Of a DNA stretch of 64,000 nucleotides, positions 1 through 64,000 are shown piece by piece (position 1 is the first letter of the stretch; each line of letters starts with the position of its first letter). The DNA comes from Marinifilum flexuosum. GTDB lineage: Bacteria; Bacteroidota; Bacteroidia; Bacteroidales; Marinifilaceae. The stretch covers positions 922,490 to 986,489 of the forward strand of contig NZ_RAPQ01000008.1 of NCBI RefSeq assembly GCF_003610555.1. Reading direction: 5' to 3'. A model generated the notes under the pieces. That model saw only the letters and a program-made list of their open reading frames with translations. It was not told the DNA's origin and made no database searches. The position numbers and the translations under genes were made by a program.

Positions 1-1339
1 GATCAAAAAAGGCTTAGATATTAAGCTGATAGGAAAGGCTGAAAAAGTACTTGAGAAAGCTGATCGTTCTGAGACATACGCAATTAAACCTACCGATTTT
101 CCTGGATTAACACCAAAATTAAAAGTTAAGGTTGATGCTGAAGTAAAGGCCGGAAGTCCTTTGTTCTTCGATAAGTATAGCCCTGAAATTAATTTTGCTT
201 CTCCAGTTAGTGGTAAGGTAATTGCCGTAAATAGAGGAGAACGAAGAAAGATTTTAGAAGTAGTTGTTCAAGCCGACGCAGAAATCCAATACGAAGAGTT
301 TAAAAAAGCTGATCCGAATGGTCTTTCGCGCGAAGAGGTTAAAGAAGAGTTACTTAAAAGTGGTCTTTGGGCCTTTATTCGTCAACGTCCATACGATGTA
401 ATTGCGAAACCAGAGGATACGCCAAAAGCAATTTTCGTTTCTGCTTTCGATTCAGCACCATTGGCTGCCGATGTTGATTTCCTTGTAGAGGGAGAAGCTG
501 AAGCATTCCAAGCAGGTATTGACGCTCTTGCAAAATTAACCGACGGAAAGGTTCATTTGAACATTAATCCGAACTTGAATCAGGCAAAAATGTTTTCAGA
601 AGTAAAAAATGCTACTGTAAACAAATTTGCAGGAGTTCACCCCGCAGGTAATGTAGGTGTGCAAATTCACCACATCGATCCGATTAATAAAGGAGAAACT
701 GCTTGGGTGGTTCGTCCACAAGAGGTTGTTTTTATTGGTCGTTTGTTCCAAAAAGGGATTTACGATGTAAGTCGTAAAATCGCACTTTGTGGTTCGGAAG
801 TTAAAACTCCATGTTATTTCGAAACCATTACAGGAGCTTCAGTTAGAAACATTTTAAAAGGAAAACTGAAGGATGATGAGAAGATTAGAGTAGTTTCAGG
901 AAACGTATTAACTGGTAAGCATATTCCAGAAGATGGGTTCATTGGAATGTATGATTCTCAAATTACAGTTATTCCTGAAGGAGATAAATTTGAATTCTTA
1001 GGATGGGCTATGCCAGGACTAAGCAAATTCTCAATGTCGAAATCCTTCTTCTCTTGGTTAACTCCAAATAAAAAATATCGTTTGGATGCTAACTTAAATG
1101 GAGAGCACCGTGCTTACGTTGTTTCCGGAGAGTATGAGAAAGTTCTTCCTATGGATGTATTGCCTGTTCACCTAATCAAATCAATTTTGGTTGAAGATAT
1201 CGATCAAATGGAACAGTTAGGTATTTATGAAGTAGCACCAGAAGATTTCGCTTTATGTGAATTCGTATGTACTTCAAAAATTGATGTTCAGGATATCGTA
1301 CGTCAGGGAATTGATCTGATGATTAAAGAAATGAGCTAA
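1..1339 (+). CDS. nqrA: Na+-translocating NADH:quinone reductase subunit A (5' partial)
   Basis: Peripheral cytoplasmic subunit of the six-subunit sodium pump that oxidises NADH, reduces quinone and exports Na+. The reading frame is open from base 2 to the stop at 1339, giving about 445 residues. The first visible residues (IKKGLDIKLIGKAEK) match the usual NqrA N-terminus, so only a handful of codons lie outside the window. A TTG at 161 could be mistaken for a start, but the upstream in-frame residues are clearly NqrA (for example TDFPGLTPKLKVKVDAEVKAG), so that choice would truncate the protein. It lacks membrane segments, as expected for this subunit. It is followed after 21 bp by nqrB in the canonical order. 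Identification is secure from sequence and context. Confidence 0.96.
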   Translation, partial: IKKGLDIKLIGKAEKVLEKADRSETYAIKPTDFPGLTPKLKVKVDAEVKAGSPLFFDKYSPEINFASPVSGKVIAVNRGERRKILEVVVQADAEIQYEEFKKADPNGLSREEVKEELLKSGLWAFIRQRPYDVIAKPEDTPKAIFVSAFDSAPLAADVDFLVEGEAEAFQAGIDALAKLTDGKVHLNINPNLNQAKMFSEVKNATVNKFAGVHPAGNVGVQIHHIDPINKGETAWVVRPQEVVFIGRLFQKGIYDVSRKIALCGSEVKTPCYFETITGASVRNILKGKLKDDEKIRVVSGNVLTGKHIPEDGFIGMYDSQITVIPEGDKFEFLGWAMPGLSKFSMSKSFFSWLTPNKKYRLDANLNGEHRAYVVSGEYEKVLPMDVLPVHLIKSILVEDIDQMEQLGIYEVAPEDFALCEFVCTSKIDVQDIVRQGIDLMIKEMS

Positions 1340-1360
1340 AAAAACGGATAATAATATACA

Positions 1361-2539
1361 ATGAAAGCACTTAGAAAATTTCTTGATAAAAAGAAACCTT
1401 TATTTGAAAAAGGGGGCAAGTTTGCGAAGTTGCAGTCTACTTTCGACGCTTTTGACACTTTCCTATTTGTTCCTGATCATACCTCCAAAACGGGTACACA
1501 CATCAAGGATGCTATCGATTTGAAGCGTACTATGTCTGTGGTTGTTATGGCTTTAATCCCTTCGTTGTTGTTCGGTATGTACAACATCGGTTATCAGCAT
1601 TTCTTATCAGTAGGCGAAACTGCGCCATTGATGGATATGTTTGTTTATGGATTAATCAAAGTATTACCAATAGTTGTAGTTTCATACGTAGTTGGTTTGG
1701 GTATTGAGTTTGCCTTTGCGCAAATGAGAGGACATGCAGTAAACGAGGGTTTCCTTGTTTCGGGTATGTTAATTCCTTTGGTTATGCCAGTTGAGGCTCC
1801 ACTTTGGATGGTAGCTGTATCAACTGCTTTTGCGGTTGTTATTGGTAAAGAAGTATTCGGCGGAACCGGAATGAATATCTGGAATCCTGCCTTGATTGCA
1901 CGTGCATTCTTCTTCTTTGCTTACCCGTCAAAAATGTCGGGCGATGCGGTTTGGATTGCAGAAAAAGCAGATACTTTTTCAGGAGCGACACCATTGGCTG
2001 ATGCAGCAGCATTAGTTGATGCAACACCTGCTCAAGCTGAAAGCTTAATGTCTGGAGCATTATCTCAAACTTGGGATATGTTTATTGGTTTGATACCAGG
2101 ATCAATTGGTGAAACATCTACTCTTGCGATATTGATTGGTGCAGTTATTTTGATTGCTACAGGTATCGGAAGTTGGAGAATCATGTTGTCGGTATTCGTT
2201 GGTGGTTATGCAATGGGAGCTATCTTCAACTTGATTGGTGCTAACCCATATATGGAATTGATTCCTGCATGGCAGCATTTAATCATGGGTGGATTTGCAT
2301 TTGGTGCTGTATTTATGGCAACAGATCCTGTTTCGGCAACTCAAACTACACGTGGTAAGTACATTTATGGTTTCTTAATTGGATTCCTTGCAGTATTGAT
2401 TCGTGTTATGAATGCTGGTTTCCCAGAAGCTATGATGTTGGCAATTCTTTTCATGAATACATTTGCGCCATTGATCGACCACTATGTTGTTCAAGGCAAT
2501 GTGAAGAGAAGATTGAAACGAGTTAAGGTGAAAGCTTAA
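1361..2539 (+). CDS. nqrB: Na+-translocating NADH:quinone reductase subunit B
   Basis: Integral membrane subunit of the NQR sodium pump, 392 residues with about ten hydrophobic segments after a roughly 50-residue cytoplasmic N-terminus. It carries riboflavin and a covalently bound FMN. The FMN site is visible as SGAT at residues 207-210, Thr210 being the predicted phosphoester acceptor. The flanking FSGATPLA matches the family flavinylation motif. ApbE, encoded downstream at 5980, is the expected flavinylating enzyme. Spacing to nqrA and nqrC is about 20 bp each, consistent with one transcript. Length and topology are normal for the family. Confidence 0.97.
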   Translation: MKALRKFLDKKKPLFEKGGKFAKLQSTFDAFDTFLFVPDHTSKTGTHIKDAIDLKRTMSVVVMALIPSLLFGMYNIGYQHFLSVGETAPLMDMFVYGLIKVLPIVVVSYVVGLGIEFAFAQMRGHAVNEGFLVSGMLIPLVMPVEAPLWMVAVSTAFAVVIGKEVFGGTGMNIWNPALIARAFFFFAYPSKMSGDAVWIAEKADTFSGATPLADAAALVDATPAQAESLMSGALSQTWDMFIGLIPGSIGETSTLAILIGAVILIATGIGSWRIMLSVFVGGYAMGAIFNLIGANPYMELIPAWQHLIMGGFAFGAVFMATDPVSATQTTRGKYIYGFLIGFLAVLIRVMNAGFPEAMMLAILFMNTFAPLIDHYVVQGNVKRRLKRVKVKA

Positions 2540-2559
2540 TCAAATAATCAAAGTAAGAC

Positions 2560-3264
2560 ATGAATACGAATAGTAATACATATACTTTCCTTTATGCTTC
2601 TGTAATGGTGTTGATTGTTGCTGCAGTTCTTTCTTTTACTGCTTTACAACTAAAACCTCGTCAGAACAAAAATAGGGAAATTGAGAAAAAGCAAGACATC
2701 CTAAAAGCTGTGGGTGTTACTTCTACTCCTGCCGATGCTGAAAAGTTGTATGATCAATATATCGTTAAAGCTTTTACCGTTAGTGCAGAAGGTAATGTGA
2801 AGTCAGAAGATAAAGAAGAAGCCTTTAAAGTTGATTTGAAAAAAGAGGGTAGTAAAGATCTTAATGAAAGAAATTTACCTGTTTTTGTTTTCAACAAAGA
2901 AGGCGTTGGTGAAAAAATGATTTTACCAGTAAGAGGTAAAGGAATGTGGGGACCAATCTGGGGATACATTTCAATGGAAAAAGATGGGAATACCATTTTT
3001 GGAGCAACTTTTGCTCACAAGGGTGAGACACCAGGTTTGGGAGCAGAAATTGCTACTCCTGCTTTTCAAGATCAGTTTGTTGGAAAACAAATTTTCGATA
3101 AGAGTGGAAAGTTTACTTCTATCATTTTGGTAAAAGGTACCGCAAAGGGTAATCCTCACCAGTTTGATGCAGTATCGGGTGGTACTGTTACTTCTAAAGG
3201 TTTTGAAGCGATGCTTCTTGATAACCTTGGCAGTTATGAAAAGTTTTTAAAATCTTCAAAATAA
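2560..3264 (+). CDS. nqrC: Na+-translocating NADH:quinone reductase subunit C
   Basis: Subunit C of the NQR pump, 234 residues: one N-terminal membrane helix (about residues 9-28) followed by a periplasmic FMN_bind domain. The covalent FMN acceptor motif is SGGTVTS near residues 206-212, Thr209 being the likely acceptor. The more common form is SGAT, so the Ala-to-Gly change is a mild variant. The motif KGETPGLGAEI (about residue 152 onward) is typical of FMN_bind domains. It lies 20 bp after nqrB and 7 bp before nqrD. The function follows from family knowledge, the motif and operon position. Confidence 0.96.
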   Translation: MNTNSNTYTFLYASVMVLIVAAVLSFTALQLKPRQNKNREIEKKQDILKAVGVTSTPADAEKLYDQYIVKAFTVSAEGNVKSEDKEEAFKVDLKKEGSKDLNERNLPVFVFNKEGVGEKMILPVRGKGMWGPIWGYISMEKDGNTIFGATFAHKGETPGLGAEIATPAFQDQFVGKQIFDKSGKFTSIILVKGTAKGNPHQFDAVSGGTVTSKGFEAMLLDNLGSYEKFLKSSK

Positions 3265-3271
3265 GGACGAG

Positions 3272-3916
3272 ATGAGCGATAAAGAACCATTATTCTCGGC
3301 TAAAAACCGAAAATTGCTTACCAATCCATTGGGAAGCGATAACCCGATTACCGTGCAGGTTTTGGGTATTTGTTCGGCCTTGGCAGTAACTGCAAAATTG
3401 GAACCAGCTATTGTTCTTTCCATTTCAGTTATGGCTGTATTGGCACTTGCTAATGTTATAGTTTCATTACTTAGAAATACGATTCCATCAAGAATTAGAA
3501 TTATTGTACAATTGGTTGTGGTTGCCGCATTGGTAATCCTTGTTGACCAGATATTGAAAGCATTTGCTTACGATGTAAGTAAACAGCTATCGGTATTCGT
3601 TGGTTTGATTATTACTAACTGTATTATCATGGGACGTTTAGAGGCATTTGCTCTGGGTAACAGACCATGGCCAGCATTCCTTGACGGAATTGGAAACGCT
3701 GCCGGTTACGGTCTTATTCTTGTTGTTGTTGCCTTTTTCCGTGAATTGTTAGGATCAGGAACTCTTTATGGATTCCATGTTATTCCACAGGCAGTTTACG
3801 ATATGGGATATGAAAACAACGGATTAATGATTCTACCTCCAATGGCATTGGTAGTTGTAGGTATCATTATTTGGGTACAAAGATCTAAGGATAAGTCCTT
3901 AATTGAGTCGAACTAA
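3272..3916 (+). CDS. nqrD: Na+-translocating NADH:quinone reductase subunit D
   Basis: Polytopic membrane subunit of NQR, 214 residues with about six membrane helices. NqrD and NqrE form an inverted pseudo-symmetric pair that holds an iron centre between their half-helices. The relevant cysteines are visible in GICSALAVT (Cys34) and ITNCIIMGR (Cys116). It begins with ATG 7 bp after the nqrC stop, so translation is probably coupled. Related to RnfE/RsxE, but the complete nqrABCDEF order identifies it as NqrD. Confidence 0.96.
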   Translation: MSDKEPLFSAKNRKLLTNPLGSDNPITVQVLGICSALAVTAKLEPAIVLSISVMAVLALANVIVSLLRNTIPSRIRIIVQLVVVAALVILVDQILKAFAYDVSKQLSVFVGLIITNCIIMGRLEAFALGNRPWPAFLDGIGNAAGYGLILVVVAFFRELLGSGTLYGFHVIPQAVYDMGYENNGLMILPPMALVVVGIIIWVQRSKDKSLIESN

Positions 3917-3934
3917 TCTAAAGAAAATCGAAAC

Positions 3935-4552
3935 ATGGAAAATCTGATTAATATATTTATCAAGTCGATTTTTATCGACAACATGGTATTCGCATTCTTC
4001 TTTGGAATGTGTTCATACCTTGCGGTATCAAAAACCGTAAAAACTTCTATGGGATTAGGTTTGGCAGTAGTATTCGTATTGGGTATTACAGTTCCTGTGA
4101 ACTACTTGCTAGACAAATACATTTTGGCAGAAGGAGCATTAGTTTGGCTAGATCCTTCCATGGCAGATGTTGATTTAAGCTTCTTAAGCTTTATCATGTT
4201 TATTGCTGTAATTGCTTCTATGGTACAGTTGGTGGAGATGATTGTTGAAAAATTTGCACCAGCACTTTATTCTTCATTAGGTATTTTCTTGCCATTGATT
4301 GCTGTAAACTGTGCAATTTTAGGTGGATCCTTATTTATGCAAGAAAGAGGATACAACTCAATTGCTGAAGTAACATCTTTCGGATTAGGATCTGGAATTG
4401 GATGGTTACTTGCGATTGTAGGTATTGCAGCAATTCGTGAAAAAATCCGTTACTCAAATGTTCCTGCTCCACTTAGAGGGTTAGGTATTACATTTATTGT
4501 AACAGGATTAATGGGAATTGCTTTTATGAGCTTCATGGGTATCAAACTCTAA
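3935..4552 (+). CDS. nqrE: Na+-translocating NADH:quinone reductase subunit E
   Basis: Polytopic membrane subunit of NQR, 205 residues with six predicted helices. It is the partner of NqrD and supplies the other two ligands of the intramembrane iron centre: GMCSYLAVS (Cys26) and AVNCAILGG (Cys126). The C-terminal segment around residue 163 ([10 protein letters not shown]) is typical of NqrE. It lies 18 bp after nqrD and 54 bp before nqrF. RnfA/RsxA is the closest alternative family, but the operon excludes it. Confidence 0.96.
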
Positions 4553-4606
4553 GCTGATAACAGAATAAAGTAAATTGAATTTTCAAAAAATTTAATCGGA
4601 ATAGAG

Positions 4607-5866
4607 ATGATATTATTAACAACACAGGGAACAGTAATTGCCACAAGTATAGCAGTATTCTTGCTTGTCATACTGGTACTGGTTTCTATCCTATTGTACG
4701 CTAAAAAGAAGCTTACTCCATCAGGAGAAGTTACAATTGATATTAACGAAGGAGACCAAAAATTGGTTGTTGAGCCAGGTAATACCCTTTTGGGTACATT
4801 GGGTAATGCTAAAATTTTCTTGCCATCTGCTTGTGGTGGTGGTGGAACTTGCGCAATGTGTAAGTGTCAGGTACACTCAGGTGCTGGATCAATTTTACCA
4901 ACAGAAACAGGATACTTTACTCGTAAAGAAGCTCAAAACGATTGGCGTTTGGCTTGTCAGGTAAAGGTAAAAGAGGACATGACTATGTCTATACCTCAGG
5001 AAATTATGGGAATTAAGAAATGGGAGTGTGAAGTGGTTTCGAACCACAATGTTGCGACTTTCATTAAAGAATTTGTTGTAAAACTTCCTGAAGGAGAAAT
5101 TCTTGACTTCAAATCAGGTGGATACATTCAGATTGATGTGCCTAAGATTGATGTTGATTTCAAGGATATGATTATTGAAGATGAGTACAAAGCTGATTGG
5201 GATCAGTTTAAGTTGTGGGATCTTACAATGAAGAATCCGGAACCAACTTACCGTGCATATTCAATGGCTAACCATCCTGCAGAAGGTAACATCGTGATGT
5301 TGAACATTCGTATTGCGACTCCACCTTGGGACAGAGTAAATAACACATGGATGAAAGTTAATCCAGGTATTTGTTCTTCTTTCATCTTCTCGCGCAAGCC
5401 TGGTGATAAAGTAACTGTATCAGGTCCTTATGGTGAATTCTTTATTAAAGAAACCAACAACGAAATGATGTTTATTGGTGGTGGTGCTGGTATGGCTCCA
5501 ATGCGTTCTCACATCTTCCACTTGTTCCACACAGTGAAAACTGGTCGTAAGGCTACTTTCTGGTATGGAGCTCGTTCATTAAAAGAGGTGTTCTACGCAG
5601 AGCAATTTGATGCTATCGCTAAAGATTTTCCTAATTTCGAATGGCACTTGGCGCTTTCTGAGCCACTACCAGAAGATAATTGGGAAGGACCAACTGGATT
5701 TATTCACCAGGTAATTTACGATAACTACCTAAGCAAACACGATGAGCCGGAAGATATCGAATACTACTTGTGTGGACCTCCAATGATGAACTCAGCTGTT
5801 ACAAACATGCTGTATGAATTAGGAGTACCAGACGAAATGGTTGAATTTGACGATTTCGGATCGTAA
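4607..5866 (+). CDS. nqrF: Na+-translocating NADH:quinone reductase subunit F (NADH-oxidising)
   Basis: Electron-entry subunit, 419 residues. Order: one N-terminal membrane helix (residues about 10-31); a 2Fe-2S ferredoxin domain with ligands Cys76, Cys82, Cys85 and Cys117 (CGGGGTCAMC ... ACQ); an FAD-binding domain (RAYSMANHP); and an NADH-binding domain (GGGAGMAPMRS and CGPPMMN). The C-terminal end EFDDFGS is characteristic. It takes hydride from NADH and passes electrons through FAD and the cluster to the other subunits. It is the last nqr gene and is followed directly by a strong terminator. All key residues are present. Confidence 0.97.
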   Translation: MILLTTQGTVIATSIAVFLLVILVLVSILLYAKKKLTPSGEVTIDINEGDQKLVVEPGNTLLGTLGNAKIFLPSACGGGGTCAMCKCQVHSGAGSILPTETGYFTRKEAQNDWRLACQVKVKEDMTMSIPQEIMGIKKWECEVVSNHNVATFIKEFVVKLPEGEILDFKSGGYIQIDVPKIDVDFKDMIIEDEYKADWDQFKLWDLTMKNPEPTYRAYSMANHPAEGNIVMLNIRIATPPWDRVNNTWMKVNPGICSSFIFSRKPGDKVTVSGPYGEFFIKETNNEMMFIGGGAGMAPMRSHIFHLFHTVKTGRKATFWYGARSLKEVFYAEQFDAIAKDFPNFEWHLALSEPLPEDNWEGPTGFIHQVIYDNYLSKHDEPEDIEYYLCGPPMMNSAVTNMLYELGVPDEMVEFDDFGS

Positions 5867-5872
5867 CAATAT

Positions 5873-5904
5873 AAAACAAGCCTCGATTTATCGGGGCTTG
5901 TTTG
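5873..5904 (+). terminator. Rho-independent terminator after nqrF
   Basis: The inverted repeat AAACAAGCC / GGCTTGTTT encloses a further pairing CGAT/ATCG and ends in a short T-rich tail. It lies 7 bp past the nqrF stop and separates the nqr operon from apbE. Confidence 0.8.
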
Positions 5905-5979
5905 TTTTATGGACTCTGTGTAATTTCGTGTTTTTAGAATGGTAAATTCTTACTCATTCATCAATTATAATTTAATATC

Positions 5980-6984
5980 ATGAACAAGTTAAAGTATATA
6001 AGTCTTTTTCTGCTAATTATTGCATTTGGTGCATGCAAACAGGAATCAAAATATCATTTCAATGAGGGGAAAGTATTTGGAACCTTTTATCACATGGTAT
6101 ATCAATATCCAAATAAAGAAGGATTACAGACCGAAATTCTTCAAAAATTAAAAGAATTTGACTTCTCGTTATCTACTTACAATCCTGAATCTGTAATTTC
6201 AAAAGTGAATGAAAATGATTCAACGGTTGCTTTGGATAATTACTTTACAACTTGTTTTAAAACCAGTGAACAAATTGCCAAGATTACAGACGGCGCTTTT
6301 GATTGGACGGTTGCACCGCTGGTTAATGCGTGGGGATTTGGTTTTAAAAATAAGCTCGAACCAGAAGAAATCCCAGTTGATAGTTTGTTACAAGTGGTAG
6401 GATATCAAAAAGTGAGATTGGAGGCTGGAAAAGTGATTAAAGAAGATCCTAGAATCATGTTTGATGCCAGTGCCATTGCTAAAGGGTATGGAGTTGATGT
6501 TGTAGCAGATTTTTTAGAATCAAAAGGAATTACCAATTATATGGTTGAAATTGGAGGTGAAATAAGAGTCAAAGGAAATAGCAATAAAAATAGACCTTGG
6601 CGTGTAGGAATTGATAAACCTATTGATGACCCTACAAGTTTATCCCGACAAATTCAGGATGTATTGGAACTGAAAAATGGAGCCATGGCCACCTCTGGAA
6701 ATTACCGACAATTCTATGTGAAAGATGGTAAGAAATATGCACATACAATTGATCCACGATTGGGATATCCAGTACAACACAGTTTACTTTCTGCATCGGT
6801 GGTTGCTCCAACTTGTATGAAGGCTGATGCATATGCAACTGCATTTATGGTGTTGGGTTTGGAAAAGAGTGTTGAAATCGTTCAAAATGATCCTGAATTG
6901 GATGCCTATTTTATCTATACCGATAAGGAAGGTGCACTAACCACTTTCACAAGTGAAAATTTAAAGGCACAAATTCTGAAATAA
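5980..6984 (+). CDS. apbE: FAD:protein FMN transferase ApbE, lipoprotein
   Basis: Transfers FMN from FAD to threonine in SGAT-type motifs, which in this operon means NqrB and NqrC. The protein has 334 residues. It starts with a lipoprotein signal peptide with lipobox FGAC (Cys19 lipidated), so it acts in the periplasm anchored to a membrane. Diagnostic ApbE motifs: DASAIAKGYGVD with the metal and FAD-binding region, VEIGGEIRVKG, HTIDPRLGYPV and KADAYATAFMVLG. It stands 113 bp after nqrF beyond a terminator, so it probably has its own promoter. A TAATTTCG box at 5921 loosely resembles the Bacteroidota -7 element. Placement next to nqr fits its substrate. Confidence 0.95.
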   Translation: MNKLKYISLFLLIIAFGACKQESKYHFNEGKVFGTFYHMVYQYPNKEGLQTEILQKLKEFDFSLSTYNPESVISKVNENDSTVALDNYFTTCFKTSEQIAKITDGAFDWTVAPLVNAWGFGFKNKLEPEEIPVDSLLQVVGYQKVRLEAGKVIKEDPRIMFDASAIAKGYGVDVVADFLESKGITNYMVEIGGEIRVKGNSNKNRPWRVGIDKPIDDPTSLSRQIQDVLELKNGAMATSGNYRQFYVKDGKKYAHTIDPRLGYPVQHSLLSASVVAPTCMKADAYATAFMVLGLEKSVEIVQNDPELDAYFIYTDKEGALTTFTSENLKAQILK

Positions 6985-7035
6985 GACTTGTGTTGAGGAG
7001 TTGTATTTTTCTATTGATCCAAATCTTATAAATAA

Positions 7036-7116
7036 GTTATCGGTTTTCTGATTAAAGTGTTTGAAAAGTAGTTGTTATGAAATAATACAAACAGAATAAA
7101 ACGGAAAACCGATAAC
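7036..7116. repeat. 13-bp perfect inverted repeat between apbE and the small NqrM-like gene
   Basis: GTTATCGGTTTTC at 7036-7048 is exactly mirrored by GAAAACCGATAAC at 7104-7116, with 55 bp between. It lies between two convergent genes. It could act as a long-stem transcript end for either strand, but no clear T-tail follows. The role is an inference. Confidence 0.6.
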
Positions 7117-7119
7117 CAA

Positions 7120-7287
7120 TTAATTCGTTTCACAGGTATCTGCTTCATCATCGTTGCAAGCGCAAGAGCTGCAACCTCCACCTGTAAACTTGGCATTTTT
7201 ATCAAACAGGAGTTTAATACCAAATCCAATAAATGCCAAAAAAAGCAAAAATACTGCGAGTAATAATATCTTTAGAAACATAGCCAT
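7120..7287 (-). CDS. Small membrane protein with C-terminal four-cysteine motif, NqrM-like (tentative)
   Basis: A 55-residue protein read on the minus strand from ATG at 7287 (a second in-frame ATG is at 7281) to TAA at 7120. Residues about 5-27 are one membrane helix. The tail FTGGGCSSCACNDDEADTC holds Cys39, Cys42, Cys44 and Cys52. In proteobacteria NqrM (DUF539) is a small one-helix protein with four cysteines, encoded next to apbE and nqr and needed for maturation of the NQR iron centre. The size, topology, glycine-cysteine motif and position beside nqrF-apbE suggest the same role here. That is inference, since the spacing of the cysteines differs from the proteobacterial form. A 67-residue frame over part of the same DNA (7026-7229, minus) is a shadow. 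Confidence 0.7.
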   Translation of the reverse strand: MAMFLKILLLAVFLLFLAFIGFGIKLLFDKNAKFTGGGCSSCACNDDEADTCETN

Positions 7288-7394
7288 TTTGATCTTTACA
7301 TTTTATTAAAGATACGTTTAATGGAATTGTGTTGTTTTACAAAAATTAAAATTTTAGTCTTTTTTAACTTTTAGGATATTAAAGCAGAATTGAA

Positions 7395-7640
7395 TTACAA
7401 ACTTTCCAGTTCTTTATCAAGAAGAGTTAACTTCTTAAATACTTTAGCATTTTTAGCCTTTTCCTGCTCCATTTTGTGTTGTGACGTGGCACAACTAATT
7501 CCTCTTTTCTTCAGCTCTTCATTCCTTCCGATATGTAATTCAGGGAATCTACCATTCTTTTTAATCAAGATTGAAATGGCAAACCCAACAAATCCAATTG
7601 CCAGAATAACAGCAGTTATAAGTATAACCTTTATAATCAT
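7395..7640 (-). CDS. Small single-span membrane protein of unknown function
   Basis: An 81-residue protein. Residues about 2-27 form a membrane helix (MIIKVILITAVILAIGFVGF), followed by a basic cytoplasmic tail with KKNGRFPELHIGRN and KKRGISCATSQ, rich in Lys and Glu. I recall similar 70-80-residue proteins in other Bacteroidota, usually named only 'membrane or secreted protein'. Its N-terminal helix and the following K-NG-F pattern resemble the 55-residue neighbour (GFGIKLLFDKNAKF against GFAISILIKKNGRF), so the two may be related. Only one cysteine (Cys50) is present. It lies 107 bp upstream of the NqrM-like gene on the same strand and may be co-transcribed. A role with NQR is conceivable but unproven. 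Confidence 0.75.
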   Translation of the reverse strand: MIIKVILITAVILAIGFVGFAISILIKKNGRFPELHIGRNEELKKRGISCATSQHKMEQEKAKNAKVFKKLTLLDKELESL

Positions 7641-7849
7641 TTCGATAATTCTTAATAAATTAAAGGCAAAGATATCATTTCAGTATTTCTCGACCAAATT
7701 AAACAAGAATAAAAGGTCTGAAATACTTGGAGTAATCTTTCTTATTTAGAATAATTCTTTCTAAATTTGATTTTAGAAAAATCAGAAGAATTCTGTTAAA
7801 TAAACACATAAACACACTAACATACTATGGATTTTGAAATAAGGGGGAA

Positions 7850-7879
7850 ATTATTTCGAATTCAGAAAATTGAAATAAT
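7850..7879 (+). promoter_or_regulatory. Inverted repeat abutting the E1 start codon
   Basis: ATTATTTC (7850-7857) and GAAATAAT (7872-7879) form an 8-bp inverted repeat whose right arm ends at the base before the ATG at 7880. A third copy of GAAATAA lies at 7836. In RNA it would be a hairpin next to the initiation site, in DNA a possible operator. Function is inferred only from position. Confidence 0.4.
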
Positions 7880-10324
7880 ATGTCAGAAACATTAAGAGAA
7901 AACATGGAAGCTAAAGATGATAATTTATCATACGAAGATTTTACTTCCGAAGTTCTTGAAGATTATCGCATAGCAAATATAAGCCGTCAGTTAAGTATTT
8001 TAGGTCGCAAGGAAGTTTTAACTGGTAAGGCCAAATTTGGAATATTTGGTGATGGAAAAGAGATTGCCCAGATTGCAATGGCAAAATCATTTAAAAAAGG
8101 TGATTGGCGATCTGGATATTATAGAGATCAAACTTTTATGCTGGCTGCAGGTATGCTTACACCAGAAGAGTTTTTTGCCCAATTGTTTGGCGAAACTCAA
8201 TTGGATAAAAATCCTGCAAATGGTGGGCGTTTAATGAATAATCATTATGCATCAAGAAGTTTGAATAAGGATGGTTCCTGGAAGAATCTTACCGAACAAA
8301 AAAACTCTTCAGCAGATATTTCACCAACAGCTGGACAAATGCCTAGATTACTGGGATTGGCTTATGCTTCAAAGTTATTTAGAGAGAATAACGAGTTGCA
8401 TCAGTTCACTAACTTTTCTGTGAAAGGTAATGAAGTAGCTTTTGGTACAATTGGAGACTCAAGTACATCCGAAGGACATTTTTGGGAAACTATCAATGCT
8501 GCAGGAGTACTAAAAGTACCGATGGCAATGAGTGTTTGGGATGATGGTTGGGGGATTTCAGTTCCTAATAAATATCAAACTACCAAGCAAAATATATCGG
8601 AAGTATTAAAGGGCTTTGAACAAGATGAGAATGGTGATGGATATTTAATATACAAGGCTAAAGGTTGGGATTACCCTGCTTTGTGTAAAATGTATGCTGA
8701 AGGAGTTGAGCTTTGCAGACGCGATCATGTTCCGGTGCTTTTCCATGTAATCGAAATGACTCAACCTTTAGGACATTCAACTTCAGGGTCTCATGAAAGA
8801 TATAAATCTAAAGAAAGGTTAGAATGGGAATCCGATTTTGATCCAATCAAAAAAATGAGAGAGTGGATACTTTCAATGGAAATAATTGAGAGTGGAAAGT
8901 TAGATGAGATAGAAAAAGAAGCGATTGATGTTGTTAAGAAAGCCCGTCAAATAGCATGGAAAAGCTTTACGGATCCAATCAAGAAAGAGCGAGATGAACT
9001 GATTACTCTTGTAGAAAATGCAGGATGTAATTGTAAGAAGACAGATCGAATTAATAGGATCACTTCGGGATTAAAGAAAGTAATCCATCCTGTTCGTAAG
9101 GACAATGTGAGTGCTGCTAAAAAGATTTTAAGACATATCTGTTCAACCTGTGAAAGCTTTAAGCCTTTGAAATCTCAGTTGCAGGTTTGGCTGAAAAGTA
9201 CTATTGATGAAAATCATGAAAGATACAGTAGCCACTTGTATAGTGAAACAGAGTTAAAAGTTAGCAATATAAAACCGGTTGCACCTATTTATAATGAGAA
9301 CTCGAAAACGGTAAATGGGAGAGAAGTTCTGCGTGATAATTTTGAGAAATTATTTATGAAATATCCTCTGCTACTAACATTTGGGGAGGACACCGGTTTT
9401 ATTGGAGGCGTGAACCAAAGTTTGGAAGGAATGCAAGAGAAGTTTGGAGAACTTCGTGTTACTGATACTGGAATTCGTGAAGCCACTATTCTTGGACAAG
9501 GAATCGGGCTTGCTTTACGAGGATTAAGACCGATTGCTGAAGTTCAGTATTTCGACTATTTGCTTTATGCGTTACAAACTATGAGTGATGATTTGGCAAC
9601 CATGCAATACAGAACTAAAGGAGGACAGAAATCTCCTGTTATCATTCGTACTAGAGGTCATAGATTGGAAGGTATTTGGCATTCAGGTTCTCCTTTGAGT
9701 ATGGTCATTAACTCAATTCGTGGGGTTCATGTTTGCGTGCCTAGAAATATGACAGTTGCTGCAGGATTGTATAATTCACTTTTAGAATCAGATGAACCAG
9801 CTTTGGTTATTGAACCTTTAAATGGTTATCGATTAAAAGAAAAAATGCCAGAGAATTTGGGAGAATTTAAGACCGCATTAGGAGTGCCGGAGGTTTTAAA
9901 TGAAGGTAATGATATTACTTTGGTCACCTATGGTTCATGTGTTAGAATTGCAGAAGACGCAGTGAAACAACTGAAAGATTTTAACATCTCGGTAGAACTA
10001 ATTGACGTGCAAACATTATTGCCTTTTGATGTGAATCAAAGAATTTTAGAATCGGTAAAGAAAACCAATCGAATTGTATTTTTCGATGAGGATGTGCCAG
10101 GTGGAGCGACTGCATTTATGATGCAGAAAGTACTGGAAGATCAGAAAGCTTATTTCTATTTGGATTCTGAACCAAGAACCATTACAGCAAAAGATCATCG
10201 ACCTGCCTACGGGACGGATGGAGATTACTTCTCTAATCCTAACGCAGAAGATGTTTTTGAAGTAATTTATGATATCATGAGAGAATCAAACCCAGGTAAA
10301 TTTCCTTCGATTTACACAGAATAG
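7880..10324 (+). CDS. 2-oxoacid dehydrogenase E1 component, fused alpha and beta subunits
   Basis: Thiamine diphosphate-dependent E1 that decarboxylates a 2-oxoacid (probably branched-chain or pyruvate) and acylates the lipoyl group of E2. The single 814-residue chain contains an E1-alpha domain (about 30-360) and an E1-beta domain (about 480-805). The ThDP motif of the alpha part is GDSSTSEG ... WDDGWGIS instead of the usual GDG ... NN. I believe this variant is normal in the Bacteroidota fused form. The beta part shows FGEDTGFIGGV, TRGHRLEGIWHSG and a C-terminal transketolase-like domain (GSCVRIAEDAV). The linker has two cysteine pairs, Cys383/Cys385 and Cys421/Cys424. The likely E2 partner is at 25726 on the other strand. 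A terminator follows 23 bp after the stop. The exact substrate cannot be read from the sequence. Confidence 0.93.
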   Translation: MSETLRENMEAKDDNLSYEDFTSEVLEDYRIANISRQLSILGRKEVLTGKAKFGIFGDGKEIAQIAMAKSFKKGDWRSGYYRDQTFMLAAGMLTPEEFFAQLFGETQLDKNPANGGRLMNNHYASRSLNKDGSWKNLTEQKNSSADISPTAGQMPRLLGLAYASKLFRENNELHQFTNFSVKGNEVAFGTIGDSSTSEGHFWETINAAGVLKVPMAMSVWDDGWGISVPNKYQTTKQNISEVLKGFEQDENGDGYLIYKAKGWDYPALCKMYAEGVELCRRDHVPVLFHVIEMTQPLGHSTSGSHERYKSKERLEWESDFDPIKKMREWILSMEIIESGKLDEIEKEAIDVVKKARQIAWKSFTDPIKKERDELITLVENAGCNCKKTDRINRITSGLKKVIHPVRKDNVSAAKKILRHICSTCESFKPLKSQLQVWLKSTIDENHERYSSHLYSETELKVSNIKPVAPIYNENSKTVNGREVLRDNFEKLFMKYPLLLTFGEDTGFIGGVNQSLEGMQEKFGELRVTDTGIREATILGQGIGLALRGLRPIAEVQYFDYLLYALQTMSDDLATMQYRTKGGQKSPVIIRTRGHRLEGIWHSGSPLSMVINSIRGVHVCVPRNMTVAAGLYNSLLESDEPALVIEPLNGYRLKEKMPENLGEFKTALGVPEVLNEGNDITLVTYGSCVRIAEDAVKQLKDFNISVELIDVQTLLPFDVNQRILESVKKTNRIVFFDEDVPGGATAFMMQKVLEDQKAYFYLDSEPRTITAKDHRPAYGTDGDYFSNPNAEDVFEVIYDIMRESNPGKFPSIYTE

Positions 10325-10347
10325 TAATTTTATTATATTGATAATGA

Positions 10348-10380
10348 ATCCACAGACAGAAAAGTTTGTGGATTTTTTTT
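10348..10380 (+). terminator. Terminator after the E1 gene
   Basis: ATCCACAGAC / GTTTGTGGAT forms a 10-bp stem (one G-T pair) with an AGAAAA loop, followed by eight T. It is a textbook intrinsic terminator for the E1 gene. Confidence 0.9.
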
Positions 10381-10429
10381 ACGTTTCGTTTCACCCCTTT
10401 TTGGAATTAAACTGTCTTATATATGATTG

Positions 10430-10577
10430 AGGGAACTTTTTAGTAGGTTTTTCTCAATTGGCTTTTTAGTGAGTAGTAGTTGGATGCAATGTGGTAATTC
10501 TTCCAAATGATACAAACAATTAAGCAAAATATACTTGTATAAGCAATCACTTCCTTTTAAAGTGATTGCTTTTTTTG
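10430..10577 (+). ncRNA. Candidate small RNA A of a tandem trio
   Basis: A predicted transcript of about 150 nt starting a few bases after the TATATATG box at 10418-10425 and ending in the strong terminator AAGCAATCACTT / AAGTGATTGCTT plus seven T (10541-10577). It begins near AACTTTTTAGTAGG. The only ATG frames inside are eight codons or shorter. Boundaries are inferred from promoter-like and terminator sequences. Confidence 0.5.
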
Positions 10578-10665
10578 TTTATGCACTTAGTTAAAAATAT
10601 AAATTTTAAAAAAAATAAAATTCTTGTCACCCCTTTTTAATATTCCCCTGTTTTAGTATTGTTCA

Positions 10666-10817
10666 TGACAAGAAATAGGGGTCTTGTTGCGAATAACTTT
10701 TTAGTTCGTATGTGCCTTAAGTAAAGTAATGGTAATGATATGAATGGGCACAATTCTAAAGGGCTATATTATATAGCATTTAAACGATCATTCTTAGGGG
10801 GAATGATCGTTTTTTTT
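10666..10817 (+). ncRNA. Candidate small RNA B of a tandem trio
   Basis: A predicted transcript of about 150 nt downstream of TAGTATTG (10654-10661), ending in AAACGATCATT / AATGATCGTTT plus a T-run (10782-10817). Its promoter is flanked by a perfect 9-bp inverted repeat, TTCTTGTCA (10621-10629) and TGACAAGAA (10666-10674), a possible operator. A 19-codon frame (10665-10724, MTRNRGLVANN...) and a 27-codon frame from ATG 10740 that runs into the terminator (MNGHNSKGLYYIAFKR...) are present. Neither can be called a gene from sequence alone. Confidence 0.5.
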
Positions 10818-10947
10818 ATTTGATATTTAGATGAATAGGTGTGAAAAACACCAAAAATATTTCCAAAAACGTTAAAGTTTGTTAAAAAAGCAAAGAAATA
10901 CAGACGAAAAGTAACCCTTTTTGATGTTTTAATCGTCTATATAAGTG

Positions 10948-11072
10948 AAAACTTTTAGTTAGTGTTGATTTGATTCATTGTGGTTAGTGGTTAATTGTCG
11001 ATAAGATAATTTGCAAATCAACATAGGATTTTCGCCCGGCATTGTATTTCTTTATATGCCGGGTTTTCTTTT
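10948..11072 (+). ncRNA. Candidate small RNA C of a tandem trio
   Basis: A predicted transcript of about 120 nt downstream of TATATAAG (10938-10945), starting near AACTTTTAGTTAGTG and ending in the CCCGGCAT / ATGCCGGG hairpin (11035-11063) with a T-rich tail. It contains no ATG frame of note. Boundaries are inferred. Confidence 0.45.
11035..11072. terminator. Terminator hairpin between candidate RNA C and the NhaC gene
   Basis: CCCGGCAT (11035-11042) pairs with ATGCCGGG (11056-11063). The T-rich tail TTTTCTTTT lies on the plus-strand side and overlaps the stop of the minus-strand antiporter gene. It should end plus-strand transcription and may also serve the antiporter transcript. Confidence 0.75.
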
Positions 11073-12999
11073 ATCTTTTTCCAAGGAATTTTACGATCAA
11101 GAATAGGGTGATAAATCCTAGGGGAATTAGTATCCATGAACTGATTCCATAGGCTGCAGGCAATAAGCCTAAAATAATTGCTACAGATCCGACAGTTAAA
11201 GCGTAAGGCAGCTGAGTTCTAACATGTTCGATATGATTACAAGAACTTGCTAAAGAGCTTAAAATAGTAGTATCTGATATTGGAGAACAGTGATCACCTA
11301 GGACTGAACCAGCCAAAATTGCCGAAACAGTAATGTAAAAAATATTCATACTTTCAGCATCAAGCATTCCTGCCGAATGGCAAAGAGCCCAGGAAGCAGG
11401 AAGAATCAGAGGATAAAGAATAGCCATCGTTCCCCAAGATGAACCTGTTGAAAAAGCAATTAAGGCAGATAAAATAAAAGTAAATGTTGGCAAGAATTCA
11501 GGCGGAACTTCAGTTGCAATTAAGATTTTCGATATAAAATCTGCTGTATGTAAATCTTTTGTAATGTCAGCTAAAGCCCATGCCAATATCAGAATAAGAA
11601 TTGCCGTTAGCATGGTTTTAAAGCCTTTTACTAAGGCATCAACAGTTTTCTTTAAACTTAGTATTCTTTGTCCAATGCTTAGAGCTGAAGCTACTAATAC
11701 CGCCGAAATTGATGACCAAAGCAGAGCCAAATAAGAATCAGAAGCTCCGATAATATGTGATAGTTTTGTTCCAAACGAGATGGAAGAATCATCCCAAATA
11801 TTTCCATTCCAACCAGTATAAATTAAGCCTGCAAAGGTCCCAAATATTACTACCATAACTGGAATTCCGGCATTGTACCATCTTGTAGGTATTTCAGGCG
11901 ATATTTCAATACTTTCGATTTCATCATTGGAATGCTTATTGATTTTGGAATATTTTTCTTCGGATTTAGCCCTTTGTTCAGCTTTATACATTGGTCCGAA
12001 ATCCTTTTTCATGATTACAATCATTAAAATAAAAAACAGGGTGAAGAAAGGATAAAAACGGGTTGGCAATGAATTTAAAAATATACTGTATGGACTTTCA
12101 TCGATGTTGATTTGAACAGTTGCCGATTGAATGTAACTCAATTCTATTCCAATCCAGGTTGTAATCAAGGCTATTGAAGCCACGGGAGCCGCTGTTGAAT
12201 CTACTATATAGGCAAGTTTTTCTCTCGATACTTTTAATTTATCCGTTACCGGCCGCATGGTATTTCCAACCACCAAAGTGTTGGCATAATCATCGAAAAA
12301 TATTAATACACCTAAAAGCCAGGTAACAAATTGTCCGGATCGAGAGCTGTTTGCAAAACGCGACAGCTTGTTCACTACTCCTTGCATACCACCATTTTGA
12401 GTAATCAGGTTGACCATAGCTCCAATTAGCATAGAAAAGACAATAATGGAAATGTGGCCTGTATCAGCTAAAGATTGAATGATATAAGTATCCGAAATGG
12501 CAAAGATTGCTTTAAAAAAGGCAGAAAAAAATGAGATATCCTGATATCCGAAAATGATAAGTGTCCCAGAGAACAGACCTACAAATAGAGCAGAAAATAC
12601 TTCTTTAAATATTAAAGCGATTAAAATAGCGATTAGTGGAGGCAATATCGACATCCATAAAGGAATGGCCTTGTACTTTTTTTCTTGTGTTTGTTGCGAA
12701 ATGCTTACTTGTACAATATCACTTCCTTTAAAAACAAATGGAAGTTTTAATTGGTTTTGTTCAGCTTGAGCCCAGACTATATTTCCATTTATCTTTACCA
12801 ATACAGAATCATTTTTCAGATGATTTTCATTTTTTAAATGAAGAGTAAGTTCTGAAGGAATATCAGCAATAATTATTTTTGGTAGCTCAATGGTAAAATC
12901 TTCATTGATTGGTTGCTTTTCTTTATCAGAAGCAGCAGTACTTTGAAATGATAACAATAGCAGTAAAAAAAGAATGGAGAGGGTCGTGTTTTTAATCAT
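11071..12999 (-). CDS. nhaC: NhaC-family Na+/H+ antiporter with N-terminal periplasmic domain
   Basis: A 642-residue inner-membrane protein. It has a cleavable signal peptide (about residues 1-23, cut after STAA), a short beta-rich extracytoplasmic domain of roughly 85 residues, and then the antiporter body of about 11-12 helices from residue 115. Conserved-looking features include FDDYANTLVVGNTMRPVTD, a polar intramembrane stretch common in NhaC proteins, and SSWGTMAILYPL. A cytoplasmic charged loop lies near residues 335-365. It would exchange Na+ for H+ or an organic substrate, fitting the NQR-based sodium economy. The extra N-terminal domain makes it longer than classical NhaC (about 460-500 residues). 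Substrate specificity is not deducible: some family members exchange malate/lactate or tyrosine/tyramine. Confidence 0.88.
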   Translation of the reverse strand: MIKNTTLSILFLLLLLSFQSTAASDKEKQPINEDFTIELPKIIIADIPSELTLHLKNENHLKNDSVLVKINGNIVWAQAEQNQLKLPFVFKGSDIVQVSISQQTQEKKYKAIPLWMSILPPLIAILIALIFKEVFSALFVGLFSGTLIIFGYQDISFFSAFFKAIFAISDTYIIQSLADTGHISIIVFSMLIGAMVNLITQNGGMQGVVNKLSRFANSSRSGQFVTWLLGVLIFFDDYANTLVVGNTMRPVTDKLKVSREKLAYIVDSTAAPVASIALITTWIGIELSYIQSATVQINIDESPYSIFLNSLPTRFYPFFTLFFILMIVIMKKDFGPMYKAEQRAKSEEKYSKINKHSNDEIESIEISPEIPTRWYNAGIPVMVVIFGTFAGLIYTGWNGNIWDDSSISFGTKLSHIIGASDSYLALLWSSISAVLVASALSIGQRILSLKKTVDALVKGFKTMLTAILILILAWALADITKDLHTADFISKILIATEVPPEFLPTFTFILSALIAFSTGSSWGTMAILYPLILPASWALCHSAGMLDAESMNIFYITVSAILAGSVLGDHCSPISDTTILSSLASSCNHIEHVRTQLPYALTVGSVAIILGLLPAAYGISSWILIPLGFITLFLIVKFLGKR

Positions 13000-13127
13000 T
13001 GTTGGTAATTTGGTTAGGCAGTGTTAAATATAATTATTTTGTCTGCTTTGTACTAATGAAATAGAGGGAAGTATTAAGGTTTTCATAAGCGCTTATGCTT
13101 TTTTTCTTTGGTAAAATTGGTTAATTT

Positions 13128-13745
13128 GTGTCTGTAAACTTTAAAATTAGTAGTGTGGACGGGACTTCGGATTTATTTAGAATGGAAAACAACAATATTA
13201 ATCCTGAAAAAGGAAAGGTTTTAATTGCGGAACCTTTTTTGGAAGGGAGATATTTTAAACGATCAATTGTATTGTTGGCCGAATTTAATGAAGAAGGTGC
13301 AGTTGGATTTGTTTTGAACAAACCGATTAATTTATCGGTTGATGAAGTATTGGTTAGCATTGCCCATTTTGATGGGGATGTTTTTGTTGGAGGACCAGTA
13401 GATACCAACCGAATTTATTACATACATACACTGCCTCATTTAATTCCAAACAGCATACATATCTTTGATAATTTGTATTGGGGAGGAGATTTTAGTGTTT
13501 TAAAGGATTTAATTGAAGAGAAGAAAGTGTATCCTCATCAGGTGAGATTTTTTGCAGGTTACTCGGGTTGGAGTGCAGGTCAGCTGAATGAGGAAATTAA
13601 GGAAAATTCATGGTTGGTTAGTCAAATTGATGTTAGAAGCATAATGAGCCTCAACAATGATAATTTGTGGGAACAATCATTACGCAAGCTTGGTGGCAGA
13701 TATCGTATGTGGTCTAACTTTCCGGAAAATCCGAGTATGAATTAA
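13128..13745 (+). CDS. YqgE/AlgH family protein (UPF0301)
   Basis: A 205-residue protein from a GTG start. Core motifs of the family are clear: KGKVLIAEPFLEGRYFKRSIVLL, GAVGFVLNKP, VFVGGPVD and FAGYSGWSAGQL near the C-terminal half. The biochemical role of this cytoplasmic family is not settled (AlgH is linked to alginate regulation in Pseudomonas). An ATG at 13182 would give 187 residues and also keeps the conserved part. I favour the GTG because Bacteroidota homologues usually have 15-25 residues before the conserved segment. The last 4 bp overlap the end of the convergent aminotransferase gene. Confidence 0.9.
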   Translation: MSVNFKISSVDGTSDLFRMENNNINPEKGKVLIAEPFLEGRYFKRSIVLLAEFNEEGAVGFVLNKPINLSVDEVLVSIAHFDGDVFVGGPVDTNRIYYIHTLPHLIPNSIHIFDNLYWGGDFSVLKDLIEEKKVYPHQVRFFAGYSGWSAGQLNEEIKENSWLVSQIDVRSIMSLNNDNLWEQSLRKLGGRYRMWSNFPENPSMN

Positions 13746-14596
13746 TATTTGAAAGCATTTTTATTCAATTCCTCAAGTAAGAGTTTTGCAGTTTTATTAA
13801 AATACCTACGATCTTTAAAAGCAACTACCCATTTAATTCCGCTAATTGCATTACTTAAGAAAATTTCGTCAGCTTCAACCAAATCGTCAATGGTAATCAT
13901 ACAATCATCGTAAACGGTCATATTTAATTTAAGTGCAGTTTGGATTAACTGTTCTCTCATAATTCCACTCACGGCACCACTTTCAATGGAAGGCGTCATA
14001 AGAATGTCATTTTTTACAATGAATAAATTCGAGCTGATACTTTCAATAGGATTGCCTCTCTCGTTAAGAATTAGGCAGTCATCCAAATGCATTCTGTTTT
14101 TATAGTTGCCAGCCATAATAAACAAAAGCGAGTTCCCGGTTTTGAATTGAGAAATAATATCGGATGATTTTTTACAATCCTTATAAATATCAATTTTAAG
14201 CCCTTTTTTATTAATTACATACTGATCTTCCTCAAGGCGCGATGTTTCAATTAAATAGGATATGGTATTGTCGGTAGGAGTGTATAAGCCACCATCATTT
14301 CTAAATACGCTTAAGCGGATTCTCGTACCTGCAAAAGACTTGTTCTTATTAATCAAATAGGTGATATTGATTTTCAGTTTATCTCTGAAATTTTCCGGTA
14401 CAATCATCCCTATTGTTTTCATTCCCATGATTAATCGATCTAAATGTTGATCGAAAAATTGAATTTCGGTTCCATTTGAATGAATGGTTTCAAAAAGAGA
14501 ATCACCATATCGGAAAGCACGGTTTGCAGCACCAAAAACAGGGCTGTCTTTTGGAAATAATTCGCCGTTTAAATTGATATATTCGCTATGACTCAT
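13742..14596 (-). CDS. Class IV PLP-dependent aminotransferase / aminodeoxychorismate lyase-like
   Basis: A 284-residue enzyme of the PLP fold type IV family (branched-chain aminotransferase, D-amino acid aminotransferase, 4-amino-4-deoxychorismate lyase). Visible landmarks are FRYGDSLFETI near residue 28, TRIRLSVFR near 91, the likely PLP lysine Lys152 in FKTGNSL, and ESISSNLFIV typical of the cofactor site. Which reaction it catalyses cannot be decided from these motifs. Length fits either lyase or aminotransferase. It is the last gene of a minus-strand run with the GmhB-like phosphatase (1 bp gap) and the rhomboid gene. Confidence 0.85.
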   Translation of the reverse strand: MSHSEYINLNGELFPKDSPVFGAANRAFRYGDSLFETIHSNGTEIQFFDQHLDRLIMGMKTIGMIVPENFRDKLKINITYLINKNKSFAGTRIRLSVFRNDGGLYTPTDNTISYLIETSRLEEDQYVINKKGLKIDIYKDCKKSSDIISQFKTGNSLLFIMAGNYKNRMHLDDCLILNERGNPIESISSNLFIVKNDILMTPSIESGAVSGIMREQLIQTALKLNMTVYDDCMITIDDLVEADEIFLSNAISGIKWVVAFKDRRYFNKTAKLLLEELNKNAFKY

Positions 14597-14597
14597 A

Positions 14598-15095
14598 CTA
14601 TAATTCTCCTTTTAAAATTTTATCGCAATAAGATTCGATATTTTCATTTGCTTCTACTTTTATTCCTTTTATTCCAGCTGCTTCCGCCGATTGTTTATCT
14701 CTTAAGCTATCGCCAATCATATAAGATTGATCTGGATCGATATTATAATCCTGAATTGCTTTTTTGATGAAATAAGGACTAGGTTTCCTGCAATCACAAA
14801 CAGCCACACTGTCGTGATGAGGACAGAAGTAGATTTTTTCTATTGTAATGTTCTCTTTTCTCAGAATACAAAGTAGATGATCATGAACTTTATTTACATC
14901 ATCTTTGGTATAAATCCCTTTAGCAACACCACCTTGGTTGGTAACAATAAACAACTTGTATCCAGCTTCAGTGAATTTTTTTAGTGATGGAATAATGCCT
15001 TCATTAATCACAAAATCTTTAACATGATAGATGTAATAATGTCCAATATCGGAATTGATTACCCCATCACGATCAAGAAAAATAGCTTTTTGCAT
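14598..15095 (-). CDS. HAD-superfamily phosphatase, GmhB-like (heptose bisphosphate / histidinol phosphatase type)
   Basis: A 165-residue hydrolase. HAD motif I is FLDRDGVIN with nucleophile Asp8 and acid/base Asp10; motif II is the TN of IVTNQGG; motif IV is MIGDSLRD. A zinc site typical of GmhB is visible: Cys91, His93, Cys100 and Cys102 in FCPHHDSVAVCDC, followed by RKP. GmhB removes the 7-phosphate of heptose-1,7-bisphosphate in lipopolysaccharide core synthesis. The same fold is used by histidinol phosphatases, so the substrate is inferred. It is tightly spaced between rhomboid and aminotransferase genes, with no obvious pathway link to either. Confidence 0.87.
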   Translation of the reverse strand: MQKAIFLDRDGVINSDIGHYYIYHVKDFVINEGIIPSLKKFTEAGYKLFIVTNQGGVAKGIYTKDDVNKVHDHLLCILRKENITIEKIYFCPHHDSVAVCDCRKPSPYFIKKAIQDYNIDPDQSYMIGDSLRDKQSAEAAGIKGIKVEANENIESYCDKILKGEL

Positions 15096-15098
15096 GCT

Positions 15099-15704
15099 TT
15101 AAAAATTGAGAATCTGCTGCAAAAATAATGAGAATAATTTGGGTTTAATGATTAATGGAAACAGAAATCCGAACAACGCACCTGAGAAATGTGCACTATG
15201 ACCAATATTATCGATATTTTTCTTTCCCATATAGTAGGAATAATAAAGGTAGCCTGCCGCGAAAATAATTCCCGGAATCGGTATCACAAAGAACAAATAA
15301 ATTGGCTGTAATGGTGCAAAAAATATGGTTGCAAAAACCACAGCAGAAGTAGCTCCAGATGCACCAACCGCATTATAATGGTAGTGTTCTTTGTGTTTTT
15401 TTAAATCATATAAAGTAGATAGAACAATTGCGCCTAAATATAAAGCAATGAAATAAATTACACTTGCAGAACCAAAATTATAGCTAAAGTAATATTCAAG
15501 TGCATCGCCAAAAAAATACAGCACAATCATATTAACCAGCAAGTGATCCCAGTTAGCGTGTAAAAATCCGTATGTAATGATCCTGTACCACTGATTTCTT
15601 TTGGTGATTTGATATGCATTAAACTGATATTTGTACAACAAATCGTTGTTCTGAAATGCAGCTAGTGAGATCAGTACTGTTATGGCAATTATTATGATGG
15701 TCAT
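15099..15704 (-). CDS. Rhomboid-family intramembrane serine protease
   Basis: A 201-residue polytopic membrane protein with about six helices. The catalytic serine is Ser116 in GASGA and the histidine His172 in GHSAHFSGALFG. The upstream loop element HANWDHLLVNM (His49, Asn51, His54, Asn58) matches the rhomboid HxxxN region. It cleaves transmembrane segments of client proteins inside the membrane; clients are unknown. It is the minimal bacterial form without an extra cytoplasmic domain. It is followed after 3 bp by the GmhB-like gene and preceded by the PorE-like gene stop at 11 bp on the same strand, so transcription may continue through. Confidence 0.92.
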   Translation of the reverse strand: MTIIIIAITVLISLAAFQNNDLLYKYQFNAYQITKRNQWYRIITYGFLHANWDHLLVNMIVLYFFGDALEYYFSYNFGSASVIYFIALYLGAIVLSTLYDLKKHKEHYHYNAVGASGATSAVVFATIFFAPLQPIYLFFVIPIPGIIFAAGYLYYSYYMGKKNIDNIGHSAHFSGALFGFLFPLIIKPKLFSLFLQQILNF

Positions 15705-15715
15705 GTTGTGTGTTT

Positions 15716-17797
15716 CTAAAATGCTTCCAACAGTTTAACTGTTAAAGCGGGTTTGCCTGGATCATATCCTCCGGCTTTGTATTCAACTCTATTTTTTGTA
15801 ATTCCTTTCGAAATTACATATTCTGCAGCTTGCGAAGCTCTTTCCAGGCTAACAATTTTATTGTCTCTTTTGCCATTGTCAAAGTTTGTGAAACCTATAA
15901 TTTGAATGGCAATATTTGGATTTACAATCAATAAGTTCGCTAAATTATCGAGTTCAAGTATGGTATTTTTACTTAGTTCAGCTGAGTTTTTCTCATATTC
16001 AACACCAAAGAGTTGCATGTTTTCATTTTTGTTGAATTTTTGCAATTCAATTTGCTCAAAATGATCTGCTTGATAACGATAATAGGTAATTACTTTTGTG
16101 AAATATCCATCTTTTCGAATGATAACATCATACGATTTTGAAGGATCGATATCTTGAGTAAATTCCCCGTAATCATCGGTCTCGCATAAACTATTGATCT
16201 TATAACTACGATTTATAAGTTCTATGTTGGCTTGTTCCAATGCACGTCCGGAAAATTCATCAACAATACTTCCTTTAATCTTTACCCAAGGAGTTGTTTC
16301 CAAGGATATATTTAGTTGTTTAGGTGTAGCTCCATTCTGAGAAAAATAAAGAATTCTTTTCGTTTTATAACCTGGTTTACTAATAATTAAACTGTAGTTT
16401 TTATGGTCGAAAATATCTATTTTAAACATTCCATTTTCACTACTTTTTGTTGATTTTTCTCTGGATAAATTATCCATTAGAACAATATCTACATTAGGAA
16501 CAGACTTCTTGGAATACCGATCAACCATTCTTCCGTGTATGGCTGTTACCATCTCTGGATTTTGAGTAAATGAAAAGATATCATCGTTTCCTCTTCGGTT
16601 TGATGAAAAGAAACCACTTTCTTTTGAGCCTTTAAAAATAAATCCAAAATCATCTTTTTCAGAATTGAAAGGAAGACCCAGATTTACCGGATAAGTCCAG
16701 CTATTTCGTTCAAATGTTGTTTTAAAAATATCCAGACCTCCAAAACCAATATGTCCATCGGAGGCAAAATAAAGATAGTTGTCGTCGCCAATAAATGGAA
16801 ACATTTCGTTACCGGATGTATTAACTGTAGGTCCCAAGTTAATTGGTTTACTCCAGACAAAACCAAGTTTTCGGCATACATAAATATCAGTTCCACCGTA
16901 TCCACCTTTCATATTTGAGATGAAATACAAATACCTTCCGTCAGAAGATATACTGGGATGACCAATGGAGTAGGCACGACCTGAAAAAAGAAACAACTCA
17001 GGTTTATCCCAGAATTTTCCATTAAAGCGCGATGAATAAATATTCAATTCCGATTTACCTTCAAGATTTACATGCCCTTTGTTGCGAGTGAAAAATACGA
17101 ATCGCTCGTTTGGCGTAAAGCAAGCAGGACCTTCGTGATATTTAGAATTAAACGTTTCGCTAAATGGAATTGGATCTACAAAACGATCTCCTATTTGTTC
17201 GGTGTAATACAAATCAAGATAATGTTCTCCTGTTCTGCCATCAATTTCTTTTGAGGTTTTGTTATGACGTCCCGAAACGAAAACCAAACCATCTTTGTAA
17301 AGAGCAGATGCAAAATCGGACTGCGGAGAATTTATTCCAATAGGTTTTACAATAAACTGCTGATTATCCTCTAATTCGTTGATAAGATTACATGACAGGA
17401 TTAAATTTTGAATGTTTTTATCTCGAGGATTAAGCTTTGCGTATTTTTCGAACCAAACTTTTGCTTCGGTATAATTTCTGGTTCTTTTTAAAAGGTGAGC
17501 ATAATTAAGAAAATCCTTAGAATTGGCATTAGGGTCAATTACCAATTTTTCCAATAAATAAAGAGCCTCAGTATCTTTATTTATTTGGATATAGCATTCC
17601 GCCAATTTTCTTTTTACATCAATATCATTTGAACTTTCTAAGTATTTTTCAAAATAATTGATTGCATGTGCAAATTCACTATTCTTAAAATATCGATTGC
17701 CTTTTTCAACCCATTGTGATTGTGCAAATGAAGAGATACTTCCTAAAGTGATTAGAAAAAATACTAATATGATATTTAATCCAGCTTTACTGTTCAT
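15716..17797 (-). CDS. PorE-like outer-membrane protein: TPR, PD40 propeller, carboxypeptidase-regulatory and OmpA-like domains
   Basis: A 693-residue exported protein (signal peptide about 1-25, ending SFA-Q). Domains in order: TPR-like helices (about 28-150), a PD40/WD40-like propeller (about 155-420, repeats with S-DGRYLYF, DDNYLYFASD and FSSNRRG), two carboxypeptidase-regulatory-like beta domains (about 430-590), and a C-terminal OmpA-like domain (about 600-693). This is the architecture of the type IX secretion protein PorE of Porphyromonas. The OmpA part reads GFTN where peptidoglycan-binding domains usually have GHTD, and it ends early, but keeps SLERASQAA. It is the last gene of a tight operon with PorP/SprF (5 bp gap) and a type-B CTD protein. 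It may tether a secretion or anchoring complex to peptidoglycan. Confidence 0.88.
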   Translation of the reverse strand: MNSKAGLNIILVFFLITLGSISSFAQSQWVEKGNRYFKNSEFAHAINYFEKYLESSNDIDVKRKLAECYIQINKDTEALYLLEKLVIDPNANSKDFLNYAHLLKRTRNYTEAKVWFEKYAKLNPRDKNIQNLILSCNLINELEDNQQFIVKPIGINSPQSDFASALYKDGLVFVSGRHNKTSKEIDGRTGEHYLDLYYTEQIGDRFVDPIPFSETFNSKYHEGPACFTPNERFVFFTRNKGHVNLEGKSELNIYSSRFNGKFWDKPELFLFSGRAYSIGHPSISSDGRYLYFISNMKGGYGGTDIYVCRKLGFVWSKPINLGPTVNTSGNEMFPFIGDDNYLYFASDGHIGFGGLDIFKTTFERNSWTYPVNLGLPFNSEKDDFGFIFKGSKESGFFSSNRRGNDDIFSFTQNPEMVTAIHGRMVDRYSKKSVPNVDIVLMDNLSREKSTKSSENGMFKIDIFDHKNYSLIISKPGYKTKRILYFSQNGATPKQLNISLETTPWVKIKGSIVDEFSGRALEQANIELINRSYKINSLCETDDYGEFTQDIDPSKSYDVIIRKDGYFTKVITYYRYQADHFEQIELQKFNKNENMQLFGVEYEKNSAELSKNTILELDNLANLLIVNPNIAIQIIGFTNFDNGKRDNKIVSLERASQAAEYVISKGITKNRVEYKAGGYDPGKPALTVKLLEAF

Positions 17798-17802
17798 GGT
17801 AC

Positions 17803-18756
17803 TTAGAAATATCGTGGTGACGTAATTTTGCTCTTTTTTAAAGATAAATTGTAATTTAATATTATTTCGTGATTTGTAAAGCCTTTTGATCTATATTTTC
17901 CAAAATATTTTTCATAAGAATATGAAAATCTTAATTTCTGACTCAATTGATATCCAATACTACCAGCCCAGGAATCATCTGTTCTGTATCCTAAACCCAA
18001 AGAAACACCACTTTCATGAACCATATCAAAATTTGCCAGGGCCGTAGTTGTACCAGAATAGGAACCAACGACTAAAACAGATGGTTTAAATGTTAATTCA
18101 GGATTTAAAGGAAAGGTAGCACCTCCTCCCAAATAGTACACTGTATTTTTGAATTTAAACTTCATATTATCCGAAAAACCTTCGGTATCGGGCTGATCGT
18201 TCGAAAGCAATCTTGGAGCTGAAAATCCGATATAATATTTTGGTGTGTAATAATAAAAACCGATTCCAAAACTTGGGACCCATGTTGAAATATCCTGATC
18301 AGGAAAAGCAGGATCATCAGGAGATGGGAAATTAGGATCGTAGGTTGTTAGTTCGGTCCAGTTAATTTGCTTGTTGATGAATCCGGCTTGAATTCCCATT
18401 GACAAAGTTCCCTCGAGACTAACTTGTAAATGGTAGGCATAATTTAAGAATACAGCATTATCTTTCTGAATTCCGAATCTGTTGTTGTATACAACTGCTC
18501 CTAGGCCAAAATTGGTATAGTTTACGGGGGCTTGTATCGATAAAACTGCTGTTTCTGGAGATCCTTCCACATCTACCCACTGATTGCGATAGGCAATTAC
18601 CGCTTCCATAAAGCGACTACTTCCTGCATAAGCAGGATTATAAAATAATCGGTTATAAGAAAAATTTGAAAACCGGATGTCTTCTTGTGCCCATGATTTA
18701 AAAATGGGAAATAAAAGGAGTCCAATTGATATTGTAATTTTGTAAAGTTGATTCAT
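17803..18756 (-). CDS. PorP/SprF-family type IX secretion outer-membrane protein
   Basis: A 317-residue outer-membrane beta-barrel with a signal peptide (about 1-23, ending SWA-Q). The opening DIRFSNFSYNRLFYNPAYAGS is the hallmark of the PorP/SprF family, and GNNRFG-like (NNRFGIQKDN), YAYHLQ and LGGG segments follow. SprF assists secretion or surface anchoring of the adhesin SprB; PorP is part of the core T9SS. Genomes often hold many paralogues, each beside a specific type-B substrate. Here the gene just upstream encodes a short type-B CTD protein (2 bp gap) and the one downstream a PorE-like protein, so this is probably a substrate-specific copy. Confidence 0.92.
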   Translation of the reverse strand: MNQLYKITISIGLLLFPIFKSWAQEDIRFSNFSYNRLFYNPAYAGSSRFMEAVIAYRNQWVDVEGSPETAVLSIQAPVNYTNFGLGAVVYNNRFGIQKDNAVFLNYAYHLQVSLEGTLSMGIQAGFINKQINWTELTTYDPNFPSPDDPAFPDQDISTWVPSFGIGFYYYTPKYYIGFSAPRLLSNDQPDTEGFSDNMKFKFKNTVYYLGGGATFPLNPELTFKPSVLVVGSYSGTTTALANFDMVHESGVSLGLGYRTDDSWAGSIGYQLSQKLRFSYSYEKYFGKYRSKGFTNHEIILNYNLSLKKSKITSPRYF

Positions 18757-18758
18757 TC

Positions 18759-19442
18759 TCAGTATTTAACCACAATATAACCACTTTTTACATATTCTTT
18801 ATCCTTAATAATTAGCTTAAAGAAGTAAGTTCCTTTAGGTAATTTATCTCCGGGACCAAGCTTTACTCCAGCATTGTTGTAACTACCATCCCATGCTTCC
18901 TGGTTGTTGTAGTTTTTCTTCTCGTAAACTTTGGTTCCCCAACGCGAGAATACAATGAACTCATTTTCCGGATAATTTTCAATTCCCTTAATGTAAAATT
19001 TGTCGTTAATATTGTCGTTATTCGGTGAGAATGACGAAGGTATTAATAATTCGACTTGATTTGGATCAAGAACATTAACCACAATAAACGCATTACTGCA
19101 GCGCTTTGCCTGATCACAGATTTCGTAGTAAATCGTATCAGTTCCGAAACTCATTTCGTAAGGATAATATACCATTAGGGTGTTATCCTCTATTAAATAA
19201 GCTTTACCAAACTGGTCAGTTTGACGAAGTATAGACTTTTCGAGATCTTCCTTTGATGAAAAGGTGTCATTTTTTAGAAAGTCTATTTCAATATATATTA
19301 CCTCACTTGCAGAACTTTGGTTTGTAATGGAAACCGTATCGTTTTTGGCAACGGGTGGTTCACCAGTTTGTCCCATACACAATAAATTTGTGCAGAGAGA
19401 AAATCCAAGTAACAATATTCGAATGGGTAGATTTATTCTCAT
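18759..19442 (-). CDS. Secreted protein with type-B T9SS C-terminal domain (gliding-motility-associated CTD)
   Basis: A 227-residue protein: signal peptide (about 1-24, ending CMGQ), one Ig-like/cadherin-like beta domain (about 30-125, with VAKNDTVSI and FLKNDTF), and a type-B sorting domain from about residue 130 (IPSSFSPNNDNINDKFYIKG ... FSRWGTKVYEKKNY ... WDGS ... LPKGTYFFKLI). Type-B CTD proteins are secreted by the type IX system and rely on a PorP/SprF partner, which is the next gene. It is much smaller than typical SprB-like adhesins, so it may be an adaptor or anchor. It starts the three-gene operon. The holA stop lies 38 bp upstream on the same strand. Confidence 0.9.
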   Translation of the reverse strand: MRINLPIRILLLGFSLCTNLLCMGQTGEPPVAKNDTVSITNQSSASEVIYIEIDFLKNDTFSSKEDLEKSILRQTDQFGKAYLIEDNTLMVYYPYEMSFGTDTIYYEICDQAKRCSNAFIVVNVLDPNQVELLIPSSFSPNNDNINDKFYIKGIENYPENEFIVFSRWGTKVYEKKNYNNQEAWDGSYNNAGVKLGPGDKLPKGTYFFKLIIKDKEYVKSGYIVVKY

Positions 19443-19480
19443 ATTAGGGTGTTGCGTAAAATTAAGTTTTAACGCTGCTG

Positions 19481-20482
19481 CTAATGGAGAATTTTAAAAA
19501 TTAATTCTTTTAAAAGGTCTCCTTGTTTCGTTCCTGTATCACCAAATCCTTTCGATCTTAAATCATATTCTCGCAGCATCTCAATTATAGAAACCAATTT
19601 CTTAGGATTGTAATTTCTCGATGCGAGTTTATAATCTTTTACGAAATAAGGATTGATTCGCAAGCTCGAAGCAACAACTTTTTCGTTTGTTTTATTTTTT
19701 AAGAAATAATACTTTAAAACTTTGGAGAAATACGAGTGTAGGAGGGCAATGGTTACAACGAGAGGATGATTTTTTTCGTTGGTAGAAAAATAGTTTATGA
19801 TTTGATTGGCCTTTAATACATCTTTTTTACCTAATGCATTTTGTAGTTCGAAGTTGTTGTAATCTTTTGATATTCCGATGTTTTTCTCAATGTCGGCAGG
19901 CGTGATTGTATCGCTATTGGTAATGTTTATGGTTAACTTTTCTATTGCATTGGTAATTTTACCCAAATCGTTCCCTAAGAATTCAGCCAATAGGAAAGCA
20001 GCCTTATTATCAACTTTATATTTTAAGTTTGAAGCATATTTTTTAATCCAATCTGGAATCTGATTGTCATATATTTTTTTTGATTCGAAAAGAACCCCAT
20101 TTTGAGCGACATCTTTGGTGAAAGCTTTTCGCTTATCCAATGACTTATATTTGTAATTAATCACCAAAATAGTTGATTTCAAGGGGTTTTTAATATATGA
20201 AGATAACTGATCTATGTTCTTGATATTTTGAGCTTCCCTAACAACAACAACTTGTTTTTCGGCCATCATAGGAAATCTTCTGGCAGTAGTAACAATGGTA
20301 CCTATGTCAGTATCTTTCCCATAAAGAATGGTTTGATTAAAATCTCTTTCATGCTTGGGTAGAGCATGGTCTATAATATAATCGGTAATCTTATCAATAA
20401 AGAAACTTTCTTCGCCCATTAAAAAGTAAATAGGAGCAAAATCTTTTTTCTTAAGGCCTTTAAATATCTCTTCGTATGTCAT
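19481..20482 (-). CDS. holA: DNA polymerase III subunit delta
   Basis: The 333-residue delta subunit of the clamp loader, which opens the beta sliding clamp. The N-terminal AAA+-like part shows PIYFLMGEESFFIDKITDYI near residue 16, typical of HolA. It is followed by the middle domain and the helical collar domain (LSIIEMLREYDLRSKGFGDT near the C-terminus). Length agrees with the family. It begins 9 bp after the amn stop, and in many Bacteroidota holA sits beside amn and the HSDR_N protein, as here. Identification rests on these motifs and context. Confidence 0.92.
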   Translation of the reverse strand: MTYEEIFKGLKKKDFAPIYFLMGEESFFIDKITDYIIDHALPKHERDFNQTILYGKDTDIGTIVTTARRFPMMAEKQVVVVREAQNIKNIDQLSSYIKNPLKSTILVINYKYKSLDKRKAFTKDVAQNGVLFESKKIYDNQIPDWIKKYASNLKYKVDNKAAFLLAEFLGNDLGKITNAIEKLTINITNSDTITPADIEKNIGISKDYNNFELQNALGKKDVLKANQIINYFSTNEKNHPLVVTIALLHSYFSKVLKYYFLKNKTNEKVVASSLRINPYFVKDYKLASRNYNPKKLVSIIEMLREYDLRSKGFGDTGTKQGDLLKELIFKILH

Positions 20483-20491
20483 TGTTCAAGC

Positions 20492-21262
20492 TTAAAATCT
20501 AAGGTGTTTAACAGATTGGCGATTGTGCATGATTTCTTTTAAAGCTTCAATTCCAATTTCCAAATGATTATTCACGTAGCTATCGGTTACCAAAGCATCA
20601 CTTTTATCTGTTTTAACACCTTCCGAAATCATAGGTTGATCCGATACCAATAGCAAAGCACCAACAGGAATCTCATTATAGAAACCAACCGTAAAAATGG
20701 TAGCTGTTTCCATATCGATTGCCATAGCACGAGTTTTGCTTAGGTATTTTTTGAAACGTTCGTCGTATTCCCAAACACGTTTGTTAGTTGTAAAAACGGT
20801 TCCTGTATAATAATCTTTATTTCTATCTGATATTACCTGTGAAACTGCCATTTGCAATGAATATGCAGGTAAAGCAGGCACTTCTGGTGGAAGGTAGTCA
20901 TTTGATGTACCTTCACTTCGAATTGCTGCAATAGGCAAAATTAAATCACCTAATTTGTTTTTTCTTTTTAATCCCCCACATTTTCCAAGGAAAAGTACAC
21001 CTTTGGGTTTAATTGCACTTAGCAAATCCAAAATTGTTGCAGCATTCGGACTTCCCATTCCAAAATTGATAATGGTAACTCCATCAGCAGATGCATTTGG
21101 CATTGCTTTGTCTTCACCTAAAACTTCACAATTGTGCCATTCAGCAAATAGTTCCACATAATGGTTGAAATTTGTAAGCAAAATATAAGGAGTGAATTCT
21201 GAAAGTTCACGGCCTGTATATCTTGTAAGCCAGTTTTTTACAATTTCTTCTTTGGTCTTCAT
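20492..21262 (-). CDS. amn: AMP nucleosidase
   Basis: A 256-residue phosphorylase/nucleosidase-fold enzyme that hydrolyses AMP to adenine and ribose 5-phosphate. Landmarks: NFGMGSPNAATILDLL and GVLFLGKCGGLK in the first half, SEGTSNDYLPPEVPALP, and MAIDMETATIF, where the Met-Glu pair contacts ribose, followed by LLVSDQP. It is the short form common in Bacteroidota, without the N-terminal domain of the E. coli enzyme. Neighbours holA (9 bp downstream) and the divergent HSDR_N gene are a recurring arrangement. Other nucleoside phosphorylases are possible but less likely. Confidence 0.9.
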   Translation of the reverse strand: MKTKEEIVKNWLTRYTGRELSEFTPYILLTNFNHYVELFAEWHNCEVLGEDKAMPNASADGVTIINFGMGSPNAATILDLLSAIKPKGVLFLGKCGGLKRKNKLGDLILPIAAIRSEGTSNDYLPPEVPALPAYSLQMAVSQVISDRNKDYYTGTVFTTNKRVWEYDERFKKYLSKTRAMAIDMETATIFTVGFYNEIPVGALLLVSDQPMISEGVKTDKSDALVTDSYVNNHLEIGIEALKEIMHNRQSVKHLRF

Positions 21263-21322
21263 GAATGTGTAGCGGTTTTATAAGGAATAATCTTGTAACT
21301 TTAGCCGATTAATAGCTTTTTT

Positions 21323-21781
21323 ATGGAAAATTTAAATTTACCAACTTATTCCTTCAAAATAAAATCTGATCTGCAAAGAAAACTAATTTTCGACAGTATC
21401 CGAAAGAAGTACGTAGTATTAACTCCGGAAGAATGGGTGAGGCAAAATTTTATTCGATATTTGGTTGAAGAAAAAGATTATCCAGCTTCATTAATTGCTG
21501 TTGAAAAAAAAGTTGATGTTAACCTGTTGCCACAACGTAGCGATATTGTTTTGTATAACCGTAATGCCAATCCGGTTATGATTGTGGAATGCAAAGCCAG
21601 CAAAATAAAAATTACACAGGATGTGTTCAATCAGATTGCTCGTTACAATATGAAACTGAGAGTTCCTTTTTTGGTTGTAACCAACGGATTAAAGCATTTT
21701 TGTTGTTATATGGATTACGAAAATAAAAGCTTTAAATTTTTGGAAGACATCCCCAATTATCAATCCATTAAAGATTTGTAG
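21323..21781 (+). CDS. HSDR_N domain protein with PD-(D/E)XK nuclease fold
   Basis: A 152-residue stand-alone protein resembling the N-terminal nuclease domain of type I restriction HsdR subunits. The candidate active site is Asp74 (RSDIVLY) with Glu89 and Lys91 (VECKAS), that is D...E-x-K. The segment LTPEEWVRQNFIRYL near residue 33 is typical of this Bacteroidota family. No methylase, specificity subunit or helicase is nearby, so it is not a type I restriction system. It probably acts in DNA repair or replication given its neighbours holA and amn, but this is inference. It is divergent from amn (60 bp between starts) and its end overlaps the GNAT gene by 14 bp. Confidence 0.85.
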   Translation: MENLNLPTYSFKIKSDLQRKLIFDSIRKKYVVLTPEEWVRQNFIRYLVEEKDYPASLIAVEKKVDVNLLPQRSDIVLYNRNANPVMIVECKASKIKITQDVFNQIARYNMKLRVPFLVVTNGLKHFCCYMDYENKSFKFLEDIPNYQSIKDL

Positions 21782-22304
21782 TATTAATTTTTTGAAGTAA
21801 ATACTCATCCAGCCATCCATTTTGAGTTTTTATCCAATCCTTTTTTAAGCCTGCTATTTCGAATCCTTGGTTTTGAAATAGTTTTAAACTGGCCTCATTT
21901 TTTGATGTGATGTTACAGTATAACTGATGAACTTGCAAAACGGAAAATGCATAATTGCATAAGGTTTCCAACGCTTCGGTGGCATAACCTTTTTGTTTAT
22001 GTTCTCTGTTATTAATAGAGATTCCAATTCCGGCATGTTGATGAAATGGATCAAAATCAAAAAGATCTATTAGCCCAACCGGTTCCTGATCTTCTTTTCG
22101 TTCAATGACCAAGCGCAATTGCTTGCTCTCAAAAATATCCAGATGGCTTGTTTCCAGGTATTGCTTTAAAACAAATAAAGAGAATGGTTTAAGCGTATGA
22201 CTAACTTCCCAAATTGAGGAATCGTTTTCCCAACTGTAAAGTAATTTTAAATCGGTTGGTTCCAGTGCTCTTAAGCGAATGTTATTATTCTCTAGAATTT
22301 GCAT
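21768..22304 (-). CDS. GNAT-family N-acetyltransferase
   Basis: A 178-residue acetyltransferase of the RimJ/RimL-like type. It shows the opening NNIRLRALEPTDLKLLYSWEND, the acetyl-CoA loop region GIGISINNREHKQKGYATEAL, and the C-terminal NEASLKLFQNQGFEIAGLKKD. These are the standard GNAT motifs A and B for small-molecule or protein N-acetylation, and the substrate is unknown. It overlaps the HSDR_N gene tail to tail. Confidence 0.88.
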   Translation of the reverse strand: MQILENNNIRLRALEPTDLKLLYSWENDSSIWEVSHTLKPFSLFVLKQYLETSHLDIFESKQLRLVIERKEDQEPVGLIDLFDFDPFHQHAGIGISINNREHKQKGYATEALETLCNYAFSVLQVHQLYCNITSKNEASLKLFQNQGFEIAGLKKDWIKTQNGWLDEYLLQKINTTNL

Positions 22305-22343
22305 TGTTTAGTGCTTTATGAACTAGTTTAAACAACTTGTAGA

Positions 22344-25300
22344 TTAATGCTTGTTATACCATTTAATTTCTCTGGTAAAGGCGTCAAGATATCCTTTTTT
22401 GATTACAGAAGAAAGACGACTTTTTGCTTTAGCCTGCGATGAGAATTTTTGAAAAGTATATCTGGATAAACCATCTTTACCATTAAATAAACGCATGTCG
22501 TCGGTTCCTAAATTATCGAAATAGTTTAAAGGACGAGCATTTTTTAAGGCCATTACCTGTATGGTATAATAATTCTCAGTTTCTAATGAATTGTTGGCAG
22601 GCAATCGTTCGCCACGTAAAGATTTTCTAACAAAAGCATCCCAATAGCCATTCTTTAAAGCTGTACCCAAATCAAGTATTGCATCTCGTTTTGAATTATA
22701 AGAGCCATAGGTATATCGATACAATCCCGTTTTGTCAACAAACACACTTACATCACCTAAATCTTTAAAGTAGCTTAAAGGCTTAGGATAACGCAGAGCC
22801 ATTACTTGAATAGTATAAGTGTTGGTGCCAGTGTATTGTACACCAGAATACAATAATTTATCATTAATGACGGTTCGAATGAAGGCATCCCAATAGCCCA
22901 TTCTTATTAGTCGATTCATGACCTTAACCGCTTTGTTGTATGATTTGAATTTGCGGTAAGTGAATCGTGTTAAACCATCTTCACCAACATATACTTTTAC
23001 ATTGTCCAGATTATCGAAAAACTCAGCTTCGATTGGGATTTTAAGTGCCATAATCTGAATGGTGTAATAAATTTCACCTCTCTTTTCCTCATTGGCTACT
23101 TTATCGTTGGTTAAAATTTTAATTGTAGGTGATTTAAATCCTTTTTTGGCAATTACTTTTTGTGCTTTACTGGCCTCTTTGTAATCTTTAAACTTACCAT
23201 AGGTGTAATGATATTTATTATCAGGACCTTTAGTTTCAATCACTCCATCCAACTCCTTGAACAGTTCAGGGCGTGGCGAGTTAAAGTTTCCTAAATCCAA
23301 AGTAAATGCAAGAGCACCCGAATCGATAGCTTTGATATCAGACTGTTTAGAATCAATTGTAGATTCTTTTTGTATTGGCTTTTCTTTCTTGATTATCGGT
23401 TTATCCTTAATTTCTTTTTGAATTGCTTCATCAACATTTGCTAGTTCTGTTACCTTATCCGGAACAGTTACTTTAGCAGGAGTACTTACATTTGGCAATA
23501 CTTTAGGTGTTACAATACTTTTAGAAGGTATTGCAATATTCGAATCAGTTTTGGTAACAGGATTGTCTTTTCTAATTGTATTGATATCTTCTGATTGTTG
23601 AGTGCTGATGATGCTATCTTGTTTAAGCTCTTCTTTTGCTTCAACTACAGGAGCAACTTTAGCAACACTATCTTGTTTTACTTCAGGAGTAACGAATTGT
23701 TTATTATCCGGAATTGAATCTTTGCTATTTTCCAAAGCTCCAACTTGATTAATTTTACTCTCTTCAAAATCAATTAAATCAATAGTTTGGGGATAATCAG
23801 CTTCATCCTTAGTACGCAGAGTTAATGGTAAAAGAGTAATAACACTATGATTCTCTTTGTTGGCATATTCGAGAGGAATATTCAGAACCGTCCTTAAAGT
23901 TCTGTAACCTTCAGCAACAATTTCGATATCATATTTTTTACCAGCATCAATAATGAACAAAAATTTACCAGTAGCAGTATTAGGTGTATAAATACCAATG
24001 GTTTTTCCATTTTTACTTACTGTAACTTTAGCTCCTCCAACGACTTTACCATTTGTGTTTACAATCTTTCCTTTCAGCACAAAAAGGCCAGCTTGATCAG
24101 CATCTGGAGTTTTAATTAAGAAAATATCTGTTCTACCCAAACTACCAGTGCGGTATGAAGCGAAGTAGGCTCTTTTCCCGTCGGGAGTAGGAGTATAGTA
24201 AATGTCATCATCAGTTGAATTAATTGGATATCCAATATTTACAGGTGTAGTCCAACGTCCTTTGATGTTGATGCTCTTAAAAATATCAAGACCTCCCATT
24301 GTTTTGTGACCAGCTGAACTAAAATATAAAGTCTTTCCATCAGGGTGGATAAAAGGAGCATCGTCGTTGTATTCCGTATTGATAGCAGGACCCAGGTTTT
24401 TTGCTTTTCCCCATTTGCCATTTGGTAGTTTAGTTACCGTGTAAATATCCATTCCACCATATCCTCCGGGTCTATCACTCGAGAAAAAAATAGTTCTTCC
24501 ATCTGCCGAAATAGAGATGTGACTTTCTTTACTTTTGGAATTAATGTTTGGTCCTAACTTTTTGGCTTCCGACCATTCATTTCCTTTTAATTTACTCACA
24601 TAAATGTCTCCACCTTCCGATTCTTTTCGGCTAAGGTATCCAGCTTTGTAAATGTAAACTTCTTGCCCATCAGCTGATATGGAAATGGAAGCATCGTGAT
24701 CTATTGTATTAAGCTTTGGAATTCCAATAGGCTCACTCCATATTCCATTTTTTTTATTCGAGATGTATATATCTTCAAAGTACTGTCCATCAATATCAAG
24801 TTTACTTCCAGTACCACTTCTTCGAGAGGTAAAAATCATAGTGCTTTCATCAGCCGTAACACCAGGACTGTGTTCGGCAAATTCAGTATTGATTTTATTT
24901 CCAAGGTTGATGATAGAAATATTTACTGGGTTTTTTATCAATTCCAAGCCATTTTTACATATCTTAATTTCGCGTTGTATTTCATTGCGAAATACCGTGT
25001 TTTGTGGCGAAATAATTTGTTGTAAGTCTTTGTAAACTTTTAATGCTTCCCTGAATTGATAATTGGTGTGATAGGCTTTTGCCAAATTATAGTACACATC
25101 AATGGGAACATTGTTTTTTGAATTGGTGTATTGAATAGATTTTTCGATCAAATCAACTGATTTCGACTTTTCGGAAACAATATTTAGATAACACAAGCCC
25201 AGTTTAAAATTCAAATCGGCATTGCGCGAAGCTTGATCTAACAACTCTTTGTAAATGGAGGCAGCTTTAGAATAATTTCCATTTGCCAGGAATTTTTCGG

Positions 25301-25484
25301 CAACTTGGTACTTTCTTCTATCTTTAATTTTTTGCTTTTTAGGGCTGGCATTAAGAGAGTACGGGCTACAAATCCCTATGTAAATAGAGAAAATGACCAT
25401 TAAAATTGTCTTTGCGGAAGAAGACAATTGCAGTTTCAGCTTTGGGCCTGTAGTGGGTTTTATATGTTTTAAACTAATTAACAA
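22344..25484 (-). CDS. Large exported TPR-PD40-regulatory-domain protein with four C-terminal SPOR-like repeats
   Basis: A 1046-residue exported protein. Order: N-terminal hydrophobic export signal (about 25-47); TPR-like helices (about 55-185); a PD40/WD40-like propeller (about 190-490, blades with SADGRTIFFSSDRPGGYGGMDIY, HPDGKTLYFSS and TPDGKRAYFAS); a carboxypeptidase-regulatory-like domain (about 490-580); a low-complexity Ser/Val/Lys/Pro linker (about 590-750); then four SPOR-like repeats of about 80 residues, three reading YTIQxMAL ... F(T)Y..F ... GYWDAF. The first three modules match the PorE-like protein at 15716, but SPOR-like repeats replace the OmpA domain. The translated start is a TTG. 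An in-frame TTG at 25427 or ATG at 25400 could also start it. Possible envelope or type IX accessory scaffold; function unknown. Confidence 0.87.
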   Translation of the reverse strand: MLISLKHIKPTTGPKLKLQLSSSAKTILMVIFSIYIGICSPYSLNASPKKQKIKDRRKYQVAEKFLANGNYSKAASIYKELLDQASRNADLNFKLGLCYLNIVSEKSKSVDLIEKSIQYTNSKNNVPIDVYYNLAKAYHTNYQFREALKVYKDLQQIISPQNTVFRNEIQREIKICKNGLELIKNPVNISIINLGNKINTEFAEHSPGVTADESTMIFTSRRSGTGSKLDIDGQYFEDIYISNKKNGIWSEPIGIPKLNTIDHDASISISADGQEVYIYKAGYLSRKESEGGDIYVSKLKGNEWSEAKKLGPNINSKSKESHISISADGRTIFFSSDRPGGYGGMDIYTVTKLPNGKWGKAKNLGPAINTEYNDDAPFIHPDGKTLYFSSAGHKTMGGLDIFKSINIKGRWTTPVNIGYPINSTDDDIYYTPTPDGKRAYFASYRTGSLGRTDIFLIKTPDADQAGLFVLKGKIVNTNGKVVGGAKVTVSKNGKTIGIYTPNTATGKFLFIIDAGKKYDIEIVAEGYRTLRTVLNIPLEYANKENHSVITLLPLTLRTKDEADYPQTIDLIDFEESKINQVGALENSKDSIPDNKQFVTPEVKQDSVAKVAPVVEAKEELKQDSIISTQQSEDINTIRKDNPVTKTDSNIAIPSKSIVTPKVLPNVSTPAKVTVPDKVTELANVDEAIQKEIKDKPIIKKEKPIQKESTIDSKQSDIKAIDSGALAFTLDLGNFNSPRPELFKELDGVIETKGPDNKYHYTYGKFKDYKEASKAQKVIAKKGFKSPTIKILTNDKVANEEKRGEIYYTIQIMALKIPIEAEFFDNLDNVKVYVGEDGLTRFTYRKFKSYNKAVKVMNRLIRMGYWDAFIRTVINDKLLYSGVQYTGTNTYTIQVMALRYPKPLSYFKDLGDVSVFVDKTGLYRYTYGSYNSKRDAILDLGTALKNGYWDAFVRKSLRGERLPANNSLETENYYTIQVMALKNARPLNYFDNLGTDDMRLFNGKDGLSRYTFQKFSSQAKAKSRLSSVIKKGYLDAFTREIKWYNKH

Positions 25485-25672
25485 TAACTAAATATAACTT
25501 TTATACGTTAATAACGCCAGAGAATCTGATAAAAAAGATGGAATTGTTAATAAAAACTTTCTTTCTATCAGGTTTATTTTCCTTTTTATAAATGTAATTA
25601 TATAATTCTGCAATAAATAGACAAAATAAATAAAAATGTAACATTATTTAGGCATATCTATTTATAAAACAC
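25485..25672. other. AT-rich upstream region of the SPOR-repeat gene
   Basis: A very A+T-rich spacer between the E2 terminator and the large exported protein gene. It should hold the promoter of the latter on the minus strand. I see no distinct motif, RNA gene or repeat. Confidence 0.4.
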
Positions 25673-25703
25673 AAAAAAAGCCGAAGAATAAGATTCAACG
25701 GCT
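25673..25703 (-). terminator. Terminator after the E2 gene
   Basis: Read on the minus strand, AGCCG / CGGCT with an inner GAA/TTC pairing (25679-25703) is followed by a run of seven T (25673-25679). It lies 22 bp past the E2 stop. Confidence 0.8.
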
Positions 25704-25725
25704 CAATTTGACATTAAAAATTCAA

Positions 25726-27036
25726 CTATATATTTCTATTCATATCAAAATTCTCAAGGTATTCAGCAACTCGCTTTAGGAACATTCCACCAAGGGCTCC
25801 ATCAACAACTCTGTGATCGTAGGATAAAGAAAGAACCATAATGTTTCTGATTCCAATAGTGTCGCCCTGAGGAGTTTCAATAACAGCAGGCTTCTTTTTA
25901 ATTGCACCAACTGCAAGAATTGCTACTTCGGGCTGGTTGATAATAGGAGTACCTGTTGTACTTCCAAATGCACCTAAGTTGGTAATTGTGAAAGTACTTC
26001 CTTGAATTTCATCCGGTTGTAATTTGTTGACTCTGGCACGATCAGCTAAATCATTCACTTGCTTGGTAATTCCCACAAGGTTTTTCTCATCAGCCGATTT
26101 TATTACTGGCACAATTAAATTTCCGCTAGGCAAAGCTGTTGCCATTCCAATGTTTATGAATTTCTTGCGGATAATTTTATCTCCATCCACCGAAACATTA
26201 ACCATAGGGTAATCTTTCAAAGCTTTTGTAACTGCCTCAACAAAAATAGGAGTGAAGGTTAGTTTCTGACCTTCTTTTTGTAGGAATTCATTCTTTATTT
26301 TATTTCTCCATTTCACAAGTCCAGTAACATCAACATCAATGAATGAAGTTACGTGAGGCGAAATCTGTTTCGATTGAACCATGTATTGTGCAATAAGCTT
26401 ACGCATTCTGTCCATCTCAATGATTTCAACATTTTCACCATTGTATGATTGATGTGAAAACGGAGCAGGAGCGGGCGCAGATCTTAGTGGAGCAACTATA
26501 GGTTCCGAAACTACAGCTTGTGATCTTTTGCTTTCGATGAATTGAAGAATATCTTTTTTAGTGATACGCTTGTTTTCACCTGAACCTTCAATTTGATTTA
26601 ATTCTTGTAAACTTACATTTTCTTCCTGTGCAATTTTACGAACCAAAGGAGAGATAAACGAACCATTTTCAGTTTTACTTGCTAGTTTTGCTTCAGTTTC
26701 AACAGTAGCTTTTTCTTTAGGTAATTCAAAAACTATTTCTTCTTCCACCTTTGCTGGTTCAGAGCTTACAAGTTCTTCATCGCCTAATTCATCGCCATCA
26801 GGAACTATAATGGCAATCACATCGCCAACCTGGGCAACATCACCTTCAGCGAATAAGAATTTTGCGATTTTCCCCGATTGAGGTGCTGGAATTTCCGAGT
26901 CAACTTTGTCGGTAGCAATTTCGATAATCGATTCTTCTTCTTCAACCAGGTCTCCTTCTTTTTTTAGAAACTGCGTAATGGTTGCTTCTGTGATTCCTTC
27001 CCCCATTGCTGGAATCAATATTTCAATTTTAGCCAT
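25726..27036 (-). CDS. 2-oxoacid dehydrogenase E2 component (dihydrolipoamide acyltransferase)
   Basis: A 436-residue E2 subunit. An N-terminal lipoyl domain carries the lipoyl-lysine Lys44 in EIATDKVDSE. A Glu/Val/Lys-rich linker is followed by the peripheral subunit-binding domain (SPLVRKIAQEE ... GSGENKRITKKDIL, about 128-167). The catalytic domain shows MRKLIAQYM, FTITNLGAFGSTTGTPIIN and the active-site His408 in SYDHRVVDG. It transfers the acyl group from the E1-bound intermediate to CoA. The E1 alpha/beta fusion at 7880 is its natural partner although 15 kb away and on the opposite strand. No E3 gene is in the window. The acyl substrate (branched-chain or pyruvate) is not determined. 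Confidence 0.93.
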   Translation of the reverse strand: MAKIEILIPAMGEGITEATITQFLKKEGDLVEEEESIIEIATDKVDSEIPAPQSGKIAKFLFAEGDVAQVGDVIAIIVPDGDELGDEELVSSEPAKVEEEIVFELPKEKATVETEAKLASKTENGSFISPLVRKIAQEENVSLQELNQIEGSGENKRITKKDILQFIESKRSQAVVSEPIVAPLRSAPAPAPFSHQSYNGENVEIIEMDRMRKLIAQYMVQSKQISPHVTSFIDVDVTGLVKWRNKIKNEFLQKEGQKLTFTPIFVEAVTKALKDYPMVNVSVDGDKIIRKKFINIGMATALPSGNLIVPVIKSADEKNLVGITKQVNDLADRARVNKLQPDEIQGSTFTITNLGAFGSTTGTPIINQPEVAILAVGAIKKKPAVIETPQGDTIGIRNIMVLSLSYDHRVVDGALGGMFLKRVAEYLENFDMNRNI

Positions 27037-27229
27037 GTGTAATTGTTTTTTTGATACCCATTAAGTTAGGCAATCCCGATGAATATTTACATAGAAATCG
27101 GGCATAGTGTTTAATTGATTGTGTTTATTTAGTCTAAATACTATGCGAATTTAATAAAATTGAAGAAAAAGACAAACGTATCCGAAGATACAATTTATCG
27201 ATAAGGAGATAGATAGAATTTAAAGCTTC

Positions 27230-27260
<31 letters not shown>

Positions 27261-27305
27261 TGGGCCAGATGTTTGTGTGCATTGCATCTTCTTCCGAACT
27301 TTGCG

Positions 27306-27389
27306 CTAACTGCTAACTGCTAACTGCTAACTGCTAACTGCTAACTGCTAACTGCTAACTGCTAACTGCTAACTGCTAACTGCTAACTG
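27306..27389. repeat. Tandem repeat CTAACTG x12
   Basis: Twelve perfect copies of the heptamer CTAACTG (84 bp), ending 1 bp before the recR stop codon. It is likely to vary in copy number by slippage. The same heptamer recurs in the ccsB-ccsA gap near 49690-49714. Confidence 0.97.
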
Positions 27390-27390
27390 C

Positions 27391-28011
27391 TTACAAATTC
27401 TGATCGAAAGGTGTGCGATGTAGAATTGATCTTCCCAAAGTAATTTCATCAGTATATTCCAATTCATCGCCAATGGATACACCTCGTGCAATGGTCGTGA
27501 TTTTTACATCAAACTTATTCAGTTTTTTGTACAGGTAAAAGTTGGTGGTGTCGCCTTCCATGGTTGTACTTAAGGCAAGGATTACTTCTTGCATTTTGCC
27601 TTCATCAGCTTTGGCAATTAAAGGAGCAATTTGCAAATCGCTCGGACCTATTCCATCCATGGGAGATATAATTCCACCCAAAACATGATAAATTCCATTG
27701 TATTGCTGAGTTCGTTCTATCGACATTACATCGCGAATGCTTTCAACTACACAAATGGTTTCATGGTCGCGCTTTGGGTTTGCACAAATATCACACACGT
27801 CGGTATCTGAAATATTATAGCAAGATCTGCAATGCTTTATTTCATCGCGAAGTTGAGTAATTGATGAGCCAAAACGATGCACGTCTTCCTTTGGCTGATT
27901 TAGCAAGTGCAAAACCAGGCGCAATGCAGTTTTTCTTCCTATACCTGGAAGTTTAGAAAATTCGGCAACTGCATTTTCCAATAATTTAGATGGGAAGTTG
28001 GTATAGCTCAT
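27391..28011 (-). CDS. recR: Recombination mediator protein RecR
   Basis: A 206-residue RecFOR-pathway protein that helps load RecA at gaps and breaks. In order: an N-terminal helix-hairpin-helix ([12 protein letters not shown], about 21-33), a C4 zinc finger (Cys61, Cys64, Cys73, Cys76 in HCRSC ... VCDIC), a Toprim domain ([14 protein letters not shown] through [13 protein letters not shown]) and a C-terminal Walker-B-like segment ([20 protein letters not shown]). Length is standard. The stop codon is adjacent to a 12-copy heptamer array. It is divergent from the sodium symporter gene. Confidence 0.96.
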
Positions 28012-28049
28012 TTTGTCTTCAATTCTAAGTTTAGCTCAAAAGTAATAAA

Positions 28050-28064
28050 AAACCTGTCAGGTTT
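28050..28064. repeat. Short palindrome AAACCTGTCAGGTTT upstream of the symporter gene
   Basis: A 7+1+7 perfect inverted repeat between the divergent recR and symporter genes. Its core CCTGTCAGG is also found in the terminator at 39143. It may be an operator or a dispersed palindrome; the role is not known. Confidence 0.4.
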
Positions 28065-28119
28065 CTGAAAGCTGATTGCTTTGATTATTTTTGATTTTCA
28101 TTTTTAAAAAAAATCAACT

Positions 28120-29562
28120 GTGACACCAATTACCATACTATCTGTTGTTGTTGGGTATTTTGCCCTTCTTTTATTAATATCCTATTTTACTGGTCGCAAG
28201 GCTGATAACAAAGGCTTTTTTGTAGGGAATAAACAATCGCCATGGTATGTAGTGGCCTTTGGTATGGTTGGAGCATCCTTATCGGGCGTTACTTTTATAT
28301 CGGTACCAGGTTGGGTAAAATCCATCGATTTTACCTATATGCAAATGGTATTGGGCTATATGTTGGGATACATTGTGGTGGCCAATATTCTTTTACCACT
28401 GTATTACAAATTGAATCTGACATCCATTTACACCTACTTGGATGGACGATTTGGTAGGACTTCCTATAAAACAGGAGCCTCTTTTTTCTTGTTATCAAGA
28501 ACCATTGGTGCATCGTTCCGCTTGTTTTTAATGGCCAATGTTTTGCAGATAACGGTATTCGATACCTGGGGCGTTCCATTTGCAGTTACCGTAGTTATTA
28601 CTATTCTGTTGATTTGGCTGTACACCTTTAAAGGAGGAATTAAAACCATTGTGTGGACTGATACCTTACAAACCTTATTCATGCTACTTGCAGTTGGAGT
28701 TAGTATTTTTCTGATCATGGATAAACTGAACCTGAATATTTCGGGATTGACTAGCATGATCGGCGAAAGCGAATATTCGCAAGTATTTGTATTTGATGAC
28801 TGGCAGAGCAAACAAAATTTCTTCAAGCAGTTTTTTACCGGAGCTTTTATTACAATTGTGATGACTGGTTTGGATCAAGATATGATGCAGAAGAACCTGA
28901 GTTGTAAAAACCTGGGCGAAGCCAAAAAGAACATGTATTGGTACGGATTTGCCTTTATTCCTGCCAATTTACTGTTCCTTATTTTAGGGGCTTTGTTATT
29001 GATTTTTGCCCAGCACGAAGGGATTCCAATTCCTGAGCGTGGCGATGATTTGTTCCCGCTGTTGGCAACCCAACATCTCGGTCCTGTAGTTAGCCTTTTC
29101 TTTTTGGTGGGATTAATGGCTGCAGCCTACTCAAGTGCCGATTCGGCTTTAACATCACTTACTACATCATTTACCGTTGATATTTTAGATGCTGATGAGG
29201 GCGACGAGGCAAGGACCAGAAAATTACGCCGCCGATCGCACCTGTTATTTTCAGCATTATTGTTGGTTGTAATCATGATATTTAGGGCAATAAACGACGA
29301 TTCAGTAATTGCAGCCATTTTTACAGTGGCTGGTTATACTTACGGTCCGCTTTTGGGACTTTATGCCTTTGGTTTGTTCACCAAACTGCAAGTAAAAGAC
29401 AAACTGGTTCCTGTAATCGCCATTCTTTCTCCTGTCATTTGCTACATACTTAAAGACAATTCGATGGATTGGTTCGGTATTACCATTGGATTTGAATTGT
29501 TGATGATTAATGGTGCATTGACTTTCTTTGGATTGTGGGGGATTAGTTTGAAAAATAAGTAA
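28120..29562 (+). CDS. Sodium:solute symporter (SSS family)
   Basis: A 480-residue membrane transporter with about 13 helices, from a GTG start. Family signs: GKKADN-like NKQSPWYVVAFGMVGASLSGVTFI near residue 37, GYMLGYIVVANILLPLYYKL, LDGRFG, and GLMAAAYSSADSALTSLTTSFTVD around residue 333, where the Ser/Ala-rich stretch is a sodium-site region in this family. It imports a solute driven by Na+, which matches the sodium gradient made by NQR. The solute cannot be assigned; several Bacteroidota members are annotated only as SSS transporters. It is monocistronic as far as can be seen. Confidence 0.93.
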   Translation: MTPITILSVVVGYFALLLLISYFTGRKADNKGFFVGNKQSPWYVVAFGMVGASLSGVTFISVPGWVKSIDFTYMQMVLGYMLGYIVVANILLPLYYKLNLTSIYTYLDGRFGRTSYKTGASFFLLSRTIGASFRLFLMANVLQITVFDTWGVPFAVTVVITILLIWLYTFKGGIKTIVWTDTLQTLFMLLAVGVSIFLIMDKLNLNISGLTSMIGESEYSQVFVFDDWQSKQNFFKQFFTGAFITIVMTGLDQDMMQKNLSCKNLGEAKKNMYWYGFAFIPANLLFLILGALLLIFAQHEGIPIPERGDDLFPLLATQHLGPVVSLFFLVGLMAAAYSSADSALTSLTTSFTVDILDADEGDEARTRKLRRRSHLLFSALLLVVIMIFRAINDDSVIAAIFTVAGYTYGPLLGLYAFGLFTKLQVKDKLVPVIAILSPVICYILKDNSMDWFGITIGFELLMINGALTFFGLWGISLKNK

Positions 29563-29874
29563 CCCCATTCTATCTTTCTCCTAAAGGAGAAAAGAACACC
29601 GCTTTGGAAATTAATTCTTTGGATCTATCAAGTTAAATTTCTCCCTTTCAGGGGAGATCCCGACAGGGAGAGGGGGGGGCACAAAGAGAAAATAATTTTT
29701 ACACAAAAGTGTTTTGATGTTTATTGCGTGGTTTAGTAAAGACATTATTAATACAATTTCTATCATTATTGGATATTGGTATTGCCTGTTTTGTGATCTG
29801 AATTGTTCTGAGCTTTAACTCAGGGAGCTTAATGATATTTTCTTATCTTAGATAGCAACTCAAAAATCACACTC
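29563..29874. other. Spacer with G-rich imperfect inverted repeats (possible dispersed element)
   Basis: The left part (29575-29680) carries TTTCTCCT/AGGAGAAA and TCTCCC...GGGGAGA...GGGAGAGGGG, unusual for this AT-rich genome and resembling short intergenic repeats I recall in Bacteroidota genomes. The first hairpin lacks a T-run, so it is a weak terminator candidate for the symporter. The right part (29700-29874) is AT-rich and should hold the promoter of the ChaN-like gene. No coding potential was seen. Confidence 0.5.
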
Positions 29875-30732
29875 ATGAAAAGACTTATTATTCTGGCTTT
29901 TATCTTAATGGGTTTTAGCAATGGAAATCCTACCTATCGATTATTTAAAGAGAATGGCAAGCCTATTCGATATCAGAAAATGATAAAACAAATTGCTGAT
30001 GCGGATATTGTGTTGTTTGGAGAGTTGCACAACAATCCCATTTCGCATTGGTTGGAATTGCAGGTTACCAAAGATCTGTATCAACTAAAAGGTGAAAAAT
30101 TGGTGTTGGGAGCCGAGATGTTCGAGGCGGATAATCAGGAATTTGTGAGCAAGTATGTAAAAAGAGAGATGGATGAGGAGAGCTTTATGGATACCACGCG
30201 TTTGTGGAAGAATTACAAAACTGATTATAAACCATTGCTTGATTTTGCCAAAAAACACAATTTGCATTTTGTAGCCAGTAATATTCCGCGCCGATATGCA
30301 TCTATGGTTTTTAGAGGTGGTTTTGAAGCTCTGGAGCAATTAAGCGATCAGGAAAAAAGCTGGATTGCGCCACTTCCTGTGAAATATGATGCCGAATTAC
30401 CAGGCTATAAAGCTATGAAAAAAATGAGCATGCACATGAGTGCCGATATGCTGGATAATTTTCCCAAAGCACAAGCCATAAAAGATGCTAGTATGGCACA
30501 TTTTATATTGGAGAACTGGAGCCAAGGACAGCAGTTTATTCATTACAATGGAGCTTATCATTCGAATAACTACGAGGGTATTATCTGGTATTTAAAACAA
30601 GCCAATCCTGATTTAAAAATTGTAAGCATATACACTGCAACAGCCAAAAATATCCGTAAAATGAATCCAATACTGAAAGGGAAGAATACTTATTGTATAG
30701 TTGTTCCTGAGGATATGACCAAAACTTATTAA
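29875..30732 (+). CDS. ChaN-family (haem-binding uptake protein, DUF399) protein
   Basis: A 285-residue exported protein with an N-terminal signal sequence (MKRLIILAFILMGFSNG). The family hallmark IVLFGELHNNPISHWLELQ is at about residue 44. Further family-like features are LVLGAEMFEAD, FVASNIPRRYASMVFRGGFEAL and FIHYNGAYHSNNYEGIIWYL with conserved His/Asn. ChaN of Campylobacter binds haem as a stacked dimer and belongs to an iron-regulated locus. No haem transport genes are next to this copy, so haem binding is only a family-based inference. No lipobox cysteine is present. Confidence 0.87.
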   Translation: MKRLIILAFILMGFSNGNPTYRLFKENGKPIRYQKMIKQIADADIVLFGELHNNPISHWLELQVTKDLYQLKGEKLVLGAEMFEADNQEFVSKYVKREMDEESFMDTTRLWKNYKTDYKPLLDFAKKHNLHFVASNIPRRYASMVFRGGFEALEQLSDQEKSWIAPLPVKYDAELPGYKAMKKMSMHMSADMLDNFPKAQAIKDASMAHFILENWSQGQQFIHYNGAYHSNNYEGIIWYLKQANPDLKIVSIYTATAKNIRKMNPILKGKNTYCIVVPEDMTKTY

Positions 30733-31042
30733 ATGGTTTAGAATATTAGTTGTTAGTAAGTTTCGAATAATCAAATGGGTATGCGAATTGGTATATCTCT
30801 TTTCTTAAATGTGTTCTGAGCTATAAAACCAGTTATTTTACATTTTATTTGTAGATATATATCTGTAAATATGAATATTATGCCTAAAATGTATTCCAAA
30901 AACTAATTTTTATTATTATATTAAAAATACGATAAAGATTAGCTACCGATCTATACCCTTCTAATTTTAGAGATTCAACACTTTTGTGTTGATAATCTTT
31001 GTGGAAACAAAATTAATAGTAACTGGCACTATACTTAAGGAC
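30733..31042. other. AT-rich spacer before the histidine kinase gene
   Basis: About 310 bp without a gene, given the ATG start at 31043. It contains a 12-bp palindrome AGATATATATCT at 30853-30864 and otherwise plain AT-rich sequence that presumably holds the kinase promoter. An in-frame GTG at 30986 could extend the kinase by 19 residues. Confidence 0.4.
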
Positions 31043-33472
31043 ATGTTTGCAAAAGCTGATAAAAAGCAATTAAGAATTCAAGACCCTAAATTAATAGATG
31101 CATATAAAAGATTAGAGGAGAGTGAAGAAAGATTTCAACTTGCGATGAAGGCCTCTAATGATGGGTTGTTTGACTGGAATCTTAAAACCAATTCGATTTA
31201 TTACTCTCCGGGCTGGAAAAAAATGTTGGGATATGAAGACTTTGAGCTTCCAAATGATTTTTCCGTTTGGGAAAAATTGACAGTTCCTGAAGATGTTGAG
31301 AAATGTTGGCATTTACAAAAGAAGTTGATTGCAAAGGAAATTGATCGCTTTGTTATCGAATTTAAAATGAAGCACAAGGATGGACATTGGGTAGATATAC
31401 TTTCGCGAGCCGAAGCCGTTTTTAATAATCGGAGAGAGGCGATTAGAATTGTGGGTACGCATGTTGATGTAACAGAGCGAAACAAAGCCAAAGCAAAATT
31501 AAAAGACAGCAAGAATTATTTGTCTGCAGTGTTTAATCATACTCAGGATATTCAAGTTTTATCGGAATATGTAAGTCATGGGAAGTTTAAAGTTGTAGCG
31601 GTAAACAAATCTTTCCTAAAAAAATTGAATCAATTTGGAATTCTTTTATCAGAGCAAGAGATTGTAAGTAAGGATTTAAAAGATCTGGTTCTTGATATTC
31701 TTGGTCTTGATGAAAAGATTTGTAACTACACATTGAACAACTATCAGAAAGTAATCGATACTGACAAGAAAATATCATATACCGAAAAGATTGTTCTTAA
31801 TAACGCGCCATACTATTCGGAGACAACATACATTCCCATTCACAGTTCGGAAGATGAAACGAAATTTGTTCTGTACAATTCCAGTGATATCACAAAAGAG
31901 AAAGTATCATTAAAAAAATTGAGATGTAGTGAGGAACGTTTTGCCTTGGCCGTAAAAGGATCTAATGATGCCATTTGGGATTGGAATGATTTGGATAGCG
32001 ATTTGTATTGGTGGTCGGATAGAATGTATGAAATACTGGGATACAAACCTGGTGAAGTTGAGGCTAGAATTTCGAACTGGATAAAGTGGATGCATCCCGA
32101 AGATTCGGGAAACGTGTTGGAAGTACTTACCAATCACTTTGAAAAGAATGATACTTACGAGGTGGAATTTCGGATGAAGAAAAAGAACGGGGAGTATGTT
32201 TGGTTGTTTGCCCGTGGGGAGTCGGTGCGAGATGAAAATGGAAAACCAGTACGCATGGCAGGATCAGTATCTGATATCACCAACAGGAAAAGAACAGAAG
32301 CTGAATTAATAAAAGCCAAAAATAAGGCGGAAGAGAGTGATCGATTAAAATCGGCTTTTTTGGCTAATATGAGTCATGAAATACGAACACCGATGAACGG
32401 TATTTTAGGTTTTGCAGAATTGCTTAAAACTCCTAAAATAAAAAGTGTAAAGAAAGAGAAATACATTGACATCATCGGAAAAAGTGGCACGCGAATGCTA
32501 AATATCATTAATGATATTATCGATATTTCTAAAATAGAATCGGGGTCGATGGAATTGGAATTGAGTGATTCGAATGTAAATGAACAAGTGGAATATATCT
32601 ACACTTTCTTTAAACGCGAAGTGGAAGAGAAGGGATTGATGCTGCAGTTTCATAATGAATTGCCTTGGGACGAAGCCTTGGTTACAACCGATCGCGAAAA
32701 GTTATTTGCCATTTTAACAAACCTGGTTAAGAATGCAATTAAATGTACCAAAATGGGCATTATTGAATTTGGGTATTTGAAGAAAGACAAGGAGCTGGAG
32801 TTTTTTGTAAGAGACACTGGACATGGGGTTCCAAAGCATCGAATGGGGGCAATTTTCGATCGTTTTGTTCAAGCCGAAAATATTGAGGAAATCGATAGGC
32901 AAGGAGTTGGGTTGGGGTTATCAATTACCAAATCGTATATAGATATGCTTGGAGGTAAGATCTGGCTTGATAGCGAAGAGGGATTTGGTTCTACCTTTTA
33001 TTTTACCATTCCATATCAAATATTATCGGAAGAAGAAAAGTTGAAAAAAGTAGGAAAGGATGGTGAAAATTATAACGAACTGTTGGAATTGGAATTGAGT
33101 ATTATAATCGCCGAAGACGATGCCGTTTCGAGTGCCTTACTCACAAATTTTATGGAAAAATATAGTAGTGAAATTCTAAGAGTAACCTCAGGTACAAAAG
33201 TGGTTGAAGCATGCAGAAAATCATCAGATTTTGATTTGATATTAATGGATATGAGAATGCCCGAACTTAACGGCTATGAGGCTACCAGAAACATCAGAAA
33301 GTTTAATAAAGATGTGGTAATTATTGCTCAAACTGCCTATGGCTTATCAGGCGATAGGGAAAAAGCTATAGATTCGGGATGCAACGATTACCTTGCCAAA
33401 CCCATTAGTAAAAATGCATTGGTTTCATTATTGCACAAGTATTTTGGTAATGGGCGCCCTAAGAAAAGCTGA
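31043..33472 (+). CDS. Cytoplasmic PAS-domain hybrid histidine kinase with receiver domain
   Basis: An 809-residue sensor kinase from ATG 31043. Order: a PAS/PAC unit (about 25-155: ASNDGLFDWN ... VGTHVDVTERNKAK), a diverged PAS-like middle domain (about 160-290), another PAS/PAC (about 300-420: GSNDAIWDWN ... MAGSVSDITNRKR), HisKA with phosphoacceptor His445 in SHEIRTPMNG, an HATPase domain (NLVKNAIK, RDTGHGVP, GVGLGLSI), and a C-terminal receiver with phospho-acceptor Asp736 (LILMDMRMPE) and Lys of YLAKPI. There are no membrane helices, so it senses a cytoplasmic signal. No separate output regulator lies beside it, so phosphotransfer must go elsewhere or the receiver is autoregulatory. GTG 30986 is an alternative start. 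Confidence 0.92.
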   Translation: MFAKADKKQLRIQDPKLIDAYKRLEESEERFQLAMKASNDGLFDWNLKTNSIYYSPGWKKMLGYEDFELPNDFSVWEKLTVPEDVEKCWHLQKKLIAKEIDRFVIEFKMKHKDGHWVDILSRAEAVFNNRREAIRIVGTHVDVTERNKAKAKLKDSKNYLSAVFNHTQDIQVLSEYVSHGKFKVVAVNKSFLKKLNQFGILLSEQEIVSKDLKDLVLDILGLDEKICNYTLNNYQKVIDTDKKISYTEKIVLNNAPYYSETTYIPIHSSEDETKFVLYNSSDITKEKVSLKKLRCSEERFALAVKGSNDAIWDWNDLDSDLYWWSDRMYEILGYKPGEVEARISNWIKWMHPEDSGNVLEVLTNHFEKNDTYEVEFRMKKKNGEYVWLFARGESVRDENGKPVRMAGSVSDITNRKRTEAELIKAKNKAEESDRLKSAFLANMSHEIRTPMNGILGFAELLKTPKIKSVKKEKYIDIIGKSGTRMLNIINDIIDISKIESGSMELELSDSNVNEQVEYIYTFFKREVEEKGLMLQFHNELPWDEALVTTDREKLFAILTNLVKNAIKCTKMGIIEFGYLKKDKELEFFVRDTGHGVPKHRMGAIFDRFVQAENIEEIDRQGVGLGLSITKSYIDMLGGKIWLDSEEGFGSTFYFTIPYQILSEEEKLKKVGKDGENYNELLELELSIIIAEDDAVSSALLTNFMEKYSSEILRVTSGTKVVEACRKSSDFDLILMDMRMPELNGYEATRNIRKFNKDVVIIAQTAYGLSGDREKAIDSGCNDYLAKPISKNALVSLLHKYFGNGRPKKS

Positions 33473-33502
33473 TTGACCTTGCTTTAGATGTAAGTTTAAG
33501 CA

Positions 33503-33534
33503 CAAAAAAAGAGAGCAAACCCGAAGGTTTGCTC
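33503..33534 (-). terminator. Orphan minus-strand terminator hairpin
   Basis: GAGCAAACC / GGTTTGCTC with a CGAA loop (33513-33534). A-run 33504-33510 gives the T-tail on the minus strand. It closely resembles the hairpin at 34224-34253, but no minus-strand gene lies between 33535 and 34223. Confidence 0.8.
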
Positions 33535-33659
33535 ATGTGTGTTAATTGTTATTTAACCACTACTATTGGGGTATTGTAGCTTCTTTAAAATCTTATTTAG
33601 GACTTGCCTACATAAGATGCTGTATTTTATTACTTTTCTTTAAATTTAATTATGCCCCA

Positions 33660-34183
33660 AAGTTATAAAATAAAATTAAACAATAACCAAAAGTTAAAAA
33701 ATGATTTATGATTTATTTAATAATACGACTTGGGTAATTTTATAACGTTTGTATAAAAAAGTATTAATTAATTTATTTGGTTGTATATTATTTGTAAGGT
33801 TAAATAAAGGGTAAGAGTGTTAGCAAAGTCACTATTGGTAAGGAAAATCTGGTTTTTGATTGCAAAATTGCAAATGAAATACTCCTATACTTTTATTTAG
33901 TAAACACATAGCTTGCAAGTTGTAAAGTGTGGTTTTTCCTGTAAATAAGTTTATTGAATCTATTTTAAAATTCATGCTTGTACAATTGTAAGCATTAAAA
34001 ATTTTTCAATGTCAAATTTATTGACAATATCACCATGTAAACACTTTTAATGCCATATCTATTACTTCTTTTTCTGATTGTTTTATTTAGATGTTAATAA
34101 TAGGAACTGAATAAATGTTTTAAATCAAAATATTTAGCTTAGGAGAAAAGCAAGTAATAGATTAAGTAATTATAATTTTGTAG
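33660..34183. repeat. Copy A of a duplicated intergenic segment
   Basis: Three blocks match copy B in the same order and orientation: AAGTTATAAAATAAA... (33660 / 35124), TATATTATTTGTAAGGTTAAATAAA (33784 / 35249) and the roughly 100-bp block starting TTATTTAGATGTTAATAATAG (34083 / 35766), which ends in TAATTATAATTTTGTAG. The sequence between blocks has diverged and is about 220 bp shorter than in copy B. Confidence 0.8.
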
Positions 34184-34223
34184 CTATATAAGTTATTTGT
34201 GATACTTTATCCTTCAAAAATTC

Positions 34224-34253
34224 CAAAGAAAAAGCAGATCCGAAGATCTGCTC
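34224..34253 (-). terminator. Terminator of the DUF6261-like gene
   Basis: GCAGATC / GATCTGC with a CGAA loop (34234-34251), followed on the minus strand by TTTTTCTTT. It lies 26 bp past the stop at 34279. Confidence 0.85.
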
Positions 34254-34278
34254 ATTCTATTTTAGTATTAACCTATTA

Positions 34279-35055
34279 TTACTGAGTAGACACTATTTCT
34301 TCAGTATCTTTTTGGTTGCGTGTTTTTCGGGTACGCACCTTAATATTTGTTTCTTCAATGCGTTCACAAATAATTTTAAAACTGGCAGCATACTTTTCAG
34401 GAAGAGCTGCACTTGCCCCTTCTAAATGCGGAATAAGTTTTTCGTTTAAAATTCCACGAACCTTATTTTTCTGTATCGATGGAGCGATGTAATCAACTTT
34501 GCTGGCCTTGCTTTCGCTTAATTTTTTGAAAGCTTCGGTTAGTGCAGCGGTTGATGCCTCAAACTTTACTACTCTATCGGGTACACTTAGCAGTATGTCT
34601 ACTTTGGGTTTAAATGTTTCGTTGCCTAAATTTTGTAGCAAAGCTTTACTCATCGAAATTTGCATTTCGTAGTTAAGCTTGTTTAGTTGAAGGTTGTGCG
34701 ATTTAATTAATTCGTAAACATCCTCGGCACATTTAGCAATGTCTTCATCGGGCATGTACATGTTGGCTTTAACAAATTGCTTTAAACACATAAAATCATC
34801 ATCAGCAATTTTGTCTTCCTTGCGCACATTTTCGGCAAGAATATCGCCATGTACATGAGCAATAGACTGACTTAACAATTCATTTTCCTGTTTCAATTCT
34901 CTCAGAATCATACTAAGAATAAAGTCGGTTGACCAATCGCCTTTATCCAATTCTGAAGTAGCGACACTTGCAATGGTGTTAATCTCTTTGCTGTCGCAAT
35001 AATAAAAAACACTTTCTGCCATTTCTTTTGTTTTTTGGGTTAAAGAAACAAACAT
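34279..35055 (-). CDS. Protein of unknown function, possibly DUF6261 family
   Basis: A 258-residue soluble, mostly helical protein without signal peptide or membrane segment. It is rich in Glu, Lys and Ala, with many leucine-rich helices, and ends in a basic KVRTRKTRNQ tail. I think it resembles the DUF6261 proteins of Bacteroidota, but this is from memory and not certain. There are two start choices: ATG 35055, or ATG 35022 (MAESVFYYCD), which is preceded by an A-rich stretch typical of starts in this genome. The gene is isolated and flanked by two related non-coding segments, a layout that suggests past tandem duplication with loss of a sister gene. Function unknown. Confidence 0.8.
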   Translation of the reverse strand: MFVSLTQKTKEMAESVFYYCDSKEINTIASVATSELDKGDWSTDFILSMILRELKQENELLSQSIAHVHGDILAENVRKEDKIADDDFMCLKQFVKANMYMPDEDIAKCAEDVYELIKSHNLQLNKLNYEMQISMSKALLQNLGNETFKPKVDILLSVPDRVVKFEASTAALTEAFKKLSESKASKVDYIAPSIQKNKVRGILNEKLIPHLEGASAALPEKYAASFKIICERIEETNIKVRTRKTRNQKDTEEIVSTQ

Positions 35056-35937
35056 CGAATCTGGTTAGTATGCTTGTTTCCGAAAACATAAGTTATCTAT
35101 CATTTTTTTTTGAGTCGAAAACTAAGTTATAAAATAAAAAACTGAACAATAACAAAAAGTTAGCAATTAATTTATGATTTGTATGAAAGTGTAAATTAGC
35201 AAACTTGACAGGCGTTTTAGTGAAAAATATTTATTAACTTGGTTGATTCTATATTATTTGTAAGGTTAAATAAATGATAAGGTATTGCCAAAAGCCAATG
35301 ATAGTGGGTTAAACCCGATTATTAAGATCTATCTACTGCAAAACTGTAAATAAAATACTTCATGAGTCCAATTTATTGAAAAACACGCGTTGCAAATGAT
35401 GTAACAGCTGTTTTGCTACAAATACGGACATTGAATCACATGAAAAAGGCGTATTTCTACAAATATGGTTTTTGTATGATTTGAAAAGCCCGTGTTGATA
35501 ACAAAAACAAGGATTTCAATTCGATATATCGCCATAATTGCGCAAAAATGGCCATTTATTTACTTTCAAAGCTTCTATTCGTGCAAATATGCGCATTGCA
35601 AAAGAAGAAACGTTCGTATTTGTACAAAAAGGGTGATTTCTTCACTTTTTACACTCATTTTTGTACCATTATGACCATTACAGAACTTGCAATGCCAAAT
35701 GCGTTAGCAATATCTTCGTTGCAAGGCTTACAATGCCATATTTGTTGCACATATTGCTGATTTCCTTATTTAGATGTTAATAATAGAAGCCAAATAATTG
35801 TTTTGAATCAAAATATTTGGCTGAAGAGCAAAAAATAACCGATTAAGTGATTATAATTTTGTAGGTTTGGTGAGTGTGAAAGTGTCTGTAAGTAGATCGT
35901 ATAAATAATAAAATTTAAACAAGAGAAATAATCTTAG
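35056..35937. other. 882-bp gene-free region, copy B of a duplicated non-coding segment
   Basis: It contains the upstream region of the minus-strand gene and copy B of the duplicated segment. Between blocks two and three lies about 370 bp in which CAAAT-type words repeat (for example GCAAATGATG, ACAAATACGG, ACAAATATGG, GCAAATATGCGCATTGC). Two short open frames here (35492-35674 and 35548-35760) look accidental. The end (35850-35864) carries a TAATTTTG box that fits the Bacteroidota -7 element and may drive the 35938 cluster. Confidence 0.6.
35124..35864. repeat. Copy B of a duplicated intergenic segment
   Basis: The same three conserved blocks as copy A at 33660-34183, direct orientation, with extra diverged DNA between the second and third blocks. 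Confidence 0.8.
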
Positions 35938-36393
35938 ATGGAAGAACAGTACTTATTCGAAGCAGAGAAATTTGGTTTGTCCGATAAATCAATTCATTTA
36001 TTACGTAATCGATATAGCTATAAAACTATAGATTTAGAGGATGTTGATTCGATTACCATTGCAAAGGGAAAAGATCTTAATAATTGGGCTTGGGTATTGT
36101 TTATAGGAGTGATGTTATTGGCTTTTGTTGCTTATGATTTGCTTAAAATACTGAATCTTTATGGTGATGAAAATACTCATGTTATTTATCTTGAGCGACT
36201 TTTAATTCCATTGTTTCCATTTGTTTTAGGCATTTATACAGTAATAATTTCATTAAGAAATTCGAAAGTAATGAGAATGTATGTCGGAAGTAAGAAGTAT
36301 CATTTTTCACTTCGGAGGATTATAAAAGCAAATAGCTACGACGAATTTATTGTACAAATCAAAGATCAATATAAATCTATTAGAATTAATTAA
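35938..36393 (+). CDS. Two-span membrane protein of unknown function (PH-like fold possible)
   Basis: A 151-residue protein. A soluble N-terminal part (about 1-45, beta-rich with YKTIDLEDVDSITIAKGKD) is followed by two membrane helices (about 50-67 and 88-105) and a C-terminal part with MYVGSKKYHFSLRRI. The pattern of beta strands around a two-helix hairpin recalls bacterial PH-like or DUF3592-like membrane proteins, but I do not recognise a family. It is the first gene of a plus-strand cluster with two RDD proteins (14 bp to the next). The promoter is probably the TAATTTTG element in copy B upstream. Confidence 0.8.
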   Translation: MEEQYLFEAEKFGLSDKSIHLLRNRYSYKTIDLEDVDSITIAKGKDLNNWAWVLFIGVMLLAFVAYDLLKILNLYGDENTHVIYLERLLIPLFPFVLGIYTVIISLRNSKVMRMYVGSKKYHFSLRRIIKANSYDEFIVQIKDQYKSIRIN

Positions 36394-36407
36394 AGTGTAA
36401 TTAGAAT

Positions 36408-37007
36408 ATGACCCAAGATTTTACCGAGGTAATGTCGGAAAGAAGTAACGAAGAATTAATAAAAATTACCACAATACAAAGGTTAGATTATCAACCTGCG
36501 GCTGTAGTAGTTGCAGAAAAAGAGTTGGCAAAACGAAATATTGATAAGGATGAGGTTGAGACAACAAAAGAAGAAATTCTGGAAAAGAAAGTAGAAGGTG
36601 AAAAGCTTGAAGTATCAAAAGTAAAATCATGGGTTCGCTTTGTGCATTTTCTTGTTGATATTATTACCATATTTTTGATTTATATATTTGTTGTAGGTAT
36701 CATAACTACTCTGTTTATAGATGAAGTAAATCCAATGATAGCAGAGGCCACCTTACCTTTTTTGTTGTTTGTTTTCTCCTTTTTTTATTACATTATTTTG
36801 GAATACAAATACCAAGTTACTGTTGGCAAGATATTGATGAAAACAAAGGTTGTAATGAAGGATGGAAGTGTTCCTGAATTGTCAGATATCATTGCACGTA
36901 CTTTTTGTCGTATCATTCCCTTCGATAGAATCTCATACTTGTTCACTAAAAATGGATTTCATGATCGTTTGTCGAGTACTATGGTAGTGAAGCAAGTTGA
37001 AGAGTAA
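36408..37007 (+). CDS. RDD-family membrane protein
   Basis: A 199-residue protein. The N-terminal soluble helical region (about 1-65: MSERSNEELIKITTIQRLDYQPAA) is a motif seen at the front of other Bacteroidota RDD proteins, followed by the RDD domain with three helices. RDD hallmarks: WVRFVHFLVDIITI with Arg and Asp in the first helix, YKYQVTVGKILMKTKVV, and ARTFCRIIPFDRISYLF ... DRLSSTMVV. RDD proteins are little understood; some have been implicated in sodium or proton antiport. It is probably co-transcribed with its neighbours. Confidence 0.88.
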   Translation: MTQDFTEVMSERSNEELIKITTIQRLDYQPAAVVVAEKELAKRNIDKDEVETTKEEILEKKVEGEKLEVSKVKSWVRFVHFLVDIITIFLIYIFVVGIITTLFIDEVNPMIAEATLPFLLFVFSFFYYIILEYKYQVTVGKILMKTKVVMKDGSVPELSDIIARTFCRIIPFDRISYLFTKNGFHDRLSSTMVVKQVEE

Positions 37008-37017
37008 ATCAATTAGT

Positions 37018-37557
37018 ATGAGAAATAAAGTTTTAATAATATCCCTAACAATAATTGGTTTTGCAATTATTGCCTTTTATGCCATGAATTGGTTCAAAGA
37101 GTTTATGGTTATTGATTCTTGTTTAGATAAGGGCGGTAGATGGAATTATGAATTAGGAAAGTGTGAGTTTTGTGTTGATTCTGTTGATGTAAATATTGCC
37201 TATTGGATAGCGGATTATAATGAGGATAAAGGAGAATATTTAATTAGGGGCAAAAAATTGGATTCAATTGAAAAAACACCAGAAGTATTAATAAATATTC
37301 TTAATGGAAGAGAACTGGAATGTAGCTTGGAATATAAGGGAATACGAGGTGATACCATTTGTGTAGGAATAATTAATGGTTTGTATTTATCGGAACGGAT
37401 GGGCACAACAGGGGCTTATTGTTTTCTGGGAGAGACCATATTTACTTTAACAGAATTGGATTCAATTAATAAGGTAAGTATCGAAATGGAAGTAGGTTCT
37501 CATGCTGGACCAGGTGTTTATACAAAAGATGATTTTTACGATTTAATAAAAGAATAA
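37018..37557 (+). CDS. Single-span protein of unknown function
   Basis: A 179-residue protein from ATG 37018. A membrane anchor at residues 6-25 (LIISLTIIGFAIIAFYAMNW) is followed by an extracytoplasmic domain with the cysteine pattern SCLDKGGRWNYELGKCEFC. I have no firm family for it. A TTG at 36997 in the same frame would overlap the preceding gene and is less likely. It starts 10 bp after the RDD gene and ends 6 bp before the next RDD gene, so it belongs to the same transcript. Confidence 0.78.
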   Translation: MRNKVLIISLTIIGFAIIAFYAMNWFKEFMVIDSCLDKGGRWNYELGKCEFCVDSVDVNIAYWIADYNEDKGEYLIRGKKLDSIEKTPEVLINILNGRELECSLEYKGIRGDTICVGIINGLYLSERMGTTGAYCFLGETIFTLTELDSINKVSIEMEVGSHAGPGVYTKDDFYDLIKE

Positions 37558-37563
37558 TAATAC

Positions 37564-38424
37564 ATGATTAATCAACCAGAAAGAGTAAATGCAGGTTTAA
37601 GATTGGCCTCAATGTTAGTAGATCATTTTATAATGACTTTTGTGTGTATGCTAATAGCCGTACCTGGTATTTTTATAGCAATGTTTGATGTATTTACCAT
37701 TGATCATGAACCAACTGATATATTTATGGGATCGGCTTCTTTTATGTTTTTTGTTGGTTTTTCGGCCTATTTTAATAAAGATATTTTTAATGGAAGAAGC
37801 GCAGCAAAGCGGATTCTTAAACTGCAGGTTGTTGATATCAAAACGGGAAAGGCAGCTAACCCATTAAAATGTTTTGTGCGAAACATACCAATTGTATTTT
37901 GGCCATTAGAGGCAGTTTTTGTTTTGGCTAATCCTAAGCGTAGGTTAGGCGATTTTATAGCAGGAACGAGAATCGAATATGTTGAGCATCCTGAAAAAAA
38001 TAGAATGGATTGGCCAAAATTTACCATATCAGTTTTTATTGCTATTGGTTTCTCGTTTTTAATGTCCTTGCCATTTTCTTATCTCAGTTCAATGCACGAA
38101 ACAGAGAAGACTCCATATGTAATAGAATCATTAAATAATCAAAAGTCTGAGGAGGCAAATGCAGTTTTCACAACACAACTCAACGATTTAATAAAGGAGG
38201 CAGATTTTAAAATATACGACAATATTCATGGTGAGGAGAGAGGGTATGTTGCGGGAATTCTGTATTTCAAATACCGTGAAGATTATGAAGATTTTGAACA
38301 ATCGGAAAGCCAAATAAAAGAATTGTTGGCAAAAAAATATCCATTAGAACAATATTGTTGCTTTATCAAATTTGTTTACAAAGAATCTGGTAGTTTAAAT
38401 ACTAGGCAAAGATTTTATAAGTAA
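37564..38424 (+). CDS. RDD-family membrane protein with extra C-terminal domain
   Basis: A 286-residue protein. The RDD domain occupies about 1-140: VNAGLRLASMLVDHFIM with the Arg/Asp pair, NGRSAAKRILKLQVVD, CFVRNIPIVFWPLEAVF and RRLGDFIAGTRIEYV. A further helix at about 158-175 precedes a 110-residue C-terminal soluble region (from MHETEKTPYV) not found in the first RDD protein. The second RDD member of the cluster; the two do not look like recent duplicates. Function unknown. Confidence 0.87.
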   Translation: MINQPERVNAGLRLASMLVDHFIMTFVCMLIAVPGIFIAMFDVFTIDHEPTDIFMGSASFMFFVGFSAYFNKDIFNGRSAAKRILKLQVVDIKTGKAANPLKCFVRNIPIVFWPLEAVFVLANPKRRLGDFIAGTRIEYVEHPEKNRMDWPKFTISVFIAIGFSFLMSLPFSYLSSMHETEKTPYVIESLNNQKSEEANAVFTTQLNDLIKEADFKIYDNIHGEERGYVAGILYFKYREDYEDFEQSESQIKELLAKKYPLEQYCCFIKFVYKESGSLNTRQRFYK

Positions 38425-38477
38425 GAATACTGTAATAAAAGTAAAACTTTCACAAACCAATAATTCTTTTTAGTGTA

Positions 38478-39038
38478 ATGAAACTTTATCACCTAATATT
38501 ATTAATAGTCGTTGTGTTTTACTCCTGTTCAAACGATGAATCTAATCGTATTTACGAAGAAATCGATTTATTTGAGTTGGATGATTTTATTTGGCAATCA
38601 AGATCAGATTTTGAGAATCATTACAAACATTTCTATGTACAGGAATATGACAAATTACCTTATTATGGTTTTCAGACTGAACAAGGTGTTTACGAAATGA
38701 AATGCTATACTGTAAATGAGAATTGGCCAATAATATCAATATGGGCAGGATATCAAGGAACAGAGAGCAGAGAAGAGGCAATCGAGCGAATGAGAAGAAT
38801 TGCCAATGCTCATTTTAAAACTTTACCTGTTGAGACCAATATCAATATTGATTTGTATTCTCTTGATGGTCCGGAAACTGTAGAGGTTGAAAATTTGGAT
38901 GAGTTTTATAATAATGCGATTGAAGATAAACTTGAAAGTATAAAGCAATATTGGATCATAGATGATTACATATACCAAATTGCATTAAGAAATAATCACG
39001 TGAGTGTTTCTATCTATATATTAAAGGAAAAATTATAG
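38478..39038 (+). CDS. Predicted lipoprotein of unknown function
   Basis: A 186-residue protein with a lipoprotein signal (MKLYHLILLIVVVFYSC, lipobox FYSC, Cys17). The rest is an acidic soluble domain without a motif I recognise. It contains YGFQTEQGVYEMKCYTV and EEAIERMRRIANAHF. It is the last gene of the RDD cluster, separated by 53 bp. A terminator-like hairpin at 39143 could end the transcript. Confidence 0.75.
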   Translation: MKLYHLILLIVVVFYSCSNDESNRIYEEIDLFELDDFIWQSRSDFENHYKHFYVQEYDKLPYYGFQTEQGVYEMKCYTVNENWPIISIWAGYQGTESREEAIERMRRIANAHFKTLPVETNINIDLYSLDGPETVEVENLDEFYNNAIEDKLESIKQYWIIDDYIYQIALRNNHVSVSIYILKEKL

Positions 39039-39389
39039 GAGTGATTTTATTAAGCTTGTCTATTAATTAGAGCTTGTATGCCCTCGCTGCCGAACGAATC
39101 CTTTCGTGTGGTTTTAAACTCTCCCTATAAAAAATATTTATCGACCTGTCAGACTCATACCTGACAGGTCTTTTTTTACCTTCAGAATTCTATCATATCG
39201 CAAAGCCGACCTTCCTTTTCTTGACTTACTTCGCCATATTCCTTAATTTTAATCTCATGCCATTTTTACTATGAAAATAGTGTGTTGGTATATTCCAAAA
39301 ACACAACCTCTCTTTGGCTTTATCGGAGCATTTATTTTCGGATGAAGCATATACAACACTATTAACTTTAAAGCTTGAAAAACGAAAAA
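39039..39389. other. Spacer with a strong hairpin
   Basis: About 350 bp with no gene. A strong terminator lies at 39143-39177. The preceding stretch (39075-39115) is GC-richer than its surroundings and has a short ACGAA/TTTCGT pairing. The part from 39200 on is AT-rich and probably contains the promoter of the next gene. Confidence 0.5.
39143..39177 (+). terminator. Intrinsic terminator
   Basis: GACCTGTCAG (39143-39152) pairs with CTGACAGGTC (39161-39170), followed by seven T. It is 105 bp past the lipoprotein gene and is the only terminator of the RDD cluster. Confidence 0.85.
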
Positions 39390-40211
39390 ATGAAACGTAA
39401 AAAATTGCTAGTAGCCTTGTTGTTTACCGCATTGTTTGTGATGGTTTGTTATCAGCCATTATCGGCAGGATGGATTATTAAGTCGAAAACCACCAGTGAG
39501 TATGAGAGTGGTTGGAGCGAGATGTATTTGCAAAACAATGTATTTAAAATGGTTGATGAGGATCACATTTTCATTCTGAATGGAAATACACGCGATCTTA
39601 CCTTTGTAAATGTGCAGGAGAATACTTACTGGAAAGGAAACCTGGACGATTTTAAGAATAGAATGAAAGAGTTTTTTGGCAAGGCAATGGATCAGTATTC
39701 TGCTCAAATGAAAGAGGCAATGAAAAACCTTACCTCCGAACAAAGAGCTATGATGGAGCAAATGGGAAAGAATAATCCGATGCTTAACGAAATGCAAGGC
39801 ACAAAAACAAAGCCACCGGTGGTAGAAGTTGTGCGAACTGGCGAAGTGATGACCATTGTAAAAAGATCGGCCAGAAAATACATTGTAAAATCGGATGGAA
39901 AGAAGATGGAAGAGGTTTGGTTGGCAGAAAATATGATTTCGAAGAAGGATTGGAATCCTGAAATATTCAGAGAATTGGCCGAAAGCATGAGTATGGGAGT
40001 GAGCTCGACCGATTATGAAGATAGCGAGCAATATTGGAAGCTTGAAGATAAGGGAATTCCTCTAAAAACGGTTTATTTTCAGGATGATTATAAATCTGTT
40101 GATGAGGTGGTGGAATTGACAGAGAAAAACCTTCCTGCATCTACTTTTGAGCCACCAACAGATTGCAAGGAGATGAGTCTGGAGCATATTTTTCAGAATA
40201 TGGAAGAGTAG
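39390..40211 (+). CDS. Exported protein of unknown function
   Basis: A 273-residue protein from ATG 39390 (MKRKKLLVALLFTALFVMV), with a signal peptide cut near PLSA-G. It may belong to the DUF4412-type periplasmic proteins: an N-terminal region with YLQNNVFKMVDEDHIFILNGNTRDLTFVN is followed by a Met/Glu-rich helical stretch (AMKNLTSEQRAMMEQMGKN, about 111-129) and a C-terminal beta region. A TTG at 39375 gives five extra residues but is less likely as start. It is separated from the FKBP lipoprotein by 107 bp. No catalytic motif seen. Confidence 0.75.
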   Translation: MKRKKLLVALLFTALFVMVCYQPLSAGWIIKSKTTSEYESGWSEMYLQNNVFKMVDEDHIFILNGNTRDLTFVNVQENTYWKGNLDDFKNRMKEFFGKAMDQYSAQMKEAMKNLTSEQRAMMEQMGKNNPMLNEMQGTKTKPPVVEVVRTGEVMTIVKRSARKYIVKSDGKKMEEVWLAENMISKKDWNPEIFRELAESMSMGVSSTDYEDSEQYWKLEDKGIPLKTVYFQDDYKSVDEVVELTEKNLPASTFEPPTDCKEMSLEHIFQNMEE

Positions 40212-40318
40212 GCTATCGACAAGGAAGAAATTTTGCAAATGATTAGCTCTTTGGGCATTTTTATTTTGTAAGTGCTGTATTTCATTATATTTGTCGTTCT
40301 AACACAAAATCAACAAAA

Positions 40319-41152
40319 ATGAAGTACAATTTACTGGCCTTGGTATTGGCATTTGTGGCAATCTCATGTTCGAGCGATGGAGAGAAAGACTACAGAGAAG
40401 AAAACGATGCGGAGATTGCCGCTTATCTAATAGAAAACAATTTGAATGCAACGCGATCTGAATCGGGATTGTATTACGTAATTGAGGATGAGGGTGCAGG
40501 AAAAAATATTAGCATGATTTCGGATGTAACGTTAACTTACAAGGGTTATACCACAAACGGAGAAGTGTTTGACACAACAGGCGATGATTTGGCTTCGTTT
40601 AATCTGCAAAATGTAATTAGAGGTTTTGCTGAAGGCTTGTCGTACCTTAACGAAGGAGGTAAAGCTACTTTATTGATTCCTGCTCATTTGGGTTATGGCA
40701 GCAAGGATCATGGCAACATATTGGCAGGATCGGTTCTTATTTTCGAAGTAGAGGTGTATTCACCTGAAATGATTGCTGAGAAAAACGATGCAGACATTCA
40801 GGCTTACATCGAAAAGGAAGGATTGGATGCTACAAAAACAGAATCGGGTTTATACTATACGGTAGATGAGCCTGGAACAGGAGCGCAACCAACAGATGAA
40901 TCGATAGTAAAAATTGTATACAAAGGCACTTTTTTAAATGGAACGAAATTCGGTGAAAGTGGTTCGGTAGGTGTTGATATTGAACTAAGCGATGTGATTG
41001 ATGGATGGAAAGAAGGGATTCCTTTGTTTAAAGAAGGTGGAAAGGGTAAGTTGATTATTCCTGCACACTTGGGATATGGCAGTTACAATTACAGTGGTAT
41101 GCCTGGCGGTTCGGTATTGGTTTTCGAAATTGAACTATTAAAAGTAAACTAA
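40319..41152 (+). CDS. Lipoprotein with two FKBP-type peptidyl-prolyl isomerase domains
   Basis: A 277-residue lipoprotein (lipobox AISC, Cys17), so envelope-located. Two FKBP domains occur in tandem, about 35-145 and 150-277, each preceded by an AYI/AYLIE...L-AT-(S/T)ESGLYY motif. Both carry the fold signature YKG-T-NG--F, then VI-G---G, and G-LLIPAHLGYG with GSVLVFE-E. FKBPs speed cis-trans proline isomerisation during folding of exported proteins. The fused doublet probably arose by internal duplication. It is followed by a strong terminator. Confidence 0.92.
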   Translation: MKYNLLALVLAFVAISCSSDGEKDYREENDAEIAAYLIENNLNATRSESGLYYVIEDEGAGKNISMISDVTLTYKGYTTNGEVFDTTGDDLASFNLQNVIRGFAEGLSYLNEGGKATLLIPAHLGYGSKDHGNILAGSVLIFEVEVYSPEMIAEKNDADIQAYIEKEGLDATKTESGLYYTVDEPGTGAQPTDESIVKIVYKGTFLNGTKFGESGSVGVDIELSDVIDGWKEGIPLFKEGGKGKLIIPAHLGYGSYNYSGMPGGSVLVFEIELLKVN

Positions 41153-41184
41153 GCTTAATTGCTTTAATCAGATAATATAGAGAA

Positions 41185-41220
41185 AGAGGCTGTCTCCTAA
41201 AAGGGACAGCCTCTTTTGTT
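41185..41220. terminator. Bidirectional terminator between FKBP and ccsBA genes
   Basis: AGAGGCTGTC (41185-41194) pairs with GACAGCCTCT (41205-41214), with T-rich flanks on both strands. It separates the convergent FKBP and ccsBA genes. Confidence 0.85.
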
Positions 41221-41223
41221 TTT

Positions 41224-44200
41224 TTAAGCCTCTTCGGTTTCGGGCTCGTAATTGTATTTCTTGTAATTAAAGTATGCTATTAAACTAAGGGCAAATAGTA
41301 TTGCTACCGAATAATATACCCAGCTTGGTATTGGCACCGGATCCCCTTTTGCGTAGGAGTGTAATCCGGCAAGATAATAGTTAACCCCAAAGTAAGTCAT
41401 CAGGATAGCTGAGTAGGACCATATCGAAGCCAAATTAAAAGAGTAAACCGATTTTAATCCAGGAATAAAACGCATGTGTAATACAAAGCTATATACCAAG
41501 ATGCTAACCAGTGCCCAGGTTTCTTTTGGATCCCATCCCCAGTATCGACCCCACGATTCGTTGGCCCATACTCCGCCAAGGAAAGTGCCAATGGTAAGGA
41601 AATACAATCCAATGGTCATGGTCATTTCGCTAATGCGAGTCAAATCGACTACATTTTCTGCAATAACATCTTTGTTTTTGTTATTCTGAAGGATGTATAG
41701 CGTTAGGTTTATCATTCCTAAAATTGTAGCCAAGGCCAAAAATGCATAACTCGATGTAATAATGGCAACATGAATGGTCAACCAATAAGATTTTAATACA
41801 GGAACCAGGTTGGTTACTTCTGGATTCATCCAACTTAAATGAGCTACAAATAAGAACAAACCAGCCAATACTGCAGTTGCAGCCAAAGCCAACTTCGATT
41901 TTTTAGCAAATATGAATCCGGCCAACAAGCATCCCCAGGCAATAAAAGTCATGGTTTCGAAACCATTGCTCCAAGGTGCGCGCCCGGCAATGTACCAGCG
42001 GGCAGCTAAGCCTGCAGTGTGTAATAAGAATCCAACCCCTAAAATTACCATAGCGATTCCTACTACCCATTTTATTGGAAAATTAGGACGTAGAATGTGC
42101 GTAACCAGGAAGATAATTAGGAAGAATCCAATCATTAAATAGTAAGGGAACAAACGCTTAAAGATATTGACGTTGTTGTACAGGATTTCCACTTTTTGTT
42201 TCGATTCAGATGGCAATACTTCACTACCGAACTTCTTCTGAAATTTTTTGATGCCATCAATATAGGTGTCGGCTGTTTTGGTATTTCCCGAATTTAAAGC
42301 CTGACTCATCAGAACTATTGATTTTTTAATGAACAGGGAGTCTTCAGAGGCTGCAGTAACGGTTGATGTTGGGTTGTACCACGCACCCATTTTATCCTTA
42401 GGGTTAGGGAAAATCTTTAAAAATTCCCCTGTGAACACCATATAGGTAATGTTGATACGCTCGTCTACCGCCATAATTTCTTTGTCGTAAGAGGAACGGT
42501 GAGCAGGTTTTTTCGAGTAAGCATCCTGAACCTTTTTACTTAGCTTGTATTGGCCCATTTCGTTTACAAAATCCTTGAAAGCGCCATGTTTACCACTAAT
42601 GCCAAGCTCTCTAGCCAATTCTGAATTACCAACCTTAATCATCTGAACTGTTTGCCACTCTTGTGGATTCACAATCATACTTAGGAAGATCTGTTCGGCA
42701 GGATATCCTTTAAACTTTCCTTTTTTGGTTACTTTTCGAATCACTTCACTGGCAAGAGTGTTTACAGGTTCAAATCTTCCGCCATTATCCTGAATCATGA
42801 CTTCGCCAAAATTCTTAGCTTGCTCCAAAGGAACCACATTTAGGTCTTGTGCACTTGCACTTAAACTGCTTCCACCTAGAGCAAAAGCTAAAATGGCCAT
42901 CACTTTTACTTTTCGTGATTTACGACCTAAAATTTTGAATCTGCTGTAAGGATTAACCAATGACCATGCCATTCCCAGCATTAGCAGGAAGTAACCAAAG
43001 TAAGTAATTGTCATTCCCCAGCGGTCATGATTTACAGAAAGAACAGTTCCTAGCTCATCGGTATCATAAGAAGCTTGGAAGAATCTGTAGCCTTCGTGAT
43101 TTAGTATGTTGTTCATATAAATTCTGTAATCTTTTTTAATGCCTTTTGTTTCGTCGATAAGAGTAACTTCACTAGCAAAAGAAGAAGGACTGTTAGAACC
43201 AGGATATCTTTCCAATTGGAAATCATTCAGTTTTAAGGAGAATGGCAATTCCATAATTTTTGAACCATAGGCTATGGAAATGTTCACATCTCCAATAGAA
43301 GTTATTTCTGCTTTGCCAGTATAATCTTTTTGGCCTTTTACAATTAGTTCTTTCTGATAACTTCCATTTTTAATATCGAATACCAATAGAGTAGGGGCAT
43401 TCTTGTCTTGTCCTTGAATGTACTTGAATTTTGCTGCAGGATAGAAATTTTTAATTACAAGTTTGGTTCCACCAATATCGTATAATTTACGAGGCGAAAC
43501 AACATGCCATTGTTTGGCTGCCATTGGAATGGCATCGCCACCCATCATACTCAACTCCTTTAATGGCATTGGGCTTATCATTCGTAAACTATCCGTGTAG
43601 TCAAATACAATTGCATTTGGATGAGGATTGCTTCCAAAAGCCAATAGGTTGTTTTCAACCATTTTATGCGAGTTGTACTCCAAAGTAAAATTTTGCATTC
43701 CATTCATTCCGGCACTACCTACAGCAACCATTTCTATAACTGGAGTACCACTCATATCTTGAACTAGTGTAGTTTGAGCATTTGGTATAAATGTTTTTAA
43801 CTGGATATCAACTTCACTATCATCAACCGAAAGGCTCTCATTAAAGTCATCCGATTTAACTGAAGATAGGGTAAACTTCTCGCTTAGTTCAGATGTTTTT
43901 CCATTCTTTTCCAATTTCACATCAATGTATGAATCCATTGTGGTAATTTGGTTGGTAGATTGACCTTCTCGAATGTGCATGTTTCCTTCAAACCCTACAT
44001 ATCGGGTAAATGCAGAACCCACAATTATTACAACAAAAGAAGCATGGAAAATGAAAATAGACCACTTTTCTTGCTTGTATAACTTGTAGGTAAAAATATT
44101 GGCGATCAAATTAAGTGTAAGCAACAAAAGTAAAAGCTCGAACCAGCGAGCGTCGTAAACCATTGCTCGAGCTGCTGGAGTTCCAAAATCATTTTCTATG

Positions 44201-44289
44201 AATGTTGCTGTTCCAATCGAAAATGCAAACAGGATAATGAGCACTCCCATCATCTGCATAGAGAATAGAAAATTCAAAAGTTTCTTCAT
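41224..44289 (-). CDS. ccsBA: Fused cytochrome c haem lyase CcsBA (ResB plus CcsA)
   Basis: System II cytochrome c maturation protein that delivers haem and ligates it to CxxCH or CxxCK sites of exported apocytochromes. It is 1021 residues from ATG 44289 (a TTG at 44298 is an alternative). An N-terminal ResB part (about 1-470) has three early helices, a long periplasmic domain and a fourth helix. A middle periplasmic region (about 480-690) is followed by the CcsA part with eight or so helices and the haem-binding WWD motif WANESWGRYWGWDPKETW. It is transcribed away from the porin-nrfHA genes and ends at a bidirectional terminator. It is one of two CcsB/CcsA sets flanking nrfHA; which set matures NrfA is not decidable from sequence. 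Confidence 0.93.
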   Translation of the reverse strand: MKKLLNFLFSMQMMGVLIILFAFSIGTATFIENDFGTPAARAMVYDARWFELLLLLLTLNLIANIFTYKLYKQEKWSIFIFHASFVVIIVGSAFTRYVGFEGNMHIREGQSTNQITTMDSYIDVKLEKNGKTSELSEKFTLSSVKSDDFNESLSVDDSEVDIQLKTFIPNAQTTLVQDMSGTPVIEMVAVGSAGMNGMQNFTLEYNSHKMVENNLLAFGSNPHPNAIVFDYTDSLRMISPMPLKELSMMGGDAIPMAAKQWHVVSPRKLYDIGGTKLVIKNFYPAAKFKYIQGQDKNAPTLLVFDIKNGSYQKELIVKGQKDYTGKAEITSIGDVNISIAYGSKIMELPFSLKLNDFQLERYPGSNSPSSFASEVTLIDETKGIKKDYRIYMNNILNHEGYRFFQASYDTDELGTVLSVNHDRWGMTITYFGYFLLMLGMAWSLVNPYSRFKILGRKSRKVKVMAILAFALGGSSLSASAQDLNVVPLEQAKNFGEVMIQDNGGRFEPVNTLASEVIRKVTKKGKFKGYPAEQIFLSMIVNPQEWQTVQMIKVGNSELARELGISGKHGAFKDFVNEMGQYKLSKKVQDAYSKKPAHRSSYDKEIMAVDERINITYMVFTGEFLKIFPNPKDKMGAWYNPTSTVTAASEDSLFIKKSIVLMSQALNSGNTKTADTYIDGIKKFQKKFGSEVLPSESKQKVEILYNNVNIFKRLFPYYLMIGFFLIIFLVTHILRPNFPIKWVVGIAMVILGVGFLLHTAGLAARWYIAGRAPWSNGFETMTFIAWGCLLAGFIFAKKSKLALAATAVLAGLFLFVAHLSWMNPEVTNLVPVLKSYWLTIHVAIITSSYAFLALATILGMINLTLYILQNNKNKDVIAENVVDLTRISEMTMTIGLYFLTIGTFLGGVWANESWGRYWGWDPKETWALVSILVYSFVLHMRFIPGLKSVYSFNLASIWSYSAILMTYFGVNYYLAGLHSYAKGDPVPIPSWVYYSVAILFALSLIAYFNYKKYNYEPETEEA

Positions 44290-44784
44290 CTGATTCAATA
44301 TATTTTATGAAGTACGCTAGTACTACTGGTTAGTTTAGAATGTTAGTGTATGTAAATTGGATTTCAAGATACGCTTTTCTTTATAAATTAAAAATCGATG
44401 CATATCGGTAGATTTAATGAAAAATATATGTTTTTATGTCAATATAAAGGTGTAACTTGTTGCTTGTTAGATATTATTGAGGAGTATAGGTTATTTATTA
44501 AGCAATGATGTGCTTTTTTGTATTACATATTAAATGTGTGGTGTGTAAACAGTAATCTTATTTAGATTAAAAATAAATTAAGATGCGAAAGTGTTTTGTT
44601 TTTCGTATCAAAATCATCTGAAAGTCAATAGTAGAAAAGGATAAAAAGGTATTAAAATTTAAATATAATAAATTTAAATAATCCATTAATCTTGAAATGA
44701 ATTAATAATTCAATTAGTATTGTATCAATATCACTTAATTATTGAATTGAATAAGAGATTTTTAATTTAAAATCTAACCGAACT
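44290..44784. other. Divergent promoter region between ccsBA and the porin-nrfHA genes
   Basis: A 495-bp A+T-rich region between two divergent units. It contains TAATCTTATTTAGATTA (44553-44569, 6-bp arms) and GAATTAATAATTC (44699-44711, perfect palindrome). These could be operators of an anaerobic or nitrite-responsive regulator, but neither matches a consensus I can name. No gene or RNA seen. Confidence 0.45.
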
Positions 44785-46062
44785 ATGAAAAAACTATTTC
44801 GCCTATTTCTAGTCCTTTTTCTAGGACTGGTGCCATCTTTAGTAATGGCTCAGCTTACTTTTACCGGAGAAATCAGACCACGTACAGAGTATCGTCATGG
44901 TTTAAAATCACTTTTTAACTCTTCAGATGAAGCTGCATTTTTTACTTCACAGCGTACACGTTTAAATTTAGGTTATACTCAGGAGAAATTCAGAGTAGGG
45001 CTTTCTGTTCAGGATGTTCGTGTTTGGGGTGATGTTGCTCAATTAAATGTATCCGACAAAAATAAATTAATGCTTCACGAAGCATGGGGGGAAATCATTT
45101 TCAACGAAAACTTCTCTTTAAAAGTTGGTCGTCAGGAATTGGTATATGATGACTCTAGAATTTTGGGTAATGTAGGTTGGGCTCAGCAAGCCAGAAGTCA
45201 CGACTTGGCATTGTTAAAGTTTAAAACTGATGAAAAGGGTAAATTCCATGTTGGTTTTGCTGTTAATAATAATAATGAAACCACTGTTCGAAATTCCTAC
45301 ATTGGTTCATATAAGCATATGGAATTTGCTTGGTATAACAGAAAGAGTGACCAATTTGATTTCAGTTTATTGTTTATGAATGTTGGCCAAGAAATTACAG
45401 TTGTTGATGGCGATGATATTTCTTTTGAAGGTGAGAGTGTTCAAACATTTGGAACACATATGAATTACCGTCCTGGTAAAATATCCTTTACAGGGTCGTT
45501 ATATGCTCAAACTGGGAAACATCCTTTGGGGAATGATATGAAAGCTTACATGTTCAATTTAGGTATGAAATTTCCTGTTGCAGATAACTGGAAAGGTAAT
45601 GTAGGTATCGAAATGCTTTCAGGTACTGACTATGATGCAACATCAAAAACTAGGTTGGATGAAGATTATAAATCATTTACTCCGTTATTTGGTACAAATC
45701 ACAAATTTAATGGTCATATGGATTACTTCTATGTTGGTAACCATACTGGCAATGTTGGTTTGACTGATATTTATGGCGGACTGAATCATTCAAAGGGACA
45801 ATGGTCATTTGCTACTGCAATTCACGTGTTCTCAACTGCTGCTGATCTTTATTTAGGTCCTGAAAAACAAGATAAATACTTAGGAACTGAGCTTGATTTA
45901 TCAGTAGGATACAAGTACTCAAAGAGTGTTTTGGTTAAAGCTGGTTACTCACACATGTTTGCATCGGATTCGATGGAAGCTTTGAAAGGTGGTGACAAAG
46001 ATGAAACTCAAAACTGGGGATGGGTAATGCTTGTGTTTAAGCCAAATTTCTTGAAAAAATAA
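44785..46062 (+). CDS. Outer-membrane porin-like protein
   Basis: A 425-residue protein with signal peptide (about 1-22, ending VMA-Q) and a string of alternating amphipathic strands. GEIRPRTEYRHG, SQRTRLNLGY, GLSVQDVRVWGD and LKVGRQELVYDDSRILG resemble the alginate-export / phosphate-selective porin families. The C-terminus WVMLVFKPNFLKK is compatible with a barrel. It is directly upstream of nrfH (30 bp), which suggests it allows nitrite or another small anion through the outer membrane for NrfA. That role is inferred from the context only. Confidence 0.82.
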   Translation: MKKLFRLFLVLFLGLVPSLVMAQLTFTGEIRPRTEYRHGLKSLFNSSDEAAFFTSQRTRLNLGYTQEKFRVGLSVQDVRVWGDVAQLNVSDKNKLMLHEAWGEIIFNENFSLKVGRQELVYDDSRILGNVGWAQQARSHDLALLKFKTDEKGKFHVGFAVNNNNETTVRNSYIGSYKHMEFAWYNRKSDQFDFSLLFMNVGQEITVVDGDDISFEGESVQTFGTHMNYRPGKISFTGSLYAQTGKHPLGNDMKAYMFNLGMKFPVADNWKGNVGIEMLSGTDYDATSKTRLDEDYKSFTPLFGTNHKFNGHMDYFYVGNHTGNVGLTDIYGGLNHSKGQWSFATAIHVFSTAADLYLGPEKQDKYLGTELDLSVGYKYSKSVLVKAGYSHMFASDSMEALKGGDKDETQNWGWVMLVFKPNFLKK

Positions 46063-46092
46063 AGAAAACTCCATACATTAAAACTAGTGCTA

Positions 46093-46692
46093 ATGGTAAG
46101 ATTATTAAAATTTTTAACACCACCTCCAAAATGGAAGCTTCCGGTTTATGTACTGCTTGGGATATTCTTTGGACTAGGCTGCTATGTGCTTTATCTTTCT
46201 AAAGCAGCATCTTATTTGTCCGACTCGCCTGAGACTTGCGTAAACTGCCATGTTATGGCTCCACAGTATGCTACCTGGAATCATAGCTCGCATAGGGAAG
46301 TTGCCACGTGTAACGATTGCCACGTTCCGCACAACAACGTATTTAACAAGTACTTTTTTAAAGCCAAAGACGGCTTGCGCCATGCAAGTATGTTCGCGTT
46401 GAGAATGGAACCAGAGGTAATTTTTATACTTGATGAGGGTAAGGAAGTAGTTCACAACAACTGCGTCCGTTGTCACAGTCAACAACTGACTGATCCGAAA
46501 CTGGTAGCTAAAGTGCCAAACCATGCCCACAATACTCAGGATAGAGTTTGTTGGGAATGTCACCGAGAAGTACCGCATGGAAGAGTGAACAGTTTATCTA
46601 GTGTTCCAAACGCCCGAGTTCCGCTTCCTGAAAGTCCGGTGCCTGACTGGTTAAAAGAATACATGAAAGAAACTGAATTAGAAAACGAATAA
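46093..46692 (+). CDS. nrfH: Cytochrome c nitrite reductase small subunit NrfH
   Basis: A membrane-anchored tetrahaem quinol dehydrogenase of the NapC/NirT type that passes electrons from menaquinol to NrfA. It is 199 residues from ATG 46093, with a GTG two codons earlier. One N-terminal helix (about 16-35) is followed by four haem sites: CVNCH, CNDCH, CVRCH and CWECH. The segment CVNCHVMAPQYATW is characteristic of NrfH. It is 19 bp before nrfA, the usual operon order. Confidence 0.96.
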   Translation: MVRLLKFLTPPPKWKLPVYVLLGIFFGLGCYVLYLSKAASYLSDSPETCVNCHVMAPQYATWNHSSHREVATCNDCHVPHNNVFNKYFFKAKDGLRHASMFALRMEPEVIFILDEGKEVVHNNCVRCHSQQLTDPKLVAKVPNHAHNTQDRVCWECHREVPHGRVNSLSSVPNARVPLPESPVPDWLKEYMKETELENE

Positions 46693-46711
46693 AACTTAAA
46701 CTAAATATACT

Positions 46712-48223
46712 ATGAAACCAATACAAGAATCTGTAGGCAAAAAACCAATGTTGGGATGGTTGATCTTCCTGGTAACTTTGGTTGTTGTATTCCTACTTGG
46801 ATTGTTAGCTTCATCTATCATGGAAAGAAGGGCAGAATCTGTTTATGCCTATACTCCTCAAGTTGAGCACGGTCAGTGGGAACCAAGAAATGAAGTTTGG
46901 GGTGAAAATTTCCCAAGAGAATTTGAATCATATTATAACACAGCTGATACTACTTTCCGCAGTAAGTATAATGGTGGTGCTATGATTGATATGTTAGAGG
47001 TTGATCCTCGTTTAGTTGTTCTTTGGGCTGGTTATGGTTTTGCAAAAGACTATAATCAAGGTCGCGGTCACTACTATGCTGTAGAAGATTTAAGAAATAC
47101 ATTAAGAACAGGTGGTCCTGTTGATGATAAAACAGGTCCTATGCCATCTACTTGTTGGACTTGTAAATCTCCGGATGTACCTCGTTTGATGAATGAAATA
47201 GGAGTTGCTGAATATTACGCAGGAAAATGGTCTTCGAAAGGACATGAAGTGGTTAACCCAATTGGTTGTGCAGACTGTCATGATTCAGAGACTATGAATT
47301 TAAGAATTTCTCGTCCTTATTTGATCGAAGCATTCGAACGTATGGGTAAGGATATCAATGATGCTACTCACCAGGAAATGCGTTCTTTGGTATGTGCTCA
47401 GTGTCACGTTGAGTATTACTTTAACAAGAATCGTGTTAAAGGATCTGCATTTGTTCAATTGCCATGGGATAAAGGTATGGGTGTTGAAGAAATGGAAGAG
47501 TACTACGATGAAATGGAATTTAAAGATTGGACTCATGCTTTAAGTAAGGCTCCAATGTTGAAAGCTCAGCATCCAGGATACGAAGTATACTTAAAAGGTA
47601 TTCACGCCGACCGTGGTGTTTCTTGTGCTGACTGTCACATGCCATATAAATCAGAAGGGGGACAGAAATTTACCGATCACCATATCCAATCGCCTTTGAA
47701 CAACGTTGCCAACTCATGTCAGGTTTGTCACCGTGAGGAAACTGATAAGTTGATTCAGAATGTTTACACTCGTCAGGATCAGATTATTCACAATAGAGAC
47801 AAACTGGAAGAGTTGTTGGTACGTGCTCACGTAGAAGCTAAGAAAGCATGGGATTTAGGTGCAACAGAAGAAGAAATGAAGCCTATATTAATGGGTATTC
47901 GTCACGCACAATGGCGTTGGGATTATGCAGCTGCTTCTCATGGTGGTTCATTCCATGCTCCAACTGAAATAGGTCGTATTATTACAACTGGTGTGGAGCG
48001 TGTTCAAGAAGCTCGTATTGCATTGGTTAGAGTATTCCACAAGTATGGATTTACAGGTGAAGTTCCTTATCCAGATATTACTACTAAGGCGAAAGCTCAG
48101 GAGTTTATTGGTTTACCAATGGATAAATTGAATAAAGAGAAAGAAACATTCAAGAAGAACTTAGTTCCTGAGTGGGATAAGAAAGCGAAAGAACGCGAAG
48201 CCACTTATCAGGTGAAAATGTAA
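46712..48223 (+). CDS. nrfA: Ammonia-forming cytochrome c nitrite reductase, catalytic subunit NrfA
   Basis: Periplasmic pentahaem enzyme that reduces nitrite to ammonium with six electrons. The chain is 503 residues, with an N-terminal hydrophobic signal/anchor (about 13-32). Haem sites in order: CWTCK with the lysine-ligated catalytic haem, CADCH, CAQCH, CADCH and CQVCH. The active-site surroundings QCHVEYYF and SCADCHMPY fit NrfA (Tyr and His near the substrate; HGGSFHAPTEIG near the C-terminus). The CxxCK haem needs a dedicated haem lyase in some bacteria; ccsB/ccsA follow at 48410. A terminator lies directly after. Confidence 0.97.
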   Translation: MKPIQESVGKKPMLGWLIFLVTLVVVFLLGLLASSIMERRAESVYAYTPQVEHGQWEPRNEVWGENFPREFESYYNTADTTFRSKYNGGAMIDMLEVDPRLVVLWAGYGFAKDYNQGRGHYYAVEDLRNTLRTGGPVDDKTGPMPSTCWTCKSPDVPRLMNEIGVAEYYAGKWSSKGHEVVNPIGCADCHDSETMNLRISRPYLIEAFERMGKDINDATHQEMRSLVCAQCHVEYYFNKNRVKGSAFVQLPWDKGMGVEEMEEYYDEMEFKDWTHALSKAPMLKAQHPGYEVYLKGIHADRGVSCADCHMPYKSEGGQKFTDHHIQSPLNNVANSCQVCHREETDKLIQNVYTRQDQIIHNRDKLEELLVRAHVEAKKAWDLGATEEEMKPILMGIRHAQWRWDYAAASHGGSFHAPTEIGRIITTGVERVQEARIALVRVFHKYGFTGEVPYPDITTKAKAQEFIGLPMDKLNKEKETFKKNLVPEWDKKAKEREATYQVKM

Positions 48224-48250
48224 TGATTTACAGTTAAAGTAATAGGTTCT

Positions 48251-48280
48251 ATGCCGTCCTTCATGGGCGGCATATTTTTT
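48251..48280 (+). terminator. Terminator after nrfA
   Basis: ATGCCG(T)CC / GG(G)CGGCAT (48251-48273) with a loop TTCAT, followed by a T-run. It should limit read-through into ccsB. Confidence 0.85.
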
Positions 48281-48409
48281 AGAATAATATTTACCCATAT
48301 GGGAAATGTCGATTCTATATAAGCACTTTAGGGCTTATTTGTTCTATAAAATGATACGAAATTCTAAAAAATGTTACGATCTTAACAAATCTTGTTTAAA
48401 TATTGAGAT

Positions 48410-49651
48410 ATGAGTAAGACCACTAAACCACTATGGCAAAACCCGTGGGGATATGCTGAAAGTTTTTTAATTGCATTCGGATTATTGCTAATTGGATTCC
48501 TATTGGAATTTACCATACAATCTAATTCAGGAACATCCATCAGGTATCCTATGAATTTAATTTTAGGAGGAGTTTTTTTAACGCTACTCCTGGTGTTTTA
48601 TGGATTATTAAAGAAATCAAAACTATACCTGTTTCTTTCAGGAATACCAGCATCTATTGGTGCAATAAGTATGTTAACGCTATTGGTTATTATTATGGGA
48701 GTTACTCCGCAGGTGCCAATGCAAGACAAAAACCTGATAACAAAATTGAGCTTAAATCAGCTTACCACTTCCTGGCCGTTTTTATTTATCAACTTTTACT
48801 TACTGGTAATATTGGCATTCGTTATTATTCGAAAAAGTTTTCCATTTAAATGGAAGAACTGGGGGTTTGTTTGCAGTCATTTGGGATTGTGGATTACCAT
48901 ATTTGCTGCGGGTTTAGGTTCTGGAGATTTAATGCGCTTAAAAATGGATTTACATGAGAATAAAACCGAATGGAAAGCGTATGACGATAAAGGGAATTAT
49001 TACGAATTGCCACTTGCCATTAAACTAAACGATTTTATTGTCGACGAATTTAATCCGAAGTTGGCAGTTGTTGAAAACGAAACGGGAAAACTTTATGAGC
49101 CAAGCAAACCATCTATGATCATGATCGAAAAAGATTTGACTGCTCAATTGCACAATTGGTCGGTTACAATAGGTGAGTTTTTACCTTTATCGGGAAGGGC
49201 AGGAGATAAGTATCATCCATTACATGATTTTGGTGCTGCTCCTGCAGCTAAAGTAAGTGTTAGCACAAACTCAGCGGAAGCTCTTACTGGTTGGATTTCT
49301 TGTGGCAGTTTTAATCGACCACATGAATCTCTTAAATTGAATGATAATTATTCATTGTTGATGACAGTACCGGAACCAAAGAAGTTTTCATCAGAGGTTA
49401 CCATATATACTCCTGATGGCAAAAAGGAAGATAAAGTTCTTGAAGTAAACAAACCACAAAGTGTGAATGGGTGGAAAATATACCAATTGAGCTACGATGA
49501 GAAAATGGGGAAATACTCAAGTCTTAGTGTAGTAGAAGTTGTAAAAGATCCTTGGCAGATTTATGTGTATATCGGTATTTTCATGATGATGATTGGAGCC
49601 ATTTATATGTTTTGGAGAGGAAATAAAGTAACAATTAACAGTGAACAATGA
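48410..49651 (+). CDS. ccsB: Cytochrome c biogenesis protein CcsB/ResB-like
   Basis: A 413-residue ResB-family protein of system II cytochrome c maturation. Four membrane helices are visible (about 17-35, 45-63, 78-99 and 382-402, with another near 130-148), with a large periplasmic loop (about 185-375) containing HDFGAAPAAKVSVST and WKIYQLSYDEKMGKYSSL. It partners CcsA in moving haem and holding the apocytochrome. The next gene ccsA starts 71 bp later across an inverted repeat. The split ccsB/ccsA pair is distinct from the fused ccsBA at 41224. Being downstream of nrfHA, it may mature the CxxCK haem, as NrfI does in Wolinella; that is inference. Confidence 0.9.
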   Translation: MSKTTKPLWQNPWGYAESFLIAFGLLLIGFLLEFTIQSNSGTSIRYPMNLILGGVFLTLLLVFYGLLKKSKLYLFLSGIPASIGAISMLTLLVIIMGVTPQVPMQDKNLITKLSLNQLTTSWPFLFINFYLLVILAFVIIRKSFPFKWKNWGFVCSHLGLWITIFAAGLGSGDLMRLKMDLHENKTEWKAYDDKGNYYELPLAIKLNDFIVDEFNPKLAVVENETGKLYEPSKPSMIMIEKDLTAQLHNWSVTIGEFLPLSGRAGDKYHPLHDFGAAPAAKVSVSTNSAEALTGWISCGSFNRPHESLKLNDNYSLLMTVPEPKKFSSEVTIYTPDGKKEDKVLEVNKPQSVNGWKIYQLSYDEKMGKYSSLSVVEVVKDPWQIYVYIGIFMMMIGAIYMFWRGNKVTINSEQ

Positions 49652-49659
49652 ACAGTGAT

Positions 49660-49701
49660 CAGTTACCAGTAATAATTGTGTTTGTTGATTACTGCTAACT
49701 G
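49660..49701. repeat. Inverted repeat between ccsB and ccsA, CAGTTA/TAACTG type
   Basis: CAGTTACCAGTAAT (49660-49673) and ATTACTGCTAACTG (49688-49701) pair at 13 of 14 positions, loop 14 nt. They sit in the 71-bp gap and overlap heptamers of the CTAACTG family also found before recR. Confidence 0.6.
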
Positions 49702-49722
49702 TTAACTGCTAACTAAAAAAAT

Positions 49723-50508
49723 ATGATTTGGAACTATTTTTTAATGGCAGCGGGTGTAAGTTCTGCAAGTTGGATATTATCGGCATTCATTCCTAAAAAA
49801 GATATTATCAGGAATTTATTGGTGCTAATAGGAATTCTTAGTATGGCAGTTTATATAGGTTTTTTATGGACCAGTTTGGAGCGACCTCCTCTAAGAACTC
49901 TAGGAGAAACACGATTGTGGTATTCATTGTTTATATCGATAATAGGTTTGATTACCTACTTCCGTTGGCGATACCTTTGGATGCTTTACTATTGCCTGTT
50001 TATGTCGCTTCTGTTTTTGTTTATTAATTACTTGCATCCCGAGAATTTCTCGAAGACATTAATGCCAGCCTTACAAAGTCCATGGTTCGTTCCGCATGTA
50101 GTTGTGTACATCATTTCCTATGCATTTTTGGCCGCATCTACATTGGTTGCAGTTTATGGATTGTACCAAGTAAAGAGAGAAAAATTCGAAGCCAAATACA
50201 TGCAAGTGGCTGATAATTTAGTATACCTTGGGTTTGCATTCCTAACTTTCGGTCTTTTGTTTGGAGCCTTGTGGGCCAAAGAAGCTTGGGGGCATTATTG
50301 GACCTGGGATCCAAAAGAAACCTGGGCATTCATCACTTGGATGGGATATTTGGTATACATCCATCGTCGATATCAGAAGCCAGGAAAGTATGTTTCGGCT
50401 TTGTGGATTTTAGCACTGGCATTTGTAATACTTCTTGTGTGCTGGTTTGGTGTTAACTATTTGCCATCAGCACAATTTAGCGTGCATACCTATAGCATGC
50501 AACCTTAA
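49723..50508 (+). CDS. ccsA: Cytochrome c biogenesis protein CcsA
   Basis: A 261-residue CcsA/ResC-type haem-handling protein with eight or so membrane helices. The WWD-domain motif is WAKEAWGHYWTWDPKETWAF (about 185-204), and histidines flank it (HVVVYIISYAFLAAST near 126 and HTYS at the C-terminus). It completes the split ccsB/ccsA pair. It begins after the inverted repeat noted above with an A-run before ATG. Followed by a bidirectional terminator. Confidence 0.92.
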   Translation: MIWNYFLMAAGVSSASWILSAFIPKKDIIRNLLVLIGILSMAVYIGFLWTSLERPPLRTLGETRLWYSLFISIIGLITYFRWRYLWMLYYCLFMSLLFLFINYLHPENFSKTLMPALQSPWFVPHVVVYIISYAFLAASTLVAVYGLYQVKREKFEAKYMQVADNLVYLGFAFLTFGLLFGALWAKEAWGHYWTWDPKETWAFITWMGYLVYIHRRYQKPGKYVSALWILALAFVILLVCWFGVNYLPSAQFSVHTYSMQP

Positions 50509-50621
50509 AGTTAATAATTGGCGACCATTGCTTGCTGGGAGACTAGTATAGCTACTAGTGGGAAGGGGCCACGAAGATGAGTATGAAAGTAAAATTGTAT
50601 TAGAGATTGTACTAGATATAA

Positions 50622-50650
50622 AAATGCCAGTTCGAAAGAACTGGCGTTTT
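50622..50650. terminator. Bidirectional terminator after ccsA
   Basis: GCCAGTTC / GAACTGGC with a GAAA loop (50626-50645), A-run on the left and T-run on the right. It serves ccsA and the convergent small membrane protein gene. Confidence 0.85.
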
Positions 50651-50668
50651 GTATTATAAATAGATTGT

Positions 50669-51019
50669 TTATTCTTGTTTAATACCTGCAGGACCTTGGT
50701 AAGTTGCATCTCCTAATCCTAGGATTGGATAGAAAATAAATGGTAGGAAAATTAACCCAAAGGTAAAGCCTGTGCCTTTCCCAAAACTTTTAGATAAAAG
50801 ATGGACCATTCTTATGGCAATTATAATATTCACAATTGGAATAAAAATCAATAGCAATAACCACCACCATGGTTTTCCAATGATTCTTAGCCATACTATT
50901 GTACTGTAAATTGGAATAATGCAGGCCCAACCAGGTTGGTTTGCCTTTTCATAGGTTTTCCATGCTGATACAATCATTAATACAATCAAACCTAAATAAA
51001 AAAGTAATCCTATTGTCAT
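50669..51019 (-). CDS. Small membrane protein, DUF5684-like
   Basis: A 116-residue protein with three to four membrane helices. The motif KANQPGWACIIPIYSTIVWL (about 25-44) and GKPWWWLLLLIFIP are typical of the DUF5684 family, where related proteins are often found near signal peptidases. Function unknown. It ends in the bidirectional terminator shared with ccsA. Confidence 0.8.
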   Translation of the reverse strand: MTIGLLFYLGLIVLMIVSAWKTYEKANQPGWACIIPIYSTIVWLRIIGKPWWWLLLLIFIPIVNIIIAIRMVHLLSKSFGKGTGFTFGLIFLPFIFYPILGLGDATYQGPAGIKQE

Positions 51020-51223
51020 TCTTTTAATTCTATTATTCTCCTACTCGTATGGCTTTTCGGATGCGCCCCGTTTATGGTTTCTGGACTCCATTTGAAATTT
51101 GCAGGCGCGAAAGTAACAATTTAAATTATTATGCTTGTTTATTTTTTTAGTTGTTTTTAGAAGAAATGTTGTATTTATTGATGTTTAGTTATTTCTATAC
51201 TAAGAAAGAATTGTTTAGTAAAT

Positions 51224-51256
51224 AAAAACGCCGATTCAAAAGAACCGGCGTTTTTT
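51224..51256. terminator. Terminator after alaS
   Basis: AACGCCG(A)TTC / GAACCGGCGTT with an AAAA loop and A/T runs on both sides. It lies about 38 bp past the alaS stop. Confidence 0.82.
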
Positions 51257-51293
51257 ATGCTTGTAGCTGAAAGCAGATTACTAACAGCTAAAT

Positions 51294-53927
51294 TTATCCT
51301 TCAATTTTGTGAAGTACCATTTTCTTGGCAGTTTCAATGGCTTGTTGTAATCCTTTAGGATCTTTACCACCAGCCGATGCAAAGAATGGTTGTCCACCAC
51401 CACCACCTTTAATTTCCTTGGCAGCTTCGCGAACAATATTTCCTGCATGTAAGTCATATTCTTTCACAAGGTTATCAGAGAACATGATGGTTAGGTTTGC
51501 TTTACCACCCAAATCGGCACCTGTAATGAATACCAAATTATCAACTTCACCTTTTAATTGGAAAGCGATGTCTTTTAAATCAGCAGCACTTCCAACAGTT
51601 AGTGGTTCAGTAATGAAATTTACATCTTTGGTTACAGAAATATTTCCTTTAAGATCATTCTTCATTACCTTTAAGCGATCCTTCATAAAGCCATCCAAAT
51701 CCTTTTTTAAACCTGAATTCTCAGACATCAGGTCTTCAATGTTTTTAAGTAGGTTTTGGCTTGATTTAAATACTTTTTCAATATTTCGCAGCGTATTCAA
51801 TTTGTCATTAATGTATTGTTCTGCTTTGTCAGCAGTAATTGCTTCAATTCTTCTAACACCAGCAGAGATAGCTCCTTCTGAAATAATCTTGAATAAGCCA
51901 ATCTGACCTGTTGCTTCAACGTGAGTACCACCACATAGCTCAACAGAATCGTTGAATTTTACTACTCGAACCAAATCGCCATATTTTTCACCAAATAAAG
52001 CCATAGCTCCCATATTTACAGCTTCAGCCATTGGGATGTGGTTCTTGATTTCAATAGCAATGTTTTCTCTGATTTTCTTGTTTACAATTGCTTCAACTTT
52101 AGCAATTTCTTCATCAGTTACTTTTTGGAAGTGTGAGAAGTCGAAACGCAAGTGATCAGGATTTACCAAAGAACCTTTCTGCTCAACGTGATCGCCTAAA
52201 ATTTCACGTAATGCATGATGCATTAAGTGAGTTGCAGTGTGGTTGTTTGCAGTAAGATTTCTTTTGCTACCACTTACCACTGCTTTAAAAGTTGCAGTTG
52301 GATCGGTAGGCAATTCTTTTGCAAAATGAACAATCAAACCATGTTCTTTCTTGGTATCGATAATGGAAACTTTCTGGCCATTTGCTTCAATGTAACCAGT
52401 ATCTCCAACCTGCCCACCACTTTCGCCATAGAATGGAGTGATGTTGAATACCATTTGGTAAGAATCTTTTCCTTTACTTGTAATTTTTCTGTAACGAGTA
52501 ATTCTTACATCTGTGCTTAGGTAATCGTAACCAACAAATTCCTCAACATCATCTTTTAAAAGTTCCACCCAATCTCCAGTATCAATCGAAGTTGCAGAGC
52601 GAGATCTGTTTTTCTGAGCTTCCATTTCAGTGTTGAACTCTTTGCGATTCACAACCAAATCTTGTTCTTTCAAAATCAACTCGGTCAAATCTAATGGGAA
52701 TCCGTAAGTATCATATAATTCAAAAGCCAACTTACCAGGAACAACTTTAAAGTCGTCAGCTTTTGTTTTTTCAATAATTTGATCTAACAATCTAATACCA
52801 TTCTCAAGTGTTCTCAAGAATGAATTTTCTTCTTCTTTAACTACTTTTTCAATTAAAGTCTGCTGTTTTACCAACTCAGGGAAGTGTTGTCCCATCACTT
52901 CAATTAATACTGGAATCAAACCATACATGAATGGATCTTTGAATCCAAGGAAGGTATATCCATAACGAACTGCTCTGCGAAGAATTCGGCGAATTACATA
53001 TCCAGCCTTATTGTTCGATGGCAATTGTCCGTCTGTAATCGCAAAAGCAATGGTTCTGATATGGTCAGCAATAACACGAAGTGCAATATCAATTTCTTCA
53101 TCTTTACCATACTCCTTGCCACCCATTTTAGCAATGGTCTGAATAATTGGTTGGAAAACATCAGTATCGTAATTCGAAGTTTTTTCTTGCATTGCCATAC
53201 ACAAACGTTCAAATCCCATTCCTGTATCAACATGCTGGTGTGGAAGAGCTTCTAAAGAACCGTCAGCCTTACGGTTGAATTGCATAAATACAAGGTTCCA
53301 AATTTCGATTACTTGCGGGTGATCCATATTTACAAGATCTCTACCTGAAGTAATTTTTCTCTCTTCATCACTTCTTAAGTCGATGTGAATTTCGGAACAA
53401 GGACCACATGGACCTTGATCTCCCATTTCCCAGAAGTTATCTTTTTTATTACCGTTAATAATATGATCTTCAGGAAGGTATTTCATCCAATATCCTGCAG
53501 CTTCATCATCACGGTCTAACTTATCGTCAGCACTACCTTCAAATACAGAGGCATATAAACGATCTGTTGGCAGTTTATAAACTTCAGTTAAAAGTTCCCA
53601 TGCCCAATCAATAGCTTCTTTTTTAAAGTAGTCACCAAACGACCAGTTACCCAACATCTCGAACATGGTGTGGTGATATGTGTCGTGCCCTACTTCTTCA
53701 AGGTCGTTGTGTTTTCCTGAAACACGAAGACATTTCTGAGAGTTGGAAATTCTGTTATATTTTACTGGTGAGTTACCAAGAAAGATATCCTTAAACTGAT
53801 TCATACCTGCATTGGTAAACATCAATGTAGGATCATCTTTAATTACCATCGGTGCCGATGAAACGATTTTATGTTGCTTTGAATTAAAAAAATCCAAAAA
53901 TGCTTGTCTGATTTCGCTTGAATTCAT
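51294..53927 (-). CDS. alaS: Alanine-tRNA ligase
   Basis: An 877-residue alanyl-tRNA synthetase that charges tRNA-Ala. The class II catalytic domain starts at the N-terminus ([13 protein letters not shown] ... [10 protein letters not shown], and [15 protein letters not shown]). The editing domain contains [24 protein letters not shown] and [13 protein letters not shown], whose histidines and cysteine bind zinc. The C-terminal C-Ala domain has a [16 protein letters not shown] stretch, the usual DHHA1 glycine-rich motif. Length is normal for the family. The gene is monocistronic with its own terminator. It is divergent from the M23 peptidase gene. Confidence 0.97.
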
Positions 53928-54058
53928 GAGTCTATTATGTTTTAAATAGATGAGATTTCGTTACTTAGCTTGCAAAGTTAGATTAATTCCTTAATTTTGT
54001 TGACTTAAATGAGCAAAAATTTAGACTTTTTCTGCAAAAATTAACCTAAAAGTATTAG

Positions 54059-55027
54059 ATGGCGAAAACAAAGTATCAGTTTAACCCTGAGTCTGTTAGC
54101 TACGAAAAGGTGGAAATTAATTTTAAGACACGCTTAGTCAATGTTCTTAAGCATATGGCTTCCAGTTCAGTACTAGCTATTTTTATGGTTGTAGTATTGT
54201 TCTATTTCTTCGGTTCACCCAAGGAAAGATCATTGGAAAGAGAAAACCAAAGATTAATAAATCAATACAGTTTATTAAATACAAAACTTCAACAGGTTCA
54301 AACCGTTCTGAGTGATTTAGAGCAAAGAGATGATAATATCTACCGTGTTATTTTTGAAGCAGAACCGATTCATTCAAACATCCGTAAAGCGGGTTTTGGA
54401 GGAGTAAATCGTTACAAGCATTTAGAGAGTATGGACAATGCTGAGCTTGTAATTTCCACTACTAAAAAGTTAGATCAGGTTGCAAAATCATTGTATGTAC
54501 AAACCAAATCTTACGATGATGTTGAAGAAATGGTAAGGAACAAGTTTAAAATGCTTTCTGCAATTCCTGCAATTATGCCACTTGCAATAAAGGATTTTGG
54601 ACGTATTTCTGCAGGTTATGGCTGGAGAATTCATCCAATTTATAAAACTCGTAAGTTTCATGATGGAATGGACTTTACAGGAAAGATTGGAACTCCAATT
54701 TATGCAACTGGTGATGGAGTTGTAAAAACAGTTAGGAAAGAGAGAGGATATGGTAAGAAAATCGTGATTGATCATGGTTATGGCTATACAACCATTTATG
54801 CTCACTTGGATAGTTACAGGGTAAGAAGAGGACAAAAGGTAAAGCGTGGAGAAATTATAGGAGAACTTGGAAATACAGGTATTTCAACAGGACCTCACCT
54901 GCATTATGAAGTAAGAAAGGGACGAAAAACATTAAATCCGATTAACTACTATTTTAATGACATTACAGCAGAGGAATACGACCAAATGGTTGCATATGCT
55001 GAAAACACTGGTCAAACAATGGATTAA
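54059..55027 (+). CDS. M23-family metallopeptidase (LytM-like), membrane-anchored
   Basis: A 322-residue envelope protein. It has one N-terminal helix (about 36-55), a coiled-coil-prone segment (about 60-95), and an M23 domain (about 185-300) with GYGWRIHPIYKTRKFHDGMDF, where the His and Asp are zinc ligands, and GPHLHYEV (His-x-His). All four catalytic positions are present, so it is probably an active DD-endopeptidase acting on peptidoglycan crosslinks. Flanked by terminators, hence monocistronic. Reads from ATG 54059, which directly follows the A-rich leader. Confidence 0.92.
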   Translation: MAKTKYQFNPESVSYEKVEINFKTRLVNVLKHMASSSVLAIFMVVVLFYFFGSPKERSLERENQRLINQYSLLNTKLQQVQTVLSDLEQRDDNIYRVIFEAEPIHSNIRKAGFGGVNRYKHLESMDNAELVISTTKKLDQVAKSLYVQTKSYDDVEEMVRNKFKMLSAIPAIMPLAIKDFGRISAGYGWRIHPIYKTRKFHDGMDFTGKIGTPIYATGDGVVKTVRKERGYGKKIVIDHGYGYTTIYAHLDSYRVRRGQKVKRGEIIGELGNTGISTGPHLHYEVRKGRKTLNPINYYFNDITAEEYDQMVAYAENTGQTMD

Positions 55028-55058
55028 TTCTACCGATAAAAATAATAAGAACATAAAA

Positions 55059-55093
55059 AGTGGCACGGAAAAATTTATTCCGTGCCATTTTAT
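55059..55093 (+). terminator. Terminator after the M23 peptidase gene
   Basis: TGGCACGGAA (55061-55070) pairs with TTCCGTGCCA (55078-55087), followed by TTTTATTT. Confidence 0.85.
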
Positions 55094-55176
55094 TTATTAC
55101 TTTAGTTAATAATTTATTCCCATGTGCTTAGCTTTGCCCTTATTAAAAGAAGGGGTAAGATTTAAAATTAATCGAC

Positions 55177-55512
55177 GTGCCTTACAAAGAGAAGAAAATA
55201 GAAAAGCTTTATTATTCAATTGGTGAAGTTGCTGATATGTTTAAGGTAAATACCTCCTTAATCAGATATTGGGAAAAGGAATTTGATGTTATTAAGCCAA
55301 AGAAAAATAAGAAAGGGAATCGTTTTTTCACTCAGGGCGATATTGAAAATTTTCATTTGATTTTCCACTTGGTAAAAGAACGAGGAATGACTCTGAAAGG
55401 AGCTAAGCAAAAACTCAAAGAGAACAAAGAGGATACAGAGAATAATTTTATTGTTGTTTCGCGCTTGCAAGAGATCAAAGATTTGTTGTTGGAAATCAAA
55501 GATGCATTATAA
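55177..55512 (+). CDS. MerR-family transcriptional regulator
   Basis: A 111-residue DNA-binding protein from a GTG start. The MerR winged-helix region reads YYSIGEVADMFKVNTSLIRYWEKEF, followed by NRFFTQGDIENFHLIFHLVKERGMTLKGAK. The C-terminal part is short (about 30 residues, Glu/Leu-rich) without cysteine or obvious ligand domain. This small HTH-MerR type is common in Bacteroidota. It sits 19 bp before the Nif3-like gene and may be co-transcribed. Targets unknown. Confidence 0.9.
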   Translation: MPYKEKKIEKLYYSIGEVADMFKVNTSLIRYWEKEFDVIKPKKNKKGNRFFTQGDIENFHLIFHLVKERGMTLKGAKQKLKENKEDTENNFIVVSRLQEIKDLLLEIKDAL

Positions 55513-55531
55513 TCATTAAAACTTATTAGAA

Positions 55532-56626
55532 TTGAAAGTACGGGATATTATTTCGTCTATAGAAGAGGTTGCGCCATTATCTTATCAGGAATCGTATGAT
55601 AATGCCGGACTTATTGTTGGAGAATACCATCAAGAGGTTAGTGGCATTTTAATCTGTCTTGATGTAATTGAAAGTGTTATTGAAGAGGCAATTCAAAAAG
55701 GAGCAAATCTAATTATTGCTCACCACCCGATTGTATTTAAAGGTCTAAAAAGATTTAATGGATCGAACTATGTTGAGCGAACTGTAATGATGGCAATTAA
55801 GAATAACATTGCCATTTATGCAGCACATACCAATATCGATTCTGTTCGTGGTGGAGTTAGCGAGAGAATTTGTGATTTAATAGGTTTGCAAAACAAGAAG
55901 GTCTTATCTCCAATTGGAGGTGACCTTAAGAAATTAGTAACTTTTGTTCCTAATGATCATGCACAAAAGGTGAGAGAAGCTCTTTTTAGTGCTGGAGGAG
56001 GAAGCATTGGTAATTACGATTCGTGCAGTTTTAATGTGGAAGGAGAGGGAACTTTTCGAGGTGGAGAAGAAACAAATCCGTTTGTAGGAGAAAAAGGGAA
56101 GCTACATTTTGAGAAAGAAGTGAGGGTTGAAACCATTTTTCCTAAGCATTTAAAAGGAAAAGTAGTAGGAGCAATGCTAAATGCTCACCCTTATGAAGAG
56201 GTTGCCTATGATGTTTACTCTTTAGACAATAACAATCCACAAGTGGGATTAGGTATGATAGGAGAGTTGGAAAGTGAAGAAGACACGATCGATTTTTTGA
56301 AAAGAATTAAAGAAATATTCGGTTGTGGATGTATTAAGTATACTAATATAAACAAGGGAAATATAAAAAAAGTAGCTGTTTGTGGTGGAAGTGGAAGTTT
56401 TTTATTGAGAAATGCCATATCAGCTAAAGCCGATATATTTATTACCGGAGACTTTAAATATCACGAGTTTTTTGATGCTGAGAACAAATTAATAATTGCC
56501 GATATTGGACATTATGAAAGTGAACAATTTACTCGGGATATTTTTTATGAGATAGTTACAAAAAAATTACCTAACTTTGCGGTTCATATTTCTGAGATAA
56601 ATTCGAATCCAATAAATTATTTGTAA
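55532..56626 (+). CDS. Nif3-like dinuclear metal-centre protein (YqfO/GTP cyclohydrolase I type 2 family)
   Basis: A 364-residue Nif3-family protein from a TTG start; the family-typical N-terminus KVRDIISSIEEVAPLSYQESYDN supports this start. The metal-binding motifs are IIAHHPIVFKGLKRF (near residue 63), AHTNIDSVRGG (near 96), and ADIGHYESEQF near the C-terminus. A middle PII-like insert (about 125-240) is typical of the longer YqfO type. Its enzymatic role is debated. It lies 4 bp before the zinc-ribbon gene, a frequent Bacteroidota pairing. Confidence 0.93.
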   Translation: MKVRDIISSIEEVAPLSYQESYDNAGLIVGEYHQEVSGILICLDVIESVIEEAIQKGANLIIAHHPIVFKGLKRFNGSNYVERTVMMAIKNNIAIYAAHTNIDSVRGGVSERICDLIGLQNKKVLSPIGGDLKKLVTFVPNDHAQKVREALFSAGGGSIGNYDSCSFNVEGEGTFRGGEETNPFVGEKGKLHFEKEVRVETIFPKHLKGKVVGAMLNAHPYEEVAYDVYSLDNNNPQVGLGMIGELESEEDTIDFLKRIKEIFGCGCIKYTNINKGNIKKVAVCGGSGSFLLRNAISAKADIFITGDFKYHEFFDAENKLIIADIGHYESEQFTRDIFYEIVTKKLPNFAVHISEINSNPINYL

Positions 56627-56630
56627 ACAT

Positions 56631-57467
56631 ATGACAACACAAGATCCAAAAGCTTCAGATTTTAAGGATATTTCAGTTGAAGAAAAATTACGTACATTGT
56701 ACGAAATGCAATCTGTTGATTCTGAGGTAGACCAAATTAGAACGCTAAGAGGGGAGCTTCCTTTGGAAGTGCAGGACTTGGAAGATGAGATTGCCGGACT
56801 TGATACCAGAATCGAAAATCTAAATAACGAGGTAAAAGAACTTGTCGATACGATTGCTAAGAAAAAGCAAGAGATTAAAGAAGCTGGTTTGTTAATTAAA
56901 AAGTACGAAGCTCAGCAGATGAATGTTCGCAATAACCGTGAGTTTGATTCTATTTCTAAGGAAATCGAATTTCAAAACCTGGAAATTGAACTGTGCGAAA
57001 AGCGTATCAAGGAGTTTACTGCGGAAATGGGGAACAAAAAAGCTTTAATCGAAAATTCAGAAGCTATTTTTGCTGAGAAGAAAGCTGATTTGGAATCTAA
57101 AAAAGGCGAGTTGGATGAGATCGTTTCTGAAACTCAAAAAGAGGAAGAAAAGTTGATGGATAAGTCTGAATCTTTCAAAACTAAAATTGAGGAGAGACTT
57201 TTAACAGCATATTCAAGAATTCGCTCGAACGCAAGAAACGGATTAGCAGTTGTAACTGTTGAGCGTGATGCATGTGGAGGTTGTTTTAACAAGATTCCAC
57301 CACAGCGCCAAATGGACATCCGTTCTCGTAAAAAGATTATCGTTTGTGAATATTGCGGACGTATTTTGGTTGACCGTTACATTTGCGATTACGATCACAG
57401 TCTTGAGGAAGCTGATAAAGCTGCAGCTGCTGCTAAGCCTAAAAGAAGAACTCGTAAAAAAGAATAG
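56631..57467 (+). CDS. Coiled-coil protein with C-terminal C4 zinc ribbon
   Basis: A 278-residue protein. It has a long helical/coiled-coil region (about 15-190, rich in Glu, Lys and Leu) and a C-terminal zinc ribbon with the two pairs ACGGCFNKIPPQ and CEYCGRIL (four Cys), then a basic Lys/Arg tail. This resembles the zf-RING_7 (DUF164/CT398-like) family, often encoded after Nif3 as here. It is thought to be nucleic-acid or protein associated, but function is not established. Followed by a terminator. Confidence 0.9.
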   Translation: MTTQDPKASDFKDISVEEKLRTLYEMQSVDSEVDQIRTLRGELPLEVQDLEDEIAGLDTRIENLNNEVKELVDTIAKKKQEIKEAGLLIKKYEAQQMNVRNNREFDSISKEIEFQNLEIELCEKRIKEFTAEMGNKKALIENSEAIFAEKKADLESKKGELDEIVSETQKEEEKLMDKSESFKTKIEERLLTAYSRIRSNARNGLAVVTVERDACGGCFNKIPPQRQMDIRSRKKIIVCEYCGRILVDRYICDYDHSLEEADKAAAAAKPKRRTRKKE

Positions 57468-57487
57468 TACGATTTTGAAAAATATAG

Positions 57488-57520
57488 AAACGGTTATCTT
57501 TACGGAGGTAACCGTTTTTT
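57488..57520 (+). terminator. Terminator after the zinc-ribbon gene, overlapping the next gene's leader
   Basis: AAACGGTTA (57488-57496) pairs with TAACCGTTT (57509-57517), followed by six T. The loop TCTTTACGGAGG contains GGAGG (57504-57508), 15 nt before ATG 57524. It may both end transcription and hide a ribosome site. Confidence 0.75.
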
Positions 57521-57523
57521 ATT

Positions 57524-57868
57524 ATGCCATATTACAATATGAATATATCAGATTATAAAGAATTGCAGAGCTTGAAGGATAAGCGAGAATCGTTTTATAT
57601 TTATTTTTCAGCTCCCAATTGTGGTGTTTGCGAGGTATTAAAGCCTAAATTAGAGGAATTGTTTCAGAATAATTTTGACAAATTAAAAGCATATCATGTA
57701 AATACTGCAATGCAGCCAGATATTGCTGCCCAGGAAGGTTTGTATACAAACCCTTCCCTACTTGTTTTTATGGATGGACAGGAAGTTTTAAAAAGAAGCA
57801 GAGCGATTGGATTGGATGAGGTCTATGACTCTTTAAATCGATATTATAAGATGTTTTTCCAGGAATAA
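57524..57868 (+). CDS. Thioredoxin-family protein
   Basis: A 114-residue thioredoxin-fold protein. The redox motif is PNCGVC (Cys32 and Cys35), a CxxC variant with Gly-Val, within FYIYFSAPNCGVCEVLKPKL. The cis-proline loop is NPSLLVF. An in-frame ATG at 57539 (MNISD) could be the start, which would place the start further from the terminator T-run. No signal peptide, so it is cytoplasmic. The preceding terminator suggests weak or regulated expression. Partner unknown. Confidence 0.86.
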   Translation: MPYYNMNISDYKELQSLKDKRESFYIYFSAPNCGVCEVLKPKLEELFQNNFDKLKAYHVNTAMQPDIAAQEGLYTNPSLLVFMDGQEVLKRSRAIGLDEVYDSLNRYYKMFFQE

Positions 57869-57871
57869 AAA

Positions 57872-57900
57872 ATGCCAGTAACTCAATTACTGGCATTTCT
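57872..57900. terminator. Bidirectional terminator
   Basis: ATGCCAGTAA / TTACTGGCAT stem (57872-57897) with flanking A and T runs, between the convergent thioredoxin and CoA-binding genes. Confidence 0.85.
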
Positions 57901-57914
57901 TTTAATCTCTTGTT

Positions 57915-58286
57915 CTAATATACTCCCGTATTCAACATCACTAGTGGACATGCTTCTTCGGTTTCTATACCGTGAGCATTTGCTTTTTTGTAAAATTCGG
58001 GATTCTCAGTACCTGGAGGAAATAGAATTCTTTCTGGTTTTAATCCAATAATATAATCGTGAAAAGACTCTAGATTTTTAGGTGAAAGATAAATTGCTAT
58101 TGTTTGAACTTTAGCCTCACACGGCTTTCCCGTTTGGATTTGTACACCAGAAATGATTCCTTCCTTGTTTCCCACTGCAACAGTTTCAATATTGTGTTTA
58201 CGAAGAAGTTTTACGCATTTGTTTGAGTATCGATCTTCATTTGTACTCGCGCCGATTACGAGTGTTTTTCCTGTATTTTGCATCAT
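57915..58286 (-). CDS. CoA-binding domain protein
   Basis: A 123-residue Rossmann-like protein of the CoA_binding type: LVIGASTNEDRYSNKCVKLL contains the nucleotide-binding loop; AVGNKEGIISGV and ACPLVMLN match the small stand-alone family. It binds CoA in structural studies of relatives, but the function is not known. There are two adjacent ATG codons (58286 and 58283). Confidence 0.88.
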   Translation of the reverse strand: MMQNTGKTLVIGASTNEDRYSNKCVKLLRKHNIETVAVGNKEGIISGVQIQTGKPCEAKVQTIAIYLSPKNLESFHDYIIGLKPERILFPPGTENPEFYKKANAHGIETEEACPLVMLNTGVY

Positions 58287-58351
58287 GAAATATTTAGATA
58301 TCTATATGTGATAAATATAGTGAAATAGCTGATACATTTTGCGAATAGGAA

Positions 58352-58387
58352 AATAAAAAAGCCTTTTACAATACAGTAAAAGGCTTT
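58352..58387 (-). terminator. Terminator after ispF (end of the porU-porV-ispF unit)
   Basis: On the minus strand, AAAGCCTTTTAC / GTAAAAGGCTTT (58358-58386) is followed by TTTTATTTT. It is just past the ispF stop. Confidence 0.85.
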
Positions 58388-58406
58388 AGAAATAATATTT
58401 AGAGTA

Positions 58407-58883
58407 CTATTTTTCTATTAAAACAGTTGCATAGGCTGATATGCCTTCCTGTTTTCCCACAAAACCAAGTTTTTCGGTTGTTGTAGCTTTGATCGCTAAA
58501 TCATCTAAATCAATTCCCATAACTTTTGAAAGTGTTTCCTGCATTTTAGGAATTAAAGCTTTGATTTTGGGTTTTTGTAATGCAATTGTTGAGTCGATAT
58601 TTCCTATTGAATAACCTTTCTCAGCAATGATTTCAACAGTTTTTTTGAGTAATATTTTACTATCAATTCCTTTAAAATCATTCGAAGTATCTGGAAAATG
58701 ATAACCAATATCTCTCATGTTAGCAGCTCCTAAAAGAGCGTCGCATATTGCATGAATCAAAACATCACCATCAGAATGAGCTACACATCCTTTGTTGTGC
58801 TCAATTTTAATTCCTCCCAACCAAAACTCTTCTCCTTCAGCTAATTGATGCACATCGTAGCCAAATCCAACTCTAATCTTCAT
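58407..58883 (-). CDS. ispF: 2-C-methyl-D-erythritol 2,4-cyclodiphosphate synthase
   Basis: A 158-residue MEP-pathway enzyme making the cyclic diphosphate intermediate of isoprenoid synthesis. Metal and substrate residues: GYDVHQLAEG (Asp10, His12), HSDGDVLIHAICDALLGAAN (His44 region), and IGYHFPDTS, with KATTTEKLGFVG at the C-terminus. Length is standard. The start overlaps the porV stop by one base (TAATG), so translation is coupled. Confidence 0.96.
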   Translation of the reverse strand: MKIRVGFGYDVHQLAEGEEFWLGGIKIEHNKGCVAHSDGDVLIHAICDALLGAANMRDIGYHFPDTSNDFKGIDSKILLKKTVEIIAEKGYSIGNIDSTIALQKPKIKALIPKMQETLSKVMGIDLDDLAIKATTTEKLGFVGKQEGISAYATVLIEK

Positions 58884-60058
58884 TATTTTATAATTTTATC
58901 AAGATTAGCCGTTAAGGAAAATCTTAAAGTATTTTTAAGGGGGTTGTTTTGAGTTGTTGGAATTAGGTAAGAAAAATCAAGATCAAACATGTTTAATTTT
59001 ACTCCTAAACCAGCAGTAAAATACTTGCGATTTCCTTTATCTTCATGTTCGTAGTAGTATCCACCTCTTAGTGCAAATTGTTCTTGGTACCAATATTCAA
59101 GTCCAAGTGACCATGCAATTTCCTTAAACTCTTCACTCATTCCGCCAGGTGCGTCAGAAAAAGAGCTAAAAATACCACTTACAACTGACTTGTCTGAGGT
59201 TTCGCTTCCAACAATAACACCACCATTGTCATCTTCATTTAATGATCCACTATTTGGTGTTGGAACCAAAAGTTTGTTCATGTCAGCAGCAATGGTAAGT
59301 GAATTGTATCTGTCCAATTCCATTTTTAATGCAGTACCCAACTTCAAATTGGTAGGAATAAATTCCTTTTCATCATCGTTGGTATAGCTGATTTTTGAGC
59401 CAATGTTTGAGACGTTTAGCCCCCAAGACCACACCATGTCTCTTCTATTTCTTCTGAACTCATGCTGATAATAAATAGAAACATCAGCTGCAAAAGCATT
59501 TCCTGCTTGAGTTTCTACACCAGCTACATACTGTGATTGGGTTAAATCAGATCTTATGTATCTGAAAGCAATACCTCCTGAAAACTCATCGCTTAATCTT
59601 CTTGAGTATGCAATATCAAATGCCCACTCGTTTGGGTTTTGTGCAACAGGAATGTCTTCAGCTCTTTCTAAAAAAGCAATTTCACCTAAAGAGAAGTAGC
59701 GAAGCGATGCTCCAATAACTTGATTCTTATCTAATCGGTAATATCCGGTAAGGTATGATATGCTCATATCATCAACCAAATCTCGTAACCAAGGAGTATA
59801 CGATGCTGAAACACCATAATTTCCATCAATCATGGCAAATTTTGCAGGATTCCAATGCATTGAATTAACATCAGGAGATGTTGCAACACCTGCATCACCC
59901 ATTGCACCTGCTCTTGAGTTTGGCGTAATTGTTAAAAAAGAAACAGCAGTAGAAATGTAGTTTGCACCAGAAGTTGAAGTCTGGGCAGAAGTTTTGTTAA
60001 TGCCTGTAAAAAGCAGTAGGCACAGTAAACTTGTGATTAGAGTTAGTTTTTTAGTCAT
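58883..60058 (-). CDS. porV: Type IX secretion outer-membrane protein PorV
   Basis: A 391-residue outer-membrane barrel from ATG 60058 (MTKKLTLITSLLCLLLFTG), signal peptide ending near TSA-Q. An earlier in-frame ATG at 60094 would add 12 residues that do not look like a signal sequence. Family landmarks: FLTITPNSRAGAMGDAGVATSPDVNSMHWNPAKFA (FadL-like start of PorV/LptO), and SYTPWLRDLVDDMSISYL. PorV ferries substrates with type-A CTD from the translocon to the PorU sortase at the cell surface. It lies 59 bp after porU and overlaps ispF by one base. Confidence 0.95.
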   Translation of the reverse strand: MTKKLTLITSLLCLLLFTGINKTSAQTSTSGANYISTAVSFLTITPNSRAGAMGDAGVATSPDVNSMHWNPAKFAMIDGNYGVSASYTPWLRDLVDDMSISYLTGYYRLDKNQVIGASLRYFSLGEIAFLERAEDIPVAQNPNEWAFDIAYSRRLSDEFSGGIAFRYIRSDLTQSQYVAGVETQAGNAFAADVSIYYQHEFRRNRRDMVWSWGLNVSNIGSKISYTNDDEKEFIPTNLKLGTALKMELDRYNSLTIAADMNKLLVPTPNSGSLNEDDNGGVIVGSETSDKSVVSGIFSSFSDAPGGMSEEFKEIAWSLGLEYWYQEQFALRGGYYYEHEDKGNRKYFTAGLGVKLNMFDLDFSYLIPTTQNNPLKNTLRFSLTANLDKIIK

Positions 60059-60117
60059 AATATTAATGTGTAGTAAAATACAAATATACTTCAAATAACT
60101 AATAAAGCGGATTTTTA

Positions 60118-63100
60118 TTATTTGAGGATCACTAATTTTTGAAATTTATTTACAGTTTTTCCATTATCAGCACGAACTTTTACGCGATAGAAGTAAACTC
60201 CACGACCAATGGAATTTCCAAAATCATCTTTTCCATCCCATTGAATGGGGCCAACTCTGTTGCCAGATGAACCAATTGTAGTTTCGATGGTTTTAATTAA
60301 TTTTCCTGATACTGTTAGGATTTGAATGAGAACATCCAATTCGCTCGAAGCTTGATTGTGTTCAAAATAAAAGCCTGTATTTGTAGTAAATGGATTAGGA
60401 TAGTTTAGTACATGTTTAATTACCAAATCAGCTGTTTCTGCAACAACAAAATCTAAACTCGCAACTGATGAATTATTCACATTATCCCATACTTTTAGTT
60501 GTATTTCATGTTCTCCTGTTTCCAGTTCACTCAATTGATAACTTACTTTTCCTTTTTTATAATTGTCAAGATCTGCTTCGTAGAAATCATTTAGATCGAT
60601 AGGATTTTCAGATTTTTGATCCAATATTGCTATTAAATCATGACCAATTGAGTTGCCAACGGTGTTGATACCACTTGCATCTTGAACGATAGCCAATAAA
60701 AGAGGATTTTCGTTGGTCATCCCGCCTGGTGTAAATTGTTCATCGTTCATGTACAATTCTATTTCCGGACCAATTTTATCATCGCTGGCACTAGGATTGG
60801 TTCCCCCAACAATAATTGAATTGGTAAAACCTGCAGCATCCATACCATTACTCGATGCATAATAGGAGATCTTACCTTTTCCATATTGATAGTTTATATC
60901 TTTGGGAACAAAGAATGAAAAATCGAATTTGCCATTTTTGATACTTGCTTTTCCTTTGTATAAAATACTGGTTTGGCTAGTATATTCAAATGGAATCCCA
61001 TCATTCCCTTTGGTTGATTTATTGACGGCTTTGTCATAGATGGTTGGGTAAACAATACCATTAAAATTACTTAGGTCAGCTCCTGATCCTGAAGTAATTT
61101 TACCTGAGATTTTAATCTCGCTAAGAGCTTTTAATGTATCTACAGGTTGTGATATTAACACATCATTAAGGTGTGTACTTATAGCATTGTGTTCCGGATA
61201 GTTTAAACGCAAAGCAGGATCGCCCAAAAGGGTGAAGTTTCGCTTGTTGATTCCCGAAGAAGTTACATTTTTAGTCAACCTCATGATATCACCCAAACGA
61301 TAAAATTTCCCATCAGAATCTCTCTCAAATGCATAATTGTAGAAATTTTGATTCAAGGTAAAATTCGGAGATGAAAACACAAGTCGGGTAGTTGTGAAAA
61401 GTCCTATACCACCGCCTTTATCTCGAAGAAGTATGATTTCACCTGCTGATAATTTTTTGTAGTTGTCGAATCGGCTAAACTCACAAGTCGCAGTCATGAA
61501 CAATGGAAGCTTAACTGGATTTTGCCAAGAGTAAATATCATCAGTCATTAAAATATGCTCATGCGCCAGACCATTTTCATTACCATGGCCCGTGTAATTC
61601 ATGATTAATGTTCCTTTGTTAATACTTTCGTTGATTTCTGTATTTACATTAGGGTATCGCTGACCAGCCGAACTTGTTATTTGTTCAAAATCATCTAAAA
61701 ATATTCTTTGAGCTCTGTATTGAGGATAATTGTTTTCAATTTGGACAGCCAGCCTGTTGGCATCTCGCATGTGAGTATTGTTATCTTCATCATCGCCGAT
61801 AAAACAAACCATCGTTTGCCAATCACCTTTTTCGGCAGAATTGTAATTTAGAATTTTATTGACCACGATTTGAGCCTCTTCTGAAGTGTTAACAGGGAAC
61901 CTTCCTATTCCAATATCGACTAGTCCTGTAGCTTCTCCTTCATCATCATCCAAAAGTCCAAAATAATCATCGGTTACGAAGGATTGAGTTGGACTTAGAG
62001 AGTTTTCCGATTGGTAGGTCAATATTTTATTTGTGTTACTTTCTCTATCAGACTTATTATCGAATGAACCATCTCCGAATAATAATAAATACTTGATCAT
62101 ATCCGATTCACCAGATGAACGGTCGTAGAACATTTTAATAAAATTTCGGATGGCTGATACATCAGATGTGCCTGAAGAAAACTCATTGAAAATTACATTT
62201 TGATCTACTACGGTAACATGTAAATTATCAATGTTTCTGTGGTAATTAGCAATCTGTTCGGCATGAGATAAAAATGTTTTTGCGCTAACAATCAGCATGT
62301 CGGTTTGTGGCAAGGCATGCAAATTTTGATTTTGTATGTTGCCAATCACTTTTGGTTCAGGAAAATTACCTTGAGGATTGAAAACAACAAACTCTTTTAA
62401 ACTGTTGGTTGTTGCGTTAAAACTACCTGTGGTTCCATTTAAACTAAGTGGAATTTGTTTTGCTGCATTTTGATTGCTAACATCCCAGACAATTGTTGAT
62501 GTTGAACAGTTTTGAATTTGAAAACGAGAAATGTTACCCGTTGCTACTGATTCAATATCTCTAAATGCAGTTTGTGAACCGTTTAGTGATAGATTGCAGC
62601 GAGCATTTACCCTTAAGTAATCTAACCAACCAATAGATGAAGCAGAACTTTTTTCATATTCCAATTTAATATCAACCTGATTGTTTGTAGGTGTAAAACT
62701 GGTAAATGTTTTTTCTTCCAATCTGGCATAAGTAGCCGTATAGCTTCCAGTGTTTACTGCTGAAAAATTAATTGTTCCTATGTTGTTAGAACCAGAACTA
62801 AGTTTTAAACTGGTTTCTGAGGATGATCTTGCTGCAAAACGAGCTGTAACTATTGCGCTGGAAGTGTTTAATATGTTGGTAAAATTAAAGCTATAGTCGA
62901 ATTCTGTTGTTACGTCGAATTCCTGTCCCAACCATAACCTGCCACTTTCTAATAAATTGGTTTCATCAATGTCGATTAATCGATAGTCATTAAAAGAATT
63001 AACTGTGTTTGTGAAATTTGATTCTGAGTTTTGCTGTTGTATGATTTGAGCACTTCCCTGATCTGAGCTCAGAAAGTAATATGCATTATTGGAGTACAAA

Positions 63101-63897
63101 TGATTTTCATGAACAAATTCAGATTTATCTTCGTCGTATCTCCAATTTCTGGGTCCTTTGGCATAGAATAACAGGAAATCACCATCATTAAAAGTTCCAT
63201 CGCTGCCAGTGTTGAAATATACAGGAACTACAGGAAGATCATCTTTTACCAATTCCGAGTTCATTTTTGGAAGCATTCCTCCTCCATAACCATAAATACG
63301 AACACTTGCCGGATTTGAAATTCCCATATCAATTAATTGTTGATAGGTAATTTTGTGAATGGCAGTTGTGTCAACTGAAATTTTCACCCAGTTTCCACCA
63401 CTTAAAACAGAATTGCTAGCATAGTTTTTTACTGATTTTACACTTCTTTGTTGACTGATCTTTTTGAACCGAAGTTTAAAACTGATTAGTTTTTCGACTG
63501 TACCATTTGTTGGATTTTTTCTGATCGGAACAAATTGCACTTTTTGATATTGAATCTTTCTGATTGAAACTGGTTCTGTTTCAGGTGTTATTTCTGAAGA
63601 AAAAGATTTATTTCGTAAAATTTGCTGTTCGATGGAACTTAACTGAGCAAAATGCGTATCCACTAACTCAACAGAGAAAATATCTCCGTTTGAACCTGTT
63701 CTTTGTAAGTGATAAAATTCAGGTAACCAGTTGTTCGTCAGATCAAGTGATGCGCTATTAAAGGTTATGGTTCTAATGTTTTCTCCATCTGGAGATGAAA
63801 TGTAAGTATCAGACCAATCTAGTTTGAAAGTATCGGAAGTTTGGGAAAAACTTACTTTTCCGATCAATAAAATTAGAACAATTATGAGATAGCGCAT
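60118..63897 (-). CDS. porU: Type IX secretion surface sortase PorU (C25-family)
   Basis: A 1259-residue surface-exposed peptidase that removes type IX C-terminal sorting domains and attaches cargo to a lipopolysaccharide anchor. Signal peptide about 1-18 (ending VSFS-Q). The central gingipain-like C25 domain carries catalytic His771 in NYTGHGNENG and Cys805 in TATCEFSRFD. The protein ends in its own type-A CTD: LNYPNPFTTNTGFYFEHN ... GKDDFGNSIGRGVYFYRV ... QKLVILK. All key residues are present. It leads the minus-strand porU-porV-ispF run. Confidence 0.95.
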   Translation of the reverse strand: MRYLIIVLILLIGKVSFSQTSDTFKLDWSDTYISSPDGENIRTITFNSASLDLTNNWLPEFYHLQRTGSNGDIFSVELVDTHFAQLSSIEQQILRNKSFSSEITPETEPVSIRKIQYQKVQFVPIRKNPTNGTVEKLISFKLRFKKISQQRSVKSVKNYASNSVLSGGNWVKISVDTTAIHKITYQQLIDMGISNPASVRIYGYGGGMLPKMNSELVKDDLPVVPVYFNTGSDGTFNDGDFLLFYAKGPRNWRYDEDKSEFVHENHLYSNNAYYFLSSDQGSAQIIQQQNSESNFTNTVNSFNDYRLIDIDETNLLESGRLWLGQEFDVTTEFDYSFNFTNILNTSSAIVTARFAARSSSETSLKLSSGSNNIGTINFSAVNTGSYTATYARLEEKTFTSFTPTNNQVDIKLEYEKSSASSIGWLDYLRVNARCNLSLNGSQTAFRDIESVATGNISRFQIQNCSTSTIVWDVSNQNAAKQIPLSLNGTTGSFNATTNSLKEFVVFNPQGNFPEPKVIGNIQNQNLHALPQTDMLIVSAKTFLSHAEQIANYHRNIDNLHVTVVDQNVIFNEFSSGTSDVSAIRNFIKMFYDRSSGESDMIKYLLLFGDGSFDNKSDRESNTNKILTYQSENSLSPTQSFVTDDYFGLLDDDEGEATGLVDIGIGRFPVNTSEEAQIVVNKILNYNSAEKGDWQTMVCFIGDDEDNNTHMRDANRLAVQIENNYPQYRAQRIFLDDFEQITSSAGQRYPNVNTEINESINKGTLIMNYTGHGNENGLAHEHILMTDDIYSWQNPVKLPLFMTATCEFSRFDNYKKLSAGEIILLRDKGGGIGLFTTTRLVFSSPNFTLNQNFYNYAFERDSDGKFYRLGDIMRLTKNVTSSGINKRNFTLLGDPALRLNYPEHNAISTHLNDVLISQPVDTLKALSEIKISGKITSGSGADLSNFNGIVYPTIYDKAVNKSTKGNDGIPFEYTSQTSILYKGKASIKNGKFDFSFFVPKDINYQYGKGKISYYASSNGMDAAGFTNSIIVGGTNPSASDDKIGPEIELYMNDEQFTPGGMTNENPLLLAIVQDASGINTVGNSIGHDLIAILDQKSENPIDLNDFYEADLDNYKKGKVSYQLSELETGEHEIQLKVWDNVNNSSVASLDFVVAETADLVIKHVLNYPNPFTTNTGFYFEHNQASSELDVLIQILTVSGKLIKTIETTIGSSGNRVGPIQWDGKDDFGNSIGRGVYFYRVKVRADNGKTVNKFQKLVILK

Positions 63898-64000
63898 TTT
63901 TTGGTTTTAAGTTTCGTTATTGAAAACAGAATTAACGCAAAATAAATAAAACTTTACACATTGACGAGCAAACTGCTTATGATATCTGAAACTTGATATT
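63898..64000. other. Upstream region of porU at the window edge
   Basis: About 100 bp of AT-rich DNA that should hold the porU promoter. No clear element was identified and no start of a further gene is seen. Confidence 0.4.

Follow-up and report, generated by a model that had tools for sequence, protein, structure and literature searches.

Three tandem candidate small-RNA genes with probable ECF-type promoters in Marinifilum flexuosum and their complementarity to susC leaders

The enterobacterial RNAs RybB and MicA are sigma-E-dependent small RNAs (sRNAs) that silence the mRNAs of outer-membrane proteins in an Hfq-based manner. Promoters read by ECF sigma factors generally combine an AAC-like -35 element with a CGT- or GTC-like -10 element some 16 nt further on. 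By our own reading of the literature consulted, few Bacteroidota sRNAs have known targets. Bacteroides is reported to be without Hfq, ProQ and CsrA (PMC12119571). The FopS sRNAs of B. theta are described as 14 members with canonical sigma-ABfr promoters, each with an unpaired 5' stretch and a terminator; they pair at susC start regions, mostly of glycan PULs, and block translation, and they are said to be deposited in Rfam (PMC11697453). For F. psychrophilum, a promoter motif assigned to an ECF sigma factor is described that has CGT in its -10 box (PMC9723704).

The window analysed here is a stretch of 64,000 nucleotides from contig C1 of the 5.17-Mb genome of Marinifilum flexuosum (G000). Its interval between a fused pyruvate dehydrogenase (PDH) E1 alpha/beta gene and an NhaC-like antiporter gene (Table 1) holds, as far as the sequence can tell, three tandem sRNA genes. 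An earlier note on this DNA had described three promoter-terminator units in a gene-free stretch; the boxes, the GTYT elements and the hairpins were found, and no ORF of at least 40 aa lies within the interval (10325-11070). A terminator scan of 10300-11100 returned three hairpins against 0.3 expected: the upstream one belongs to the PDH gene, and the other two are the terminators of unit 1 and unit 2. The hairpin of unit 3 (11035-11063), whose loop is too long for the terminator scan, appears in the fold. All three units were matched in G000 and in 4/4 other Marinifilum genomes searched (G001-G004), with promoter, body and terminator conserved across the genus whereas the spacers between units have diverged. 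Because approximately 6.5 kb of other genes separates unit 1 from units 2 and 3 in G001, the units can stand alone. This stretch (L266, G001:C42:354800-362400) includes a subtilase-like protein, named by eye. The units of G004 are spread over two short contigs, and the AACTTTTTAGTT block has been lost from unit 2 there. The earlier observation thus holds for the units, which are real and conserved in the genus, but its box spacing, TAnnTnnG element, motif copy and details of the RNA bodies needed correction.

Table 1. Positions of genes, sRNA units and sequence elements in the window.
Feature	Position	Strand	Remarks
Fused PDH E1 alpha/beta gene	7880..10324	+	Next gene upstream; retained in other genera
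Unit 1 ECF-type promoter	10392..10419	+	-35 CACCCCTTTTT (10392-10402), -10 GTCTTA (10414-10419)
Unit 1 sRNA, type A	10425..10577	+	Predicted start ~10425; terminator stem 10541-10571
Unit 1 predicted pairing core	10463..10502	+	TTTTTAGT...GATGCAATGTGGTAATTCTT, complementary to susC leader
Unit 2 ECF-type promoter	10628..10655	+	CACCCCTTTTT, GTTTTA
Unit 2 sRNA, type B	10661..10818	+	Predicted start ~10661; terminator stem 10782-10812
Unit 2 predicted pairing blocks	10695..10736	+	AACTTTTTAGTT 10695-10706, TTAAGTAAAG 10717-10726, TAATGGTAAT 10727-10736; collinear with susC leader
Direct repeat GTTAAAGTTTGTTAAA	10871..10886	+	Upstream of unit 3; also upstream of target susC genes
Unit 3 ECF-type promoter	10913..10941	+	AACCCTTTTT, GTCTATA
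Unit 3 sRNA, type C	10945..11072	+	Predicted start ~10945; terminator stem 11035-11042 / 11056-11063
Unit 3 predicted pairing segments	10953..10996	+	TTTTAGTTAGT 10953-10963, GTTAGTGGTTAATT 10983-10996
NhaC-like antiporter gene	11071..12999	-	Convergent neighbour, kept in other genera

The promoters share a C-rich box followed after 11-12 bp by GTYT, as had been proposed: unit 1 reads CACCCCTTTTT-N11-GTCT (10392-10417), unit 2 CACCCCTTTTT-N11-GTTT (10628-10653) and unit 3 AACCCTTTTT-N12-GTCT (10913-10938). The box of unit 3 has three C and not four, and the first base of the box stands exactly 22 nt from GT in all three units. The unit 1 box and -10 are found in G000 and 4/4 genus relatives, with GTATTA in G001, and relatives retain CACCC-NN-TTT ... 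GTYT as the promoter element. The ACC...GTYT spacing agrees with ECF-type geometry in the units and across the family. The shared box is therefore best read as the -35 element of an ECF-type promoter and GTYT as its -10 element; the promoters are probably not plain sigma-A promoters and are probably read by an alternative sigma factor, as the earlier note, which also allowed for an activator, had suggested.

It is unlikely that these are instead ordinary sigma-A promoters with TAnnTTTG at -7 and the CACCC box as an activator site. TAnnTnnG boxes (TATATATG, TAGTATTG and TATATAAG) do occur in all three M. flexuosum units, next to three copies of AACTTTT(T)AGT, and TAGTATTG is kept in unit 2 across the genus and recurs in several relatives. 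Unit 2, however, is the only unit in which TAnnTnnG is kept: unit 1 of G003 and G004 reads TATGAGTG/TATAAGTG, and unit 3 of G001-G003 reads TATATAAT/TATATAAA, while G004 unit 3 has TATATATG. The element kept at a DsbD_N-like gene and a Cys-rich gene that share the box is GTCTTA, not TAnnTnnG, and box and GTYT hold a constant 21-22 nt register across the family units. The proposal that the box replaces a -33 TTTG before a TAnnTnnG -7 element consequently gives way to GTYT, the element kept both in relatives and at other genes, whereas the predicted conservation of the box spacing in related genomes is borne out.

Pattern searches place the same promoter at few other genes. MCCCCTTTTTN{11,12}GTYT has three sites in the 5.17-Mb genome, two of them in this region, against 0 in the control. 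Two results weigh against the observation: the strict form ACCCYTTTTN12-13GTYTW...AACTTTT occurs in 1/57 genomes, G000 itself, and the looser ACCCNNTTTN12GTYTW is not enriched in G000 (8 sites versus 6 in the reversed control). The eight sites of the looser form are the three units, the DsbD_N-like gene, the Cys-rich gene, L047, L020 and L040. TCACCNNNTTN13GTCTWA has 10 sites in six genomes versus 2 in the reversed control, with none in G012. Its three sites in G000 are at unit 1, the DsbD_N-like gene and the Cys-rich gene, the last of which adjoins a TonB receptor gene. The site stands at the DsbD_N-like gene in G000-G003 (DsbD_N assigned by Pfam for G000) and at the Cys-rich gene in G000-G002. 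In other genera, the sole site of G009 lies upstream of a DsbD_N-like counterpart and that of G015 upstream of a Cys-rich counterpart, both recognised by eye; Pfam gives no match for this G015 protein. Probable users of this promoter besides the units are found in L148, L151, L143 and L144 (DsbD_N/thioredoxin-like genes, and a small Cys-rich protein encoded next to a TonB receptor). A site resembling the unit 2 promoter lies in L015 (1525-1560) between a sigma-like and a FecR-like gene, named by eye, and the L047 site (~1501-1526, minus strand) is likewise between sigma-like and FecR-like genes.

The three RNAs look like members of one new RNA family of Marinifilaceae, with types A, B and C, and the earlier view that their bodies differ has been given up: a unit-1 model matches M. 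flexuosum unit 2 at 29.6 bits (E 1.4e-5) and, weakly, unit 3 at 14 bits (E 0.1). Covariance-model search, which had been recommended as a check, extends the family with three models (R1, R2 and R3) that exclude the promoter; the counts of genomes include those used for training. R1 matches 16/56 family genomes and 5/17 genera (E<=0.1), R2 22/56 family genomes, some weakly (E<=0.1), and R3, a model built from hits among these genomes, 18/56 family genomes and 6/17 genera (E<=0.01), with up to four matches in one genome of another genus. Arrays occupy the PDH-NhaC interval in G009, G011, G012, G015, G025, G068, G069, G070 and G073, belonging to four genera beyond Marinifilum (g6, g8, g9 and g12). 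In genus g17, R2 matches 2/5 genomes weakly (G057, E 0.09; G059, E 0.002), apparently through the terminator hairpin only, and R3 has no match in the five genomes. A pattern search of genome contigs gave 22 stretches, 17 of them in Marinifilum, Labilibaculum or a Marinifilaceae MAG; the remaining 5 were taken as chance. Viral contigs searched gave 0 matches. An order-wide search found 2/295 genomes at E<=0.01, G000 and a weak match in G106 (E 0.0062), but it scored 10 candidates per genome with known members mostly outside the draw, which makes absence there weak evidence. No Rfam 15 family matches the units at the gathering cut-off, and the 16 matches at a relaxed threshold are all under their gathering scores. 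No literature on these RNAs was among the matches listed in open-licence PMC.

The promoter box had been left out of the RNA models and was then scored upstream of the matched units. A score of at least 10 was reached upstream of 39/54 units, and for 30 of these 39 none of 100 shuffles scored as well, although many units are close relatives and so not independent. The 15 units below 10 comprise four second-locus copies, the G014 unit, a single unit in G012 and another in G069, six of the seven D units, and two type B entries of G004. For one of these last two the test window missed a visible box, and the other is cut by a contig end. The second-locus copies (L091, L092, L093 and L075) have no CACCC box and are preceded by an inverted repeat such as TTGTTAGACAAT...ATTGTCTAACA. 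D units are divergent middle members of arrays in G073, G069, G071, G068 and G025 and at G070:C2; with a box score below 10 they yet retain the GTGGTA loop, and they are perhaps decaying or under different control.

Structural support comes from a 16-row alignment that omits Marinifilum, G009, G011 and G014 and takes its structure from single-sequence folds. It was used because RNAalifold on a 24-row alignment gave a poor structure, owing to misaligned hairpins; for the same reason the third covariance model carries 12 pairs only. Helices P1, P3 and P4 and the terminator stem are backed by the 16-row alignment. Pairs changed on both sides number 9/40, versus 4.8 (sd 1.4) in shuffles and at most 4 in slid controls; 91.9% of cells are paired, and 25 are changed on both sides versus 7.1 (sd 2.2) in shuffles. 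The count of further pair types is not above shuffles, and helix P2 shows no both-side change in this alignment. Types A and B have additional helices besides the terminator, and the type A seed is predicted to be paired inside the RNA; in type C the 5' end, which carries the seed, is predicted to be unpaired, and there are internal stems as well. A small ORF in the core was rejected by eye, as relatives show ATGTAA and indels there. A reading of the units as attenuated leaders, or as degenerate repeats, with no function in trans is highly improbable: some array members, the D units, do seem decayed, but the cores are conserved across genera, the helices covary, and on the plus strand past the units no gene appears before the convergent NhaC-like gene.

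What is new here is the complementarity of each core to the leaders of SusC-type transporters. Each core matches a 56-nt susC leader in collinear blocks that differ among the three RNAs. For the leader of susC gene L209 (GAATTACCATTAACCATTTTGCATCTTTACTTAATTACTAACTAAAAAGTTTTTTTATG), M. flexuosum unit 1 is complementary to AAGAATTACCA, TGCATC and ACTAAAAAG, and unit 2 to ATTACCATTA, CTTTACTTAA and AACTAAAAAGTT; unit 3 is complementary to a TACCATTAACCA-like block and to ACTAACTAAAA, which lies directly upstream of the ATG in susC genes of three genera. Of the two TTTTTAGT motif copies in unit 1, it is the second (10463-10470) that is conserved, not the one at 10434-10444, and the TTTTAGTTAGT segment of unit 3 is mostly unpaired in the predicted structure. 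AACTTTT(T)AGT, formerly counted as part of the promoter, is instead predicted to pair with the susC ribosome-binding region; this applies to the copies of units 2 and 3 and, in unit 1, to the copy at 10463. The leader itself is unusually conserved. A query of 82 nt, 56 nt of which precede the ATG, matches at 90-100% identity over nearly its full length at the best place in 22/56 genomes, with partial matches only in 13 more, and the 82 nt (leader and gene start) are 100% identical between Marinifilum and Labilibaculum. G004 (80% complete) has no leader match. In genus g17 the leader is present in each of the five genomes (90-93%), yet R3 matches none of them.

The strength of this complementarity depends on the test. 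The complement of the seed UUUUAGUUAGU near an ATG shows no raw enrichment in four genomes (34 sites versus 35 in the reversed control). Of 30 listed seed loci, 12 (11 genes) are SusC by their N-termini, in three genera (L153-L156, L158-L161, L163, L165, L167 and L179), and the other 18 are not SusC. Leaders were ranked among 351 gene starts, comprising 29 SusC genes and 322 background starts (the first ATG of ORFs of at least 150 aa in the window and 400 kb of genome); the L209 leader came 1st for unit 1, 1st for unit 2 and 2nd, after L199, for unit 3. By plain duplex energy unit 3 is a clear outlier, unit 1 slightly so (-48.1 for L209 versus -45.8 for the best of 46 background starts, with SusC L198 at -48.4), and unit 2 is not (-44.1 versus -49.3). 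An exact complement of 14 nt links unit 3 to another SusC gene, L193, against a background maximum of 13. Since the leader had been chosen by the seed, the seed was removed from the tests. Masking it with a penalised N gave a weak result: 0/54 units beat all background and 10/54 were in the top 5%. A later test, whose form was chosen after this weak result, compared the flanks of the seed, 50 nt to either side. It left out the seven D units, further copies of identical cores and a unit in which no seed could be recognised; every genome was judged against the M. flexuosum background, and the units of G002 and G004 were set against the M. flexuosum leader. The top 1% of 322 then held 19/21 type A, 2/5 type B and 3/13 type C units, and the top 5% held 19/21, 3/5 and 9/13. 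For M. flexuosum units 1 and 2, 0/322 background starts were as good, and for unit 3 6/322; type A of G015 and of G023 fail, with 81 and 33 of 322.

It is quite improbable that the RNAs, though real, work chiefly by way of a protein, as sponge or scaffold, and that the match to the susC leader is secondary. The loops GTGGTA, AAAATATA and ATAGGGG are conserved beyond what pairing alone requires, type A seeds are predicted to be internally paired, and in B. theta the protein RbpB is described as binding FopS sRNAs and a susC leader (PMC11697453), all of which would suit such a role. Against this reading, what the leader fits is the RNAs' reverse complement, and the collinear blocks in which it is matched differ among the three divergent RNAs.

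The M. flexuosum genome has 29 SusC genes above the TIGR04056 cut-off, and 4/29 carry ACTAACTAAAA before the start, with starts set by a simple rule. Ten more TIGR04056 matches lie below the cut-off, at G000:C3:422014-423207 and nine other places. The four genes form two regions of two each, each followed by a second gene, and both second genes scanned (2 of 4) are SusD-like. One region adjoins a beta-Ala-His dipeptidase-type gene and the other contains an M16 peptidase gene. Two tandem susC genes are located at G000:C1:1497-1506 kb. RagAB provides a precedent for peptide import, and by analogy the target SusC/SusD transporters probably import peptides. An upstream repeat links these genes to unit 3. 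GTTAAA-N4-6-GTTAAA has 4 sites in 524 kb, in which the susC stretch was included on purpose, versus 1.0 in shuffles: one before unit 3, those before both main target susC genes, and one elsewhere. The shorter GTTAA-N4-6-GTTAA lies upstream of 13/15 type C, 5/25 type A, 0/7 type B and 1/7 D units, and upstream of 21/21 susC leaders examined, which are not independent cases because they are related by descent (L223 was omitted, its site not having been located); the background is 6 in 464 kb on both strands. As both carry the GTTAA repeat, the unit 3 gene and the target susC genes probably share a transcription factor.

The reading preferred here, and held to be quite likely, is a family of ECF-driven trans-acting sRNAs that block susC translation. 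The units, their conservation, family and promoter geometry, the complementarity and the shared repeat can be read directly from the DNA, and transcription, the identity of the sigma factor, the signal and repression are the parts that we infer. Each unit would have its own ECF-sigma-type promoter and terminator, and activity of the sigma factor would switch on the sRNAs. The inducing signal may reasonably be guessed to be thiol, metal or envelope stress, because the same promoter is found at DsbD/thioredoxin-like genes and a Cys-rich gene by a TonB receptor. On susC/susD mRNAs, the sRNAs may pair with the 5' leader and the ribosome-binding site region and so block the initiation of translation, as a switchable brake on these transporters; in type A, helix P2 would have to open before pairing. 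A common transcription factor for unit 3 and the target susC would create a feed-forward loop. The earlier interpretation is retained for tandem sRNA genes with a shared non-sigma-A promoter, but not for the TTTG stand-in, the differing bodies or the role of AACTTTT(T)AGT.

By analogy, the sRNAs most likely block susC translation as FopS does. The likeness is one of way of working and not of family membership, as promoter type and architecture differ. Like FopS as described, these are multicopy paralogous sRNAs with terminators in Bacteroidota (three units here) and have a conserved segment for the susC translation start, here by complementarity only. Unlike FopS, the Marinifilum promoters are ECF-type and not canonical sigma-ABfr, with TAnnTnnG kept in unit 2 only; the RNAs have several conserved helices and not a single-stranded 5' stretch and terminator alone; they form tandem arrays at one site and would pair along most of the leader; and the targets lie beside peptidase genes and are not mostly glycan PULs. 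The lack of an Rfam match may be a further difference. GibS of B. theta, with promoter motif 2 (PM2), likewise combines a non-sigma-A promoter with pairing at translation starts, but the description of PM2 is of a nearly palindromic motif whose elements lie at -10 and -30 (PMC7366714). The SM6 promoters of F. psychrophilum differ in that SM6 genes, as described, include T9SS components (PMC9723704).

RybB and MicA resemble the family, by description, in that an ECF sigma drives outer-membrane-silencing sRNAs, and differ in targets and in Hfq. A Bacteroidota counterpart of the sigma-E/porin-sRNA circuit can be proposed tentatively, with doubt slightly outweighing belief: one ECF sigma would direct tandem, structurally distinct sRNAs to one ultraconserved susC leader, with feed-forward through unit 3 and the leader frozen by multi-RNA pairing. 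If this is true, the leader would be frozen across genera because several RNAs must pair with it, which offers a cause for its unusual conservation. Since promoter, RNA family, target leader and shared upstream repeat are all legible here, sigma-driven sRNA control of SusC transporters can be put to a direct test in genera from outside the gut. Elsewhere in the window, a DUF805 RNA (RF03081) at 51034-51096 on the minus strand is the only Rfam match at the gathering threshold.
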